Source of the DNA: Verrucomicrobiales bacterium
Lineage (GTDB): Bacteria > Verrucomicrobiota > Verrucomicrobiia > Limisphaerales > UBA1100
DNA: 64,000 nucleotides
Direction: 5' to 3'
Assembly: GCA_005809105.1 (NCBI GenBank)
Contig: SYLI01000066.1
Coordinates: 1-64,000 of the forward strand
This document shows positions 1-64,000 of the stretch, piece by piece. Below the pieces are notes generated by a model. The model worked only from the letters and a program-made list of their open reading frames with translations, searched no databases and had not been told where the DNA came from. Both the position numbers and the translations under genes were made by a program. Numbering within the stretch: position 1 is the first letter of the stretch; each line of letters opens with the position of its first letter.

Positions 1-456
1 CAGGCCCGGGAAAATGTAGGCCAGCGTGGTGCCCGCACCCTTCATCTGCGGCATGGTGTAAAAGAAGCCGATGAAGAGCACGAACACGACGGCGATTTTA
101 CGGAAGAGCGGCGAGTCGAACCGCCCCTCGGCGAAGTCGGGGATGGTGTAGGCGCCAAAGCGCCGCAGGGGGCCGGCGATGAAGAGCAGCAGGAAGAGGT
201 AGCCGCAGGCGTAACACACCGGATACCACAGGGCGTCGTAGCCGCTGGACATCACCATGCCGGCCACGCCCATGAACGACGCGGCCGAGAGGTATTCGCC
301 AGATATGGCGCTGGCATTCATGCCCACGCCCACGCTGCGGCCAGCCACAAAGAAATCGCTCGCCGTTTTGGATTTTTTGGCGGACCAAAAACCCATCGCA
401 ATGGTTGCCCCCACCATGAGGACGCTGAACCCAAGGATCCACGGATCAATATTCAT
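1..456 (-). CDS. Sodium:solute symporter (ActP/SSS family), N-terminal part; runs off the window edge
   Basis: Minus-strand reading from ATG at 456: MNIDPWILGFSVLMVGATIAMGFWSAKKSKTASDFFVAGRSVGVGMNASAISGEYLSAASFMG..., typical of SSS acetate/solute symporters. It overlaps the stop of the DUF485 gene. Confidence 0.85.
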   Translation of the reverse strand, partial: MNIDPWILGFSVLMVGATIAMGFWSAKKSKTASDFFVAGRSVGVGMNASAISGEYLSAASFMGVAGMVMSSGYDALWYPVCYACGYLFLLLFIAGPLRRFGAYTIPDFAEGRFDSPLFRKIAVVFVLFIGFFYTMPQMKGAGTTLAYIFPGL

Positions 457-791
457 GACTGACGCGTGGGCAGGCTGGGCTGGGCGGACCGCACTTCGTC
501 AGATTCTAAGGCCATGGACTTGCGGATGAACACCCAGGAGATCACCCACACGAACGGGAAGAACAAGACGCCCAGAATGAACCAGCTCAGCGTGAACCCC
601 AGAATGCGCTGGGCCATGAAGTCCGGAGCAAAGTAGTTGGCCAGTGGAAGCCCAAGCAGTGTCACCATGAAGAGCGCCGCGCAGGCGATGGAGAGGCGTA
701 GCTGGCGCCGCATCAGCATTTGCAGAAATGCCTCGCTGTGGATGTCGGCCTTGCCGTCTGGCGCCGGGTTCATGCGCGGGGCTTTTAGCAA
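453..791 (-). CDS. DUF485 family membrane protein
   Basis: 112 aa with two TM segments (FMVTLLGLPLANYFAP...FTLSWFILGVLFFPFVWVISWVFIRKS). ATGA overlap with the downstream symporter, the usual DUF485-ActP pairing. Confidence 0.8.
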   Translation of the reverse strand: MLKAPRMNPAPDGKADIHSEAFLQMLMRRQLRLSIACAALFMVTLLGLPLANYFAPDFMAQRILGFTLSWFILGVLFFPFVWVISWVFIRKSMALESDEVRSAQPSLPTRQS

Positions 792-903
792 ACCTCAAGC
801 GGCCCGGCAATGCCGGAACGTCTCGAGGATAACAAAAGCACGGCGGTTTGGCGCCGGGCTTGCGAGAAAATGAGGGATTGTTATTGCCGGGGCGCAGCCC
901 GGA

Positions 904-2715
904 TTAGTCGCGCTTGATGTCCGGGGCCGCTTTGAGCGGCGGGGCGATGCGCGGTTTTAGGAAGGGAAGCACCTGAATGTTGGCTCCATTAATTTGAAAC
1001 TGTTCGACCGCACCTTGGATTTGTTCCAGCAATTCCTGAGGCACGTCAGCGCCGTTGATGTTGATGCGCGTGGTGGCGGTGCCTGCGACGGGCGCGACGG
1101 GCGTTGCCGCCGTGGAGGTCACGACAAAGTCCACAGACTCAACAACGCTGGCGTCAATCGTGGCGTCGCCCAAGGTTGGGCTTGAGAGATGCACCTTACC
1201 GTCCTTCCACTCCTTGAGCGTGCAGGTGATCTGCCCTTGGTTCTTGAGCGAAATGCGCACGGGATTTTTCTGGGCCGTCGCAGGGGCTTCGGCCTTCGCA
1301 AAGCGGATCACGCTGATGCGATTTAAGGGGATGGGCAGGTTGTCGGCAAAGGGTGTCTTGAAGGTCATCTTGCCTTCCTTGATGTCGAGCAGCGTGCCGC
1401 TCAGTGTATCGCTGTTGGCCAGACGGACAAAGTCCTCCTTGTCACTGCCACCGGCCACTTCGACCTTGCCGGGCAGGTTGCCGTCCCATTGGGAAAGGCG
1501 AATGCCGCTCAGTCGCACCGGGTAAGTGGTGCGGGTGGAGAACACGAGGCCCTTGCCTTTGCCCGCAAAGGTTCCGGTGTCCACCCATTTGTGAACGAAT
1601 TGTCCGTTGATCAGGAGCGCGATGGTCTTCTGGGGTTTATCGACGCGGATGGAAACGCGGGCCATGGGGCGCGCCCCCAACTGGGAGGTGAGGTTGTACT
1701 GGGCCGAGGTGCCCACGTGGCTGGAGCGGGAGAAGTTGTCGCCGCGTTCGTACTTGTAAAGCCATGCGGAAGATTGCGTGAAGCGCAGCGAGTAGGTGTT
1801 TCCCTGATCGGCCGACTTGAGCTGGTCGGTGTGGAGGTTGACAAAAAAACTCATCGACGTGCTCCATTCGATGTCAAATTCAAGGTTCATCCGGTCGGGC
1901 AATTCAAAATTGCGGCCCACCTGCGCGCCCACGCCGGTGCTTTCAAAGCCGCCGTCCTTGTACTGAAAGGCTCCGCTTGCCTGGGCCTTGATTCGCGCCA
2001 TCGCCTCGGCGGGCAGTTGCGCGTTGATGGGAATGTTCGCGGCATGAACGTTGGAGAACTCCCAGCCCTTGTCATCGGCAGGCCCATCGAAGAGCACACC
2101 CATGGTTTCCTCACCGGGAACCAGGGACAGCAGCGAAGCCCTGCTCAGTGCCAGATCGCCGCCGTACCAAGTTTTAAGCACGAGCTTCCGGGCGTCCATC
2201 TCGAACAAGTCGCCAGCAAGCTGGTCGCCGTTGCTCAGCTGAACGCGGCTGGACTGGCGTTTGGACGCCGGAGCGCCCGCGCGCGGCGCAAACGTGACGC
2301 GCGCCACACTGGCCGGATCAATCTTCAAAGCGGGCTTGATGGTGGGGTGCTCCCACACCAGTCCGTCTTTGGGATCCAGCCCCACAAACTTGCCGCTGAT
2401 GATGTCGCCGTTCTTCAGATACACCGCCTCCACATTGCGGCGCGAAGCCGTCGGGCTGGCAATGCTGGAAATCGTATCACCATTGGGCGGCATTGGTGCG
2501 ACGATGGCGGGCAGCGCACGAATGCCGCCCGGCCGTAGCACGCGCCGCACGGGATCCGGCTTGGCTTCCTCCACAGCCTCAATCACGACCGCCTGAACCA
2601 CGACGGCCGGTGCGGCGACCGCAGGCTGGGGCAAGGGTGCTGCCTTGGGCTCATCGGCGGTCAAAAGCGCTGCCGGAATCATGCTCGCCAACGCAAGCAG
2701 GAGGGGACTTTTCAT
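904..2715 (-). CDS. Secreted hypothetical protein (603 aa), paralogue of the next gene
   Basis: Signal peptide MKSPLLLALASMIPAALLTA. Repeated motifs 'LKNGDIISGKFVGLDPKDGLVWEHP' and 'LSNGDQLAGDLFEM', plus a LamG-like middle region. Confidence 0.7.
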   Translation of the reverse strand: MKSPLLLALASMIPAALLTADEPKAAPLPQPAVAAPAVVVQAVVIEAVEEAKPDPVRRVLRPGGIRALPAIVAPMPPNGDTISSIASPTASRRNVEAVYLKNGDIISGKFVGLDPKDGLVWEHPTIKPALKIDPASVARVTFAPRAGAPASKRQSSRVQLSNGDQLAGDLFEMDARKLVLKTWYGGDLALSRASLLSLVPGEETMGVLFDGPADDKGWEFSNVHAANIPINAQLPAEAMARIKAQASGAFQYKDGGFESTGVGAQVGRNFELPDRMNLEFDIEWSTSMSFFVNLHTDQLKSADQGNTYSLRFTQSSAWLYKYERGDNFSRSSHVGTSAQYNLTSQLGARPMARVSIRVDKPQKTIALLINGQFVHKWVDTGTFAGKGKGLVFSTRTTYPVRLSGIRLSQWDGNLPGKVEVAGGSDKEDFVRLANSDTLSGTLLDIKEGKMTFKTPFADNLPIPLNRISVIRFAKAEAPATAQKNPVRISLKNQGQITCTLKEWKDGKVHLSSPTLGDATIDASVVESVDFVVTSTAATPVAPVAGTATTRININGADVPQELLEQIQGAVEQFQINGANIQVLPFLKPRIAPPLKAAPDIKRD

Positions 2716-2780
2716 GGCACGACATTCAACATTAATGGGCGGCTTGCGTCAAGCCGCACCGCAACGAAAAAGGCCCTGCT

Positions 2781-4361
2781 CTACGGAGATGCCGGGGCGG
2801 CGCCTCGCGCCCGGAGATGATCCAGATTAAATTCCAGCGTCTCCACAATGCCCGTGAGCAGCGCAGCCTTGCCGAAGAGCGGGCTTTGCACCTGCAGCGC
2901 GTCCTTCCCCCAATCCAGCAGCTCAAATTCCAGCCGACTGCCGCCCACCATGCCGGCGCGAATCGTGCGCGGACTGCGTGCCGCCGCAGGCATCGTTGCT
3001 GCGCTAAACTGAATGCGCGCCACACGTTCGATCGGAACGGCAATGGAATCAACGAATGACTTCACCGTGAGTTTGCCATCCTGAATTCCCAGCACCTGTC
3101 CGGTGAGGCTGTCTTGATTCATGAGGAGCACCAAGTCCTCTTTTCCTTGAGCGGCCAGCGGCGGGATTTCTCCGGCCAGCCGCCCATCCCAATCGCTGAC
3201 ACGCAGGCTATGCAGGCGAAGGGGCTGCGCCGACTGGCAGGAAAATGCCAGCGCGCGCCCTTCGCCGGCCAGCGCGCGCGTGTCGGTCCAGTGGGCGAGA
3301 GGTTGGTTATTGACCTGCAGTGCGACGCGGTGCTTGGCGAGATCCACCTGCAGGGTGAGACGGGCGCGCCGGGGAAGCTTGCCCAAGTCGATGGCGGCAG
3401 CCTCGCCTATGGGAATGGCCTGACTCCTGCCCTCAACCAAGTCTTGGCGCAGGCACTGCGCCTGTGTGGGACTCAAGCGAAGGACATACCCACGGCCTTC
3501 AGCCGGCGCCTTCAGATTGTCGGCATACATCATGACCGACAGCGTGAACGGGCTGGCCCACTCGAGGTCAAATTCCAACTGGGCGCGGTCTCCAATTTCA
3601 AGGCGCCGCGCCGCCCAGCCGCTCGAACCGGCAGATTGGAAGGCGTGCTGCTGATACGTCCACGATTGCTGAGTCTGGTCGCGAAGCCGCCGGTTTTTTT
3701 CGAGAATGCGCTGGAGCACTTCGGCGGGCAGCGGATTACCCCCCGGCGCCGCTTCCGGTAACGCCGCCTCCCATTCCGATGAAAAGGTCCAGTCCTCGCG
3801 CCCGGTGGGGCCGGAGTAGTGTACGCGCCGGTCCTTGCCAGGCACGAGCGCGCGCACCGCATCCCTGCGAATGGACAGGCGGCCGGCATACCACGTGTCC
3901 AGCACCAGACTCTGGGAACCAAGCGAGACCAGCTCGCCTTGCAGATCGTCACCATTGGAGAGGAACACGCGGCCCGAATGCGCCCGCGCGCCCGGGGGCA
4001 GGCCGGATCGCGGCAGGGTGATGAGATCCACCTGCGCGGGATCCAAATGCAGCTCTTGGGAAATGCCCGGATGTTTCCAGATGATGCCGCGCTTTGGATC
4101 CATGCCGAGCAGGCGCCCGCCCCATTCATCGCCATCCAAGAGCCGCACCGATTCGCGCCGGAGTGGAAGGCGTGCTGGCGGCCCTGGCACAACGGGCGCC
4201 GATTGGAGGATCCCGCGTTCGCGCACGAGCACGACCGGCACGTCCGGGAGCTGGAGAATGAGGGGGTCTTTGAGGACCCGTTGCTCCCGTTCGGCTATGC
4301 CGGGGCAGACCATTCCCGAGAGAAGGGCGAGCACTGCGGCGGATGGGCGAATTCCAGTCAT
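2781..4361 (-). CDS. Secreted hypothetical protein, tandem paralogue of 904..2715
   Basis: Same architecture: 'LLDGDEWGGRLLGMDPKRGIIWKHP', 'LSNGDDLQGELVSL', 'LVLDTWYAGRLSIRRDAVRALVPG'. ATG chosen at 4361, in frame with the longer ORF to 4451. Confidence 0.65.
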   Translation of the reverse strand: MTGIRPSAAVLALLSGMVCPGIAEREQRVLKDPLILQLPDVPVVLVRERGILQSAPVVPGPPARLPLRRESVRLLDGDEWGGRLLGMDPKRGIIWKHPGISQELHLDPAQVDLITLPRSGLPPGARAHSGRVFLSNGDDLQGELVSLGSQSLVLDTWYAGRLSIRRDAVRALVPGKDRRVHYSGPTGREDWTFSSEWEAALPEAAPGGNPLPAEVLQRILEKNRRLRDQTQQSWTYQQHAFQSAGSSGWAARRLEIGDRAQLEFDLEWASPFTLSVMMYADNLKAPAEGRGYVLRLSPTQAQCLRQDLVEGRSQAIPIGEAAAIDLGKLPRRARLTLQVDLAKHRVALQVNNQPLAHWTDTRALAGEGRALAFSCQSAQPLRLHSLRVSDWDGRLAGEIPPLAAQGKEDLVLLMNQDSLTGQVLGIQDGKLTVKSFVDSIAVPIERVARIQFSAATMPAAARSPRTIRAGMVGGSRLEFELLDWGKDALQVQSPLFGKAALLTGIVETLEFNLDHLRARGAAPASP

Positions 4362-4371
4362 GAAGGGTGGA

Positions 4372-5004
4372 TCAACGCTGAGGCACCGGGCCGATGCGCA
4401 GGAGCTGGTAACTGGTGCCGTAGGCGTTGTAGTCATTGGACGCCACTTCATTCCGTTGGGTGCCCTTGTAGGACTGCCGTCCGGGTGTGATTAAAATCAG
4501 GAGCAGCGCCGTTTCACCGGCCGCCACCACGCCTGTGTGCACCGCCGCAGTGGCCACCCGCGAATCGGCCGTGTACTCGTGCGTGCCCCAAACCGTGCCG
4601 GCCTTGTCGCCAGTGACACGGGCGATCCACTGGCGGCCCACGTCTTTGGAGTGCGCGCTCATGGTGGCAGGTTCCTCAATCAGATCCTGCGAGCCAGCCG
4701 CCACGAGCACCAGCTAGGTGAGAATGCGCTCGGCGGGCGCCGTCTGGTTGGCGTCGCGGCATTGGTCGTGCAGGCGCAGGAGGTCTTGGATGGCCTTTGC
4801 CCGCAACTGCGAAAGCTGCTCTTGGGACTGTTTTTCAATCTGCTGGCGCTGCGCTTGAAACCGTTCCTGAACTTGCAGGGCCTCCTTCAGGGGGTCGGCT
4901 GCGACGGGAATCAATCCTGCCAGTGTCAGCATCAGAAACGCCGCCCTTCCATGAAGGATTCTGTTCATCAGATCACCTCCGTTTCCATTGTCGTTAGACG
5001 CCAT
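4372..5004 (-). pseudogene. LCCL-domain protein interrupted by an in-frame TAG (two ORFs 4714..5004 and 4372..4710 in the same frame)
   Basis: N-terminal half has a signal sequence plus a coiled coil (QVQERFQAQRQQIEKQSQEQLSQLRAKAIQDLL...AERILT*). The half after TAG (4714-4716) carries 'GTVWGTHEYTADSRVATAAVHTGVVAAGETALLLILITPGRQSYKGTQRNEVASNDYNAYGTSYQL', an LCCL-like domain. Confidence 0.6.
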
Positions 5005-5678
5005 CAGCGCGGCAGCACCTTGTGATCCTGCAGCTTTCTCATCTTGGGGATGATGACGAAGGCGCAGTAGGGCGCATTGGGATTTTTGCGGAAATAATCC
5101 TGGTGATAATCTTCCGCCGGATAAAAGACCGGCGAGGGGGAGCGCTGAGTTACGATGGGGTCGGCCTGCCCCTTCGCCGCGTCCTTGAGCGAGGACTCGG
5201 CGGCGGCGCGCTGGGCGTCGTCATGATAAAAAATCACCGAACGATATTGCGTGCCCTCGTCCGCCCCCTGGCGATTGAGCGTGGTGGGATCGTGGCACTG
5301 CCAGAACACGTGGAGCAATTCCTCATAGCTGATTTTCGTAGGGTCAAAGTGAATCTGCACCACCTCGGCATGGCCGGTATTGCCTTCGCAAATCTCCTTG
5401 TACGTCGGGTTGAGCGTCGCGCCGCCGGCATAGCCGGAAACCACATTGGTGACGCCCGGCAGCTTTTCAAACACGGCTTCCAAGCACCAAAAACATCCGC
5501 CGCCTAGGGTGGCAATATTCGTAGCTTGCACCGAGGGCGACGCGGGAGGCAACGAGGCTGATGTGTTCGTGGTCACGAGGGGAGGGGGCGTGGGTTCGAT
5601 GGGCGTGGGTTGCAGGCTCCAGTATCCGCCGGCGGCCAAGCTGGCGATCCCCAAGGCGATGATGACCCACTTTTGCAC
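5004..5678 (-). CDS. msrA: Peptide-methionine (S)-S-oxide reductase MsrA, with N-terminal signal/anchor
   Basis: GGGCFWCLEAVFEKLPGVTNVVSGYAGG...YHQDYFRKNP signature; N-terminal hydrophobic segment. Confidence 0.93.
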   Translation of the reverse strand: MQKWVIIALGIASLAAGGYWSLQPTPIEPTPPPLVTTNTSASLPPASPSVQATNIATLGGGCFWCLEAVFEKLPGVTNVVSGYAGGATLNPTYKEICEGNTGHAEVVQIHFDPTKISYEELLHVFWQCHDPTTLNRQGADEGTQYRSVIFYHDDAQRAAAESSLKDAAKGQADPIVTQRSPSPVFYPAEDYHQDYFRKNPNAPYCAFVIIPKMRKLQDHKVLPR

Positions 5679-5732
5679 AGATTTCTAGCTGCCGAATGGG
5701 AGCATCCTGCGCAGGCACGCGTTTGGCAAACG

Positions 5733-6299
5733 CTATTTGCTACCGGGCTTGGTGGCGGGCACACACGCGAGGTCTGGCGGCAGACTGCCGGAGTCAAACG
5801 ATTCCACCTCCAGCCGCAAGAGGCTGACGAAGGGCGCGCCAAAATCCACCTGGCCTCCCGAACGGTCGACGACAGCGGCGACACCGGCGAGAACGCCGCC
5901 CTGAGAGCGGGCGATGTCGATGGTCTCTCTCGCGCGCCCGCCCTGAGTCACCACGTCCTCCGCCACAAGAATTCTTTCGCCGAGCTTTATTTTAAACCCC
6001 CGCCGAAGCACCAGTTTTCCCTCCTCCTTTTCGGCGAAGAGAAACCTCACGCCCAGTTGGCGCGCCAATTCCTGGCCGATGACAAGCCCTCCCATCGCAG
6101 GTGCGAGCACGGTCTGGGCATTGAGGGGCCGCGCGAGCCGGGCCAGTGCCGCGCCGATGGACTCAACCACGGGCATTTGCTCAAGAGCCAGCGCGCACTG
6201 GAAAAACTGGCGGCTGTGGCGGCCACTGCGAAGAATGAAGTGGCCTTCCAGTAACGCGCCGCTGTCGCGGAAGTGTTGGAGCAATTGGTCGCTTGTCAT
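5733..6299 (-). CDS. pyrE: Orotate phosphoribosyltransferase
   Basis: GHFILRSGRHSRQFFQCA, LAPAMGGLVIGQELARQ and ILVAEDVVTQGGRARETI (PRPP-binding motif). Confidence 0.9.
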   Translation of the reverse strand: MTSDQLLQHFRDSGALLEGHFILRSGRHSRQFFQCALALEQMPVVESIGAALARLARPLNAQTVLAPAMGGLVIGQELARQLGVRFLFAEKEEGKLVLRRGFKIKLGERILVAEDVVTQGGRARETIDIARSQGGVLAGVAAVVDRSGGQVDFGAPFVSLLRLEVESFDSGSLPPDLACVPATKPGSK

Positions 6300-6396
6300 G
6301 GCAAGAGGAGCGAGCCTAACGGATGGATGGCGCGGGTGGCAACGGCGGTGTCTTTGCGCTGGCCCTCACGCGCAGAGGGACGCTAAGAATCACCCC

Positions 6397-7077
6397 ATGC
6401 CGAAGTGGGCCAAGCTGCTACTGGCGGTTCTTCTGTTGCCTGCTTGCATGGCGTCGGCCTCGGCGCTGGCGCGCTGCTTCCGTGTTGCGGCGGGGGGCGC
6501 CACCGACCCAGTGTGGGTGCCCTTGCTGGCCGGCGCGGCAAGCTGGCTTGTGATTTACGCGATGCTCCCGCGGCCCATGTGGCTCTACGTGCTGGGACAT
6601 GAACTCACCCACGCGGTGTGGACGTGGCTTTTTCTAGGAAGTGTCAAGTCGATGAAGGTCTCCAGTCGGGGCGGTCATGTGAAGGTGAGCAAGGAGAATT
6701 TCCTCACCACGCTGGCTCCCTATTTTTTCCCGCTCTACGCGGTGCTGGTGGCTGTGGTGTATCACTCGGGCGCCGCGCTGGACGCATGGGAAGGCCCGAT
6801 GGCGCTGGGTGCCTATCATTTGGCACTGGGCGCTGCCTACGCCTTTCACGTCACGCTCACGGCCTGCGTGCTGCAGGTGCGACAGCCTGATTTAGATTCG
6901 CAGGGAATCCTCTTTTCGGTGGTGGTCATCTTTCTGGGCAACGCGCTGGTGCTCATGGTGGCGTTGCCGCTCCTCACCCAAAGCATGACTTTGGGGCAGG
7001 TGGCGGGCTGGTGGTGGGAGAGCCTCGTGGTGCTGGCAGGGGCGGCTGGGAGGATGTGGCACCGAATTGAGTCTTGA
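6397..7077 (+). CDS. M50-like membrane metallopeptidase family protein
   Basis: Multi-TM protein with a VLGHELTHAVW (HExxH) motif followed by SSRGGHVKVSKENFLTTLAPYFFPLY. ATG at 6397 is in frame with the longer ORF. Confidence 0.65.
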   Translation: MPKWAKLLLAVLLLPACMASASALARCFRVAAGGATDPVWVPLLAGAASWLVIYAMLPRPMWLYVLGHELTHAVWTWLFLGSVKSMKVSSRGGHVKVSKENFLTTLAPYFFPLYAVLVAVVYHSGAALDAWEGPMALGAYHLALGAAYAFHVTLTACVLQVRQPDLDSQGILFSVVVIFLGNALVLMVALPLLTQSMTLGQVAGWWWESLVVLAGAAGRMWHRIES

Positions 7078-7116
7078 ACTGCCGGCCGCGACCCGGCCAA
7101 ATACGTCGCCGTTGTC

Positions 7117-7584
7117 ATGATACTCAGCGAAATCATCCGCCCCGACCAGATTGTTCCCGACTTGCACGCCACCAATCGGTGGGAAGCCATCGAGGAATTG
7201 GTGGACACCTTGGTGACGTGTGGGCGGATTCCTGCGGCGGAGCGAGATTCGGTGGTGGAGGTGGTCAAGAAGCGCGAGATGTCGATGAGCACCGGCATTG
7301 GTTTTGGCATCGGCATTCCGCATGCCTCCATCGAGATCATCGATGAAGTGGTGGGCATCCTCGGCCGATCCAAGGCCGGGATCAATTTTGAGGCACTGGA
7401 CAATCAGCCGGTGAAATTGGTCGTGTTGTTCTTGGTTCCGCAGGGGCAGTTCCAGCGGCACCTGCACACTCTGGCCAACATCGCCAAGCGGCTGCACAAT
7501 CGCGAATTCCGGCTGGCACTAGAGAACGCCCCGGATGCCGCAGGCATGTTGCAGGCCATCCAACAGCCCATTCCGCAAAAGTAG
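7117..7584 (+). CDS. PTS IIA-like (PtsN/EIIA-Ntr type) protein
   Basis: MSTGIGFGIGIPHASIEIIDEVVGILGRSKAGINFEALDNQPVKLVVLFLVP: IIA domain with the phosphorylatable-His context (GIPHA). Confidence 0.8.
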   Translation: MILSEIIRPDQIVPDLHATNRWEAIEELVDTLVTCGRIPAAERDSVVEVVKKREMSMSTGIGFGIGIPHASIEIIDEVVGILGRSKAGINFEALDNQPVKLVVLFLVPQGQFQRHLHTLANIAKRLHNREFRLALENAPDAAGMLQAIQQPIPQK

Positions 7585-7610
7585 GCGCGGCAAGGCCGGT
7601 CTTTCTTCCC

Positions 7611-9326
7611 GTGATTCATCGCTGCATTGAGAAGAGGCTTCAAGCAGCCGTGAGCGCCGTGGTGCCGGAGGCCGACACGCGGCGCGTTCTCGTGCGGCCG
7701 TGCCCTGAGCCAAAGCACGGCGACTATCAGGCCAATGCCCTGATGATGCTGGCCAGACAACACCGGCTTAACCCACGCGAATTGGCGGAGAAGGTCGTCG
7801 CTGCACTGGATGTTTCAAGCTGGTGCGAGCAGGTGACTGTGGCCGGGCCGGGCTTCATCAACTTTCGTCTCTCGGGAAGCGCGCTCAATGCCCGCTTGCA
7901 GCACGTGCTGGGTTCCGGCGGCAGCTTCGTGGAAGCCACTGCAGAGCCTCGCACGGTGGTGATCGACTTTAGCTCGCCCAATGTGGCCAAGCCCATGCAC
8001 GTGGGCCACATTCGCTCCACCATTTTGGGCGACGCGCTGGCGCGGGTGTTCCGCAGGCTCGGCCACCGCGTGATCACCGATAACCACATCGGTGACTGGG
8101 GCACCCAGTTTGGGATGTTGATCGTGGGGTGGCGTACGCTTCTCAACGAAGAGGCCTTGCAACGCGATCCCATCGCAGAATTGGAGCGGCTCTATCAGGC
8201 GGTCAACCATGCCGCAAAGGAAGACGGCAGTGTGCGTGATCAGGCGCGCGCCCAGCTCGTGAAGCTTCAGGGGGGCGACCTTGAAAACCTCTCCATCTGG
8301 CGGCGCATGCAGGCGCTCTCGCAGTCCCAGTTTGATTCGGTGTACGCGCGGCTTGGCATCCGCTTCGACCACACCTTGGGAGAAAGCTTTTACAATGACC
8401 AGTTGGCTGGCGTGCTGGGCGAGCTGTCTCGCGCAGGCATTTCAGAAGAAAGCGACGGCGCGCAAGTGGTCTTCTTCAGGGATCACTCCACGTTGCATGA
8501 CAAGCCCGCACTCATCCGCAAGAGCGACGGCGCCGCCAACTATTGTACCACCGATCTGGCCACGCTGCGCCACCGCGTGAAGCAATGGCAGGCGGATGAA
8601 ATTCTCTATGTCACCGACGGCCGGCAGCAGCTGCACTTCCAGCAGGTGTTTGCCATCTTTGGGAAATGGCATCCGGCCTGCGCGGCCAAGTTGGAGCACG
8701 TCTGGTTTGGATCGATCCTCGGTCCCGACGGAAAGCCCTTCAAGACTCGCGAAGGCGAGGTGGTGAAACTGACGGCCCTGCTGGATGAGGCCGAGTCGCG
8801 CGCGCTGGCGGCCGTGACGGAAAAGAACGGGGAGCTGCCGCCGACGCAGCGGATTGAGATCGCGCGCGCCGTTGGGCTCGGGGCGTTAAAGTACGCCGAC
8901 CTTTCCAACAATCGCCAGAGCGACTACGTCTTTGACTGGGACAAGATGCTCTCACTCCAAGGCAACACCGCGCCCTACCTCCAATACGCCTGCACGCGGG
9001 TGCGCGGCATCTTCCGGCGGGGAGAAATGCCCGACACCCAAGGCGCAACCCTGGCGCTGGCCGCACCGCAGGAGTTGGCTCTGGCCAAGCGGCTGCTCAA
9101 TTTTGGCTTGGTGTTGGAAATGGTCGCGGCCGAATACCGTCCCAACTATCTCTGCTCCTACCTCTACGATTTGGCTGGCGACTTCACCGCGTTCTACGAG
9201 GCCTGCCCGGTGTTGAAGGCCCCGCCAGTGGAAAGGCAGTCGCGCCTCGCGCTCTGCAAACTCACCAGCCTCGTGCTGCGGGAAGGGCTTGATCTCTTGG
9301 GAATCGAAGTGCCCGACCAGATGTAG
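7611..9326 (+). CDS. argS: Arginyl-tRNA synthetase
   Basis: FSSPNVAKPMHVGHIRSTILGDALARVFR (HIGH motif), HIGDWGTQFG, ALKYADLSNNRQSDYVFDWDKMLSLQGNTAPYLQYA. Confidence 0.97.
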   Translation: MIHRCIEKRLQAAVSAVVPEADTRRVLVRPCPEPKHGDYQANALMMLARQHRLNPRELAEKVVAALDVSSWCEQVTVAGPGFINFRLSGSALNARLQHVLGSGGSFVEATAEPRTVVIDFSSPNVAKPMHVGHIRSTILGDALARVFRRLGHRVITDNHIGDWGTQFGMLIVGWRTLLNEEALQRDPIAELERLYQAVNHAAKEDGSVRDQARAQLVKLQGGDLENLSIWRRMQALSQSQFDSVYARLGIRFDHTLGESFYNDQLAGVLGELSRAGISEESDGAQVVFFRDHSTLHDKPALIRKSDGAANYCTTDLATLRHRVKQWQADEILYVTDGRQQLHFQQVFAIFGKWHPACAAKLEHVWFGSILGPDGKPFKTREGEVVKLTALLDEAESRALAAVTEKNGELPPTQRIEIARAVGLGALKYADLSNNRQSDYVFDWDKMLSLQGNTAPYLQYACTRVRGIFRRGEMPDTQGATLALAAPQELALAKRLLNFGLVLEMVAAEYRPNYLCSYLYDLAGDFTAFYEACPVLKAPPVERQSRLALCKLTSLVLREGLDLLGIEVPDQM

Positions 9327-9335
9327 CTTTTTAGA

Positions 9336-10064
9336 TCAGGTGCGGGTGTTGAGGAGCCCAAGCAGTTCGCGAAAGAGCCGCGTCGGGTTTGGCGCATGCC
9401 GCATCTCCCGGCGGGTGACGACTCCAAAGCCTTCGCCGTAAGCCGGACCGTTCACCACGCAGACATCGGTCTTGTTTCGGACAAGCTGCGAGCGGCCCTC
9501 GCTCAAGGCATCGGCGGCTTGGCCCTCCACTTCAAACTTCCAGCCCACCAGCAACGCCGAGGGGAACCATCTTCGCAGTGATCCAATGAGCTTGGGCGCG
9601 GGAACCAAGCGCAACCAATAGCCTTCCGTGCGCGTGGGAAGTTTCCGTTCCTTTTCAATCCGTGGCGAAAGACGCAGTGGGCCTGCCGGTCGCACGCCTG
9701 CCACACGAAAATCGGCCACAGCGGCCGCATGGAACACGCCGCCAATTTCCGACTGGGCATTTTCACGAAGCCGTTCCTTGAGATCGGCACTGGTGGAGAA
9801 GCGAACGATCTCGATCGCAGCCGAACGAGGCCGGTGGAGCGCCGTATCAGAAAGCAGCAACGTCACTCGATGGCCGCCGCGCACCAGCGAGTCGGCTAGA
9901 GCGCAGCCGAGCCTGCCCGTCGAATGGTTGGTGATCCTGCGGACTTCATCGATGGGTTCGAAGGCAGGGCCTGCCGTGACGACGCAGTGCACGCAACGAA
10001 GGCTATCGGAGTTGGAGACGCACTCACAGGGAATTGTAAATAAGGCAATTCTGTGGCGTTGCAT
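9336..10064 (-). CDS. Phosphopantothenoylcysteine synthetase (CoaB/DFP-type) domain protein
   Basis: [43 protein letters not shown]...[11 protein letters not shown]. No CoaC decarboxylase domain. The true start may be GTG at 9992, because residues before it are not family-like. Confidence 0.75.
10031..10051. promoter_or_regulatory. Inverted repeat GAATTG-N9-CAATTC in the divergent coaB-like/hsp70 start region (candidate operator)
   Basis: gaattgtaaataaggcaattc read directly; AT-rich patch in otherwise GC-rich DNA. Confidence 0.3.
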
Positions 10065-10075
10065 TGGCGGGTGCG

Positions 10076-11983
10076 ATGGGCAGAGTGCGGGGCGTGGACG
10101 ACATTGTCGGCATCGATTTGGGGACGACCAATTCCGCCGTGGCCCTCGTGGAAGCGGGCATTCCCGGCATTCTTGCCTCGAGCCAGGGAGAGCGCCTGCT
10201 GCCGTCGATTGTCCGCTATCACGCCGGCCGGGCCGTGAGCGTGGGCGTGGAGGCGCGCCGCAGCTTGGCAGCGCATCCAGCCGACACTGTTGTCTCGGTG
10301 AAGCGCTACATGGGCCGCGATCGTGGCGATGCTCCGCCAGCGGTGGCACTGGGTGAACGCGATGGGCGGCTGGCCATTCTGGCGGGGGGCGCGAGCCATC
10401 TGCCCGAGGAAGTCTCGGCGGAAATTCTGCGCGATCTCAAGGCGCGCGCGGAGGGTGCGCTTGGCCGCCCTGTGCAGCGCGCGGTGATCACGGTTCCCGC
10501 CTACTTCAATCACGCACAGCGTGAGGCAACCAAGCGTGCCGGCGAACTCGCCGGTTGGGTCGTTGAGCGCGTGCTCAACGAGCCCACGGCAGCGGCGCTG
10601 GCGTACGGCTTGAGCCGCCTGCGGGAGCGCTCCAAGCTCGCGGTGTACGATCTGGGAGGCGGCACCTTTGACCTCTCGCTTCTGGAACTTCGCGAGGGTG
10701 TTTTCGAAGTGAGGGCCACGCACGGTGACACCTGTCTGGGAGGCGACGACATCGACCAGGCGCTCGGCGGTTGGCTGGCCGAGCGCATCGCCGCGTCGGG
10801 CGGGCCTTCTGACATGAATGATCCGGCGACCTCGACCCGAGTGCGCATGGCAGCCGAGGCGGCGAAGGTGGCGCTCTCCAGCGCGGTGGAAACGGAAATT
10901 GTTCTGCCGTTTCTAGTTGAGCAGTTCCACTTTCACTGCGTGCTCACCCGTGAGGAATTGGAGAAAATCGCCAGGCCCATCATCGATAAGACCCGCGCTC
11001 ATTGCAGGCAGGCGCTCTCGGACGCGGGATGGACGGCGACGGATCTGGATCAGGTCATCCTGGTTGGCGGACAGACGCGGATGCCCTTGGTGCGGCGGCT
11101 GGTGGCGGAGTGGTTTCAATGCGCGGATGGTGCCCAGTTTGGTGCGGTGCGCGGAAATCTTTCCATGAGCGATGCCGACCGGCGCGGACCCATGCTCAAC
11201 ACCTCGCAGCACCCGGAGGAAGCCGTGGCATTGGGTGCCGCCATCCAAGGTGCCATCCTCTCCGGGTCGCTCAATGACGTGCTCCTGCTTGATGTCACCC
11301 CGCTGTCGCTGGGGATTGAAACCTTCGGTGGTTTGATGAATGTGTTGATTCCTCGCAACACGACCATTCCAACCAAGGCGGGGGAGCTCTTCACCAACGC
11401 CGTGGATGGGCAGCGCGAGCTGCTCGTGCACGTGCTGCAGGGCGAACGCGAGCGAGCGCGTGACAACTGGACGCTGGGGCGGTTCACCCTCTCCTTCGAT
11501 CCGGCACCGCGCGGGGCGGCACGGGTGGGGGTGCAGTTCGAACTGGACGCCGATGGGCTGCTCCATGTTCTGGCTCGTGACACGCGGACCGGTTGCGAGA
11601 AGCGGCTCACCATCAAGTCGGCGGTGGATGTGGAGGACACGAAGGTGCAGCAGATGGTGGAGGAGTCGGTGGAGCACGCCCTTGCGGATTGGGACGCGCG
11701 TCGGTGGGTGGAGGCATCGATGCGGGGACGAGAGGCGGCTGCCGCGGCGCGTCAGGCGCTCGGCGAAATGCAGGCCGAACTTCCCGAGGAGGTGCGCTCT
11801 CGCGTCGTGCGATCGGTGGAGGCGGTGGAATCAGTGCTGGCGGCCGGGGGTGAGGATGCCGGTGATCTGATCCTGCTGCAGTCTGCCCTAAAGCAGTTGG
11901 ACGAGGACACCACGCCGCTGGCTGATCTGCTCGTGGAGCGCGCGATGGACGAACTCCTGCGAAGGCGGGGAGCGCTGCGCTAG
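10076..11983 (+). CDS. Hsp70/DnaK-family chaperone
   Basis: [82 protein letters not shown]. The ORF track extends to TTG at 10064. Confidence 0.92.
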
Positions 11984-12696
11984 GCCCCCGGTGCTTTGGG
12001 CTTTGTGGCGGGCACCGACAGATTGGCGAAGGGCGTGTTCAAACCTGATGCAGGCGTGCCATTGGCGCGTTCCGGGCGCGGGGGTGTGGCGGGATGATTG
12101 GCCGCCTCCGGTTTGGCGTTGGGTGAAGCGTTGGGCTTGGCGCGTTGCGAGGGCGGGATGGGGGTGATGAGCACCGTGATGCCGCGGCCCACCTTTCGAG
12201 GGGCGCCGTCGGACTTTCCATAGGCCACCAGCTCATTGACGAACTTGCCCATCGTCTGGTGGCCAAATTCCTGGTGGGCATTCTCGCGTCCACGGAAGCG
12301 CAGGCTGACCCGCACCTTGTTCCCCTCATTGAGAAACTCGACGGCGTGTTGCAGCCGGTACTCAAAATCGTGCGGGTCAGTGAAGGGTCGCAGCTGGATC
12401 TCCTTCACCTTCATCACATGCTGGTGCTTCTTGACATCCGACTCCTTCTTGGCGAGTTCGTACTTGTACTTTCCGAAATTGACGATGCGACAAACCGGCG
12501 GGCTGGCGGTCGCGGCGATTTCCACCAGATCCATCCCATGATCGCGGGCCATCTGGATGGCCACACGGGTGGGATGAACCCCCAATTGCTTTCCGTCGTT
12601 GGTGACGACGCGAACCTCGGGAACGCGGATTCGTTCGTTGGTTCGGATGAAGAAGCCTGGAGGGTGACTCTGCCTAGAGTTGAAGGGGCGACTCAA
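11980..12696 (-). CDS. infC: Translation initiation factor IF-3 with extended Pro/Ala-rich C-terminus; TTG start
   Basis: [24 protein letters not shown]...[18 protein letters not shown]...[41 protein letters not shown]. No ATG or GTG exists between the upstream stop (12718-12720) and the conserved core. Confidence 0.95.
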
Positions 12697-12856
12697 TGCG
12701 ACCTTGGGTTTCGATTCTCACTCATCGGTTTGGCGCCAGACATCCAAGCCGGCATGGGCGCAATAATGATGGGAAGCCTCGCGCTGGCAAGTGAATTATC
12801 CTCCTGAGAAAAACCTCGTCGCCGACGTGTCACGCAAGCTACTTTCGCCGGCCTCT

Positions 12857-14071
12857 ATGGCGACACTCAATCCCTTTTGCGCCCTGCGTCCCGCGCCCGA
12901 ATTGGCCGCGCGCATCGCCGCGCCGCCCTACGATGTGGTGTCCGCCGACGAAGCCCGCGACCTGGCTGCCGGCAATCCGCTCTGTTTCCTGCGCGTGGGC
13001 CGGCCTGAAATCGACCTTCCCCCCGCCACGGATCCGCACGCGCCCGAGGTCTACGAGAAGGGCGCGGAGAATTTCCAGGCGATGCAGGCGCAGGGGAGCC
13101 TTCGCCGCGATGCCTTGCCGGGGTTCTACCTGTATCGTCAGATCATGGACGCGCACGTTCAGGTGGGCCTGGTGGCGGCCGCCAGCTGCCAGGAATATCT
13201 CGAGGGCTCCATCAAGAAGCACGAGCTTACCCGCGTGGACAAGGAAGATGACCGGGTGCGCCACATCGAGTGCCTCAACAGCCAGACCGGGCCGGTGTTC
13301 CTGACCTACCGCGGGCAGAAGTCGTTCGACGATTTCATCGCAGCCAGGATTGCATCCAGCCCGGACACCGATTTCGTCGCAGCCGATGGCGTGCGTCACA
13401 CGACGTGGACCCTCGCCGCCCCGGGGGAAATTGCCCGGGTGCGCGCCACGTTCGCCGGCATCGGGCCGGTGTACATCGCCGACGGGCACCACCGCAGCGC
13501 CGCTGCCGCGCGAGTGTTCAAGGCGCGTGGGGGGCGGGGGGCCAGCGGGCAGTTTCTGGCCGTGCTTTTCCCGCACGACCAACTGCGGATCCTCCCCTAC
13601 AACCGCGCCGTGAAAGACCTGCACGGCCTCTGCGCCGCTGCATTTCTTAAAAAGTTGGAGGCCGTGTTTGAAGTGGCACCGGGCGCAGCGCAGCCCCAGG
13701 AGGCTCACACCCTCTGCCTGTATATCGAGGGCCATTGGCGGGCGTTAAGATTCCGCCGGCAATTGCTGCAAGGCACCGATGCCCTCGAGTCCCTCGACGT
13801 GTCCTTGTTGCAGCGGCACGTGCTGGCGCCGATGCTGGGAATCGACGATCCCCGGACCAGCACGCGCATCGAATTTGTGGGCGGGATTCGGGGGACCTCG
13901 TTTTTGGAACAGCGGGTCGACTCGGGTGCGGCCGCCTGCGCCTTTTCCCTGTTCCCCACCAGCATTCTGGAGCTCATGCGCATTGCCGACGAGGGGGCAA
14001 TCATGCCTCCCAAGAGCACGTGGTTTGAACCCAAGCTGCGCGACGGCCTCTTCTGCCACATGCTCGACTGA
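12857..14071 (+). CDS. DUF1015 family protein
   Basis: [30 protein letters not shown]...FYLYRQ...[16 protein letters not shown]...[11 protein letters not shown]. An in-frame GTG at 12791 is an alternative start. Confidence 0.88.
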
Positions 14072-14132
14072 GCTTCATTCCGGCGATTCTGCTTGGCAGC
14101 GCGCCGGCTTGGCTCTAATCCCCACGCACGAG

Positions 14133-15395
14133 ATGAAAATTGTGTTGGCATATTCCGGGGGACTGGACACCTCGGTCCTGTTGTCATGGATTCGGGAGAC
14201 GTACCAAGCCCAGATGATCGCCTTCTGCGCCGACATCGGCCAGGAGGAGGAGCTGCGCGGGCTTGAGAAGAAGGCGAAGGGCACCGGCGCCGCCCAGGTG
14301 TACATCGACGACCTGCAGGAGGAATTTGCGCGCGACTTCATCTTTCCCATGCTGCGCGCAGGCGCGGTGTACGAGGGACAGTACTTTCTGGGCACTAGCA
14401 TCGCGCGGCCGCTGATTGCCCAGCGCATGATCGACATCGCCCGCCGTGAGGGCGCCGATGCGATCGCCCATGGCGCCACGGGCAAGGGCAACGACCAGGT
14501 GCGATTTGAGCTCACGGCCGCGGCGCTCGCGCCCGAACTGGCCATCATCGCACCTTGGCGTGACGAACGCTTTCGAAACCAGTTTCCCGGTCGTCAGGAG
14601 ATGATTGACTACTGTGCCGCCAAACGAATCCCGGTGCAGGCCAGCGCGAAAAAGCCCTTCTCGATGGATCGCAACCTTCTCCACATCTCCTACGAGGCGG
14701 GGATTCTGGAGGATCCCTGGTTTGACGCCGGCGATCCGCGGCATCGCGGCTACTTCACCACGCTCTCAGTCCTTCCCGAACAGGCGCCGGACAAGCCGGA
14801 AATGGTGACGCTGGAATATGAGCGCGGTGATTGCATCGCCGTCAATGGCAGGAAGCTGGCGCCACTGGGCGTGATGCGCGCGCTCAACAAGCTGGGTGGC
14901 AAGCATGGAGTGGGCCGCGTGGACATGGTGGAAAACCGGTTCGTCGGCATGAAAAGCCGGGGAGTGTACGAGACGCCCGGAGGGGCCATCCTGCAATTTG
15001 CGCACCGCCAGATGGAGAGCCTGACGATGGACCGCGAGGTGATGCACCTGCGCGACTCACTCATCCCGCGCTACTCGGAATTGGTCTACTACGGTTTCTG
15101 GTTCTCGCCGGAGCGACTGGCACTGCAGGCTTTGGTGGAGGAGTCGCAGCGCCATGTTTCAGGAACGGTGCGCGTGAAGCTCTACAAGGGCGGCCTCCAT
15201 GCCGCGGGGCGCAAGAGCGGTGTGAGCCTTTACAACCCGCACATCGCCACGATGGAGGCCGATCCCACCAAGGCGTACAATCAGGATGACGCCACGGGGT
15301 TCATCCGCCTCAACGGGCTGCGATTGAGGGTGAACTCCGCCGTCCACGGCGCCAACCACCTGCGCCCGCGCCGCGAGCGTCCCCGCGCCCGCTAG
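14133..15395 (+). CDS. argG: Argininosuccinate synthase
   Basis: [62 protein letters not shown]. Confidence 0.97.
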
Positions 15396-15814
15396 GGGCC
15401 GATCGGCAACACCTTGCTTTCGATGTGGGCGACCTTGGCGGCCTTCGCCGCGTCCCACACACGGATAATCTCGCCGTAGGGCGCGTCGCGGTCGGCCTGA
15501 ATCTGCAGCGCAATCTGGGGCGTTGCCTGTACGCGCCGCGTGAGTTCCTGCTCCAGCTGCTGGGGATTCACCGGCTTGCTGTCGATGTGGATGTGGGGCT
15601 TCTCCCTGCCCACCACGACAATCACCGGTGCCGGCCCGGCCGCTCCTTTTTTGCTGCCCTGCTTGGACTCGGGCAGCACGAGCTTGATGGTGAGCTGGTG
15701 CTCGCGAAAGGTCGTGCTGACGACCAGAAAGATGAGCACCACCATCAGCACGTCAATCAACGAGACGATGATGATGGCGGGCGTGGAGCGTCGCTTGTGA
15801 CTCTGGAAGCGCAT
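15392..15814 (-). CDS. exbD: ExbD/TolR biopolymer transport protein
   Basis: Single N-terminal TM ([22 protein letters not shown]) then [25 protein letters not shown]. Adjacent to exbB. Confidence 0.88.
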
Positions 15815-15823
15815 GGGGCCCTT

Positions 15824-16591
15824 TTAGCGTGAGCGGTATTGCTGCCGCAGAAACTCGTCGAGCAGGTTCTCCATTTCCACGGAGAGGGTCTCGATGCGCT
15901 TGTTAAAATAGCTCCATCCCGCCAGCGAGGGGATGGCCACCACCAGACCCAGCAGCGTGGCATTGAGGGCGATGCTGATGCCTTGCGCAAACAGCCCGGT
16001 GTTGTGGCCTTCGCCCGCGCCGCCCATGCCCTTGAAGAGGACAATCAGGCCGAAAATGGTGCCCACGAGTCCCAACAGGGGCGCGATGCCCGTGAAGATT
16101 TCCAACGCCACCATCCGGCGCTCCAGCACCGTGATCTCCTGCCGTGCCCGCGTCTGGAGGGCCTCGGCGTTTTCCTGTCGCGAAAGGTGTAAATGGTCGA
16201 TCGCATAACCCAGCAGCCGCCCGTAGGTGGAATTGCTTTGGTTGCAGAGGGCGCGCAGCGCAGGAATCTGGTCGGGTTCCTTGGTGTGGCGCTGGCCGAT
16301 GACGACATCGGGTGGAATCACGCGCTTGGCTTGCAGCACGATGGCCCGCTCGATGATGAAGGAAAGGCTGACGATCGAGATGATTCCCAGCAGCCCCACC
16401 ACGACGACTTCCATCGGCGTCATCTTGGCCTCCTCCTGCGGCTTGGGGGCGGCGGCTTCAGCCGTGTTGTTCCCAGCCGGGGCAGCGCCTGCGGCGGGCC
16501 CGGCGCTCGCTTTCATGGGCAGGGCCGTCGCAGCGAGCAGCATCGTGGTGGCCAGAAGCCGGGGCAGGTGTCGTCGGAGGGCGTGGAACAT
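15824..16591 (-). CDS. exbB: ExbB/TolQ/MotA-family proton channel protein
   Basis: GIAPLLGLVGTIFGLIVLFKGMGGAGEGHNTGLFAQGISIALNATLLGLVVAIPSLAGWSYFNKRIETL. Confidence 0.9.
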   Translation of the reverse strand: MFHALRRHLPRLLATTMLLAATALPMKASAGPAAGAAPAGNNTAEAAAPKPQEEAKMTPMEVVVVGLLGIISIVSLSFIIERAIVLQAKRVIPPDVVIGQRHTKEPDQIPALRALCNQSNSTYGRLLGYAIDHLHLSRQENAEALQTRARQEITVLERRMVALEIFTGIAPLLGLVGTIFGLIVLFKGMGGAGEGHNTGLFAQGISIALNATLLGLVVAIPSLAGWSYFNKRIETLSVEMENLLDEFLRQQYRSR

Positions 16592-16596
16592 GGTTT

Positions 16597-17766
16597 TTAG
16601 TGGGGTACGATGATGAGGTGGAAGGAGATTCGGCACTTGCGCCGGTCGGCGCCAATTTCGCGGCGCACACTTTCTGGCCAGCGCCCATAGGGCTGCGGCA
16701 CCTGGATGGACTCCACACAGAGGTGTCGGGGCAGCGCGGACGGATCGGCTGTGGCGACAGGTGTAAAATCGGTGGTCACGGCGCGCAAGTTTCGGATGGC
16801 GCCGTCGGCCGTCTGGTCAAAGTCCACCACGACGACGAAGGGTTCATGGATGCGATGCTCACCCAGCAGTCGAATCCACTGCAGGTAGATGGCGGTGAGC
16901 ATCCGGTCGTCGTATGCACCGCGGGTGAAGCCCTCGGTTTCCAGCCGGAGCGGTCCCTGCCGGGCGTTGCCACCGGCCGCAGGCGCGGGCGTCGATCCCA
17001 CCGAAACGGGTAGCCGGGATTTGGCCTGGGAGAGGATCGGGTTGATGGGGGGGCCTGAGGGCTCGGGCGCGCTTTCAGGCAAGGGCGGCAATTGGGCTGC
17101 GGGCAGCGACGCCATGCGCGGCTCGTTCAAGCGGCCGAGGGGTTCCGACGGGGTGGAAAGCCGGGGTGATTCTGAAAGGGTGGGCTGAAGTGCAGGCCGG
17201 GCCGGCTCAACCGAAGCAACCAGTGCGGGAAAGCGTGGCGCCGTCGCAATGGTGCGAGGCTGCGATTGGGGCGCTGCGTGGGGCAGGGGAGGGCGTGGTG
17301 CAACCACAGGAGGCGCGGCGGCAATCTTGGGAAGCGTGGCCATCACCGGCAGGAACGCTGAAGGAGATTTGCTCCTTGGTGAAGAGGTTTTGGAAACCGG
17401 GTCCGGGCTGCTTGCCGCGCTATTTTGGGCGGCATAATGCGCTGCGTCCTTGGGGCGCGGAGCAGGGGGGCTGTCGGGGGAAACCTTGATGAAAGTTTGC
17501 GCCGGTGGCAGCAACGTGATGGTCAGTTCCGGCAATTCAGTTTTTTGCAGCAACGTGGAAACAGGGGGCTCGTGGAACCAAGCGAGGCCAACGCCCGCCA
17601 GACACACGTGGAGGGCCAGCGATCCGGCGGTGGCCAGTTTGGACCGATAGCGTCCCCAATCAACCGGGGTTCGGTGTGGGAAATGGCGCCCCATCTGCGA
17701 GGAGGAGCGTGCCGCAAAGGAATGGGCGGCGCAACGATTAGTTGGGGAGCAGTTGTTCAGAGACAA
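16597..17766 (-). CDS. TonB-like energy transducer (Pro-rich)
   Basis: N-terminal TM, Pro-rich middle (PAQTFIKVSPDSPPAPRPKDA...) and a C-terminal globular domain; lies upstream of exbB-exbD. Confidence 0.6.
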   Translation of the reverse strand: MSLNNCSPTNRCAAHSFAARSSSQMGRHFPHRTPVDWGRYRSKLATAGSLALHVCLAGVGLAWFHEPPVSTLLQKTELPELTITLLPPAQTFIKVSPDSPPAPRPKDAAHYAAQNSAASSPDPVSKTSSPRSKSPSAFLPVMATLPKIAAAPPVVAPRPPLPHAAPQSQPRTIATAPRFPALVASVEPARPALQPTLSESPRLSTPSEPLGRLNEPRMASLPAAQLPPLPESAPEPSGPPINPILSQAKSRLPVSVGSTPAPAAGGNARQGPLRLETEGFTRGAYDDRMLTAIYLQWIRLLGEHRIHEPFVVVVDFDQTADGAIRNLRAVTTDFTPVATADPSALPRHLCVESIQVPQPYGRWPESVRREIGADRRKCRISFHLIIVPH

Positions 17767-17770
17767 AGGA

Positions 17771-17804
17771 TTGCCCGCGGCAGCCGGTGCGGTATTTTCT
17801 CCCT
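17771..17804 (+). promoter_or_regulatory. Candidate promoter TTGCCC-N16-TATTTT-CTCCCT upstream of apaG
   Basis: -35-like 17771..17776 and -10-like 17793..17798. ATG at 17808 is only 9 nt after the -10-like element. Confidence 0.4.
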
Positions 17805-17807
17805 CAC

Positions 17808-18218
17808 ATGTCAGCGGAGGGCGCCCATCACGAACTTAAGGGATTGCATGTGAGCGTGGATGATCTGGTGTATCAAACCCAGGCGGTGACGCCGCCGGAC
17901 CGGCCGCATTGTTTTGCCTACTACATCAGCATCCACAACGACTCCGACCGCCCCGTGACCATCAAGGGGCGCAAGTGGGTGGTGCGCAGCGAGACCGGCG
18001 ACACCGTGGCTGTGGAAGGCGACGGCGTGGTGGGCCAGTTTCCCACCATCCAGCCCGGTGCCCGATTCACGTACAACAGCTACCACCTTTTTCAGGGACG
18101 GTACGCCGTTGCCGAAGGCAGCTATTTGGGAGCCGATGAAGAGGGACGGCGCGTGCAGGTGCGCATCCCGCGGTTCAAGATGGTGGTGCCGGGGGCGGCT
18201 AGCGGTGCCGATAGTTGA
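17808..18218 (+). CDS. apaG: ApaG domain protein
   Basis: [62 protein letters not shown]. Confidence 0.9.
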
Positions 18219-18417
18219 TGCGCGCCTTGGTGAGGTCGTAAGGCGACATCTCGATGTTGACCCGGTCGCCCACGGAAATCCGGATGAAGTGCTTGCGCAT
18301 TTTTCCGGAGATGTGCGCGAGCACCTCGCGCCCGTTGGGAAGCTTCACGCGGAACATGGTTCCTGGAAGCACTGCGCTGATGGTGCCTTCCAGTTCGATC
18401 GGTTCCTCTTTTGCCAT
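18199..18417 (-). CDS. infA: Translation initiation factor IF-1
   Basis: [72 protein letters not shown]. Confidence 0.97.
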
Positions 18418-18510
18418 GCAGTTGCGCGCTATGACGCGCTATCGGGGCAGGGAAACTGCCGCAAAGGCCGGGGGGATGGCAAGAGCAATCGGTCTTGCGA
18501 ACATGGCCGC

Positions 18511-19491
18511 CTACGACTTGGGTTCGGGCCCCTTGGACGGCGGAGCCTTGGGTGCAGGCGGGGCCTCCTTCGACTTCTCGGGCGGCGTCGGCGAAGTGGG
18601 AGTAGTCGGTGGCACCGGCGGCTTGGGAACCACGGGGGTGGGCACCACCGCTGGAGCGGGCTCGGCCAGCAGTTTTGAAACCTTGGCTGCCAGATCATGG
18701 CGCGCGTTTAAGTCGCGCAAATTGCCGGCGCGATCCACCAGCCACATGGTGGGAATGAGAGTGATCCCGTGCTCCTCGAAAAACCGATTCTGCCAGCCCT
18801 TGCCGTCGAAGTGCTGCGGCCAGGCGACACCGTTCTCGCGCAGAAACCGGCGCAAGCGGTCGCCTTCGCGGTCCGCCGTGATTCCCAGAATCTCAAACTG
18901 GGGCGTGACGTCCTTCTTGTGATGCTGCTTGTGCAGCGCCTGAAGGCTGTCCACGTCGGCCACGCACGGGCCGCACCAAGTGGCCCAAAAACTGATGAGC
19001 ACCACCTGACCGCGCATTTTTGCCAGATCGACGGCGCGGGCGCCCCCGTCTTCCATGGGCAGCGCCTCAAATTGCATCGCCAGCGGCTTGCCCAGGCGGT
19101 CCAACTGGGCGAGGTGGGCGCGGGCGTGTTCGTGCGTGGTCTGCGCGGCGTTGGGTGCCTGGATGATTTCGTTGAGAAGGTCGCGGGTGCGCTTGAGATC
19201 CGCGGGCACGGGCTTTAACGCCGGATCGAGATAGGTCCAGTTGGCAGCCACCTCCACCAACATCGCCCAGGGCTCCGGCCGATCCGGGAACTGCTTAAAG
19301 AGCTTTTCGCGGATGCCCTTCTCGTAGGCCAGGAGCGCGTCGTGAAGGTTCACCGAGAGCTGCCTGCCGACGTCCTGGATGATCGGCCGCGCCGCATCAT
19401 CAAACTTGCCGGGCGCGTCCGCCCCTGTGGCAGGCTGGACCATGAGGCTGAGGCACGCAAATGCGGCCGCGCATTGGATGAGACGGGACAT
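18511..19491 (-). CDS. TlpA-like thioredoxin-fold protein with Pro-rich C-terminus
   Basis: VVLISFWATWCGPCVADVDSLQALHKQH...; signal peptide; paralogue of the adjacent gene. Confidence 0.82.
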   Translation of the reverse strand: MSRLIQCAAAFACLSLMVQPATGADAPGKFDDAARPIIQDVGRQLSVNLHDALLAYEKGIREKLFKQFPDRPEPWAMLVEVAANWTYLDPALKPVPADLKRTRDLLNEIIQAPNAAQTTHEHARAHLAQLDRLGKPLAMQFEALPMEDGGARAVDLAKMRGQVVLISFWATWCGPCVADVDSLQALHKQHHKKDVTPQFEILGITADREGDRLRRFLRENGVAWPQHFDGKGWQNRFFEEHGITLIPTMWLVDRAGNLRDLNARHDLAAKVSKLLAEPAPAVVPTPVVPKPPVPPTTPTSPTPPEKSKEAPPAPKAPPSKGPEPKS

Positions 19492-19514
19492 ATCGAGCCG
19501 GTGGTTTTGAGGGG

Positions 19515-20342
19515 CTACTCGGCCGCCAGATACTTCTCCACCTTCTTGTCGAGTCCGGCACGGGCGTTCATGTCCACCAGATTGCCCTTCTTGTCCACGA
19601 GCCACATCGCCGGGATGCTGGTGATGGCGTACTCCTTGGCCAGTTTGCCCTCCCAGCCCTTGCCGTCAAAGTACTGCACCCAGGGCATCTTCTTTTCTTT
19701 GACGAAGGACGTGAGTTTCTCCTCGTCGTCGTCGAGGGAGATTCCCACGATTTCAAATCCCTTCGAGTGCAACGCTTCGTAGGTCTTCATCACGTTGGGA
19801 AGTTCCGCGACGCACGGCCCGCACCAGGTGGCCCAGAAGTCGATGAGCACCACCTTGCCTTTGAGCTTGGAGAGGTCCACTTCACGTCCATCCACGGCCT
19901 TGAACTTCAGGTTCACAGGCTTGCCCAGCGCCTCGGTCTTCTTGAGGAGACCCTCGGCGCGCTGGACAATGGGGGCAAATTTCTTGTTCTTAAGCTGCAC
20001 CAATCCCGCCAGAATTTCCTTTTGGACCTTGGGTTCCTCGACGATGGAGGCGGCCTCCAGAAGCATGGCCTGGGGGCCAACCTCATCGGGATAATCCTTC
20101 GCCAGCTTTCGGGCGCCGTCGATGTACGCCTTGATTGCCGCATCGCGGTCGGTGGCAATGAGCTTGCGAATCTCGGTGATGAACACCTTGGCGGCGTCAT
20201 CAAACGTGGGCTTCTCTTTCTTTGCCTCGGGCTTGCCTTTGGGTTCGTCGGCCGCGCGCAAGGCACTGGGGCCTGTCACCCAAGCCGTGAGGCCGAGGAT
20301 GAAGGCGAGGGCGGCAGTGAGGGTAGTGGGCGTGGTTTTCAT
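19515..20342 (-). CDS. TlpA-like thioredoxin-fold protein
   Basis: VVLIDFWATWCGPCVAELPNVMKTYEALHSKGFEIVGISLDDD; signal peptide. Confidence 0.86.
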   Translation of the reverse strand: MKTTPTTLTAALAFILGLTAWVTGPSALRAADEPKGKPEAKKEKPTFDDAAKVFITEIRKLIATDRDAAIKAYIDGARKLAKDYPDEVGPQAMLLEAASIVEEPKVQKEILAGLVQLKNKKFAPIVQRAEGLLKKTEALGKPVNLKFKAVDGREVDLSKLKGKVVLIDFWATWCGPCVAELPNVMKTYEALHSKGFEIVGISLDDDEEKLTSFVKEKKMPWVQYFDGKGWEGKLAKEYAITSIPAMWLVDKKGNLVDMNARAGLDKKVEKYLAAE

Positions 20343-20414
20343 TTGAGAGATGGGGCGATCTGGTGCGCGACTCTAACCTCGCCGCGGCGCCATTGGCCAG
20401 CAGTAAATGGGAGA

Positions 20415-20624
20415 TCACCCACCAGCCACGATGCGGACAATTTCAAGCCGATCGCCATTCTGCAGGATGCGCCCCCAAAACTCCGAGGGCGCCACGGCTT
20501 CGCCGTTGTGCTCCACCACCACACTGCGCGGCCGCAGCTCCCGGCTTTTCAAGAAATCCTCCAGCGCACAGGGAAGCTGCGCCGCCAGCGGCTCGCCGTT
20601 GGTGATGAGCACCCCGTGAGGCAT
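20415..20624 (-). CDS. thiS: Sulfur carrier protein ThiS
   Basis: MPHGVLITNGEPLAAQLPCALEDFLKSRELRPRSVVVEHNGEAVAPSEFWGRILQNGDRLEIVRIVAGG, with C-terminal GG. Confidence 0.85.
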   Translation of the reverse strand: MPHGVLITNGEPLAAQLPCALEDFLKSRELRPRSVVVEHNGEAVAPSEFWGRILQNGDRLEIVRIVAGG

Positions 20625-20626
20625 CG

Positions 20627-21535
20627 TTAGCTCAACGTCAACAGCGCGGCTTCCGGGCGGCAATTGAGGCGCAGCCCGTGCAGGTTGCCCACGCCCTTGG
20701 TGATGTAGACCCAGCGGCCGCGCCAGAGGTGAAGCCCGCGCACCCGGTGCTTGTCACGAACCGGTGCCAGTAGCGCGCCCAGTCCGGGCAGCAGCCATTG
20801 GCCGCCATGGGTGTGGCCGCTCAGCATCAAGGACCAGTGAAAAGGAGCCAGAAGGGTCTTGGTATCCGGGTTGTGGGAGAGCACCACCGTGGGCGCGCCC
20901 GGTTCGAGTGGAGTGGCAAACGCCGCCTCGGGATGGCATTCGTCATTCCATGGATCGCCCACCCCAACCAGATTCAGGCATTGGCTTCCCAATTGCAGGG
21001 CGCAGCCCCGATTGTGCAGCAGGGTGACACCCGCCTGACGAAGCAGGCGCCGCACCGGATGCGCGCTGGCATAGCCCAGCCTGCTGCCAGCCCACGGGCC
21101 ACCGTCGTGATTGCCCAGACAGGCGAAGGTCGGGGCGGCGCGGGAGAGGCGTTTCAGGGCGGCTGCGTAGGGGTCGTATGCGTTGTATTTCCAGGTGATG
21201 AAATCGCCTGTGAGGCAGATGAGGTGCGGCTTGTGCTCCAGTCCCAGCTCGAACACGCGCTCGAGGTAGCCCAGGCTCACCACACGCGATGCATGCAGGT
21301 CCGAAAGGTGCAGGACGCGCAGGGGCTCTCGCAGGCCGATGGGGATGTCGTGCCGGGCGATGTCGATCCAGCCGCTCTCCCAAAAGCGCATGGGGGGCGC
21401 GGGCGGCGCATCCAGATTCCGGTGGCGCAGCCGCGCGTGAATGAGGCGCCGCCGCGGCCCGCTGGGAGCACGTGCGGGGACACCGGGGGCAAACTGCAGC
21501 GATTCCAACAAGAGTGGCAGGATAGCCCGGCGCAT
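20627..21535 (-). CDS. Calcineurin-like metallophosphoesterase
   Basis: VLHLSDLHASR, LICLTGDFITW, CLGNHDGG, LMLSGHTHGGQWLLPG. Confidence 0.88.
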   Translation of the reverse strand: MRRAILPLLLESLQFAPGVPARAPSGPRRRLIHARLRHRNLDAPPAPPMRFWESGWIDIARHDIPIGLREPLRVLHLSDLHASRVVSLGYLERVFELGLEHKPHLICLTGDFITWKYNAYDPYAAALKRLSRAAPTFACLGNHDGGPWAGSRLGYASAHPVRRLLRQAGVTLLHNRGCALQLGSQCLNLVGVGDPWNDECHPEAAFATPLEPGAPTVVLSHNPDTKTLLAPFHWSLMLSGHTHGGQWLLPGLGALLAPVRDKHRVRGLHLWRGRWVYITKGVGNLHGLRLNCRPEAALLTLS

Positions 21536-21570
21536 CCGCCCGTCAATGGCGATTGCCGTCGTAAGAGTCT

Positions 21571-22797
21571 TTACGTGTGGAGCGCGCAGTCCCAGTCCTT
21601 CCAAACCGGCTCGTAGCCGGCGGCGCAGATCTGCGCGGCTACTTCGGCGGGGGGGCGTTCGTCGGCGATGTCAAACTGGCCGGTGGCCCATTGGCTTGAG
21701 CCCTCAGCCAACGCCACGATGCTGCCGCGCTGCGTGCGGTGAATCTTGTCGCGGCCCGCACCGGTGTAGCCGCCGGGCTCGGTGTGGCTGCCCGCACTCA
21801 TGTGAGTGACGCCCAGGAGCAGCAGGCGGTCGCGCAGACGGGCGCTTTCGCGGGTGGAGAGCACCAACCCCACGTCGGGAAGAAAGAGGCGCAGCGCGCA
21901 GAGCAACTGCACCAGCTCTGCGTCCGTCACGTTCACTCGTGGCTCGAAGTCTCCGGCACAGGGGCGCAGGCGCGGCAGGGAAATCGTGAGCTGCGCCTTC
22001 CAGCAATGCCGCAGCAGCCATTGCGCGTGGGCCGCCACGCACAGGGCTTCCCAACGCCAGTCGCCCAGGCCCAGCAGCACGCCGATTCCCAAGCGGCGGA
22101 ATCCCGCCGCGTACGCGCGCTCTGGCGTAGCCAGTCGCCAGTCAAAGTCGCGCTTGGGGCCTGCCGTGTGGAGGTCGGCATACACAGGCCGGTCGTAGGT
22201 TTCCTGATACACCACCAGACCTTCAGCTCCGGCGGCGACGATGGGCCGATACTCGTCAGTTTCCATGGGGCCCACTTCGAGCGCGATGCCCGGCACCACT
22301 TGGCGCAGGGCGGCGGTGCAGTCGCGCAAGTAAGTGGCAGAGATAAATCGCGGATGCTCGCCTGCCACGAGCAGCAGATTACGAAACCCCTGTGCAGCCA
22401 GAGCCCGCGCCTCGGCGGCTGCTTCGTCCGGCGAGAGGGTGAGCCGCAGGATGGGGTTGTCGCGTGAGAATCCGCAGTAGGCGCAGTTGTTGATGCATTC
22501 GTTTGAAAGGTACAAGGGCGCAAACATGCGAATGACCTTGCCAAAGCGCTGCTGCGTGAGCGTCTGGGTGCGCCGGGCCATGGGCTCCAGGCAGGCGGCT
22601 CCCTCTGGGGAAATAAGCCGGGCAAAATCCGACAGAGTGGGCCTTCCCAACCCCACACTGTGCCGGGCGTCGGCGGCTGGGCACTGCATGGACAGGTGCA
22701 ACAGGCGCTCCAGCGGAAGCTGGCGGTAGGCGTCGACAAAACTCACCTGCAAAAGGTGGCAGGAGGATGCCTGACTGTCCAGCGGGCTTGGGGGCAA
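21571..22797 (-). CDS. thiH: 2-iminoacetate synthase ThiH (radical SAM)
   Basis: PLYLSNECINNCAYCGFSRDN (CxxxCxxC), LVVYQETYDRPVYADLHTAGPKRDFDWRL, SAGSHTEPGGY. Confidence 0.9.
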   Translation of the reverse strand: MPPSPLDSQASSCHLLQVSFVDAYRQLPLERLLHLSMQCPAADARHSVGLGRPTLSDFARLISPEGAACLEPMARRTQTLTQQRFGKVIRMFAPLYLSNECINNCAYCGFSRDNPILRLTLSPDEAAAEARALAAQGFRNLLLVAGEHPRFISATYLRDCTAALRQVVPGIALEVGPMETDEYRPIVAAGAEGLVVYQETYDRPVYADLHTAGPKRDFDWRLATPERAYAAGFRRLGIGVLLGLGDWRWEALCVAAHAQWLLRHCWKAQLTISLPRLRPCAGDFEPRVNVTDAELVQLLCALRLFLPDVGLVLSTRESARLRDRLLLLGVTHMSAGSHTEPGGYTGAGRDKIHRTQRGSIVALAEGSSQWATGQFDIADERPPAEVAAQICAAGYEPVWKDWDCALHT

Positions 22798-22802
22798 GGG
22801 CG

Positions 22803-22836
22803 TTGCCAGCGGCCGTGCGAATAATTTTTTCTCCCC
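22803..22836 (+). promoter_or_regulatory. Candidate promoter TTGCCA-N16-TTTTTT-CTCCCC upstream of parA
   Basis: Same layout and spacing as the element at 17771..17804. Confidence 0.35.
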
Positions 22837-22859
22837 ACGAGATGGGGGGCAGGGGTCTA

Positions 22860-23693
22860 ATGCCTCCCGTGAGTCACGTGATCGTCGTGGCCACTCAGAA
22901 GGGGGGCGTCGGCAAGACCACCACTGCGGTGAATCTGGCCGCCTGCCTCGCTGCGCAGGGGCGTTCGGTGCTGCTGCTCGATTTGGATCCGCAAGCCAAT
23001 GCCACCAGCGGTCTGGGATTGGAGAAGGTGGCCGGTGGCAGCGTCTACGGCGCGTTGCTGGGGCACGAGCTGCTGGTGGACAAGGTGCGGGCCACTTCCC
23101 AGCCCAACCTGTTCATCGTCCCCAGCGAGATGGATCTGTGCGGCGCGGAGATTGAACTGCCCCGAATGGAGGGGCATCTGCAGCGGCTGCGTCGGGCGTT
23201 GCAGGGGCTCACTGAGCGCGCGCAGTTTGACGTGGTGCTCATCGATTCGCCGCCCTCGCTGGGCGTGCTGACACTCAATGCGTTTGTGGCGGCGGAGAGC
23301 GTGCTGGTGCCCCTACAGTGCGAGTATTACGCGCTCGAGGGAATTTCCACGGTGAACTGGCTGCTCGAGCGTGTGCGGCAGTCGGGCGAAAATCCATCGC
23401 TCTCCATCATGGGGATCGTGATGACCATGTATGACGCGCGCACGCGGCTCTCTTCGCAGGTGGTCGAGGAAGCGTCCCGGCATTTTGGCGAGAAGGTGTT
23501 TGAGACGCGCATCCCGCGCTCCACGCGCTTGGCCGAGGCGCCCAGTCACGGCTGTTCCATACTGCAGTATGATCCCCACAGTGCTGCCGCCGCTGCCTAT
23601 GAGGTGCTGGCGCAGGAAGTCGCGTCGCGCCTTGGGCTCTCTGCGTCAGGGGCAGGCGAACATGCGTGTGTGCCGGTGCAAAATGTTGCTTGA
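22860..23693 (+). CDS. ParA/Soj-family ATPase
   Basis: VVATQKGGVGKTTTAVNLAACLAAQGRSVLLLDLDPQANATSGLG (deviant Walker A), VLIDSPPSLGVLTLNAF. Confidence 0.92.
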   Translation: MPPVSHVIVVATQKGGVGKTTTAVNLAACLAAQGRSVLLLDLDPQANATSGLGLEKVAGGSVYGALLGHELLVDKVRATSQPNLFIVPSEMDLCGAEIELPRMEGHLQRLRRALQGLTERAQFDVVLIDSPPSLGVLTLNAFVAAESVLVPLQCEYYALEGISTVNWLLERVRQSGENPSLSIMGIVMTMYDARTRLSSQVVEEASRHFGEKVFETRIPRSTRLAEAPSHGCSILQYDPHSAAAAAYEVLAQEVASRLGLSASGAGEHACVPVQNVA

Positions 23694-23730
23694 AGAAGCG
23701 CCCTCAAGGCCTAACATCGCGCCTTCCTCT

Positions 23731-25023
23731 ATGGCGGCAACCATGAAGAACTTGCAACCTCTGGCGACTTTTTTTGCCTTCGCCTTGCTTCTGGAATCTT
23801 CGCAGGCGGCCGACTGGACCCAATATCGCGGCCCGAACCACGATGGCTCCACCGTGGAGAAGATTCCCGCCAAGTGGCCGGCATCGGGGTTGCGCACGCT
23901 CTGGAAGGTTCCGGCACCGGGAGGATTTAGTTCCTTCGCGGTATCGCAAGGCCTTGCCGTCACTCAGGTGATTCGCGAGGGCCGCGAGTGCGTGGTGGCC
24001 CTTGATGCGATGACCGGAAAGGAAGCGTGGGCGGTGGAGTTGGGGGCCGCGGATTACGGGCACAACGGTGGCAATGCAGGCGCCAAGGGAAATGACGGCG
24101 GCGATGGACCGCGCTCCACGCCCACCTTGGACGGCGACCACGCGTACGTCTTGTCTTCGGATCTTCGTTTGTGGTGCCTCAATGCCAAGTCCGGAAAGAA
24201 GGCATGGATGGTGGACTTGATGGCGGAGCATGGAGGCCCCAACATCAAATGGAAGAACGCCGCCTCGCCGTTGCTGGACGGCGATCAGGTCTTCGTCGCG
24301 GGCGGTGGTGCCGGTTCGACGTTTCTCGCCTTTGACAAGCTGACCGGCAAGGTGTTTTGGAAATCTGGAACCGAAACCATCACGCATGCCACCCCGGTGC
24401 GCACGACGCTCCACGGAGTGGCGCAGGTGATTTTCTTTGTGCAGAGCGGACTGGTTTCGCTGGACCGCGCCACGGGGCGTGAACTGTGGCGGCAGGCCTT
24501 CCGGTTTTCGGTTTCCACTGCCATCAGTCCGGTGGTGGCGCAAGACGTGGTGTACTGCTCGGCGGGTTACGGAGTGGGCGGCGGCGCCTACCGTATTTCC
24601 AAGACCGATGGGAAGTGGGCCGCCGAGGAGCAGTGGCGCGCGCACGGCAATGGCCAGTCGGCCAATCACTGGAGCACGCCCTTGCACCGCGAGGGGCACC
24701 TCTACGGGGTTTTTGGTTTTAAGGAATATGCGACGGGGCCTGTGAAATGTGTGGAGCTTGCGACTGGTGCTGTGAAATGGCAGAAGCCCAATTTTGGCGC
24801 GGGCAATGCGGTGCTGGCTGGCGGGCACCTACTGGTGCTGACCGATTTGGGCGACTTGGTGTTGCTGGCGGCGCAGGCGGCTGAGCAGCCCGAATTGGCG
24901 CGGGCCCATGTGGTAGATGGCAAGTGTTGGTCAACCCCCGCGCTGAGCAACGGGCGTGTGTATGTGCGCAGCACCAAGGAGGCGGCGTGCGTTGAGCTGC
25001 CGCGGGCCCTCTCCTCGCGATGA
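23731..25023 (+). CDS. PQQ-like beta-propeller repeat protein, secreted
   Basis: Signal peptide; ADWTQYRGPNHDGSTVEK...; repeated blade motifs (VVALDAMTGKEAW, LWCLNAKSGKKAW, LVSLDRATGRELW, CVELATGAVKW). Confidence 0.87.
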   Translation: MAATMKNLQPLATFFAFALLLESSQAADWTQYRGPNHDGSTVEKIPAKWPASGLRTLWKVPAPGGFSSFAVSQGLAVTQVIREGRECVVALDAMTGKEAWAVELGAADYGHNGGNAGAKGNDGGDGPRSTPTLDGDHAYVLSSDLRLWCLNAKSGKKAWMVDLMAEHGGPNIKWKNAASPLLDGDQVFVAGGGAGSTFLAFDKLTGKVFWKSGTETITHATPVRTTLHGVAQVIFFVQSGLVSLDRATGRELWRQAFRFSVSTAISPVVAQDVVYCSAGYGVGGGAYRISKTDGKWAAEEQWRAHGNGQSANHWSTPLHREGHLYGVFGFKEYATGPVKCVELATGAVKWQKPNFGAGNAVLAGGHLLVLTDLGDLVLLAAQAAEQPELARAHVVDGKCWSTPALSNGRVYVRSTKEAACVELPRALSSR

Positions 25024-25793
25024 ACCCAACGCCGGGCCAACTGCAGCCGGCCGCTCCTGCCCCCGCCGCAATCACGACCTCCAAGCAGCCGGTCGAGATG
25101 GTGGTTGAACGGGTGGTGATGGAGCTGCCCGACACCAAGACGATTCGCCTCATCTGGCCGCAGGATTACAATCCGCAGTTTCTGACGGGACAATTCATCA
25201 CCGTGTCCTGGCCGGACACCCCGAAGTACCGCCGGGCCTACTCGCTCTCAAGCTGTGCGCTCGATCGCGGCCACTTTGAAATTACCGTCAAGCGCGAGGG
25301 CAGGATGGGAACGCGCATGGTTGACTGGGCCAAGGAGGGCGACCTCTTGCAAGTGATCCGTCCGGCAGGAAAGTTCCTGCCTGTCTACGATGCTGACAAA
25401 CACCTGATTTGCATCGCGGGCGGATCGGGCGTCACTCCCTTTCGCGGTTTTGCGCGCGAGGCCACATCGCGAGGGCTTTCCACGCGCCTGACGGTCCTTT
25501 ATTCCGTGCGCACCACCAAGGACATCATCTTTCATGACGAGTTTCGCGAGATGGAAAAGCGAAATCCCAACCTCAAGTTTGCCGTGACCTGCACGCGCTT
25601 GGAGGTGGACGACCCTTGGGAGGGACGCCGCGGCAGACTGGACGTGGCTTGGATTCGCGAACAGGTGACCGACATTGGTAACGCGGTGTTCTACGCCTGT
25701 GGTCCGACGCCGCTGGTGGAATTTGCCGAGGATCTTGTGGTCAATCACATGGCCGTGCCACGCGCCCAGCTTCGAACCGAGATCTGGGGCTAG
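25020..25793 (+). CDS. FAD/NAD(P)-binding oxidoreductase (ferredoxin-NADP reductase-like)
   Basis: YRRAYSLSSCA (FAD), ICIAGGSGVTPFRGFAREA (NAD(P)H), VFYACGPTPLVEF. Confidence 0.85.
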   Translation: MNPTPGQLQPAAPAPAAITTSKQPVEMVVERVVMELPDTKTIRLIWPQDYNPQFLTGQFITVSWPDTPKYRRAYSLSSCALDRGHFEITVKREGRMGTRMVDWAKEGDLLQVIRPAGKFLPVYDADKHLICIAGGSGVTPFRGFAREATSRGLSTRLTVLYSVRTTKDIIFHDEFREMEKRNPNLKFAVTCTRLEVDDPWEGRRGRLDVAWIREQVTDIGNAVFYACGPTPLVEFAEDLVVNHMAVPRAQLRTEIWG

Positions 25794-25818
25794 GTGGCCG
25801 CTTCCCGCTTTTCCTGAC

Positions 25819-26958
25819 ATGACGCTCCAACGGACGCCGCTGTACGACTGGCACGCCGCGCATGGCGGGCAGTTGATTGACTTCGGCGGCTGGGAGCTTC
25901 CGGTCAAGTACAGTGGCATCATCGAGGAACATCTGGCGGTTCGCCGCGCGGCTGGTCTCTTTGACATTTCGCACATGGGCGAAGTGTGGGTGAGCGGCCC
26001 GGCGGCGGCGCGATTTCTCAATGGTGTGCTCACCAACGATCTTGCGCGTCTGGACGTCGGGATGGCGCAGTACACCATTCTATGCAACACGCAAGGTGGC
26101 ACGGTGGACGACCTCTACGCCTACCGCATCGGGGAGGAGACGTTTTTCCTGATCATCAACGCCGCGCGTATTGACGCGGACATGGCGTGGCTTGAGTCGC
26201 AGCTGGATCAATTTGCCGACCGGCGACAGGTCTCTCTAAAAAATCTCTCTGGTGAGTATGCCGCGCTGGCTCTGCAGGGGCCTGCGACCGCCGGTTTTGT
26301 GGACAGCCTGCTTCCCGGCCAAGGTTTGATTGCTGGCCTTAAGCCCTCCGCGCTGCGCAAGAATGGCGTGGAAGCCTACGCCGTTGGAACCGATAAGGTG
26401 TTCGTCGCGCGAACCGGCTACACGGGCGAGGATGGTTTTGAGTTTGTCTCGCCAGCCACGCACATCGCCGACATCTGGGAGGCTGCATTGCGCGCGGGAC
26501 AATCTTCTGGGATCAAGCCTTGCGGGCTGGGTGCACGCGACACGCTGCGGCTTGAGTCGTGCTACCCGCTCTACGGCCATGAGCTTGACGAGCAGACTTC
26601 GCCCATCGAAGCGGGCCTGGGTGCGTTTGTGAAGTGCGAGAAGGGGCCCTTCGTTGGAGCAGCTCCTCTGGCCGCTCAGAAGGCGGGAGGGTTGCAACGC
26701 AAGTCGGTCGCCTTCCAACTCACGGGAAAGGCACCGCCCCCGCGCATGGGCTGCGAGCTTTTCATTCCCGGCGAGAGTCAGCTCCTGGCAAACGTCAGCA
26801 GCGGCACGATGAGCCCCACCTTGGGCGCGGGCATTGGCCTGGCTTGCCTGCCGCTCGCGCAAGCCCACGCGGGCCAGCCTCTGGAATTAATCGTGCGCCA
26901 GACGCGCTATCCAGCGCTCGTGGTGCCCAAACCCTTTTATCGGCGACCCACCCCATGA
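25819..26958 (+). CDS. gcvT: Glycine cleavage system aminomethyltransferase (T protein)
   Basis: [55 protein letters not shown]...[11 protein letters not shown]. Confidence 0.95.
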
Positions 26959-27350
26959 GCACACAAATCCCCGCAGAACTTCTCTACGCGCCCACCCACG
27001 AATGGTTGCGCAACGCCGCGGGCGTGGCCACGGTCGGCATCACCGACCACGCGCAGCACGAGCTCACCGACATCGTGTTTGTCGAGCTGCCCAAAGTGGG
27101 GCGCGTGCTGGCCGCTGGTGAATCCTGCGCGGTGGTCGAGTCGGTGAAGTCTGCCAGCGACATCTACTGCCCCGCTGCCGGTGAGGTGGTCGAAGTAAAT
27201 CCATCGCTGGCGGAAAATCCCGCGCTCGTCAACAACGACCCCTACGGGGCTGGATGGTTCTTTAAGATGCGCCTTGCCGCTGGCGCAGCCTCAAGCTTGC
27301 TGGACGCCGCTGGATACAGCAAAGCGATCGGCTCCGGCAGCAAAGCCTGA
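26955..27350 (+). CDS. gcvH: Glycine cleavage system H protein
   Basis: YAPTHEWLR...[55 protein letters not shown] (lipoyl-Lys motif). Confidence 0.95.
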
Positions 27351-27386
27351 TTGCCTGCGGTGGGCACCTGCGCCATCTTGTGTCAG

Positions 27387-28949
27387 ATGACCCTTCGCGC
27401 CCTGCCTCTTTTGCTTCTGCACGGAGTGTGTCTTGGGGCGGCGGCGCCCGATGTTGTGTTGCGCAACGGCCTGTTGGTGGACGGCACCGGCAAGGCGGCA
27501 TTTCGTGGTGACGTGGCGGTGCAGGGCGGGCGCATCCAAGCCTTGGGCGCGGTGAGCGTAAAGGGGCGGGTGGAAATTGATGTCAGGGGTTGGGTGGTTG
27601 CACCGGGGTTTATTGACGTCCACACGCACGCGGAGAACATCGCGGAGCATCCACTGGCGGAGAATTTCCTGCGGATGGGCGTCACCACTTTGGTGCTGGG
27701 CAACTGTGGCAGCTCCCGCGTGGATTTGGCGGCGTTCTTCCGCGGGCTGGAGGCGAACGGCACAGCGGCGAATGTAGCCAGCCTCATCGGCCACGGCACG
27801 GTGCGGGCCCAGGTGATGGGAGGATCGTTCCGCAGGAAGCCTTCGGCCGACGAGCTGGATCGGATGCGCCAGTTGACGGCCCGTGCGATGCGCGACGGCG
27901 CTTTGGGGATGTCCACGGGACTCATTTATCTTCCCGGCACCTTTGCCGAGACGGAGGAACTGTTGGAGATGGCCAAGGTCGTGTCCACACACGGGGGCAT
28001 TTACGCCAGCCACATGCGCAACGAGGGAACCCGAATCGCCCAAGCCATCGGAGAATTGGTTCGCATCGGCACCGAGGCGCGGCTGCCGGTGCATGTCTCG
28101 CACATCAAGATTGGCGACAAAACCAAGTGGGGGGAGGCGGCGGCAGTGCTTGGGCTGCTTGCCAAGGCGCGCACGGCGGGAGTGGCGGTCACGCAGGATC
28201 AGTACGCGTACACCGCCTCCAGCACGGGGCTGCGGCAGTTGCTTCCCGACGATGCCGTGGCCGGCGGCCGCGAGCGGTTCGCCCAGTTGCTAGACAATCC
28301 GGCCGAGAAGGCGCGCATCATCCAGCAGATGAAAGAGCGACTCAAACAGAGCGGGCGCGAGGATTACGCCTATGCGGTTCTAGCCCACTATCGACACCAG
28401 ACCAACTTCAACGGGCTGAGCGTGCCCGCAGCGGCCCGAATGCGATTTGGTCAGAGTGGCATGGATCAACAAATTGAGCTGTTGCTGGAGGTCGAGCGCA
28501 ATGGAGGTGCGTCGGCGGTGTTTCATGGGATGAACGAGGACGACTTGCGCACGTTCCTCAAGGATCGGCACACCATGTTTGCCTCGGACAGCGGCGTGCG
28601 CGTCTGGGGCGAGGGCGTGCCTCATCCGCGGGGTTACGGGAACAATGCGCGCTTTCTCGCCCGCTATGTGCGCGAGGAACACCTCATCACCCTCGAAGAG
28701 GCCGTGGGACGCATGACCAGCCTTCCCGCGCGCACCTTCGGCATCCCCGATCGCGGTGAGTTAAAGGTTGGCGATTGGGCCGATGTGGTGGTGTTTGATC
28801 CGGCCACGATCGCGGATGCGGCAACTTACGCAGCGCCCCATCAGTACGCCAAAGGCGTGGGATGGGTGCTGGTGGGCGGTCGCTTTGTGGTGGAAGAGGG
28901 GCGCTCGAATGGCCAGCGGCATGGTCGCGTGGTTCGCCGCGCCAACTAG
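27387..28949 (+). CDS. N-acyl-D-amino-acid deacylase-like amidohydrolase
   Basis: VVLRNGLLVDGTGKAAFRGDVAVQGGRIQALG; VVAPGFIDVHTHAE; MSTGLIYLPGTFAETEELLEMAK; FASDSGVRVWGEGVPHPRGYGNNARFL. Confidence 0.85.
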   Translation: MTLRALPLLLLHGVCLGAAAPDVVLRNGLLVDGTGKAAFRGDVAVQGGRIQALGAVSVKGRVEIDVRGWVVAPGFIDVHTHAENIAEHPLAENFLRMGVTTLVLGNCGSSRVDLAAFFRGLEANGTAANVASLIGHGTVRAQVMGGSFRRKPSADELDRMRQLTARAMRDGALGMSTGLIYLPGTFAETEELLEMAKVVSTHGGIYASHMRNEGTRIAQAIGELVRIGTEARLPVHVSHIKIGDKTKWGEAAAVLGLLAKARTAGVAVTQDQYAYTASSTGLRQLLPDDAVAGGRERFAQLLDNPAEKARIIQQMKERLKQSGREDYAYAVLAHYRHQTNFNGLSVPAAARMRFGQSGMDQQIELLLEVERNGGASAVFHGMNEDDLRTFLKDRHTMFASDSGVRVWGEGVPHPRGYGNNARFLARYVREEHLITLEEAVGRMTSLPARTFGIPDRGELKVGDWADVVVFDPATIADAATYAAPHQYAKGVGWVLVGGRFVVEEGRSNGQRHGRVVRRAN

Positions 28950-30202
28950 TGGTATTGCTCGCGTTCTAGGAAGTCTGCGATGTGCTCGACACGGATGTGG
29001 CCGGCACCGGCTCGCTCCAGGCCCGCTTGAATTTGCAGCAGGCACCCGGGATTGCTGGTCAGCACCACGTCCGCGCCTGTGGCCACAATGTGGGCGCACT
29101 TGCGCTCCTGTAGCTGGGCCGCCATCTGCGGCTCGGTGAGGTTGTAGCTTCCAGCGCTGCCGCAACACATCGAGGCTTCGGTGAGTTCCAACAAATCCAC
29201 GCCCTGGATCGCACGCACCAAATCTCTTGGGGCGGTGCAGATCCGTTGTGCATGAGCCAGGTGGCAGGCGTCATGATAGGTCACCTTGAGGGGTGTGGTG
29301 GCTCGCGCACTCACCGCCTTCGCCGGCTTTAATTCCTCCACCAAGTCGCGAACCTTTTCGCTAAAGCGGGCGGCGCGCTCGCGCCATGCGGGGTCGTCCT
29401 TGAGAAGGTGCCCGTATTCCTTTAACATGCTGCCACAGCCGGCGGCATTGACCACGATGGCATCCACCGGCTGGGCTTCAAAGGTAGCGATGTTTTTGCG
29501 CGCGCAGTCGCGGGCGGCGTCCAGACGGCCTGAATGGGCGAACAACGCGCCGCAGCAGCCTTGCTCAGGCGGGGTGAGTACATCGCAGCCGGATTGGTTC
29601 AAGAGCTTCACACTGGCTGCATTGGTTCGTGCGAAGAGAACCTGCATCACGCAGCCCCTGAGAAAGCCCACCTGCCGTTTGGGGGAGCCCGCCGCCGGTG
29701 ATAAGACTGGGATCGGGGTTGCGGGCTGGCTGGGCGGAAGCAGTGCCAGTGCCTCGCGCATCACCCTCGGCAGCAGCCACCCCAGTCGCGCTGCACGGAT
29801 CAGCCGGGCTGGGATGAGCGCCATGCGCAAGAGCACGGGACGGGAAAAGACAAACTCGATGCCCCAGCGCCACAGCCTTTCCCGCAGGGGCCGGCGATGA
29901 TGCTGTTCAATGTGCTCGCGCGTCTCTTCCAGCAACGCGCCATATTGTACGCCACTGGGGCAGGCGACCTCGCACGCGCGGCAACCCAAGCAGCGGTCGA
30001 TGGGGCCCGTGCTGAGTTCATCAAGCGCCAGTCGCTGCTCCTCCAGTGCACGCATGATGTAGATGCGTCCGCGAGGCGAGTCGTTCTCATTACCCGTCTC
30101 CAGATAGGTGGGGCAGGCGCTCAGGCAGAGCCCGCAGTGGACGCACGCCTGCGCCTTGCTGGCATCAAGAAAGGATCGGGTGAATGAGGGGGGGCTGCTC
30201 AC
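28946..30202 (-). CDS. glcF: Glycolate oxidase iron-sulfur subunit
   Basis: ACVHCGLCLSACPTYLETGNENDSPRGRIYIMRALEE; CLGCRACEVACPSGVQYG; CCG motifs. Confidence 0.93.
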   Translation of the reverse strand: MSSPPSFTRSFLDASKAQACVHCGLCLSACPTYLETGNENDSPRGRIYIMRALEEQRLALDELSTGPIDRCLGCRACEVACPSGVQYGALLEETREHIEQHHRRPLRERLWRWGIEFVFSRPVLLRMALIPARLIRAARLGWLLPRVMREALALLPPSQPATPIPVLSPAAGSPKRQVGFLRGCVMQVLFARTNAASVKLLNQSGCDVLTPPEQGCCGALFAHSGRLDAARDCARKNIATFEAQPVDAIVVNAAGCGSMLKEYGHLLKDDPAWRERAARFSEKVRDLVEELKPAKAVSARATTPLKVTYHDACHLAHAQRICTAPRDLVRAIQGVDLLELTEASMCCGSAGSYNLTEPQMAAQLQERKCAHIVATGADVVLTSNPGCLLQIQAGLERAGAGHIRVEHIADFLEREQYH

Positions 30203-31119
30203 AGGCTGGGCAGCGTGTGATGCGGGTCAAACGCATCCTTGAGCCGCTGCTGCAAGGCTGAAGGTGCGGTGGCCGGCGGTGCGGGAGGGCCTTGTGTGTG
30301 GTAAATCACCCCATTGCCGGCACGCGCAACAAAGGCGCATCCTTCCAATCTTGCCAGCGTGTCCATGAGGGCAGAGGGCATCACGGCGCATTTGCGATGG
30401 GGCCACTTGTGAAAGAGGCCGTCGTACTCCATGTCGCCGGGCTGGCAAATACCAAGGTGGGATAGTGCTTGGCACTGCTCGTCCACATCCTCCTGCGGTC
30501 CACCAAATCCCATCACGAGTGTCGGTGGAGAGCCGGGCAAGCGGTGCAAATCAAGGATGTCCAGATGCAGTCGCGAACCCACCACGCGCTCCAGCAGCGC
30601 ACCCGCTTCCTCAAGAGTGGCGCAGATATGTTGCAGGATGCGTTGGGCCTTGGGAAGAGGCAGCACCTTGAACGTCGCTTCGACAATGATGCCTAGCGTA
30701 CCGTGACTGCCGACAAAGACTTTGCAGAGGTCAAAGCCGGCGACATTCTTGACAACCTTCCCGCCTGATTTCACAAGGCGGCCGTCGGGCAACACGACGC
30801 TGATCCCAATGAGCCAGTCTCGCGCCGTGCCAAAACCCCATCGGCGCGGCCCGCTGTGGTTGCCGGCAATCAGTGCGCCCAGCGTCATGGCTTTGGGAAA
30901 GGGTGGGTCCAGGGGCAGCCACTGGCCGGCTTGTGCGAGGGTGTGCTGAAAATCCGCCAGCGACATCCCCGCCTGCGCGGTGGCCGTCATGTCCTCGGGA
31001 TGATGCTCCAAGAGCGCCCCCAGCGCGTGCAGATCCCAGCCGGTCACCGGCACGCGCCGCCCGTTGGCGGTGGCGAGCGCGTGGCGCAGTTCGTCCAGAT
31101 TGGCGGGGCACAGGCGCAT
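30199..31119 (-). CDS. glcE: Glycolate oxidase FAD-binding subunit GlcE
   Basis: LGALIAGNHSGPRRWGFGTARDWLIGISVVLPDGRLVKSGGKVVKNVAGFDLCKVFVGSHGTLGIIVEATFKVLPLP. Confidence 0.9.
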   Translation of the reverse strand: MRLCPANLDELRHALATANGRRVPVTGWDLHALGALLEHHPEDMTATAQAGMSLADFQHTLAQAGQWLPLDPPFPKAMTLGALIAGNHSGPRRWGFGTARDWLIGISVVLPDGRLVKSGGKVVKNVAGFDLCKVFVGSHGTLGIIVEATFKVLPLPKAQRILQHICATLEEAGALLERVVGSRLHLDILDLHRLPGSPPTLVMGFGGPQEDVDEQCQALSHLGICQPGDMEYDGLFHKWPHRKCAVMPSALMDTLARLEGCAFVARAGNGVIYHTQGPPAPPATAPSALQQRLKDAFDPHHTLPSL

Positions 31120-32594
31120 CAGGCGTGGGCCTGCTTGCGCACGGCAAAGTCCGAGCAGCGTTTGCTGCCGGGAAACATCTTGTGCGGATTGCAACGCTGG
31201 TCGGGATCGAACACCCGCCGAAGCGTGCGCATCGCATCCAGATCGCTTTCGGTGAACTGCAACGCCATATAGTCCATTTTCTCGACGCCAATGCCATGCT
31301 CGCCAGTGACGCTGCCGCCCAGCTCAATACAGCGGGTGAGGATGTCGTGGCCTGCGGCCAGCGCACGCTGCACCTGGCCCGGCTCCCTTTCATCGTAGAG
31401 GATGAGCGGGTGGATGTTGCCGTCGCCCGCGTGAAACACATTGGGAATGCGCAGGTCGTGGCGCCGGCTGGTTTCCTGGATGAACTGCATGATCTGCGGC
31501 AGCTTGCTGCGCGGCACCACGCCGTCCTGGGTGACGTAGTTGGGGCTGAGCCGGCCAATGGCTCCAAAAGCGCGCTTGCGGCACTTCCACAAGGCTGCAC
31601 GCTCGGCCTCGTCGCGAGCCACCCGCACCTCGCGTGCACCGCGGCCACGGCAGAGGGCCTCGATGACACCCGCCTGCGCAGCCAAGCCCGCGGGCAGACC
31701 ATCGAGTTCGATGATGAGCACCGCGCCCGCGTCGAGCGGAAAGCCAAAGTGATACGCTTCTTCCAGCGCGCTCACGATGAGCCTGTCCATCATTTCCAGC
31801 GCGGCAGGCACGATGCCCGCAGCAATGATGTCGCTCACGGCGTGGCTTGCCTCGTCCACGGTGTCAAACACACCCAGGAAAGTCCGCCAGTGCGTCGGCG
31901 TGGGGATCAGGCGAAGCAACGCGCGCGTGACGACGCCAAACATCCCTTCGCTGCCAATGAGCGCACCGCGCAGATCGTAGCCCTCCACGTCCTCGCCGCC
32001 ATCGGGGGTGACGCCAAGCCATTGCACCGAGCCGTCGGGCAGCACCAGTTCCAGTCCCAAGACATGGTTGGTGGTGACGCCGTACTTGAGCGTGTGTGGA
32101 CCGCCCGAGTTGGTGGCGATGTTGCCGCCGATGGTGCAGGCTGGCTGGCTTGAGGGATCGGGTGCGTAGCAAAGGCCATGCGGGGCGGCCTCGCGCGTCA
32201 CCCAGGCGTTGACGCAGCCGGCCTCGACGAGTGCGCGTCGGTTGCGGACATCAAGCGCAAGCACGCGGTTCATGCGCGTGAGCGCAATCATGACGCCGCC
32301 TTCCACCGCCAGCACGCCGCCGCAAAGGCTGGTTCCCGCTCCGCGCGGAATGATGGGCAGATTCAACCGGGCGCACAGCTCAACCACCGCGGCCACTTCG
32401 GCTGTGGTGCGCGGCAACACCACGGCTGTGGGCGGATGGCGCTGCAGGGTGTAGCCATCGCACTCGTAGGCGAGCAGCTCCTTGGGATCGGCAAGCACGC
32501 TCTCGGCGCCCACGATCGCGCGCAGGGAATCCACCCATCCCGAAGTGTCGAGCCGTGGCGCCAGTGGCACGCACAGAGTGCTAGCCAAATTCAT
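31119..32594 (-). CDS. glcD: Glycolate oxidase subunit GlcD
   Basis: [75 protein letters not shown]. Confidence 0.94.
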
Positions 32595-32630
32595 TGCTGC
32601 TGTCGAGTCGCCGGCCTACCCTTGGCTCGG

Positions 32631-33815
32631 ATGAATCCTTCTCCTGCCATGTCGATTCCCTCGCGCCTGCTCATGGGGCCAGGCCCCAGCAACGCGCCGC
32701 CGTCGGTGCTGACGGCGATGAGCCGGCCGCTCGTGGGGCATCTGGATCCGGCCTTTGTCGCGCTCATGGAGGACATCAAGGCGATGCTGCGGCAGGTGTT
32801 TTTAACCAGCAACGAAATGACGTTTCCCGTGAGTGGCACCGGCAGTGCCGGGATGGAATTCTGCCTCGTCAATCTCATCGAGCCGGGCGACGAAGTCATC
32901 GTCGGCGTCAATGGAGTCTTTGGCCAGCGCATGGCGGAGGTGGCTTCGCGCTGCGGTGCCAAAGTGACGACCGTAGAGGCCACTTGGGGAAGTATCATCG
33001 AACCCGACGCGATTGCTGCCGCACTCAAGCAGGTTGCGCGGCCCAAGCTCGTGGCGATCGTCCATGCGGAAACCTCCACCGGTGCCCTCACGCCGGTGGA
33101 AGAGATCGGTCGTCTCACGCGAGATTCTGGAGCGCTGCTGGTGCTCGACACGGTGACCTCTCTGGGAGGCTGCGCCGTGCGTTTGGACGACTGGCTGGTG
33201 GATGCCGCCTACAGCGGCACGCAGAAATGCTTAAGTTGTCCGCCGGGCCTCTCGCCGGTCTCCTTTGGTCCTCGCGCCATGGAGGCGGTGCGTGCTCGTC
33301 GCCATCGTGTCCAAAGCTGGTATCTCGATGTCAGCCTTCTGGCCAATTATTGGGCCGAAGGTCAGCGCGTTTATCATCACACAGCGCCCATCTCCATGAA
33401 CTACGCGCTGCACGAGGCGCTGCGTCTGCTGCTGGAGGAGGGGCTTGAGCAGCGGTGGGCGCGGCACGAACGCAACCACAACGCACTGCGGGCGGGACTG
33501 ACGGCGCTGGGGTTGGAAATCGTGTCCCAACGCGGCCATCAGCTCTGGCAGCTTAATGCCGTGGGTGTTCCGCAGGGCGTGGACGAGGCGGCGGTGCGGG
33601 GGCGCCTGCTGCAGGAATTTAACATCGAAGTGGGAGCAGGGCTGGGACCGATGAAGGGCAAGATCTGGCGCGTGGGCCTGATGGGGCACACATCAACCCT
33701 TGAGAATGTGTGCGTGCTGCTGATGGCGCTGGGACGCATTCTGCGCGAAGCCGGCCAGAGCGTGGATGAACGGGCGGCCGCCGCAGCCGCTAAGGCCAGC
33801 GCAGCAGGTTCGTGA
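32631..33815 (+). CDS. Class V alanine-glyoxylate aminotransferase
   Basis: [82 protein letters not shown] (PLP lysine). Confidence 0.9.
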
Positions 33816-34782
33816 CGCGCGTAAACGTTTCCGGCGGGAATCCTGCAGCCACCTTCAGCCGGTAATCGCGTTCGATGGGATTGCCGATCTGGGCGCATTC
33901 CAGCATGGCGCGGTAGCTCATGAGTCCCCGCAGCCAGGGCCATAGGGACTGGGTGGGCACGGGATAATCGCTGCCATGCAGCATGCGCAGAAGCAACTCG
34001 GGCTTGAGGCAGCCTCGCAAGACCCGGCTGCGATAGGGCAGATTGAGCGCACTTAAGTCGGCGTAGAGCTGTGGGTACTGCCACATCATATCAACCAGCT
34101 CAGGGAAGTAGTCGCGATCCGTTGCGCCGCTGGCCGATGCGGCGTGTGCGGCGATGCAGGTGACCCCGCATTCTAGTGGCAGGCGAAGAATGCGCGGGTC
34201 GCTAAACTCCGGGCGCAGGACCTCCAGTGTGCGCTCGCCTCCCGTGTGCGCCAAGAGTGGCAAGCCCGCCCGGGCCATCGCAGTCCAGAAGGGTTTGAAA
34301 CGCGGCTGGCTGCAGTCAATGTTCTGGCAATTGGGCAGGCACTTCATCATGACGGCACCGCCGGCCAGTCCGCGTTCCAGCGCCTCCATCGCATCGGGCC
34401 GCGCCGGGTGGATGGAAATGGCGGGGAGGAACTCGGGGTGCTGCCGCCCTAGCGCAAGCACGCGCGCATCGGGCACGTGCGCATTGCCCCGGCCGGGCAT
34501 CAGCCGGCCGTCATCGTCATACACCTCTTCTTGAGCGAGTAGTACCACGGCATCGAGTGAGGAGGTGCGGATGAAATGGAGGAGGCGATCCACATAAGGC
34601 TCGTCGAGCGGTCCTTGCAACGCCGTGAGGGGCAGGCCGATCTGTTGCAGCATGAGGCGGTAGAGCAGCCGCTTGCCAGCGGAGGCGCGCAGCCAGCAGC
34701 CGTGACCTCCCTGCGCATTGCCCACCAGGTGGACGTGCATATCAATCCGTTGCATGCCGTGCCGTTGGTGGTGCCTGCTCAT
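33790..34782 (-). CDS. Amidohydrolase-family (TIM-barrel metal-dependent hydrolase) protein
   Basis: [49 protein letters not shown]. Confidence 0.72.
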
Positions 34783-34817
34783 GGCCTAGATCTCCATGGG
34801 GAGCGTGCGGTGGATGG

Positions 34818-34910
34818 TGGCGGAAGGGGTGGGATTCGAACCCACGGTACGGTTTTCCCGTACGCTCGATTTCGAGTCGAGTGCCTTCAACCGGACTCAG
34901 CCACCCTTCC
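34818..34910 (-). tRNA. tRNA-Ser(CGA), CCA encoded
   Basis: Minus strand GGAAGGGTGGCTGAGTCCGGTTGAAGGCACTCGACTCGAAATCGAGCGTACGGGAAAACCGTACCGTGGGTTCGAATCCCACCCCTTCCGCCA: 7-bp acceptor stem, CTCGA-CTCGAAA-TCGAG anticodon arm, long variable arm, T arm GGTTCGAATCCC-type. Confidence 0.96.
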
Positions 34911-34968
34911 TTGCGCCGAAGGAAAGCCTATCGCCCGCGCCCGCGCCTGACAATGGGGAGTTTCAGCC

Positions 34969-36075
34969 GTGGTGTGGAAGGGCTCGACGCGCGCGCCGGG
35001 CTTGGATTTACTGCCGCCCGTGATTGACAGCCCGGCCTTGCTCTCTGCGTTTCTTCCGCGCCTGCAACAGAGCGCATGGCTGGCGCTGGACACCGAGGCG
35101 GACAGCCTGCACGCCTATCCAGAAAAGCTCTGCCTGCTTCAAGTGGGACTGCCGGAAGGGCCGGAGCTGGTCGATCCGCTCGCTGACCTGGACTTAAGCC
35201 AAGTGTGGCCAGAATTTCGCAGGCGGGAGATCATCATGCACGGGGCCGATTACGATCTGCGTCTGCTCAAGGCCGGTCCGGGATTTGTGCCGGAAACCAT
35301 CTTCGACACCATGCTGGCGGCCCGAATCCTGGGTCACGAACGATTTGGGCTGGCGGATTTGGTGCAGCACTTCATGGGAGTGACGCTGGAAAAGGGCTCG
35401 CAGAAGGCCAACTGGGCGCAGCGGCCCCTGACGGAGAAGATGAGCCAGTACGCCTGCAACGACGTGCTCTACTTGAAGCCGATCGCCGATGCGTTGCGCG
35501 CCCTCATGATCGCCAAAGGGCGGCTGGGATGGCACGCCCAGCAATGCGCCCAGTTGATCGTGGATAATTCACAATTTGCCGCGCCCGACGCCGACCGCAT
35601 CTGGCGCATCAAGGGAAGCAACCACCTGCCGCCGCCCGTGCTGGCGGTGTTGCGCGAACTCTGGCACTGGCGCGAGGGCGAGGCCAGACGCCGATCTCGC
35701 CCGCCCTTTTTCGTGATCCCCCACGACACCCTGCTGCAAATCGCCTGCGTCGCAGGGCAGGGCGGCAATTTCCACGACCTCCTGCCCCGGCGGATTTCCG
35801 ACCAGCGCAGGCAGGGCATCATTGATGCCATCCACCGGGGAGGGCAGCAGCCGCCCGCGAGCCATCCTCGGCCGATTCCGCCGGCGCCGCGCCTGCGCCT
35901 CACGGGGCCGCAGGCCCAGCGACTGGCCCAATTGCAGCGCCACCGTGATGCGCGCGCCGCTGACCTTGCCATCGATCCGACGCTCATCGCCAGCCGCGCC
36001 ATGATGCTGGAGATGGTGACGGAGAATCACCTCGCGCATCTTCTGCCCTGGCAGCAGGACTTGATGGCGATGTGA
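34969..36075 (+). CDS. rnd: Ribonuclease D (DEDD exonuclease plus HRDC-like region)
   Basis: WLALDTEADSLHAYPEKLCLLQVG; IIMHGADYDLRLL; FDTMLAARILGHERFGLADLVQHFMGVTLEKGSQKANWAQRPLTEKMSQYACNDVLYL. Confidence 0.88.
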   Translation: MVWKGSTRAPGLDLLPPVIDSPALLSAFLPRLQQSAWLALDTEADSLHAYPEKLCLLQVGLPEGPELVDPLADLDLSQVWPEFRRREIIMHGADYDLRLLKAGPGFVPETIFDTMLAARILGHERFGLADLVQHFMGVTLEKGSQKANWAQRPLTEKMSQYACNDVLYLKPIADALRALMIAKGRLGWHAQQCAQLIVDNSQFAAPDADRIWRIKGSNHLPPPVLAVLRELWHWREGEARRRSRPPFFVIPHDTLLQIACVAGQGGNFHDLLPRRISDQRRQGIIDAIHRGGQQPPASHPRPIPPAPRLRLTGPQAQRLAQLQRHRDARAADLAIDPTLIASRAMMLEMVTENHLAHLLPWQQDLMAM

Positions 36076-36081
36076 GCCTCT

Positions 36082-37266
36082 TTAGCGCACGACTTCCAGC
36101 GCGAATCCCTTGAGGTATTGCGTCTCGGGGATGGCCGGGAGAATCGGGTGGTCAGGCGACTGGGTGTACGTCTCGCGCAGGCGCAACGTGCGCCGGGCAT
36201 CGCGCGCGGCGTCCAGGATCACCTCCATAAAGAGCGCTCCGTCCACGTGGTGCGAGCAGCAGAAGGTGGCCAGCAGTCCGCCCGGAGCCAGCAGGCGAAG
36301 CGCGCGCAGGTGGATTTCCTTATAGCCCCGGAGCGCATCGGCCACCGCAGCGCGGTTGCGGGTGAACGAGGGCGGATCGAGAATGATGACATCAAAGCTG
36401 CCCGCCTGCGAAGGCGCGGCCTTCAACCACTCAAAGACGTTGGCTTGCTCAAACTCGCAGCGCGCCTCCACGGAATTGAGCTTCGCGTTGGCGGCGGCGC
36501 CAGCCAGCGCCGCTGCGGATTGATCGAGTGCGCTCACCTTGAGTGCGCCGGCCGCAGCGGCATGAATGGCAAATCCGCCTTGGAAGGTGAAACAATCCAA
36601 CACCCGCGCCCCACGGCAATGCCGCGCGACAAGCGCATGGTTCACCTGCTGATCCAGATAGGCGCCGGTCTTGTGTCCGCCCAGCACGTCGGCAAGGAAA
36701 GTCATGCCGCCCAGTCGCACCGTGAGAGATGGGGAGAGGATTCCCTCGATGATGCCTGTGCTGGGAGGAAGTCCCTCGAATTGGCGTGCCGCCGTGTCTC
36801 CGCGCTCCACGATGGCCTCGGGCGTAAAGATCGTGCGCAAGGCGGCCAGAATCGCCGGCTTGCACCGTTCCATTCCGGCCGAGGTGATTTGGATGACGAG
36901 GCACGACTCGTACCGGTCCACGATAAGGCCACTTAGGAAATCGGCCTCGGAATTGACCACGCGGCAGGTGGTGGCGCCTGGCAACAGGCGCTCGCGCAGG
37001 TCGCGCGCCGCACGAATGCGTTGGGTGAAAAAGGACTCGTCCGGAGCGACACGTTCGTCTGCGATCAGCCGCACGGCAATCTTGGAAGTCTCGTTATAAA
37101 ATCCGCAGCCCAGAAACCGGTTGCGGTGGTCTTTCACTTGCACCCAATCTCCCGTGGTCGCCGGCCGGGTGAGGCGTTCGATGGCAGCCCGGTAAATCCA
37201 CGGATGTCCGGCAGCCACGCGTTGGGCGCCATGCGGGCACAGAAGAACGGCGGGAAGGGGAGTCAT
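36082..37266 (-). CDS. PUA-domain class I SAM-dependent rRNA methyltransferase (RlmI-like)
   Basis: HPWIYRAAIERL; FLGCGFYNETSKIAVRLI; VLDCFTFQGGFAIHAAAAGA; DVIILDPPSFTRNRAAV; FCCSHHVDGALF. Confidence 0.88.
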   Translation of the reverse strand: MTPLPAVLLCPHGAQRVAAGHPWIYRAAIERLTRPATTGDWVQVKDHRNRFLGCGFYNETSKIAVRLIADERVAPDESFFTQRIRAARDLRERLLPGATTCRVVNSEADFLSGLIVDRYESCLVIQITSAGMERCKPAILAALRTIFTPEAIVERGDTAARQFEGLPPSTGIIEGILSPSLTVRLGGMTFLADVLGGHKTGAYLDQQVNHALVARHCRGARVLDCFTFQGGFAIHAAAAGALKVSALDQSAAALAGAAANAKLNSVEARCEFEQANVFEWLKAAPSQAGSFDVIILDPPSFTRNRAAVADALRGYKEIHLRALRLLAPGGLLATFCCSHHVDGALFMEVILDAARDARRTLRLRETYTQSPDHPILPAIPETQYLKGFALEVVR

Positions 37267-37276
37267 GCCGATGGCT

Positions 37277-38416
37277 TCAGAGCAACGAGGCGTGGGCTTT
37301 GTTCGCCGCCAGTTGCGCAACAAGTTCACGCACCTGCTGTGCGGCCTTCTTGTGCGCAACCAAGGTCGTGTCGTCGGTGTGAACAATCACGCAGTCGCGC
37401 AACCCCACCACCGCCACGAGCTGCCGGCGCGGCCCCTTTCGCATGTCGAGAATCAGATTTCGTGCTGCGTCCACCAGCACCGCGTCGGCCTCAACACAGT
37501 TGCCGGCGGGGTCCGCCTTCATGTGACGGGCCAGCGCGGGCCATGAGCCCAGGTCATCCCATGGAAAATCGCCATCGGCGACGACGACGTTCTGCGCGTG
37601 CTCCATCACGGCGTAGTCGAAGGACACGCGACGCAGCGCAGGGTAATCACGTGCCAGCGCGGCGCGCAGCTTTGTGGGTTGGGCGGCAATCCTAAACCAA
37701 CGCTCGCAGGCGGCGTGCAATTCCTTCTGATGCTTGAGCAGGCTCTCCACAATGGTAGGAAAGGAAAAAACGAAGAGCCCCGCATTCCAGCGATGAACAC
37801 CGCTGTTGAGAAATTCCACGGCGCGATCAAGCTGCGGCTTTTCAACAAATCGTTCTGCGCGATGGAAGGCCGTGCGGTAAGGCTTGCAGCTGCGGGGCGG
37901 TGGCAGAGTCTCGCCCACTTGAATGTAGCCGTAGCTGGTGGCGGGCTCCGTGGGCTTGATGCCGACCGTGACAATGGCTTGTCCGCGCGACGCCAGATCC
38001 ATGCTGTCCATGAGAATGCGCGTGAAGGCCTTGGTGCCCTGATCGGGAATCACATGATCGGCGGGCAGCACCGCGATTACGGCGGTGGCAGCGCGCGATC
38101 CAGCCAGCGCTGCGCCGAGCGCAATGGCGACGGCCGTGTCGCGCCCACAGGGTTCGGCCACAATATTGGCTTTGGGCAGGGCGGGCAGCTGCTTACTCAT
38201 GGCAGCCACCTGCGACTCTTGCGTGATGACGAAGATGTTTTTGGGAGGCGCGAGAGTGCGGGCGCGATCAAAGGTCTGCTGGATCAGCGATTTCTTGCCC
38301 ACCAGCGCCAGCAAGGGTTTTGGCGACTTCTCGCGGCTGAGCGGCCAAAAACGCTCGCCGCGCCCGCCCGCGAGGATGAGCACGAACCGGGGAGAGTCCG
38401 TAGATTTGCCCGCCAT
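37277..38416 (-). CDS. manC: Mannose-1-phosphate guanylyltransferase
   Basis: FVLILAGGRGERFWPLSREKSPKPLLALVGKKSLIQQTFDRA; VLPADHVI; YGYIQVGE; FVEKPQLDRA; HRWNAGLFVFSF. Confidence 0.92.
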   Translation of the reverse strand: MAGKSTDSPRFVLILAGGRGERFWPLSREKSPKPLLALVGKKSLIQQTFDRARTLAPPKNIFVITQESQVAAMSKQLPALPKANIVAEPCGRDTAVAIALGAALAGSRAATAVIAVLPADHVIPDQGTKAFTRILMDSMDLASRGQAIVTVGIKPTEPATSYGYIQVGETLPPPRSCKPYRTAFHRAERFVEKPQLDRAVEFLNSGVHRWNAGLFVFSFPTIVESLLKHQKELHAACERWFRIAAQPTKLRAALARDYPALRRVSFDYAVMEHAQNVVVADGDFPWDDLGSWPALARHMKADPAGNCVEADAVLVDAARNLILDMRKGPRRQLVAVVGLRDCVIVHTDDTTLVAHKKAAQQVRELVAQLAANKAHASLL

Positions 38417-38424
38417 GATTAGCC

Positions 38425-39222
38425 TCAATTCCTAACCGCACTTACCAAGGGATTCACGAAGGCCGCGATGCGTTGGGGCAACGCTGCATCCTGACCCATC
38501 TGCGCCATCTCGTTGACGATGGCGCTGCCCACCACCACCGCTTCGCCGTGCGCGGCTACGGCGCGGGCTTGCTCGGCATTGGAGATGCCAAAGCCCACGG
38601 CTACCGGCAGCGTGGAATGTCGGCGGATGCAGGACAGCATCGGGGCAATGCCCGCAGAGAGGGTGGCTTGCATTCCCGTCACACCTTCGCGCGAGACGTA
38701 GTAGAGAAACCCACTGCCAAGGCGCGCGATGGTCTGCACGCGTTCTTCCGGTGTGGTGGGTGCGATAAGCCAGATTGCGCAGAGGCTGTGCGAGGCCATC
38801 ACGCGCTGGTAGTCGGCCGCCTCCTCCGGGGGCAAGTCCAGCGCCAGTACGCCATCCACTCCGGCGGCGGCGGCGTCGCGAACAAAAGACTCCAATCCAC
38901 GCTGGTGAATGAGGTTGTAGTAAACGTAGAGAACGATGGGAATCTCGGAAGCGCGCCGGATGGCGGCGACGCAGTCGAAAACTCCGTTGGGCGTCGTGCC
39001 GCTGGCCAAGCCACGTTGCGCAGCCAATTGGTTCACCAATCCATCGGCCAGCGGATCGCTGAAGGGCACGCCCAATTCCAAAATGTCCACACCAGCGCCA
39101 CTCAGCGCCAGAGCCACTTGCTCTGTGGCGGCCAAGTTGGGGTCGCCCGCTGCGATGTAGGCGATGAAGCCCTTCTGACCGGCGGCCCGCAAATCAGCAA
39201 ACCGCTTCTCGATCCGATTCAT
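38425..39222 (-). CDS. trpA: Tryptophan synthase alpha subunit
   Basis: FIAYIAAGDPNLAATEQVALALSGAGVDILELGVPFSDPLADG; YYVSREGVTGMQ; VAVGFGISNAEQARAVAAHGEAVVVGSAIV. Confidence 0.96.
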   Translation of the reverse strand: MNRIEKRFADLRAAGQKGFIAYIAAGDPNLAATEQVALALSGAGVDILELGVPFSDPLADGLVNQLAAQRGLASGTTPNGVFDCVAAIRRASEIPIVLYVYYNLIHQRGLESFVRDAAAAGVDGVLALDLPPEEAADYQRVMASHSLCAIWLIAPTTPEERVQTIARLGSGFLYYVSREGVTGMQATLSAGIAPMLSCIRRHSTLPVAVGFGISNAEQARAVAAHGEAVVVGSAIVNEMAQMGQDAALPQRIAAFVNPLVSAVRN

Positions 39223-39992
39223 GCAACTTTTGGCGCACGCAGGGCGGCCGTCGCCGGCAACGTGAGACGCAACCCCTCCAGTGTCAGCTTGGGGTCGATG
39301 CGGGTGATTTCCGGGATGGAACGGGCGAGGATTTCCGCCGTACCGCCCGTGGCGATGACGGGCATTTTCCCGACGCCCAACTCCTGCTGAATTTGCTGCA
39401 GCAGCGCACGAACCAACCCGCGATAGCCATGCACGGCACCCACCTGCATGGCAGCGGCCGTGGACTTTCCGATGACGGAGCCAGGCGCAGTGCCGGAGAG
39501 TGTAATGCGCGGCAGAAGCGCGGTCTTCTCGTGAAGGTAATCGGTCATGGCCGAGATCCCGGGCGCAATGATGCCGCCGACGTAGTGGCCGCGACCATCG
39601 ACAATATCGAAGGTGAGGGCCGTGCCGAAGTCGACCACCACCACGGGCCCCTTATTGGTTTCAAGGGCAGCCCGCGCGTTGGCCAGCCGGTCCGGGCCGA
39701 TGCTCTCAGGATCCGGATAGTCGATGGGCACGCCACAGTTTTTGTGCGTCAACAGGGTGGTGGGGATGGGGTGGCAACTTAACCAGAAGCTGGCCTCCTT
39801 GGTGGCACTGGGAACCACGCTGCAAAGCACGGCGTGCTCGCAGTCGGTTTTGCCGATGAAACGGTCCAGCAGCGCTTCGATGCGTCCGTTGGACCAGTCT
39901 TCGGTGCGGAAGTCGCGATCGCGTTTGAGCTTTCCATCGGCGACGATGCATACGTGGGTGTTGGTGTTTCCGATATCAAGTACGAGTTGCAT
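39219..39992 (-). CDS. coaX: Type III pantothenate kinase
   Basis: MQLVLDIGNTNTHVCIV; YPDPESIGPDRLANA; PVVVVDFGTALTFDIVDGRGHYVGGIIAPGI. Confidence 0.95.
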   Translation of the reverse strand: MQLVLDIGNTNTHVCIVADGKLKRDRDFRTEDWSNGRIEALLDRFIGKTDCEHAVLCSVVPSATKEASFWLSCHPIPTTLLTHKNCGVPIDYPDPESIGPDRLANARAALETNKGPVVVVDFGTALTFDIVDGRGHYVGGIIAPGISAMTDYLHEKTALLPRITLSGTAPGSVIGKSTAAAMQVGAVHGYRGLVRALLQQIQQELGVGKMPVIATGGTAEILARSIPEITRIDPKLTLEGLRLTLPATAALRAPKVA

Positions 39993-39994
39993 AG

Positions 39995-40969
39995 TCAGTT
40001 TTTGATAAGTTGAACATCCCCGCCGGTGATGCGCTCCAAGCGCCCGTGTTCGGTGCGTAGCAAGAGCGCGCCCGATGGGTCAAGCGCCTCGGCGCGTCCA
40101 CGCAGCGTACGCGGACCCTGCGAAATGGCGACTTCCCGGCCCAGTGTCGAGCAGTGGCTCTCCCATTCCTCAGAAACCGAATCAAAATCTCGCGCAAGGA
40201 TGCGCCGGTAGTCGCGGTCTAGCTCGCGCAACACGGCCGCCGCCAATGAGGCGCGATGCACCGGCTTGCCGGCAGCCTGTCGAAGCGAGATGGCCTGCGC
40301 GCGTAGTTCCACTGGAAAGTCAGACGGCGAATGCGAGACGTTTATGCCCATCCCCAGCACTATATGTCGCACATGATCCAAGTCGGCATTGAGTTCTGTC
40401 AGGATGCCGGCCACTTTGCAATCGCGAATCAGGATGTCGTTGGGCCATTTGATGTTCAAGGCAAGCCCAGTCTCGGCATGGAGGGCACGCACCAGCGCCG
40501 TCGCGGCCGCCGCCGTGAGCTGCGTGGTCTCGCTGGGCGCCATCGTGGGCCGTAGCAGAACCGAGAACCAGAGGCCCTTGCCGCGGGCCGACGCCCAATG
40601 ACGGCCAAGCCTTCCGCGGCCCTGCGTCTGGGTTTCCGCGAACACCACCAGCCCCTCCGCATGGCCTTCGCCAGCAAGTTGTTGCACCGCGTCGTTGGTG
40701 GATTCGGTGCGATCCAGCACCCGGATGTCGCGCCCGAGGATGGCGCTGGGATTTAGGCGAGCCCGCAGGTCGGGTGCGAACAGGGCGTCGGGCGACTGCA
40801 GCAGGCGGTAGCCTTCGTGCGGATTGGCCGCAATGTCATAGCCAAGAGCGCGCAGGGCCTCGATGCGCGCCCAGACTGCCGTGCGACTCACTCCCAATCG
40901 CCGGCACAAATCGGCGCCGGACACGCCATGCTCGGCCTCGTAGAGCGCCCTTAAAATGTGCGTGTCCAA
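39995..40969 (-). CDS. birA: Biotin-[acetyl-CoA-carboxylase] ligase/repressor BirA
   Basis: N-terminal HTH (GVSGADLCRRLGVSRTAVWARIEALRALGYDI); STNDAV; TQGRGRLGRHWASARGKGLWFSVLLRP; LNIKWPNDILI. Confidence 0.95.
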   Translation of the reverse strand: MDTHILRALYEAEHGVSGADLCRRLGVSRTAVWARIEALRALGYDIAANPHEGYRLLQSPDALFAPDLRARLNPSAILGRDIRVLDRTESTNDAVQQLAGEGHAEGLVVFAETQTQGRGRLGRHWASARGKGLWFSVLLRPTMAPSETTQLTAAAATALVRALHAETGLALNIKWPNDILIRDCKVAGILTELNADLDHVRHIVLGMGINVSHSPSDFPVELRAQAISLRQAAGKPVHRASLAAAVLRELDRDYRRILARDFDSVSEEWESHCSTLGREVAISQGPRTLRGRAEALDPSGALLLRTEHGRLERITGGDVQLIKN

Positions 40970-40971
40970 TG

Positions 40972-41829
40972 TCAGGGGAGCGCCTCCAATTCCATGGAAA
41001 TGTCCACCGCCCGGGGCGAATGAGTCAATGCGCCCACGGAGATAAAATCCACGCCCGTCTCCGCCACGGCCCTGATGTTGTCCAAAGTTATGCCGCCGCT
41101 GGCCTCGAGCTTGATCTTCCCTGAAAGTTCGCGCACCGCTTGGCGAAGGCGCGCCAGATCCATGTTGTCGAGCAACACCATGTCGGCCTTGTGTTCAGCA
41201 GCCTCGCGCGCCTGTTGGAGGGTGTCGGCCTCCACCACAACAACGAGGTGCGGCCAGCAGGTCCGCGCGCGGGAGATGGCGGCAGCCACCGGGTTAGGCG
41301 AGGCGTCTTGCAAGGCAGCCAGATGATTGTCCTTGATCAGCACGCGGTCGAAAAGTCCCATGCGATGATTGGTGGCGCCACCGCAATGAGTGGCGTGTTT
41401 TTCAAGAACCCGCCATCCAGGAGTGGTCTTTCGCGTATCCAATAGCGTGGCGCGCGTGCCTTCGATGGCAGCAACGTACTTGGCAGTGAGCGTGGCGATG
41501 CCGCAGAGGCGCTGTAGAAAATTGAGCGCGGTGCGTTCGGCTGACAGCAGCGCGCGCGTTGGCCCCGCAAGCCGCATCAGCACGGCGTCTTTGGAGAGAG
41601 ACTGCCCCTCGAGGGCGAGGGCACTGACCTCCACCGTGGGGCAGACGGCTTCGAACACACATTGCGTCACCGAAAGCCCGGCGACATGCAGTGGCTCGCG
41701 CGCCACGAGCGTAGCGCGTGAGCGCATCGAATCGGGGATGAGCGCCAGGCTCGTGACATCGCCGCTGCCGATATCCTCGGCCAACGCCCGTGTCACTAGG
41801 TCCTCAAAATCCTCCCGACGCAGGGACAT
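40972..41829 (-). CDS. nadC: Nicotinate-nucleotide pyrophosphorylase (carboxylating)
   Basis: LAEDIGSGDVTSLALIP; ERTALNFLQRLCGIATLTAKYVAAIEGTRATLLDTRKTTPGWRVLEKHATHCGGATNHRMGLFDRVLIKDNHLA. Confidence 0.96.
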   Translation of the reverse strand: MSLRREDFEDLVTRALAEDIGSGDVTSLALIPDSMRSRATLVAREPLHVAGLSVTQCVFEAVCPTVEVSALALEGQSLSKDAVLMRLAGPTRALLSAERTALNFLQRLCGIATLTAKYVAAIEGTRATLLDTRKTTPGWRVLEKHATHCGGATNHRMGLFDRVLIKDNHLAALQDASPNPVAAAISRARTCWPHLVVVVEADTLQQAREAAEHKADMVLLDNMDLARLRQAVRELSGKIKLEASGGITLDNIRAVAETGVDFISVGALTHSPRAVDISMELEALP

Positions 41830-41953
41830 TGGTGGAGCATGGCGTCGGGGCGAGGGAGGTTGGAAGAAAAAAGGCAATGTGGCCCAAGGAGCATTGTGAA
41901 GAAGCGAACGAGAATTGGTGTGAATTTTTGTCCGCTTCAGGCCACTATATGAC

Positions 41954-42907
41954 ATGGCGAATTTCATCCGCCGGCCGGATTGGTTCATCCCCGAGTCTCA
42001 GGTGACCCCTGAGGCGGTTTACCATAACCGTCGCGAATTCTTAACCGCGATGGGATTCGTGGGCGCCACAGCCCTTGTGGAGAACGCATTGGAAGCGGCC
42101 ACGGCGAAGGACAATCTGGCACTCTACCCTGGAAAGGAGACGGCGTACAAAGTCGCGGTAAAGCAAACGCCCGAGGAGTGGGCGATCGGGTACAACAACT
42201 TCTACGAGTTTCACACGCGCAAGGAACTGGTGAGCCACCCGCAAATCATCGGCAAGTTTCTCACCGAACCCTGGCGCCTGCGGATTGACGGCATGGTGGA
42301 AAAGCCGTGGGTGGGCGATGCCCAGGATTTGATTGCCCAGATGGGAAAGAAGGGCGTGATCGAGCAGCGCGTGTACCGTTTCAGATGTGTGGAAGCGTGG
42401 TCCATGATTTGTCCGTGGACGGGGTTTTCGCTGAGCAAGGTGCTGGAGTTGGTCGAGCCCAAGAAGTCAGCCAAGTTCGTGCGGTTTGAAACCTTCTTCG
42501 ACCCCCGCATGGCGCCGGGCTTTCAGGCGCTTCGCGGTTATCCCTGGCCTTACACTGAAGGACTGCGCATCGACGAAGCCGCCCACGAACTGGCCTTTGT
42601 CGCCACAGGCATGTACGGTAAACCGCTGCCGCGACAAAACGGCGCGCCGCTTCGCATGGTGGTTCCGTGGAAGTATGGCTACAAGAGCATCAAGTCCATC
42701 GTCCGCATCGAATTTACCGACAAGCAGCCCAAGACCCTCTGGGAATCACTGGCCCCCGATGAGTATCCCTTTGAGTCCAATGTGAACCCCGCCGTGCCGC
42801 ACCCACGCTGGTCGCAGGCCACCGAGCGGCGGCTGGGCACCGACGAGCGCGTGGCGACCATCAAATACAATGGGTACTCCGCGCAGGTGGCCGCGCTTTA
42901 CAAATAG
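41954..42907 (+). CDS. msrP: Protein-methionine-sulfoxide reductase catalytic subunit MsrP (YedY-like molybdoenzyme)
   Basis: Tat-like NRREFLTAMGFVGA; YNNFYEF; YRFRCVEAWSMICPWTGFSLSKVLELVEP; GLRIDEAAHELAFVATGMYGKPLPRQNGAPLRMVVPWKYGYKSIKSIVRIEF. Confidence 0.93.
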   Translation: MANFIRRPDWFIPESQVTPEAVYHNRREFLTAMGFVGATALVENALEAATAKDNLALYPGKETAYKVAVKQTPEEWAIGYNNFYEFHTRKELVSHPQIIGKFLTEPWRLRIDGMVEKPWVGDAQDLIAQMGKKGVIEQRVYRFRCVEAWSMICPWTGFSLSKVLELVEPKKSAKFVRFETFFDPRMAPGFQALRGYPWPYTEGLRIDEAAHELAFVATGMYGKPLPRQNGAPLRMVVPWKYGYKSIKSIVRIEFTDKQPKTLWESLAPDEYPFESNVNPAVPHPRWSQATERRLGTDERVATIKYNGYSAQVAALYK

Positions 42908-42931
42908 TCCCGGGCAAGTTTTTCTTCGCCC

Positions 42932-44335
42932 ATGCCGGTGCCGGTGCTCACTCTCGCGCAGATGCGCGAATGGGAGGCGATCTCTTGGCGTGCGGGGCGT
43001 TCCATCAGCACTGTGATAAGTTTGGCAGGCACCGCCCTGGCGCGGCAGGCACTGCGCATGACGCAGCCGGGCGATTCGATTCTGGTGCTTGCCGGAAAGG
43101 GCAACAATGGCGCCGATGCCAAAAGAGCCATTGAACACCTTGCAGATCGCCGTGTGCGCCTGCTTGAAATCTCCGATCCTGCGCCCGCCCGGGAGGAGCT
43201 GGCCGTTCAGCTTGCATCCCCAACGGCGCTGGTGATGGACGGCCTCTTTGGCATCGGCCTTAACCGCCCCTTGGATGCATACTGGGTGGAACTCTTGGAG
43301 CAGGTGAATCTAGCCGGGCATCCGGTGCTGGCAGTAGACGTACCTTCGGGCCTCTGTGCCGATACCGGGCGGCCGTTGCCTGTAGCCATACGCGCCCACG
43401 TTACTTTGACATTGGGCGCTCCCAAGGCCGGATGCCTCACTCCATCGGCCAGCCCTTTTGTGGGGCGACTTGAGCTCGCCGCCGACATCGGCCTTGTCCC
43501 GTGCCCGGCCTCGGGCGAACTGCTGTGGACGCTGCCGGGTGACTTTGCAGGACTGCCGCCCGCACGCCCGGTTGATTCGCACAAGGGAAGTTGGGGGCAC
43601 GTGACGATCCTTGCGGGGAGCACCGGCTATCACGGCGCTGCGGTTTTGGCGGCGCGGGGGGCATTGGCGGCGCGGCCCGGATTGGTGTCCGTCATCACTC
43701 CTCCGGCCGTGTATGTGCCAGTCGCAAGCCAGTTGCAGGCGGCGATGGTGCATCCGTGCTCCGCCGGGGCGCTGCAGCGAGTGCAGCAATCTTGCGCCTT
43801 CGTCATTGGGCCTGGGCTTGCAGGCGTAGACGTCACCACGGAATTGAAAGAGGCCGCCGCGCAAATCTGGCGTCAGGCCGCCGGCCCGGTTCTGGCCGAT
43901 GCCAGTGCTTTAGATTGGCTGCCTCTGCGGGAATTTCCAACGAGAGCCATCCGGGTCATCACACCGCACCCGGGCGAGGCAGCTCGCCTGCTGGATTGCG
44001 ACACGTCGCGAGTGCAGGCCGACCGATGCAATGCCTTGAGACAACTGACGTCGAGTGCGGGAGGCTCATGGGTGGTGTTGAAAGGGCGCCACACGCTCAT
44101 CGGTGCGACGGGTGGGCCCATCTGGGTGAATCCCAGCGGCAACCCGATGCTCTCCCAGGGAGGAAGCGGCGATGTGCTGGCAGGATTTCTGGGCGGCCTT
44201 CTTGCTCAGCCATGGGGTCGGCAGGATGCAGGGCAAACGCTTCGATTTGGTGTGTGGCACCACGGCGACGCGGCCGATCGCCTCTCCCAAAGGCGCGCGG
44301 GTTGGGGGATGGAGGAATTGCTCGGCGCACTTTGA
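42932..44335 (+). CDS. nnr: Bifunctional NAD(P)H-hydrate epimerase / ADP-dependent NAD(P)H-hydrate dehydratase
   Basis: N-terminal epimerase (ILVLAGKGNNGADAKRAIEHLADR; VDVPSGLCADTG) and C-terminal dehydratase (HKGSWGHVTILAGSTGYHGAAVLAARGAL; VITPHPGEAARLL; GGSGDVLAGFLGGLLAQ). Confidence 0.93.
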   Translation: MPVPVLTLAQMREWEAISWRAGRSISTVISLAGTALARQALRMTQPGDSILVLAGKGNNGADAKRAIEHLADRRVRLLEISDPAPAREELAVQLASPTALVMDGLFGIGLNRPLDAYWVELLEQVNLAGHPVLAVDVPSGLCADTGRPLPVAIRAHVTLTLGAPKAGCLTPSASPFVGRLELAADIGLVPCPASGELLWTLPGDFAGLPPARPVDSHKGSWGHVTILAGSTGYHGAAVLAARGALAARPGLVSVITPPAVYVPVASQLQAAMVHPCSAGALQRVQQSCAFVIGPGLAGVDVTTELKEAAAQIWRQAAGPVLADASALDWLPLREFPTRAIRVITPHPGEAARLLDCDTSRVQADRCNALRQLTSSAGGSWVVLKGRHTLIGATGGPIWVNPSGNPMLSQGGSGDVLAGFLGGLLAQPWGRQDAGQTLRFGVWHHGDAADRLSQRRAGWGMEELLGAL

Positions 44336-44388
44336 TCCGGCCCTTTTTGTTTGTCGATGGGCCTCAAGCGTGGTTTGCTCCGCACACG

Positions 44389-45180
44389 ATGCGCAGGCGG
44401 CTGGAAGTCTTGGTGCTGCTCGTGGCGCTGACATTGGGGATGGCACACGCGGGCTGGGGCGCAGCTGCTGCCAGCGGGGGTTCATCCGTGCAGTCCACCA
44501 TCCCCGAGGCGCCCCTTGAAGCGTTGGGGAAGAAGCCTCCACTCCCGCCTTTGCAGACCGAATCGTGGCCGGGATTGCCGCCGGGTTTTTCGCAGCGCTC
44601 TAGCAGCGACCACCCGGCCGGCACCTTCCTCTCGGCGCTGATCAATCCCATCGCAATCTTTTTTGTCCTGATCCTCGTGGGAGTGAATCTGTACCTGGCG
44701 CGCGAGGTGGCGCATCACTGCCAGCGACCGGTGCGCGCGGTGTGCGCGTGGTCGCTGCTGATGCCCTATGTGGTTCCATTGGTGTTCTTGATGCTGCCGG
44801 ATCCTGACGAATCGGCCGGTGCCGCGGTGGCTTCCCGCAAGTCCGCCCCGTTGGAGGAGGTGGCGCCAGCCGAGGAGGCCGAGGCAGGCGCCGCGAATGC
44901 CGCTCAGGGCTACGCCAATGCCACGGCCTATTTTCACCAAAGCACCACTCGATTTAATAAGCCCTTTTTCGAGCGCGAGCTCATGCGCTTTATGAGGATG
45001 ACGCCCCATGCCACCGAATGGCTGGTGATCCGAACCCGGCAGGAGGAATTGTGGGCTTGCCGGATTATCAGCGCCACGCAGGAAGGCCTGAAGCTGGTGG
45101 TGGCCGCCAATGACGTCTGGGATGAGCGCGAGCTGACCTACTTCAAGATCGTCGAACTCCAAGTCATCCCGGCGGCATGA
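44389..45180 (+). CDS. Hypothetical membrane protein, signal peptide plus two TM helices and a cytoplasmic C-terminal domain
   Basis: MRRRLEVLVLLVALTLGMAHAG...LINPIAIFFVLILVGVNLYLAREV...VCAWSLLMPYVVPLVFLMLP...; ATGA overlap with the downstream kinase. Confidence 0.6.
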   Translation: MRRRLEVLVLLVALTLGMAHAGWGAAAASGGSSVQSTIPEAPLEALGKKPPLPPLQTESWPGLPPGFSQRSSSDHPAGTFLSALINPIAIFFVLILVGVNLYLAREVAHHCQRPVRAVCAWSLLMPYVVPLVFLMLPDPDESAGAAVASRKSAPLEEVAPAEEAEAGAANAAQGYANATAYFHQSTTRFNKPFFERELMRFMRMTPHATEWLVIRTRQEELWACRIISATQEGLKLVVAANDVWDERELTYFKIVELQVIPAA

Positions 45181-45767
45181 GCATGAAGTATCGCAGCATT
45201 CTTCTCTTTGGTGCGCCCGGATCGGGAAAGGGCACGCAGGGCAGAATCCTTGGGCAGGTGCCCAATTTCTACTACTTCTCCTGCGGGGATGTGTTCCGGA
45301 ATTTGCGGCCTGAGGATCCATTGGGCCGGAAATTCGTGGAGTATTCCAGCCGAGGTGCGCTGGTGCCTGACGACCTGACACTCGAGGTCTGGCGCCGACA
45401 TATTCAGGCCGGCATCCTAGCCGGCAAGTTTCATCCCGAGCACGACACGCTGCTGCTCGATGGCATCCCGCGAAACGTGCGGCAGGTTGAACTCATGGAT
45501 GAGGCCATCGATGTTCGCGCCGTGCTTCATCTGGCCTGCGGTGACAATGACAAGATGGTGGCGCGAATCCAGCGGCGTGCGCTGGTGGAGAACCGGCTGG
45601 ACGATGCCCGCGTTGAGGTCATTCGCCAGCGCTTCGTCACCTACGAGGCGGAGACGCGCCCCGTGCTAAACAAGTTTGCGCCATCCATGGTTCACGAGAT
45701 GGACTCGACGCAATCGCCCGTCGCCGTTCTCTCCGACATTCTCCAGGTTCTGAGAGGGCTCTCCTAG
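45177..45767 (+). CDS. Adenylate kinase-like nucleoside monophosphate kinase
   Basis: SILLFGAPGSGKGTQGRILGQVPNFYYFSCGDVFR; LLLDGIPRNVRQVELMDE; no recognisable LID insertion. Confidence 0.85.
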   Translation: MSMKYRSILLFGAPGSGKGTQGRILGQVPNFYYFSCGDVFRNLRPEDPLGRKFVEYSSRGALVPDDLTLEVWRRHIQAGILAGKFHPEHDTLLLDGIPRNVRQVELMDEAIDVRAVLHLACGDNDKMVARIQRRALVENRLDDARVEVIRQRFVTYEAETRPVLNKFAPSMVHEMDSTQSPVAVLSDILQVLRGLS

Positions 45768-45771
45768 ATTC

Positions 45772-46722
45772 ATGGCCGGGCCACTCCGCGTCCTCTTCAT
45801 GGGCAGCGCCGGGCTGGCGTGCCCAAGCTTGGAAATGCTCGCGGCCATGCCCGGGGTCGTCGTCGTTGGCGTCGTGACCCAGCCCGACCGCCCCTCGGGC
45901 CGCCGCTTGCAGATCGAGGCTTCTCCCGTGAAACAGGCGGCCTTGCGGCTGGGCCACCAGGTGTTTCAGCCCGCCAGCGCGCGCAGCCAGGAGTGTCTTC
46001 TGCAATTACGAGAGATGGCCCCCGATGTCGCGGTGGTGGCCGCCTACGGCCAAATCCTGCCGATCGGCGTGCTGAACCTGCCGCCACATGGCTGTCTTAA
46101 TATCCACGCTTCACTCTTGCCGCGCCACCGCGGAGCATCGCCTATTCAGGCGGCCCTGCTGGCGGGAGATTCTGAGACCGGAGTGACCCTGATGAAGATG
46201 GACGAGGGGCTGGACACCGGTGGAATGCTCGCAGCGGTTTCCACCTCCATCTCGCCGAAGGATACCGCGCAGACGTTGCACGACCGTCTGGCGCAACTTG
46301 GCGCCCAACTGCTTCGCGACACGCTTCCCGGTTATCTGGAGGGTGCCCTCCTTCCGCGACCGCAGCCCGCAGAGGGCGTGACGTATGCCGGCAAGGTGCG
46401 CAAGGAGGACGGCCTCATGGACTGGCGCCTGCCCGCCGAAATCTTGGAACGCAGGATTCGCGCCTACACGCCCTGGCCGGGTGCCTTCACCACATTGCCT
46501 GCGACGGAGTTGCGCCTGCTTAAAATCCGCGCCGCGGACATCGTGGATCGGGGAGGGCCCGCAGGCTGTGTTCTGGATGCGGGAGCAGAGGGGCTGCTGG
46601 TGGCCTGCGGGACGCAGGCGCTGCGGCTTTTGGAAGTGCAGCGCCAGGGTGGCCGCTGGATGCGCGCCGTGGAGTTTTTAAGGGGAATGCCTTTGCAGGC
46701 GGGCCAGCAGATGGGCACCTGA
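45772..46722 (+). CDS. fmt: Methionyl-tRNA formyltransferase
   Basis: VLFMGSAGLACPSLEML; VTQPDRPSGRRLQIEASPVKQAAL; VAAYGQILPIGVLNLPPHGCLNIHASLLPRHRGASPIQAALLAGDSETGVTLMKMDEGLDTG. Confidence 0.96.
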   Translation: MAGPLRVLFMGSAGLACPSLEMLAAMPGVVVVGVVTQPDRPSGRRLQIEASPVKQAALRLGHQVFQPASARSQECLLQLREMAPDVAVVAAYGQILPIGVLNLPPHGCLNIHASLLPRHRGASPIQAALLAGDSETGVTLMKMDEGLDTGGMLAAVSTSISPKDTAQTLHDRLAQLGAQLLRDTLPGYLEGALLPRPQPAEGVTYAGKVRKEDGLMDWRLPAEILERRIRAYTPWPGAFTTLPATELRLLKIRAADIVDRGGPAGCVLDAGAEGLLVACGTQALRLLEVQRQGGRWMRAVEFLRGMPLQAGQQMGT

Positions 46723-46723
46723 T

Positions 46724-49084
46724 TTACTTTGCGCCAGGCTCCGCAAACTCCACTTGGGCTTCCCCAAAGAAAAGCACTCCTGAAGCCGTGCTGGCTCGGA
46801 GCGTGAGCGGCATGTTAAAGGGCCCCAGCTCCGAGCCCAGTTCGACGCGCAGCTCGCCCTCCTCGACGCCGGCGGCCAGCATGAGTGCGGGTGCCTTGAT
46901 GCCGCGCATGTGGGCGGGCACCAGAAGTTCCACCTTCATGGGTCCGGCTCCAAGTTGCGGCGCGCGCCGAACGTGCACTGGCAACGTCAGGAGCGCATTG
47001 GGCCTTGCCAGATAGGACGGCGAGGCAATCGACAGCGCCACCAGGTTCTCCGAGGTGATGGCAATCACCTGTTCGCTGCCCTCGAAGGAACTGTAGCAGA
47101 CCGTGTGCTTGCTGCCGTCAGCGTCAGTCACCACCGTAGTGAGCATGATCTGGATGCGGCTCGTGCGTCCGATTTCCATCCGTGCGGGGTAAGTGATCGG
47201 ATAATCAAACTCGGTCGTCCCCGCTGGCAACTCGAGAATGGGCCCCCTGACGCCTTGCACGTGGCGGCCCTGCTTGTCGGCCAGGCGTGCGACAAAGGGC
47301 CCGGCCACGCCACCCGGTTGAATCTTGTAGTGGCGGCTCACGACGGTGCCGGTGGGCTGGCTTGTGGCCAGTTGGAACTGACCGGTGAACTTGAAGGGCG
47401 TGGGCAGCCCCACCGCAACCAGGACATGATCGGCTGACGCCTGACTCAATCCCCGGATGGCCAGGGCTTCTCGTGTGGCGTTCCTGTCGGCCAGTGTGGC
47501 TTCGCCGCGCACCGTTACCCGATGCGTCGCGATGGTACTACTCTGCGGCGCAGAAAGGGTAACGTCGGCGTGTGGCTGGCCGGGGGGAATCACCAGACCC
47601 GTTGCGCTCATCCCGGCCGGAAGGCCGGAAAGCGTGAGTCGAACTTCTCCTGTAAAACCGCCCATCCGCTCCACACTGACCCTCAGCTTGGGGTTGGGTG
47701 TGGCGGGCTTCTTGGGATCGTCGGTCTTGGGGGCTTCGCGCAGAAGGGTGAGGGTTTCCGATCCCAGAGTGAGCTTAAAATCCGGCGAAGACATTGCCGT
47801 GGCACGCAGGCGGTAGGCAAAGGCAGGACCGCCGCGCGAAGCAAACCGGTCGGAAACCCGGACGCGGTACACGCCGGCCTTGGGGGGCGTGAAGACGAGC
47901 AGCGGATCGGGCTGATCGCTGGTGCGGTCGTCATTCGTGGCCAGCACCGTTCCCGCCTCATCGAGAATGCGCAACACGCCATCGAGCGGACTCTCCAGCC
48001 GCGCGGCGATGAGGTCGAGCGTCACGGGCACTTTCTCCGCCAGCCGCAGGGACCATTCGTCTGTTTCGCCGGGCTTCTCCACGCGGCCGTTGAGCATCAG
48101 GGGCACTGACTGCGGTGCTGCGGGTGCCGGTTCCACGATCTCAGAAAGCTCATCCACATGAAGCCGGATGCGTCCCAACGATCGCCCGGCATCCTTGAGT
48201 TCCACCCATTGAAACTCTCCTGGCAGGTCGGCAAGCCGGGCCGCGCAAGGCTGTGCGGCAAGCCCCGGGCCTTGGATGCGTAGATCGAGGGGCTGGCCTC
48301 TCTTTCCTCCCAACGGAAAAGCGTGATCCACACGGCCTCCGCTCTGAAGGGTAAGGCGGTAGACATAATGCTGAAGTCCTCCGTGGCTGGCGTCGGTGAT
48401 GCGAATCGTGTGCGGACCGGCAACCGCCGCTGTGAACCACCGGCGGGGATCGCCGCGCCGAGGGCTGCCCGTCAGTCGGACAGGCTGGCCGGCGGGGTCG
48501 AGCACGGTGAGCACGGCTTCAAGCGGCGAACCCAGTTGGCGGGTGGCCGCGTCGCAGACGATGGTCTCTCCCTCCTTGGCCGCGAAGGTCCATTCATCCA
48601 CGTCCTCGCGTGGGAAAATGCGCCCATTGACGGTGACGGGCAGGGCGACCGTCTGGTGGATCGGCCGTCCGGCCGCCTCCACTTCCACGACTTCCGGAAG
48701 GTCGCCCACCACAAAGGGCAGCGAGGGGCTCGTGCCCTGTGAGGTCCAGCATCGGGCGCGCTGCTCGTCCAAGGGGGCATCGGCCCCGATCACCAGTCGG
48801 GCGGCGTAATCCCGTGGGTAATTCTCCCCCGCCTGAGAGTCCGGTTGGGGAATGATCGGCCCTTCAAACCAGACGATGCGGGTTTCCTGAATGGTTCCTG
48901 GAAACCGGATGCCGCGCCCCAACATCTCAAAGTGCGCCTGATCGTGGAAATTGAGTCCCCCGACTCGCACCTCCACGGTCGTGCCGCGCTGTCCACCGGC
49001 AGGAAAAAGATAGACCAGTTGCGGAGGCTGGGCCCCAAGATTGGCCAGGGTGCCCGCCAGCAGAATGGCCGAAACCCGGCGCAT
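46724..49084 (-). CDS. Secreted PPC (pre-peptidase C-terminal)-domain protein
   Basis: VYLFPAGGQRGTTVEVRVGGLNF; repeated 'GRVEKPGETDEWSLRLAEKVPVTLDLIAARLESPLDGVLRILDEAGTVLATNDD' PPC-type repeats. Located in the DUF1501/DUF1549 cluster. Confidence 0.8.
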   Translation of the reverse strand: MRRVSAILLAGTLANLGAQPPQLVYLFPAGGQRGTTVEVRVGGLNFHDQAHFEMLGRGIRFPGTIQETRIVWFEGPIIPQPDSQAGENYPRDYAARLVIGADAPLDEQRARCWTSQGTSPSLPFVVGDLPEVVEVEAAGRPIHQTVALPVTVNGRIFPREDVDEWTFAAKEGETIVCDAATRQLGSPLEAVLTVLDPAGQPVRLTGSPRRGDPRRWFTAAVAGPHTIRITDASHGGLQHYVYRLTLQSGGRVDHAFPLGGKRGQPLDLRIQGPGLAAQPCAARLADLPGEFQWVELKDAGRSLGRIRLHVDELSEIVEPAPAAPQSVPLMLNGRVEKPGETDEWSLRLAEKVPVTLDLIAARLESPLDGVLRILDEAGTVLATNDDRTSDQPDPLLVFTPPKAGVYRVRVSDRFASRGGPAFAYRLRATAMSSPDFKLTLGSETLTLLREAPKTDDPKKPATPNPKLRVSVERMGGFTGEVRLTLSGLPAGMSATGLVIPPGQPHADVTLSAPQSSTIATHRVTVRGEATLADRNATREALAIRGLSQASADHVLVAVGLPTPFKFTGQFQLATSQPTGTVVSRHYKIQPGGVAGPFVARLADKQGRHVQGVRGPILELPAGTTEFDYPITYPARMEIGRTSRIQIMLTTVVTDADGSKHTVCYSSFEGSEQVIAITSENLVALSIASPSYLARPNALLTLPVHVRRAPQLGAGPMKVELLVPAHMRGIKAPALMLAAGVEEGELRVELGSELGPFNMPLTLRASTASGVLFFGEAQVEFAEPGAK

Positions 49085-49089
49085 GTTGT

Positions 49090-50454
49090 TTAAAGAAGTT
49101 CCTTAATCACGCGGCCGTTGTTGGAGAGCATGATGGGCCGTCCTTCGGGGGTGCGCATCTCGCCCATGGGATTGAGACCCATCAAGTGATAGAAGGTCGC
49201 CGCAAGATCCTCCGGGCCGTAGGGATTGTCGGCGGGATCCTGCGCCCAGCGATCGCTCTTGCCGACAACACGCCCGCCATGGATGCCGCCGCCGCCCAAG
49301 GCCACGGTGAAACACCGGCTCCAGTGGTCGCGGCCGGCTTCCTGATTGATGCGCGGCGTGCGGCCAAACTCGCCCGTGAGCACCACGATCGTCTTCTTCA
49401 GCAGGCCGCGGTTGGAGAGGTCCGTAAAAAGCGTCGACACCGCCATGTCAAACTTGGGCAGCAAATCATCGCGCAGGGTCTTGAAGTTTTCCGTGTGAGT
49501 GTCCCAGTTGGTGTGATCCACCGTGACGCAGCGCACGCCGGCCTCCACCAGGCGCCGAGCCATGAGACAGGATTGGCCAAGCGAGTTGCGCCCGAAGGCG
49601 TCGCGGGTCTTCGCGGGCTCCGCATCGATGTCAAAGGCCTTCTTGGCCGCAGGCGAGGTCATCAGATCCACAGCGCGTTGAGAGAACACGCTCAGGGCTC
49701 GCGTGTCGGCATTGGCCCGCGCCTCCGCGGACTTCTGGAACCGGTCCACGCGGGCAAGCAGGGCGCGCCGGTCGCCAAGGCGTTGGGCGTCCAGAGCCAG
49801 GGGAGGCGATAGATCGGGCACGGCAAATCCCGGGGTGGCGGGGTCGGCTTCGATGGTGAAGGGCACCGCAGAGGCTCCAAGGAAGGCGGAGCTGCCGCTG
49901 TTGTGCATGCCCGGAAGGCAGACATAAGGCGGGACGGGGCCGCGCGGCCCCAGTTTATGGGCGATCACCGATCCGAAGGAGGGGTGCAGGTTGTTGGGTT
50001 TGAGGCCGCCATTAAAGGATGCGCCAGGGTGGTAGCCGGTGAGCATGTAATGATCCGCCGGACCGTGGCCTGCGTCATGATGGGTGAAGGAGCGGATGAG
50101 GGAGAACTTGTCCATCACCTTGGCCACTTGAGGCAGTTGGTCGCACACGTGCACCCCGGGCACATTGGTGGCGATGGGATTGAAGGGGCCGCGGATGTCG
50201 GAAGGGGAGTCGGGCTTCAAATCGAACGTGTCGATGGTGCTCATGCCGCCCTTGAGAAAGATGTAAATCAAAGACACATCATCCCTGGCAGGGTCGGCAT
50301 GGCCGGTCTCTTCCGCGTGCAGCAACTGGTTCAGCGAGAGCGAAGCCCCCAGTCCACCGGCCACGCCCACGCGCAAAAAGTCGCGCCGCGCCAGTCCATC
50401 GCAGTAGGAAACGTTGGTTTTCACGAGTTCTTCCCCGTTGCTTTGACGCCACAC
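49090..50454 (-). CDS. DUF1501 family protein (secreted sulfatase-like)
   Basis: ARRDFLRVGVAGGLGASLSLNQLL; SLIYIFLKGGMSTIDTFDLKPDSPSDIRGPFNPIATNVPGVHVCDQLPQVAKVMDKFSLIRSFTHHDAGH; VVLTGEFGRTPRINQEAGRDHWSRCF. Confidence 0.92.
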   Translation of the reverse strand: MWRQSNGEELVKTNVSYCDGLARRDFLRVGVAGGLGASLSLNQLLHAEETGHADPARDDVSLIYIFLKGGMSTIDTFDLKPDSPSDIRGPFNPIATNVPGVHVCDQLPQVAKVMDKFSLIRSFTHHDAGHGPADHYMLTGYHPGASFNGGLKPNNLHPSFGSVIAHKLGPRGPVPPYVCLPGMHNSGSSAFLGASAVPFTIEADPATPGFAVPDLSPPLALDAQRLGDRRALLARVDRFQKSAEARANADTRALSVFSQRAVDLMTSPAAKKAFDIDAEPAKTRDAFGRNSLGQSCLMARRLVEAGVRCVTVDHTNWDTHTENFKTLRDDLLPKFDMAVSTLFTDLSNRGLLKKTIVVLTGEFGRTPRINQEAGRDHWSRCFTVALGGGGIHGGRVVGKSDRWAQDPADNPYGPEDLAATFYHLMGLNPMGEMRTPEGRPIMLSNNGRVIKELL

Positions 50455-50466
50455 GCGCTCATAGCT

Positions 50467-52659
50467 TCAGTGGTTGAAGATAAATTCCAAGGTGTTCAGC
50501 AATGACCAAGCCAGGTCTTCGGCGGCCTGCCTCCTCTGAAACCGCCGGCTGCCCAGGAACTCCAGCCCCACGTCGCGTTCTGAGGGCGAGGGGAACCGGC
50601 TGAAAAAGGTCAGGTACAATTCATCGAGCAGTTCGGCGTCATCGGGCTTGGCTTCTTCCGTGCGCGCCACCCGGCCGGCGGCGTGCGCAATCTTCGCGTG
50701 AACGCCCGGTCCGTTCATCAGGTGCAAGACCTGCGAGATGCTCGCGCCCGTGCTGCGCTCGCACTCGCAGGCGGTGATTCGCGAAGGCCGGCCGAATAGT
50801 TTGAGGAAGTAGTGCTGTACCTGGCTGTCCCAGAGTTGCACGGCACGCACGCCCGCGGGTGTGCCGGGAAATTTCTCGGGCACGCCCGTGGTGTCGCAAA
50901 CCGCGTCCATCAACACCTCGGCCGGAAGGCGCCGGAAGAGAGCGCGAGAATAGTTTTGATCATCGGCCTCATTGGAAATCTGAGGCTGGGAAGAGAGCTG
51001 GTAGGTGCGCGAGGCGGCGATGATGCGGATGAGGGCCTTGGCGCTGAACTTGTCTTTAACCAGCCGGGCGGCAAGGGCGTCGAGCAACTCAGGATTGGTG
51101 GGGGGATTAGTGGCGCGCACATCGTCCACCGGCTCAATGATCCCGCGGCCCAGGAAATGCGCCCAGACTCGATTGGCCATGTGGCGCGCGAACCATGGAT
51201 TGCCCGGTGCCACCAGCCAGTCGGCCAGCGCGCGGCGGCGGTCCTGCGGATCGTCCGCATCGGCCTTTGCCGGCATCAGCGAGCCCAGTGGATGAGGAAA
51301 AACCGGTTTCCCGGTCCGGGGATGTGACTGCGTCGTGCCGCCCTCGGCGAACAGGGATTCGTCGGCGTCCTTTCCCTTGAATTTCACCTGCTGGAAAAAA
51401 CCGCGCATGCCGTAGTAGTCCTGTTGCGTCCAGCGGTCGAAGGGGTGCTGGTGGCACTCTGCACAGGTGATCCGAACCCCCATGAACACTTGGGAGGTGG
51501 TGGCGGCCATGTCGCCCGGACGCGCGAGGACTTTGAAAAAATATCCAGCCGGCTGATCTGCAATTCTCCCTTCGGCCGTGAGTAGCTCTTGGGCGAACTG
51601 GTCCAGGGGCTTGTCCTCGGCCACAGATCGATGAATCCATTCGTAATAGGTTCGTGCGCTCTTGTGGCCCAGTGCGAGCCGGTCAACGCGCAGCAGGTCA
51701 GCCCATTTCAACGCCCAATAGTCTGCGTACTCTGGCCGTGCCAGCAATTCGTCCACCAGCGCGGCGCGCTTGTCGGGCGCCTTGCTCGACAGAAACCGCC
51801 GGGCTTCGGCTGACGTGGGCAGCTTGCCCACAATATCCAGATACGCGCGCCTGAGATACTCGGCGTCCTGGGCTGTCTCGGAGGGCTGCACGTTAAGGCG
51901 CCTTAGTTGAGCGTCCACCAGCGGGTCGATGAAATTGTGAACCGGGCGTTGTGTGAACGGGCCTGAGTTGCCGGGTTGCGGGATGAGCGCGTGAAACACG
52001 CCGACGGCCCCGCGATACCTCGCCATCACCGTGGCTTGTCCCACTTTGCTGCCAGCCGTGACGCGCCCAGCCTCATTAACCTGCGCCATCTCTCCATTGT
52101 TCGATTGGAAAACCGAAAGCCAGGTGACATCCTCCGAGCTCCCGTCGGCATACTGCGCCCAGACCTTCAAGGCTGCTTGACCACCAAACGCGAGCGTCTG
52201 CCGTGCGGGCTCCAGGCGCAGGTGCGAGAGCTCCGGGCGGACGCCCGATGTAAAGGCCAGCCCTCCGGCGACCCAGTCGCGCAAGAGCGCATACTCGCGG
52301 GACTTGAGCGCGACCCGCACGCCCCCGCCATGCCCCACCTCGCCCGTGACCTTTCGTAGCAACAGGCTGTTCTCAGGCGCCGTCGCGGAAATCCGCCGGC
52401 CGCGGCTTTCTTGGATCAGCGCCGCGAAATCCGCCTCGGGGTCGTTGCCAAAGATCGACAACTTGAACCCATTTTGACCATCCGCCTTGCCGTGACAGGC
52501 CGAGCCGTTGCAGCCAAACCGACTGAGCACGGGCATGACATCATGCACAAAATCCACGGCGGCCGCCGCGGGTGCCATCATCCCGAGCACCCCCAAGGCA
52601 GAAGTGGCAAGCAGGCGCATGCCGCGCACACGCGAGGGCTGTGGAATCGGGTTGGGCAT
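50467..52659 (-). CDS. DUF1549/DUF1553 protein with N-terminal cytochrome-type heme motif
   Basis: VMPVLSRFGCNGSACHGKADGQNGFKLSIFGNDPEADF; Ig-like BIG_2 region; FIDPLVDAQLRRLNVQPSETAQDAEYLRRAYLDIVGKLPT; ITCAECHQHPFDRWTQQDYYGMRGFF; WFARHMANRVWAHFLGRGIIEPVDDVRATNPPTNPELLDALA. Confidence 0.92.
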   Translation of the reverse strand: MPNPIPQPSRVRGMRLLATSALGVLGMMAPAAAAVDFVHDVMPVLSRFGCNGSACHGKADGQNGFKLSIFGNDPEADFAALIQESRGRRISATAPENSLLLRKVTGEVGHGGGVRVALKSREYALLRDWVAGGLAFTSGVRPELSHLRLEPARQTLAFGGQAALKVWAQYADGSSEDVTWLSVFQSNNGEMAQVNEAGRVTAGSKVGQATVMARYRGAVGVFHALIPQPGNSGPFTQRPVHNFIDPLVDAQLRRLNVQPSETAQDAEYLRRAYLDIVGKLPTSAEARRFLSSKAPDKRAALVDELLARPEYADYWALKWADLLRVDRLALGHKSARTYYEWIHRSVAEDKPLDQFAQELLTAEGRIADQPAGYFFKVLARPGDMAATTSQVFMGVRITCAECHQHPFDRWTQQDYYGMRGFFQQVKFKGKDADESLFAEGGTTQSHPRTGKPVFPHPLGSLMPAKADADDPQDRRRALADWLVAPGNPWFARHMANRVWAHFLGRGIIEPVDDVRATNPPTNPELLDALAARLVKDKFSAKALIRIIAASRTYQLSSQPQISNEADDQNYSRALFRRLPAEVLMDAVCDTTGVPEKFPGTPAGVRAVQLWDSQVQHYFLKLFGRPSRITACECERSTGASISQVLHLMNGPGVHAKIAHAAGRVARTEEAKPDDAELLDELYLTFFSRFPSPSERDVGLEFLGSRRFQRRQAAEDLAWSLLNTLEFIFNH

Positions 52660-52786
52660 GGTGATCCGCACCGGCACGTTGGACGCAGGCCCGCCGGGAT
52701 TCATGCAAACGAGTTTTGAAAGGGTGCGCCTGCCCGGAAGGGGCTGCCGGCTTGACTTCGGGGGAGGACAGTGCAAGCTGTCGGTC

Positions 52787-52808
52787 GTTTCAATCGTTCG
52801 ATTGAAAC
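52787..52808. promoter_or_regulatory. Perfect 10-2-10 palindrome GTTTCAATCG-TT-CGATTGAAAC, candidate TetR operator
   Basis: Read directly. It ends 6 nt before the TetR start codon (52815) in the intergenic region. Confidence 0.75.
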
Positions 52809-52814
52809 AGATGG

Positions 52815-53459
52815 ATGAAACCGGTTGACACCAAGACGCACATCCTCAACGCCGCGGAGGAGCTCTTTGCGCTGCGGGGGCCGCATGGCACCTCGCTGCG
52901 CCAGGTCATCGTGCGGGCGCGGGTGAATCTGGCGGCCGTCCACTATCACTTCGGCAGCAAGGAATCGGTGCTCGAGGCCGTGCTGGCGCGCCGACTGGTT
53001 CCGCTCAATGCGGAGCGGCTCGCACTGATCGAGGCGCACGAACGGGCGCGCGGCGGTCGCGCCGTGCCGCTCGAGTTGATCCTGGAGTCACTCGTCGCAC
53101 CGGCCTTGCGGCTGAGCCGCGACCCTCGGAAGGGCGGGGGCACCTTCATGCGCCTTCTGGGCCGGTGTTTCACCGAGCCCGATCCGGCCATTCAGGCGAT
53201 GCTCACGCGCCAGTTCAGCGGAGTGGCCGACCACTTCACCCCGGCATTTCGGCGGGCGCTGCCCGGCCTGCCTGCGGTCGAACTCTTCTGGCGACTTCAT
53301 TTCCTGGTGGGTGCTATGGGCCATACGATGGCGGACGCCGAACGGCTTCGGACTTTTTCGGGCGGCCTCTGCAATCCGGATGACACTGAGGGCACCATCG
53401 CGCGGCTGGTGTCGTTTCTCACGGCGGGGCTCCGTGCGAAAGTTCCGGAGGTTAAATGA
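52815..53459 (+). CDS. TetR/AcrR-family transcriptional regulator
   Basis: TKTHILNAAEELFALRGPHGTSLRQVIVRARVNLAAVHYHFGSKESVLEAVLARR (TetR_N HTH). Confidence 0.93.
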   Translation: MKPVDTKTHILNAAEELFALRGPHGTSLRQVIVRARVNLAAVHYHFGSKESVLEAVLARRLVPLNAERLALIEAHERARGGRAVPLELILESLVAPALRLSRDPRKGGGTFMRLLGRCFTEPDPAIQAMLTRQFSGVADHFTPAFRRALPGLPAVELFWRLHFLVGAMGHTMADAERLRTFSGGLCNPDDTEGTIARLVSFLTAGLRAKVPEVK

Positions 53460-54883
53460 TGCGCGCCCTTTCACTGCTGCTCTTGTTGCCGCTGGCTTGC
53501 CGCCTCCCCTTGCCGGAGCGAGCCGAGCCTATGGGCGATCTTCCCCTCGTTTGGCAGACTCCAGCTCATTCCACCAATGAACCGCCGTCGGACTGGTGGA
53601 GGCAATGGGGCAGCGATGAACTGGCGTCCTTCGTGGCAGAAGCCTTAAAGGCCAGCCCCAATGTCAAGGTGGCTCAGGCAAGGGTGGAACAGGCGCGGCT
53701 GCGCGCAGAGTTGGCGGGGGCGGAGTTGATGCCACAGGCCAGCGTGTCGCTGGAGGGCAATCGGCAGCAGAACAACTTCATCGGCCTGCCCATTCCGGGG
53801 GATACCGGCGGCGTGCTGACGTCGCGGTCCACCTCCTACAGGTTATCGTTTGCCACCAGTTGGGAACTGGATCTCTGGGGGCGCATTCGCGCAGGCCAAT
53901 TGGCGGCGCTGGCGGATGCCGACGCGACCGGTGCCGACCTTGAGGGAGCGCGGCAGTCGCTTGCCGCCCACACGGCGCGAGCGTGGGTGTTGCTGGCCGA
54001 ATCGCGCCGGCAGACCGGGTTGGTAGAAGCCCATCTGAAAATTGCGGAGGCCTCAGCCCAACAAGCGCAAGTGCGATACGAGCTGGGGGTGCGCCCGGCG
54101 CTGGATCTCCATCTGGCTCAAACACACTTGGCGATTCTGCGCTCTCAACTCGAGCAATGGGGCGTGGCGAAGGCGTCGGCCGTGCGTCAGCTCGAAGTCC
54201 TTCTGGGGCGATATCCCAAAGGGGCCATCCCAGAGCCCGCCGACTTTCCTCGTCCTCTCGATGCCGTTCCGGCGGGCCTGCCCTCGGGCCTGCTCGGGCG
54301 CCGGCCGGACATCGTCGCCGCGCGATTGCGTCTGCTTTCCAGCGACGCGCGCGTCCTGGAGGCGCGGGCCGAGTGGTACCCCAAACTGAGCCTCACCGCC
54401 TCCACGGGCATTGCCAGCCCTGAATTGGAAAGGCTGCTCGACAACGACCTGAGCGTATGGTCCTTGGGCGCCAATCTGCTGCAGCCGCTCTTCGCCGGCG
54501 GCAGGCTGCGCGCCAATCTGAAGCTGAAGGAATCGATGGCTGGCGAAGCGGTGGCCGCCTACCGCGGGGTGGTGCTCAACGCTTTTGCCGAAGTGGAGAC
54601 GGCACTGGCCACTGAGGGATTGCTCGCCGCCCGTCACCAGAAACTGGAGTCGGCTGTGGCGCTGGCCACCGGGACGCTGCGGCTGGCGCAAGATCGGCAT
54701 GGCCGGGGTCTGGAGCCTTTCTTGACCGTCGTGGATGCGCAAGCGCGGATCACCGAAACCCAATCGCAGCGCATCGCCGTGCAGCGACAGCGGCTGGAGA
54801 ACCGGATTAATCTGCATCTGGCATTGGGTGGCGGGTTCGTCGCGGCCAATCCCGACTCGGTTTCCCAAAAGGCGCGGCCATGA
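53459..54883 (+). CDS. Outer-membrane efflux lipoprotein (TolC/NodT-like)
   Basis: Lipobox LPLAC; WWRQWGSDELASFVAEALKASPNVKVAQARVEQARLRAELAGAELMPQASVSLEGN; LRARPDIVAAR-type motif (LGRRPDIVAARLRL). Confidence 0.92.
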   Translation: MRALSLLLLLPLACRLPLPERAEPMGDLPLVWQTPAHSTNEPPSDWWRQWGSDELASFVAEALKASPNVKVAQARVEQARLRAELAGAELMPQASVSLEGNRQQNNFIGLPIPGDTGGVLTSRSTSYRLSFATSWELDLWGRIRAGQLAALADADATGADLEGARQSLAAHTARAWVLLAESRRQTGLVEAHLKIAEASAQQAQVRYELGVRPALDLHLAQTHLAILRSQLEQWGVAKASAVRQLEVLLGRYPKGAIPEPADFPRPLDAVPAGLPSGLLGRRPDIVAARLRLLSSDARVLEARAEWYPKLSLTASTGIASPELERLLDNDLSVWSLGANLLQPLFAGGRLRANLKLKESMAGEAVAAYRGVVLNAFAEVETALATEGLLAARHQKLESAVALATGTLRLAQDRHGRGLEPFLTVVDAQARITETQSQRIAVQRQRLENRINLHLALGGGFVAANPDSVSQKARP

Positions 54884-56121
54884 TTCGCCGGATTCTCCAA
54901 ATTCTACTTCCCGTCGTGGCGATCGCCCTTGCGTGCCTGGGTGCGCTCTGGCTGCTGCACAACCGTAAGGTCGTGGCGCAGGCGCCGATTGAAAAATTCA
55001 GGCCCCGCGTTGTCGTGGCGCGGGCGACCTTGCGCGAGTACCAGCCGGTGGTGCGTTCGCAAGGGGTGGTGCTGCCGCGCAGCGAGACGGGACTCACCCC
55101 GGAGGTGTCCGGGCGCGTGACATGGACAAGCGAGCGGCTGGTCGTGGGCGGGCACTTCAACCAGGCAGAGCCGCTCGTGCGCCTGGACGACACCGATTAC
55201 CGGCTGGCCATGGCCACCTCGCGGGCGGCCATGACCAACGCGATTGCCCAGCTCGCCCAGGCGCAGGCGCGATTCGAGTTGGAAAGCGCAGAGTCGGCGG
55301 CGGCGCGTGCCGAATGGAAACTGCTGGGGCGGGCAGGGGAGCCTCCCGCGCTGGCCTTGCGACTGCCGCAAATCAAGGAGGCGCAGGCGGGGGCAGAGGC
55401 GGCCCGGGCCAACTACGAGTCGGCCCAGGCATCGCTGATGCTGGCATCCAACCACGTTGCGCGATGCGTGCTCATGGCGCCCTTTGACGGCCGCGTGGCC
55501 CAGCAGCACGTGGTGGCAGGCCAGTTTGCCGCCTTGGGTTCGGTGCTGGCGCGGCTGCAGCCGGTGGACTCTGCTGAAGTGCGCCTTCCACTCGCGCTGG
55601 GAGATTTTGCACACCTGGGAATTTCCAACGCGTTCGCCGGCGGCACCAACCTCGTGGATGGTCCGGCCCTCACGCTCAAGGCCACCCATCGTGGCGCAAC
55701 CGAAGAATGGATCGGACAGATCCTGCGGGTGGAAGGCGAGGTGAACCCCGGCACCCGCATGATGTCGGTGGTGGTGTCGCTGGCCGATCCGTATCGCCGC
55801 GAGAAGGGGGCCGTCGGCGCCGTGGCCAGTTTCGGGACATTTGTGCGCGCGGAAATCCGGGCAACGCCGCTGGCGTTTGTCGCTGTGCTGCCTGCGTCGG
55901 TGCTGCGCGAGGGCCGTGCGGGGCCGGAGGTCTATCTGCTCTCGAGCGAACGCAAGCTGCACGCCCGGCCGGTCAAGGTTGCCTGGCGCACGCGCCATGA
56001 AGTGGTGATCAGCGAGGGCGTCCAGGCGGGTGAAGAAGTGTGTCTCTCGGAGCTGGAGACCTTTGAGGAGGGCATGGAGGTCATCCTTGTGACCGCACCT
56101 GAGCCGGAGTCATCGCCATGA
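54880..56121 (+). CDS. RND efflux periplasmic adaptor (membrane fusion protein)
   Basis: VVARATLREYQPVVRSQGVVLPRSETGLTPEVSGRVTWTSERLVVGGHFNQAEPLVRLDDTDYRLA; CVLMAPFDGRVAQQHVVAGQFAALG. Confidence 0.93.
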   Translation: MIRRILQILLPVVAIALACLGALWLLHNRKVVAQAPIEKFRPRVVVARATLREYQPVVRSQGVVLPRSETGLTPEVSGRVTWTSERLVVGGHFNQAEPLVRLDDTDYRLAMATSRAAMTNAIAQLAQAQARFELESAESAAARAEWKLLGRAGEPPALALRLPQIKEAQAGAEAARANYESAQASLMLASNHVARCVLMAPFDGRVAQQHVVAGQFAALGSVLARLQPVDSAEVRLPLALGDFAHLGISNAFAGGTNLVDGPALTLKATHRGATEEWIGQILRVEGEVNPGTRMMSVVVSLADPYRREKGAVGAVASFGTFVRAEIRATPLAFVAVLPASVLREGRAGPEVYLLSSERKLHARPVKVAWRTRHEVVISEGVQAGEEVCLSELETFEEGMEVILVTAPEPESSP

Positions 56122-59100
56122 CGCGCATCGTCGCCTGGTTCGCGCGCAATCCGGTGGCGGCTAATCTGCTCACGGCCTTCTTCATCGTGGCCGGGCTCGT
56201 GGCGCTGCCGCACATCAAACGGGAGGTGTTTCCTGAATTTGACTCCAACTGGGTGCTGGTTCAGGTGCCCTATCCAGGCGCTGCGCCGGAAGAGACCGAG
56301 GGTTCCATCTGCGCCCGCGTCGAGGAGGTCGTGCTTTCCATCGAAGGTGTAAAACAGGTGGTTTCCACCGCGGCCGAATCAGCCGGGATCGTCGCCATCG
56401 AACTCTTTCCCAACACGGACACGCAGCGCGCGCTCAATGAAATCAAGACGCGGGTGGACTCCATCGACACATTTCCGGCCGAAACGGAGAAGCCGGTGGT
56501 CACCGAGATCATCGTTCGCAAACAGGTCATCAATGTGGCCATCAGCGGGGATGTGACCGAGCGCGAACTTAAACGCGCGGGCGAGCGGGTGCGCGACGAG
56601 CTTCTCGCGCTACCGGGTATCACTCAGGTGGAACTGGCCCACATGCGTCCCTACGAGGTGGCCATTGAGTTGAGCGAGGATCGCATGCGCGAGTATGGCC
56701 TCACGTTTGACGAGGTGGCTGCGGCCGTCCGTCAGGGGTCGCTGGATCTGCCCGGCGGCACGCTGCGCACGCGCGCCGGCGAAGTGTTGCTTCGTTCAAA
56801 AACACAGGCCCAGACAGGAGCAGAGTTCGAGCGATTGCCCCTGCGCACTCATGCCGATGGCAGCCGGCTGACGTTGGGGCAGGTGGCCACCGTGGTGGAC
56901 GGTTTTGCCGAGACGGATTTGCGCTCGCGCTTTGATGGCCGGCCCGCGGTGCTGGTGCGCGTGTTCCGCGTGGGCGATCAGAGCGCGCTGGAAATCTCAC
57001 GGGAGGTCAAGGATTACGTGGCGGGGGCCGCTTCGCGCCTGCCGCCGGGCATCAAGCTGGGCACCTGGCAGGACGATTCCAACTACCTGCGCAGCCGTAT
57101 CGGATTTCTGCTGCGCGATGGCTGGCAGGGGCTGTTGTTGGTGTTCCTCTCGCTGGCTCTTTTTCTGCGGTTTCGCGTGGCGTGCTGGGTCACCTTTGGC
57201 ATCCCCGTGGCCTTTCTGGCGATGCTCTGGCTCATGCCCATGATGGATGTGTCCATCAGCCTCATCACACTCTTTGCCTTCATCGTCGTGCTGGGCATCT
57301 TGGTGGACGACGCCATCGTGTTTGGCGAAAACATCTACACCCACCAGCAGCGGCACGGGCCGGGATTGGAGAGCACCATTAGTGGCGCCATGGAAGTGGC
57401 GGTGCCGGTGGTGTTCGGCGTGCTCACCACCGTGGCCGCATTTGTGCCGCTCCTGTTTCTGGAAGGCAACACGGGCAAGGTGCTGCGCTACATCCCGCTC
57501 ATCGTCGTGCCGATGCTGCTCATTTCCCTCGTGGAATGCGTGTGCTGCCTGCCGGCCCATCTTCGCAATATGCCCGACACCCGCAGCGTGCAGGGGCGTC
57601 GCGGACCCGGTGGCCTCTGGGCGCGTTTCCAATCCTGGTTTGCCGATGGAGCCGAGCGGTGGATTGTGCGCGGGTACGAGCCCCTGCTTAACGCCTGCCT
57701 TCGCTGGCGCTACCTCACGTTGGCGACGGGCGTTGGAGTCTTTCTCATCACTCTGGCGGCATTCGCCGGCGGGCATTTTCGCTTCGTCTTTTTTCCCAAC
57801 GTGGAAGGCGACAACGTGGCCGCGTGGGTGACGTTCCCGCGGGGAACCTCCGTGGAGACCACGCAGGCGGCCGTGGCGCGTCTGGAACGCGCCGCCGACA
57901 CCGTGCGGCGTGATGTCGTTGCGCAGGGGCTCGACACCACCAACGTGTTTGAGCACTCGCTGGCCACGGTCGGCTTCCAACCCTTCCGCACCGACGCCGA
58001 GCGCGCGGGCGGCAATTATGGAAGCGATCACAGCGGCGGCCACAAGGGCGAGGTGCACATCGAAACAGCACCTTCCGAAGCGCGCCGCATCTCCAGTTTC
58101 GAGCTGGCCGCACGATGGCGCGAGGCGGCCGGCGAAATCCCCGGCGCCTTGGAGCAGGGTTTTAGCTCGTCCATTTTCTCCGCCGGCAAGCCCATCAACA
58201 TCCGATTGAGCGGCCCGGATCTTCCCACGCTGCAGCGTGCCGCCACAGATTTAAAGCGGCGGCTCTCCGCCTATCCCGAGGCGCAGAACATTGCTGACAC
58301 CTTCCAGCCGGGCAAACGGGAGATTCAGATTCGGCTTTCGCCCGACGCCGAAATCCTGGGGCTGCGCGAGGCCGATCTGGCCCGGCAGGTGCGTCAGGCG
58401 TTTTACGGCGAGGAGGCCCAGCGCCTGCAGCGCAACCGGGACGATGTGCGCGTCATGGTGCGCTACCCACAGGAACAACGGCGCTCCACCTATGATCTGG
58501 AGGACATGCACGTGCGCCTGCCTGATGGTCGAAGCGTTCCGCTGACCGAGGTGGCGTCACTCACCTCGGGAAGGGGCTATGCCACCATCCGGCGTGTGGA
58601 TGGCCGCCGATCGGTGTCGGTCACGGCCGATGTGGACACCTCGAAACTGGAGCCCGACGCGCTGCTGGCGCGGCTGGAGCAGAAGGATCTGCCCGAACTC
58701 ATGGCGGCGCACTCAGGCCTTCAATACAGCCTGGAAGGCGCGCGACAGGAGCAGGAGCTGACCCTGGGAAGCATGAAGCGCGGCTACATCATGGCGATCG
58801 TGATGATCTACGCGCTGCTCGCCATCCCCCTCCAGTCCTACCTGCAACCGCTCATCGTGATGAGCGCCATCCCGCTGGGTCTCATCGGCGCGGTGCTCGG
58901 TCATCTGATTCTGGGGATGGATCTGACGGTGCTCTCGCTCTTTGGCATGGTGGCGCTCACGGGCGTGACGGTGAACGACAGTCTGGTGATGGTGGATTTC
59001 GTCAACCGCAACCGCCAGCGCTACCCCACGCTCATCGAGGCCGTGCGCGTGAGTGGCGTGGCCCGGTTCCGCGCCATTATGCTCAACTCGCTCACCACCT

Positions 59101-59363
59101 TCGTGGGCGTGGCTCCGCTGGTGTTTTTTGAAAAGAGTGTTCAGGCCAAATTCCTCGTTCCCATGGCCGTCTCGCTGGGCTTTGGCATCATGTTTGCCAC
59201 GGTGGTCACCCTGTTGCTGGTGCCTTCCATCTACCTGATCCAAGAAGACCTTCGCCGCGCCGTCAAGTGGCTCTATGGCGGCGGAGAGGCGGCACCGGTG
59301 GAACCGCCCGCGGCCGTGTTACAGGCTCCGCCCGGCAACCCCTCGCAGGCGCCGGCGCAGTAA
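56118..59363 (+). CDS. RND efflux transporter permease (AcrB/HAE1-like)
   Basis: 1081 aa; NPVAANLLTAFFIVAGLVALPHIKREVFPEFDSNWVLVQVPYPGAAPEETEGSICARVEEVV; VVLGILVDDAIVFGENIYTH; two sets of TM clusters. Confidence 0.95.
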   Translation: MTRIVAWFARNPVAANLLTAFFIVAGLVALPHIKREVFPEFDSNWVLVQVPYPGAAPEETEGSICARVEEVVLSIEGVKQVVSTAAESAGIVAIELFPNTDTQRALNEIKTRVDSIDTFPAETEKPVVTEIIVRKQVINVAISGDVTERELKRAGERVRDELLALPGITQVELAHMRPYEVAIELSEDRMREYGLTFDEVAAAVRQGSLDLPGGTLRTRAGEVLLRSKTQAQTGAEFERLPLRTHADGSRLTLGQVATVVDGFAETDLRSRFDGRPAVLVRVFRVGDQSALEISREVKDYVAGAASRLPPGIKLGTWQDDSNYLRSRIGFLLRDGWQGLLLVFLSLALFLRFRVACWVTFGIPVAFLAMLWLMPMMDVSISLITLFAFIVVLGILVDDAIVFGENIYTHQQRHGPGLESTISGAMEVAVPVVFGVLTTVAAFVPLLFLEGNTGKVLRYIPLIVVPMLLISLVECVCCLPAHLRNMPDTRSVQGRRGPGGLWARFQSWFADGAERWIVRGYEPLLNACLRWRYLTLATGVGVFLITLAAFAGGHFRFVFFPNVEGDNVAAWVTFPRGTSVETTQAAVARLERAADTVRRDVVAQGLDTTNVFEHSLATVGFQPFRTDAERAGGNYGSDHSGGHKGEVHIETAPSEARRISSFELAARWREAAGEIPGALEQGFSSSIFSAGKPINIRLSGPDLPTLQRAATDLKRRLSAYPEAQNIADTFQPGKREIQIRLSPDAEILGLREADLARQVRQAFYGEEAQRLQRNRDDVRVMVRYPQEQRRSTYDLEDMHVRLPDGRSVPLTEVASLTSGRGYATIRRVDGRRSVSVTADVDTSKLEPDALLARLEQKDLPELMAAHSGLQYSLEGARQEQELTLGSMKRGYIMAIVMIYALLAIPLQSYLQPLIVMSAIPLGLIGAVLGHLILGMDLTVLSLFGMVALTGVTVNDSLVMVDFVNRNRQRYPTLIEAVRVSGVARFRAIMLNSLTTFVGVAPLVFFEKSVQAKFLVPMAVSLGFGIMFATVVTLLLVPSIYLIQEDLRRAVKWLYGGGEAAPVEPPAAVLQAPPGNPSQAPAQ

Positions 59364-59384
59364 CCGCGGCAGGGGCGCGGGCGA

Positions 59385-59396
59385 TATTTTCTCCCT
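59385..59396 (+). promoter_or_regulatory. TATTTTCTCCCT element shared with the apaG and parA upstream regions
   Basis: TATTTTCTCCCT at 59385..59396, identical to 17793..17804. No convincing -35 here. Confidence 0.25.
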
Positions 59397-59449
59397 ACCC
59401 CCCGGCGCCCATTTGCGCTACGGTCGCGCGCCGTTGCCACGTCGCCCGC

Positions 59450-60856
59450 ATGAAAAAGCCATCGCTCCTGGTCATCTTTCTTACGGTGGTCATCGACCTC
59501 ATCGGCTTTGGCATCGTGCTGCCGGTGCTGCCACAGGTGGGACTGGATCTCCACGCTGCGGGATGGCAGACCGGTCTCATCGTGGCCTCGTTCTCGCTCA
59601 TGCAGTTTCTCTTCGCGCCGGCATGGGGTCGCTTGAGCGACCGAATCGGTCGGCGTCCGGTGCTCTTGGTGAGCACGGCCGGGGCCGTCATTTCATACGC
59701 GCTCTTCGCGCTGGCCATCACGCGGCAGAGTCTGGGGCTGCTGCTCATCTCTCGTCTTTTTGCCGGCATTTGCGGTGCCAATCTCTCGGTCGCCAGCGCG
59801 TACATCGCTGACATCTCCAAGCCGGAGGAGCGATCCCGGCGCATGGGACTGGTCGGGATGGCCTTTGGCATCGGCTTCATTCTGGGGCCCTTGCTGGGTG
59901 CGCTAAGCGCGCACTGGTGGGGGGCCGCGGCGCCAGGCTGGGTGGCCTCCGGCATCTGCGGCGCCAACCTCATCCTGGCGTATTTCATCTTGGGAGAGAG
60001 CCACCGGCCCGAGTCGGCACAGGCCGAGCCGCGCCCGCGTGTGGATCAGTGGCTGCACGTATTGCGCCGGCCGCAACTGCGCGTGCTGGTGGGCCTGTTC
60101 TTCTTCGCGACGTTTTGTTTCACCTGTTTTGAGTCGGGCTTTGTCGTTCTCTTCGTCAACAACCCAAAAATGCAACGCGTTGAGAGGGTTGCAGTGCCTC
60201 ATGGAGCCACCGTGATATGGCAGGCCAACAATGGCACCGAGGTGAAGCAAGGCGACGTGTTGGGGCATGCAGTGGCAGGGACGCAGCCCTCGCCGATTCG
60301 CGCGCCGCGATCGGGCCGGGTGGAGGCTACGGCTGACGGGGGGCGCGCCATCAACCACACCATGACAACGGCCTACTATCTCATGGCGTTTTGCGGTCTG
60401 GTGGGTGCGGTGGTGCAGGGAGGGATGATCGGCCGGTTGGTCAAGCTCTTCGGTGAAAAGCGGCTCATCGGTCTGGGCCTGCTGCTCCTGGGGACAAGCC
60501 TGTTTCTGCTGCCGCAGCTCACGCATATCGGCTGGCTCATGGCGGGCTTGGCACTCTTCGCCTTGGCGTCGGGAGTCTACCGCGCGCCCACTTTCGGTTT
60601 GATTTCGCTCAATGCCTCCCCGCGCGAGCAGGGCGAAGTGCTGGGCGTCACCCAGAGCGTGGGAAGTCTGGCGCGCATCGTGGGTCCGGTGTTCGTGCTG
60701 GGCCTCTTCGACATCCGGCCCGAACTGCCCTATTTCATCTGTGCGTGCATCGCGGCGCTGGCGGGCTGGGTGGCTCTGGTCAAGTTGAACCAGCCGCGGA
60801 TTCCGGCGGCCCAGGCCGCTGGTGCCGTTCCCGCAGCGGGCAAGGCGGCCGGTTAA
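59450..60856 (+). CDS. MFS transporter (TetA/DHA1-like) with an inserted biotinyl/lipoyl-like domain between TM7 and TM8
   Basis: VVIDLIGFGIVLPVLPQ; FAPAWGRLSDRIGRRPVLL; ISRLFAGICGANLSVASAYIADIS. Insert NNPKMQRVERVAVPHGATVIWQANNGTEVKQGDVLGHAVAGTQPSPIRAPRSGRVEATADGGRAINHT at about 60158..60361. Confidence 0.88.
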   Translation: MKKPSLLVIFLTVVIDLIGFGIVLPVLPQVGLDLHAAGWQTGLIVASFSLMQFLFAPAWGRLSDRIGRRPVLLVSTAGAVISYALFALAITRQSLGLLLISRLFAGICGANLSVASAYIADISKPEERSRRMGLVGMAFGIGFILGPLLGALSAHWWGAAAPGWVASGICGANLILAYFILGESHRPESAQAEPRPRVDQWLHVLRRPQLRVLVGLFFFATFCFTCFESGFVVLFVNNPKMQRVERVAVPHGATVIWQANNGTEVKQGDVLGHAVAGTQPSPIRAPRSGRVEATADGGRAINHTMTTAYYLMAFCGLVGAVVQGGMIGRLVKLFGEKRLIGLGLLLLGTSLFLLPQLTHIGWLMAGLALFALASGVYRAPTFGLISLNASPREQGEVLGVTQSVGSLARIVGPVFVLGLFDIRPELPYFICACIAALAGWVALVKLNQPRIPAAQAAGAVPAAGKAAG

Positions 60857-60866
60857 GCGCTTTGAC

Positions 60867-61934
60867 ATGGCGCGCATCCGAAACGTCGTATTTGATTGGT
60901 CGGGCACTCTGGTGGACGATCTGCCGGCCGTGTGGCGCGCCACCAACTTCACGCTCACCCAGGCGGGAAGAGACGAGATGTCGCTTGATGAATTCCGCGC
61001 CGGGTTCAGCCTGCCCTTTGATGCCTTTTACGAACGCGTCACCCCCGGCGTGCCTCTCTCCCAACTCGAGGCATGGTACCAGCAGCGCTTCGCCGGCGAG
61101 CAGGCCTCCATCGAGCCTTTGCCGCATGCGCGCGCCTTCTTTGATTGGTGTGCCGCGCGCGGATTGCGGCGCCTGCTCTTGAGCTCCATCCATCCCGATC
61201 ATTATCGCGAACAGTCCGGGCGCATCCCCTTCGCCTTTGATCGCGAGTACGTGCGCGTGATGGATAAGCGCCTTCGGCTGGGCTCCATCCTGTCGGAGAA
61301 TGGAATGGTGCCGGCCGAGACGATGTACATTGGCGACATGCAGCACGATGTTGATGCCGCCCGCGTTGCCGGCGCGGTGTCCTGTGCCGTGCTGACGGGT
61401 TACAACACGCTCTCGCAGCTGCGCGAGAGCAAGCCGGACCTGGTGGTGGAGCATTTGGGTGAGCTTCGCGCACTGCTCGAGCGCCAGGCCTTGGAATGGC
61501 CGGCGCCCAATGGCGTCGCGCGCAGTCCGGTGGTCACGGTGGGTGCCCTCATCTTTGATGACTTAGGCCGGGCATTGCTGGTGCGCACGCGAAAGTGGTC
61601 GGAGCTCTGGGGCATTCCTGGAGGGAAAATCCAATGGGGCGAAAGTGCCGAGGCTGCGCTGCGCCGGGAGTTGCTGGAGGAGACCGGGCTGGATGTGAAT
61701 GACATCCGCTTTGTGATGGCGCAGGACTGTGTGGCCTCGCCCGAGTTTTATAGGGAGGAGCATTTTGTGCTCCTTAATTACACCTGCCATTGCCAAGGCA
61801 CGCCCGAGGTGCGCCTCAACGACGAGGCCCAGCAGTATCGATGGCTGCGCCCGCAAGAGGCTCTCTCTCTGCCTCTCAACACTCCCACGCGTGTGCTGGT
61901 CGATGCTTTGCTGGACGGGAAGGGGGCCCGGTGA
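60867..61934 (+). CDS. HAD-superfamily hydrolase fused to a Nudix hydrolase domain
   Basis: HAD part: VVFDWSGTLVDD, LLLSSIHPDH, MYIGDMQHDVDAARVAG. Nudix part: GGKIQWGESAEAALRRELLEETGL (Nudix box GX5EX7REUXEEXGU). Confidence 0.9.
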   Translation: MARIRNVVFDWSGTLVDDLPAVWRATNFTLTQAGRDEMSLDEFRAGFSLPFDAFYERVTPGVPLSQLEAWYQQRFAGEQASIEPLPHARAFFDWCAARGLRRLLLSSIHPDHYREQSGRIPFAFDREYVRVMDKRLRLGSILSENGMVPAETMYIGDMQHDVDAARVAGAVSCAVLTGYNTLSQLRESKPDLVVEHLGELRALLERQALEWPAPNGVARSPVVTVGALIFDDLGRALLVRTRKWSELWGIPGGKIQWGESAEAALRRELLEETGLDVNDIRFVMAQDCVASPEFYREEHFVLLNYTCHCQGTPEVRLNDEAQQYRWLRPQEALSLPLNTPTRVLVDALLDGKGAR

Positions 61935-62281
61935 AGGGAACCATTGCCATCGTTGATCTCGAAGTGGCGTGCCGCATTGGCGTGCCCGATAGCGAGCGAA
62001 GCACGCCCCAGCGTCTGATGATGACTTTGGAACTGGAATTGGACTTGAGTCGCGCTGCGACCACCGACGACATCGCGCACACTGTGGACTACGACGCTCT
62101 GGCGAAGGATCTGCGGGTTTACTGCGCCGCGGGCGAATGGCGCCTTCTTGAGAAACTGGCGGCAGACATCGTGGCCCGCGTCGTGTCGGCGCACCGGCCT
62201 CTGCGCGCGTCCTTGGAAATTAAAAAATTTGTCCTTCCGCAGACGCGGCACGTGTCCGTGCGCGTGGAATACACCGGCTAG
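61931..62281 (+). CDS. folB: Dihydroneopterin aldolase FolB (GTG start)
   Basis: IVDLEVACRIGVPDSERSTPQRLMMTLELELDLSRAATTDDIAHTVDYDALAKDLR...LEKLAADIV...RASLEIKKFVLPQTRHVSVRVE. GTGA overlap with the upstream gene. Confidence 0.9.
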   Translation: MKGTIAIVDLEVACRIGVPDSERSTPQRLMMTLELELDLSRAATTDDIAHTVDYDALAKDLRVYCAAGEWRLLEKLAADIVARVVSAHRPLRASLEIKKFVLPQTRHVSVRVEYTG

Positions 62282-63645
62282 GGCTGAGGCAGTTTGACGC
62301 CCAGCACGGTGCGCATCCGCGCCCCGGCCTGTTGCGCCGTGTAAGCCTGCTTGGCCACGAGCGCCGCGGCAACGCCCGAGTTGTAGGCCGTGGCGGCCGA
62401 CGTGCCGGTGATGAGGTAGGTGCGGTTGTTAAACTGCACCCGCGCCGTGCCCGGCCCGCCGATGTCCACGAAATCGCCACGGTTGGCGTAGCTGGCTGGG
62501 TTGCCGGCGTAGTCGGTGGCCGTGACGGCCAGCACTTCATTGTAGGCGGCTGGATAATTGGGGGTGATCACCGGAGAGTTGCCGGCTGCGCCGAGAAAAA
62601 GCACGCCGCGTTCGTGTCCCTGCTGGATGATGGAATGCACCACGCGGCTTTCGCCGGGGCTGCCCAGACTCAAGTTGACGATGGAGGCGCCCCCGTTGAT
62701 GGCCTCGGCAATGCCCCTGGCCACATCAAACGAGGTGGTGGTGGCGCGGTCGCCGTAGATGTCCACGGGGAGAATGCGCACGGGCAAATCGGAGCCGGCA
62801 AGTTTCATATCGGACAATCCGCGCATGATGGCGTCGGCCATCGAGGTGCCGTGGCCGGGCGTCGTGGCGGCGGCGCGTTCCCCCTCATACAGGTTGACTT
62901 GCGGCATCAGAAAATCGGTGCGCGCCATGCCGTTGGCCTGCACAGCCGAATCGACAAGCCCGATAATAATCGAGCGACCATCGGCGGCTTTGCCCTGTTC
63001 GAGCGCAAGGCCGGGCAGGGGGGCCGCGCTGACTTGCTCCGGGCCAGCAGGGCGTTCCACAATGTACACGGCATCCACATCGCCCCAGTTGCCGTTGGCC
63101 TCGATGAGCTGGCGGGCTCGCGTGGCGGCCTCTTCATCTTCAAAGCGCAGGCGCACGGCATTGATCTTTGCGATCTCGCCGGCGATCTTGGCGTTGAACT
63201 GGCTGGCAAGCGCGCGCGCCTCCTTGTCGGGCTTGAGCACCACCACCAGCTCGTTTGGAATGGTGCGGGCCTTGGCGGGCAATGCCTGAACCTTGCGCGT
63301 GGCCTGATCGCGATTGTTCCGGTAGATGAAGAGCTTGGCCGAATCGCTCTTGTCGGGAACCAGCGCGTAGCTGGCACTGCCCAGAAGCAGGTCCAGCGCC
63401 TCTCCGGAAGATCGATCCCTAAACTGGGCACTGACCTGGCGGTCAAATTGCGGATCCAGAAAGATTTCCCAGCCCGTCTGTTGGTGCAGAAGCCTGAGCA
63501 CCTCAAGAACTGGCACATTTTCAAGCTTGGCCTCGAAGCGCTGGGTGCCCGGTTTCCGGATGAGAAGGGCTGCGGGGACAGGGGCGGGCGCGGCCTGCAC
63601 TGCGAGCACGCCAGCCAGAAATCCCGCCCACAAACTTCGTCTCAT
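62278..63645 (-). CDS. Secreted S8 (subtilisin-like) serine peptidase with N-terminal STN/secretin-like domain
   Basis: Asp motif IIIGLVDSAV, His motif TPGHGTSMADA, oxyanion Asn FLGAAGNS, Ser motif ITGTSAATAYNSGVAA. N-terminal FEAKLENVPVLEVLRLLHQQTGWEIFLDPQFDRQVSAQFRDRSSGEALDLLLGSASYALVP resembles STN. Confidence 0.87.
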   Translation of the reverse strand: MRRSLWAGFLAGVLAVQAAPAPVPAALLIRKPGTQRFEAKLENVPVLEVLRLLHQQTGWEIFLDPQFDRQVSAQFRDRSSGEALDLLLGSASYALVPDKSDSAKLFIYRNNRDQATRKVQALPAKARTIPNELVVVLKPDKEARALASQFNAKIAGEIAKINAVRLRFEDEEAATRARQLIEANGNWGDVDAVYIVERPAGPEQVSAAPLPGLALEQGKAADGRSIIIGLVDSAVQANGMARTDFLMPQVNLYEGERAAATTPGHGTSMADAIMRGLSDMKLAGSDLPVRILPVDIYGDRATTTSFDVARGIAEAINGGASIVNLSLGSPGESRVVHSIIQQGHERGVLFLGAAGNSPVITPNYPAAYNEVLAVTATDYAGNPASYANRGDFVDIGGPGTARVQFNNRTYLITGTSAATAYNSGVAAALVAKQAYTAQQAGARMRTVLGVKLPQP

Positions 63646-63765
63646 GGTTTTGAGTATCCACACACGCAAGTGATTTTGCCATGATAATTCGCCGGCCAGC
63701 CGCATGGAGAAGAAGCGAATTAGTGCTTGCGATTGCGGTGAAAAAGTTGTTAATAACCCCCCTCC

Positions 63766-64000
63766 ATGGCAGCAATCGGAAGATTCCAGAAGGGCGACGA
63801 CATTTTTTACGCGAAGGTTTTGGACGGAGAGCTGTTCCGAATGAACGGCGATGTTTTTGGTTCGCCGTCCTTTGCCAAGAAGGCCATGCCCCTGCGGGGG
63901 CTCAAGACGCTGACGCCGGTGACGCCCAGCAAGGTCATCGCCGTGGGCTTGAATTACGCCGACCACGCGCGCGAATCGAACCTGCCACGCCCTCACCAGC
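63766..64000 (+). CDS. Fumarylacetoacetate hydrolase (FAH)-family protein, N-terminal part; runs off the window
   Basis: MAAIGRFQKGDDIFYAKVLDGELFRMNGDVFGSPSFAKKAMPLRGLKTLTPVTPSKVIAVGLNYADHARE. Confidence 0.85.
   Translation, partial: MAAIGRFQKGDDIFYAKVLDGELFRMNGDVFGSPSFAKKAMPLRGLKTLTPVTPSKVIAVGLNYADHARESNLPRPHQ

Follow-up and report, generated by a model that had tools for sequence, protein, structure and literature searches.

Organization of the locus

The window, by which we mean the whole stretch of 64,000 nucleotides analysed here (contig SYLI01000066.1 of the Verrucomicrobiales assembly GCA_005809105.1), carries an open reading frame that joins an N-terminal HAD phosphatase domain to a C-terminal Nudix hydrolase domain, and directly behind it folB, the gene for dihydroneopterin aldolase (Table 1). 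A preliminary description, made from the letters alone, had claimed a single HAD-Nudix frame with an intact Nudix box, a motif I reading DWSGT, and a stop codon overlapping the start of folB. All of this was borne out: the frame is open from end to end, the Pfam domains and the box sequence are in place, the motif reads as claimed, and the two genes share four bases (GTGA) at the correct coordinates. This overlap appears compatible with a translational coupling of the fusion and folB. Moreover, a gene for an MFS transporter ends 10 bases 5' of the fusion and, since this gap is so short, the three genes may form one operon. The transporter (59450-60856 of the window) presents an odd insert at about residues 235-300 (RVAVPHGATVIWQANNGTEVKQGDVLGHAVAG...), which resembles a lipoyl/biotinyl-type carrier or barrel-sandwich segment and gave only a weak RPOC_hybrid match in Pfam.

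Table 1. Positions of the genes, domains and motifs at the HAD-Nudix/folB locus (window coordinates)
Feature	Coordinates	Strand	Details
HAD-Nudix fusion protein	60867..61934	+	355 aa plus stop; ATG start, TGA stop
HAD phosphatase domain, C1-cap type	60876..61481	+	residues 4-205; Pfam PF13419/PF13242, profile span
HAD motif I, DWSGT	60894..60908	+	nucleophile Asp10, Ser12 at +2; from ortholog alignment
HAD motif III lysine, Lys134	61266..61268	+	invariant in 110/110 orthologs and in 39/39 of a second set
HAD motif IV, GDMxHD	61332..61349	+	metal-binding acids; invariant in the 110 orthologs and the second set
Nudix hydrolase domain	61530..61895	+	residues 222-343; PF00293, 94.7 bits (cut-off 21.1), E 5.9e-27
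Nudix box, GX5EX7REUXEEXGU	61623..61691	+	residues 253-275; GGKIQWGESAEAALRRELLEETGL, intact
GTGA overlap, fusion stop/folB start	61931..61934	+	TGA 61932-61934, GTG 61931-61933
folB, dihydroneopterin aldolase	61931..62281	+	116 aa, GTG start; PF02152, 80.4 bits

An assembly artefact as the source of the fusion was considered and rejected. Indeed, the second genome sampled from the genus has this fusion too, with 76% identity, and many genomes of the order, sampled independently, carry it with 50-61% identity.

A HAD domain with serine in place of the second aspartate

The HAD_2 profile (PF13419) matches residues 7-175 of the fusion with 38.6 bits against a cut-off of 23.8, and the motifs of the HAD superfamily, i.e., Asp10, the serine of motif II, Lys134, and GDMxHD, are all conserved. 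In HAD phosphatases, a second aspartate, acting as general acid/base, is usual at position +2 of motif I; the family studied here has Ser or Cys instead. In the 110 orthologs, the D, W, G, and T of DWSGT are invariant, with Ser at +2 in 108 of them and Cys in the other 2. Serine at +2 is, as judged from this alignment, a stable family trait and not a sign of decay.

The preliminary description had likened DWSGT to the DWAGT motif of phosphonatase. PhnX phosphonatase does share with the window HAD the fold and the missing second aspartate, but it has Ala where the window HAD has Ser, and the window HAD has no conserved cap lysine. Among the aligned orthologs, the sole conserved lysine of the domain is that of motif III and none lies in the cap, so that the proposed likeness fails and phosphonatase-type chemistry, which needs a cap lysine for its Schiff base, was rejected. 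The PhnX-like model scores 29.7 bits against a cut-off of 218.9. LHPP, a mammalian HAD phosphatase, is active with Ser at +2 of motif I and also splits pyrophosphate (PMC11277029). It belongs to the NagD clade and acts on other substrates; by analogy, it nevertheless is a better precedent than phosphonatase and, since it is active with the same residue, Ser at +2 is compatible with phosphatase activity.

The closest HAD models and folds are those of the bacterial phosphoglycolate phosphatase Gph/PGP (COG0546). The nearest solved structures are 2ah5 and putative phosphoglycolate phosphatases, and a fold search returned predicted phosphoglycolate phosphatases and a pyrophosphatase as nearest, at less than 22% identity, with the phosphonatase 1rql also matched. 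As far as models go, the fold search confirms only a HAD of the phosphoglycolate-phosphatase type. The window HAD differs from Gph/PGP in that it stays far under the cut-off of the phosphoglycolate phosphatase equivalog (NCBIfam; 53.1 bits against 225), has Ser for the second aspartate, and is linked to folB. AlphaFold2, run with two sequences, gave a fair model of the HAD half and failed on the Nudix half (mean pLDDT 53.9); the relative placement of the two active sites in this model was left out of the argument.

A conserved Nudix domain

The PF00293 match, together with the key Gly, Glu, and Arg of the Nudix box, which are invariant in 81 fused domains, places the C-terminal half in the Nudix superfamily. 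The fused domains share 51-65% identity with that of the window and, beyond the box, many residues are invariant or nearly so (QD, EF, HF, LN.E, LN.PTR), which suggests one conserved substrate. The closest solved structure is that of the nucleoside triphosphatase NudI (55.9 bits); NudB (2o1c) reaches only 32.5 bits, at about rank 50, far below NudI, and orthology with NudB is therefore not supported. Nudix substrates are not readable from sequence similarity, so that dihydroneopterin triphosphate (DHNTP) is proposed as substrate purely from the gene context. The absence of a standalone NudB/FolQ, which the preliminary description had suggested checking, cannot be shown in this genome, in which a Pfam search finds four other Nudix proteins.

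The domain nevertheless resembles the DHNTP pyrophosphatases FolQ of Lactococcus lactis and NudB of E. coli in its Nudix fold and box, in the step proposed for it, and in its folate gene neighborhood: FolQ of L. lactis lies in a folKEPQC cluster (PMC1971073), and here folB is directly downstream. It differs from them in that it is not a NudB ortholog by sequence, is fused to a HAD domain, and has a putative DHNTP activity.

The HAD domain is the constant partner of folB

The HAD is widespread in the class. An ortholog was found in 130 of the 189 genomes sampled from it, and in 263 of 292 genomes of the order, there mostly as full-length HAD-Nudix proteins with 50-61% identity. The best HAD profile scores exceed 250 bits inside the class and fall to about 100 bits outside, the level of ordinary phosphoglycolate-phosphatase relatives; because of this sharp drop, the HAD can be regarded as a well-bounded subgroup.

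Each of the 20 genomes of the family to which the window belongs has a HAD match, and the Nudix half is restricted to the window's genus (2 genomes), the HAD being alone elsewhere. On a larger scale, the HAD tree, a quick tree with a midpoint root and a long branch for L119, requires roughly twelve switches between the HAD-Nudix form and the HAD alone. We considered that the Nudix domain might have moved to another gene in the family members that lack it, and rejected this among the Nudix proteins found, which score at most 38 bits with the fused-domain profile against more than 175 for true members. Clustering of the family Nudix proteins from the Pfam search that carry a recognizable box, the most divergent ones being left out, gave three groups common to most genera and the fused group confined to the window's genus; the genera without the fused Nudix added no group of their own. 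Since the Nudix half was repeatedly lost while HAD-folB was usually kept, and since no replacement group is seen in the family, the Nudix step is dispensable or replaceable. From these distributions, the HAD, and not the Nudix domain, is the constant partner of FolB.

The preliminary description had asked whether relatives keep folB beside this architecture, and the linkage is indeed conserved across the order and the class. In the family, folB lies directly behind the HAD or HAD-Nudix gene wherever the contig reaches far enough. In 28 further loci of the order searched with tblastn, FolB is downstream in 24, nearly always close behind, and profile searches confirm a downstream folB widely in the class. 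When the positions of the HAD and FolB matches were compared in the 105 class genomes listing both, 78 (79 including G354, with a larger overlap) had folB immediately behind the HAD in the same orientation, with gaps of -11 to 559 bases, mostly below 100. The exceptions cluster in one family, f68 (12 genomes), where the HAD is apart from folB; a few others are scattered.

Moreover, HAD and FolB form one open frame in four sequenced cases (L112, L116, L117, L119), and further genomes have HAD and FolB matches with identical open-frame lengths. The four sequenced fusions fall in two separate places of the HAD tree, so that two changes are needed, the starred branches forcing two. That the HAD was joined twice to the same partner weighs more as evidence than adjacency does, and the link between the HAD and folB is not due to chance. 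A precedent for such fusions is found in Parachlamydia UWE25, for which a FolQ-FolB fused protein is listed (PMC1971073, Table 2), since the DHNTP pyrophosphatase is there joined to FolB. No HAD is reported in Parachlamydia, whereas here the HAD is the domain joined to FolB or encoded beside it.

FolB and the folate pathway

The FolB of the window scores 69.9 bits with TIGR00525, just under the cut-off of 72.15; its PF02152 match and its catalytic-type Glu22, Tyr54, and Lys99, a Glu, Tyr, and Lys that are invariant in 96 relatives, make it a member of the FolB family. FolE (PF01227) is absent from the 20 genomes of the family. A lack of pathway substrate was nonetheless rejected, the window's genome encoding FolE2 (PF02649). 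Since FolB, FolK, and FolP accompany it, the cell should both produce DHNTP and consume dihydroneopterin. FolE2 was found in both family genomes checked for it (the window's genome and G003), and FolE and FolE2 hardly ever occur together across the class sample.

FolB and the HAD also tend to be absent together. FolB gave no match in 16 of the 189 genomes of the class. The HAD is missing as well from 14 of these 16, and the two that have it are drafts with a completeness of 80 and 87% (Fisher p 1.8e-6, uncorrected for kinship). Two genomes of a genus with the HAD-FolB fusion (G377 and G404) have neither FolB nor HAD though 98-100% complete, and keep FolE2; folate synthesis has possibly been lost there. 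On the other hand, 45 of the 189 genomes have FolB without the HAD and, in several of these (L265, L266, L268, and similar), folB is often part of a folP-folB-folK cluster, going by gene names read by eye. The class thus holds at least two folB contexts, and other lineages would solve the phosphatase step differently.

A candidate for the phosphatase preceding FolB

The path from FolE2 to FolB needs one pyrophosphatase and one phosphatase, and the removal of the last phosphate is assigned to "a non-specific phosphatase" (PMC1971073). We consider it probable, reasoning from sequence and gene context, that the HAD-Nudix protein serves the pterin branch of folate synthesis as a two-step hydrolase, converting DHNTP to dihydroneopterin for FolB. 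The Nudix domain would convert the DHNTP made by FolE2 to dihydroneopterin monophosphate and pyrophosphate, and the HAD domain would then take off the last phosphate. This second step would use Asp10 as nucleophile, a phospho-aspartate intermediate, and Mg2+ held by the motif IV acids, with Ser at +2 standing in place of the usual general acid aspartate; dihydroneopterin would then pass to FolB, the product of the overlapping gene. We infer both substrates, the order of the steps, their coupling, and any channelling. We are more confident of the HAD as a dedicated monophosphate phosphatase than of the role given to the Nudix domain, and the predicted enzyme is a strong candidate for the missing phosphatase before FolB in vitamin B9 synthesis. 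Of the module proposed in the preliminary description, the feeding of FolB agrees with the conserved linkage, the HAD-FolB fusions, and the presence of FolE2, FolB, FolK, and FolP; its bifunctionality is not essential, as the repeated loss of the Nudix half indicates. We also counted against the pathway reading the closeness of the Nudix domain to NudI rather than NudB, the separation of HAD and folB in f68, the folB lineages without HAD, and the four other Nudix proteins.

The same losses, and the sister genera without a replacement Nudix, are what one would expect if the HAD alone took DHNTP to dihydroneopterin, or if another, shared Nudix did the first step, the fused Nudix catalyzing a side reaction such as nucleotide house-cleaning. 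LHPP, with its Ser at +2 and its hydrolysis of pyrophosphate (PMC11277029), and the place of NudI as closest solved Nudix point the same way. The strong conservation of the fused Nudix, within the box and beyond, goes against this explanation, as does the fact that similarity does not reveal Nudix substrates; we hold it to be unlikely. It is rather improbable, in particular, that the HAD, as a dedicated pterin phosphatase with Ser at +2, performs the whole conversion of DHNTP to dihydroneopterin alone, as pyrophosphatase and phosphatase, with the Nudix as a dispensable accelerator. If so, the repeated Nudix loss would be explained, and the HAD-FolB fusions would be near-complete enzymes from DHNTP to hydroxymethyldihydropterin.

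The linkage and fusion of HAD with FolB would be accounted for equally well if FolB cleaved dihydroneopterin monophosphate directly and the HAD dephosphorylated the by-product glycolaldehyde phosphate instead of a pterin. The nearest relatives of the HAD, putative phosphoglycolate phosphatases, are enzymes for a small C2 phosphate, and a "dihydroneopterin monophosphate aldolase" annotation exists on an archaeal PTPS-family protein (PMC5041015). The window FolB, however, is a normal PF02152 member with the usual catalytic residues, and a FolB preferring the monophosphate was not found in the literature examined; we give this explanation little credence. Finally, that the HAD-Nudix protein acts elsewhere, e.g., in phosphoglycolate or nucleotide clean-up, and stands beside folB by inherited gene order only, as its closeness to phosphoglycolate phosphatase models and the distant HAD of f68 might suggest, is very unlikely, for adjacency is kept over many families and this would leave unexplained the HAD-FolB fusion in two separate tree places and why so few genomes that lack FolB have the HAD.

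After decades of work on folate synthesis, the dephosphorylation just before FolB continues to be attributed to an unnamed non-specific phosphatase (PMC1971073). In the open-access literature that we searched, we found neither a phosphatase assigned to dihydroneopterin monophosphate nor a report of a HAD-FolB fusion. Here, gene order, overlap, and fusion all connect folB with one HAD subgroup, which in our sample occurs in a single class; this narrows the gap in the pathway to one gene and one assay. Indeed, since the HAD-FolB fusion occurs in a genus represented in the class sample by many small closed genomes, a single purified protein suffices for the test. If the proposed pterin phosphatase activity holds, the HAD would become the second natural phosphatase of its superfamily that works with Ser instead of the general acid.

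Family f68 presents some further particularities. In L167 (3276-4184), a 303-aa protein has FolB as its C-terminal part and an N-terminus (MIRKIVSGGQTGADRAALDWA...) that resembles a Rossmann-type carrier domain; the sister genomes have similarly long FolB frames. In L120 and L121, the stand-alone HAD lies near a gene that, by eye only, resembles homocysteine methyltransferase/folate one-carbon enzymes.
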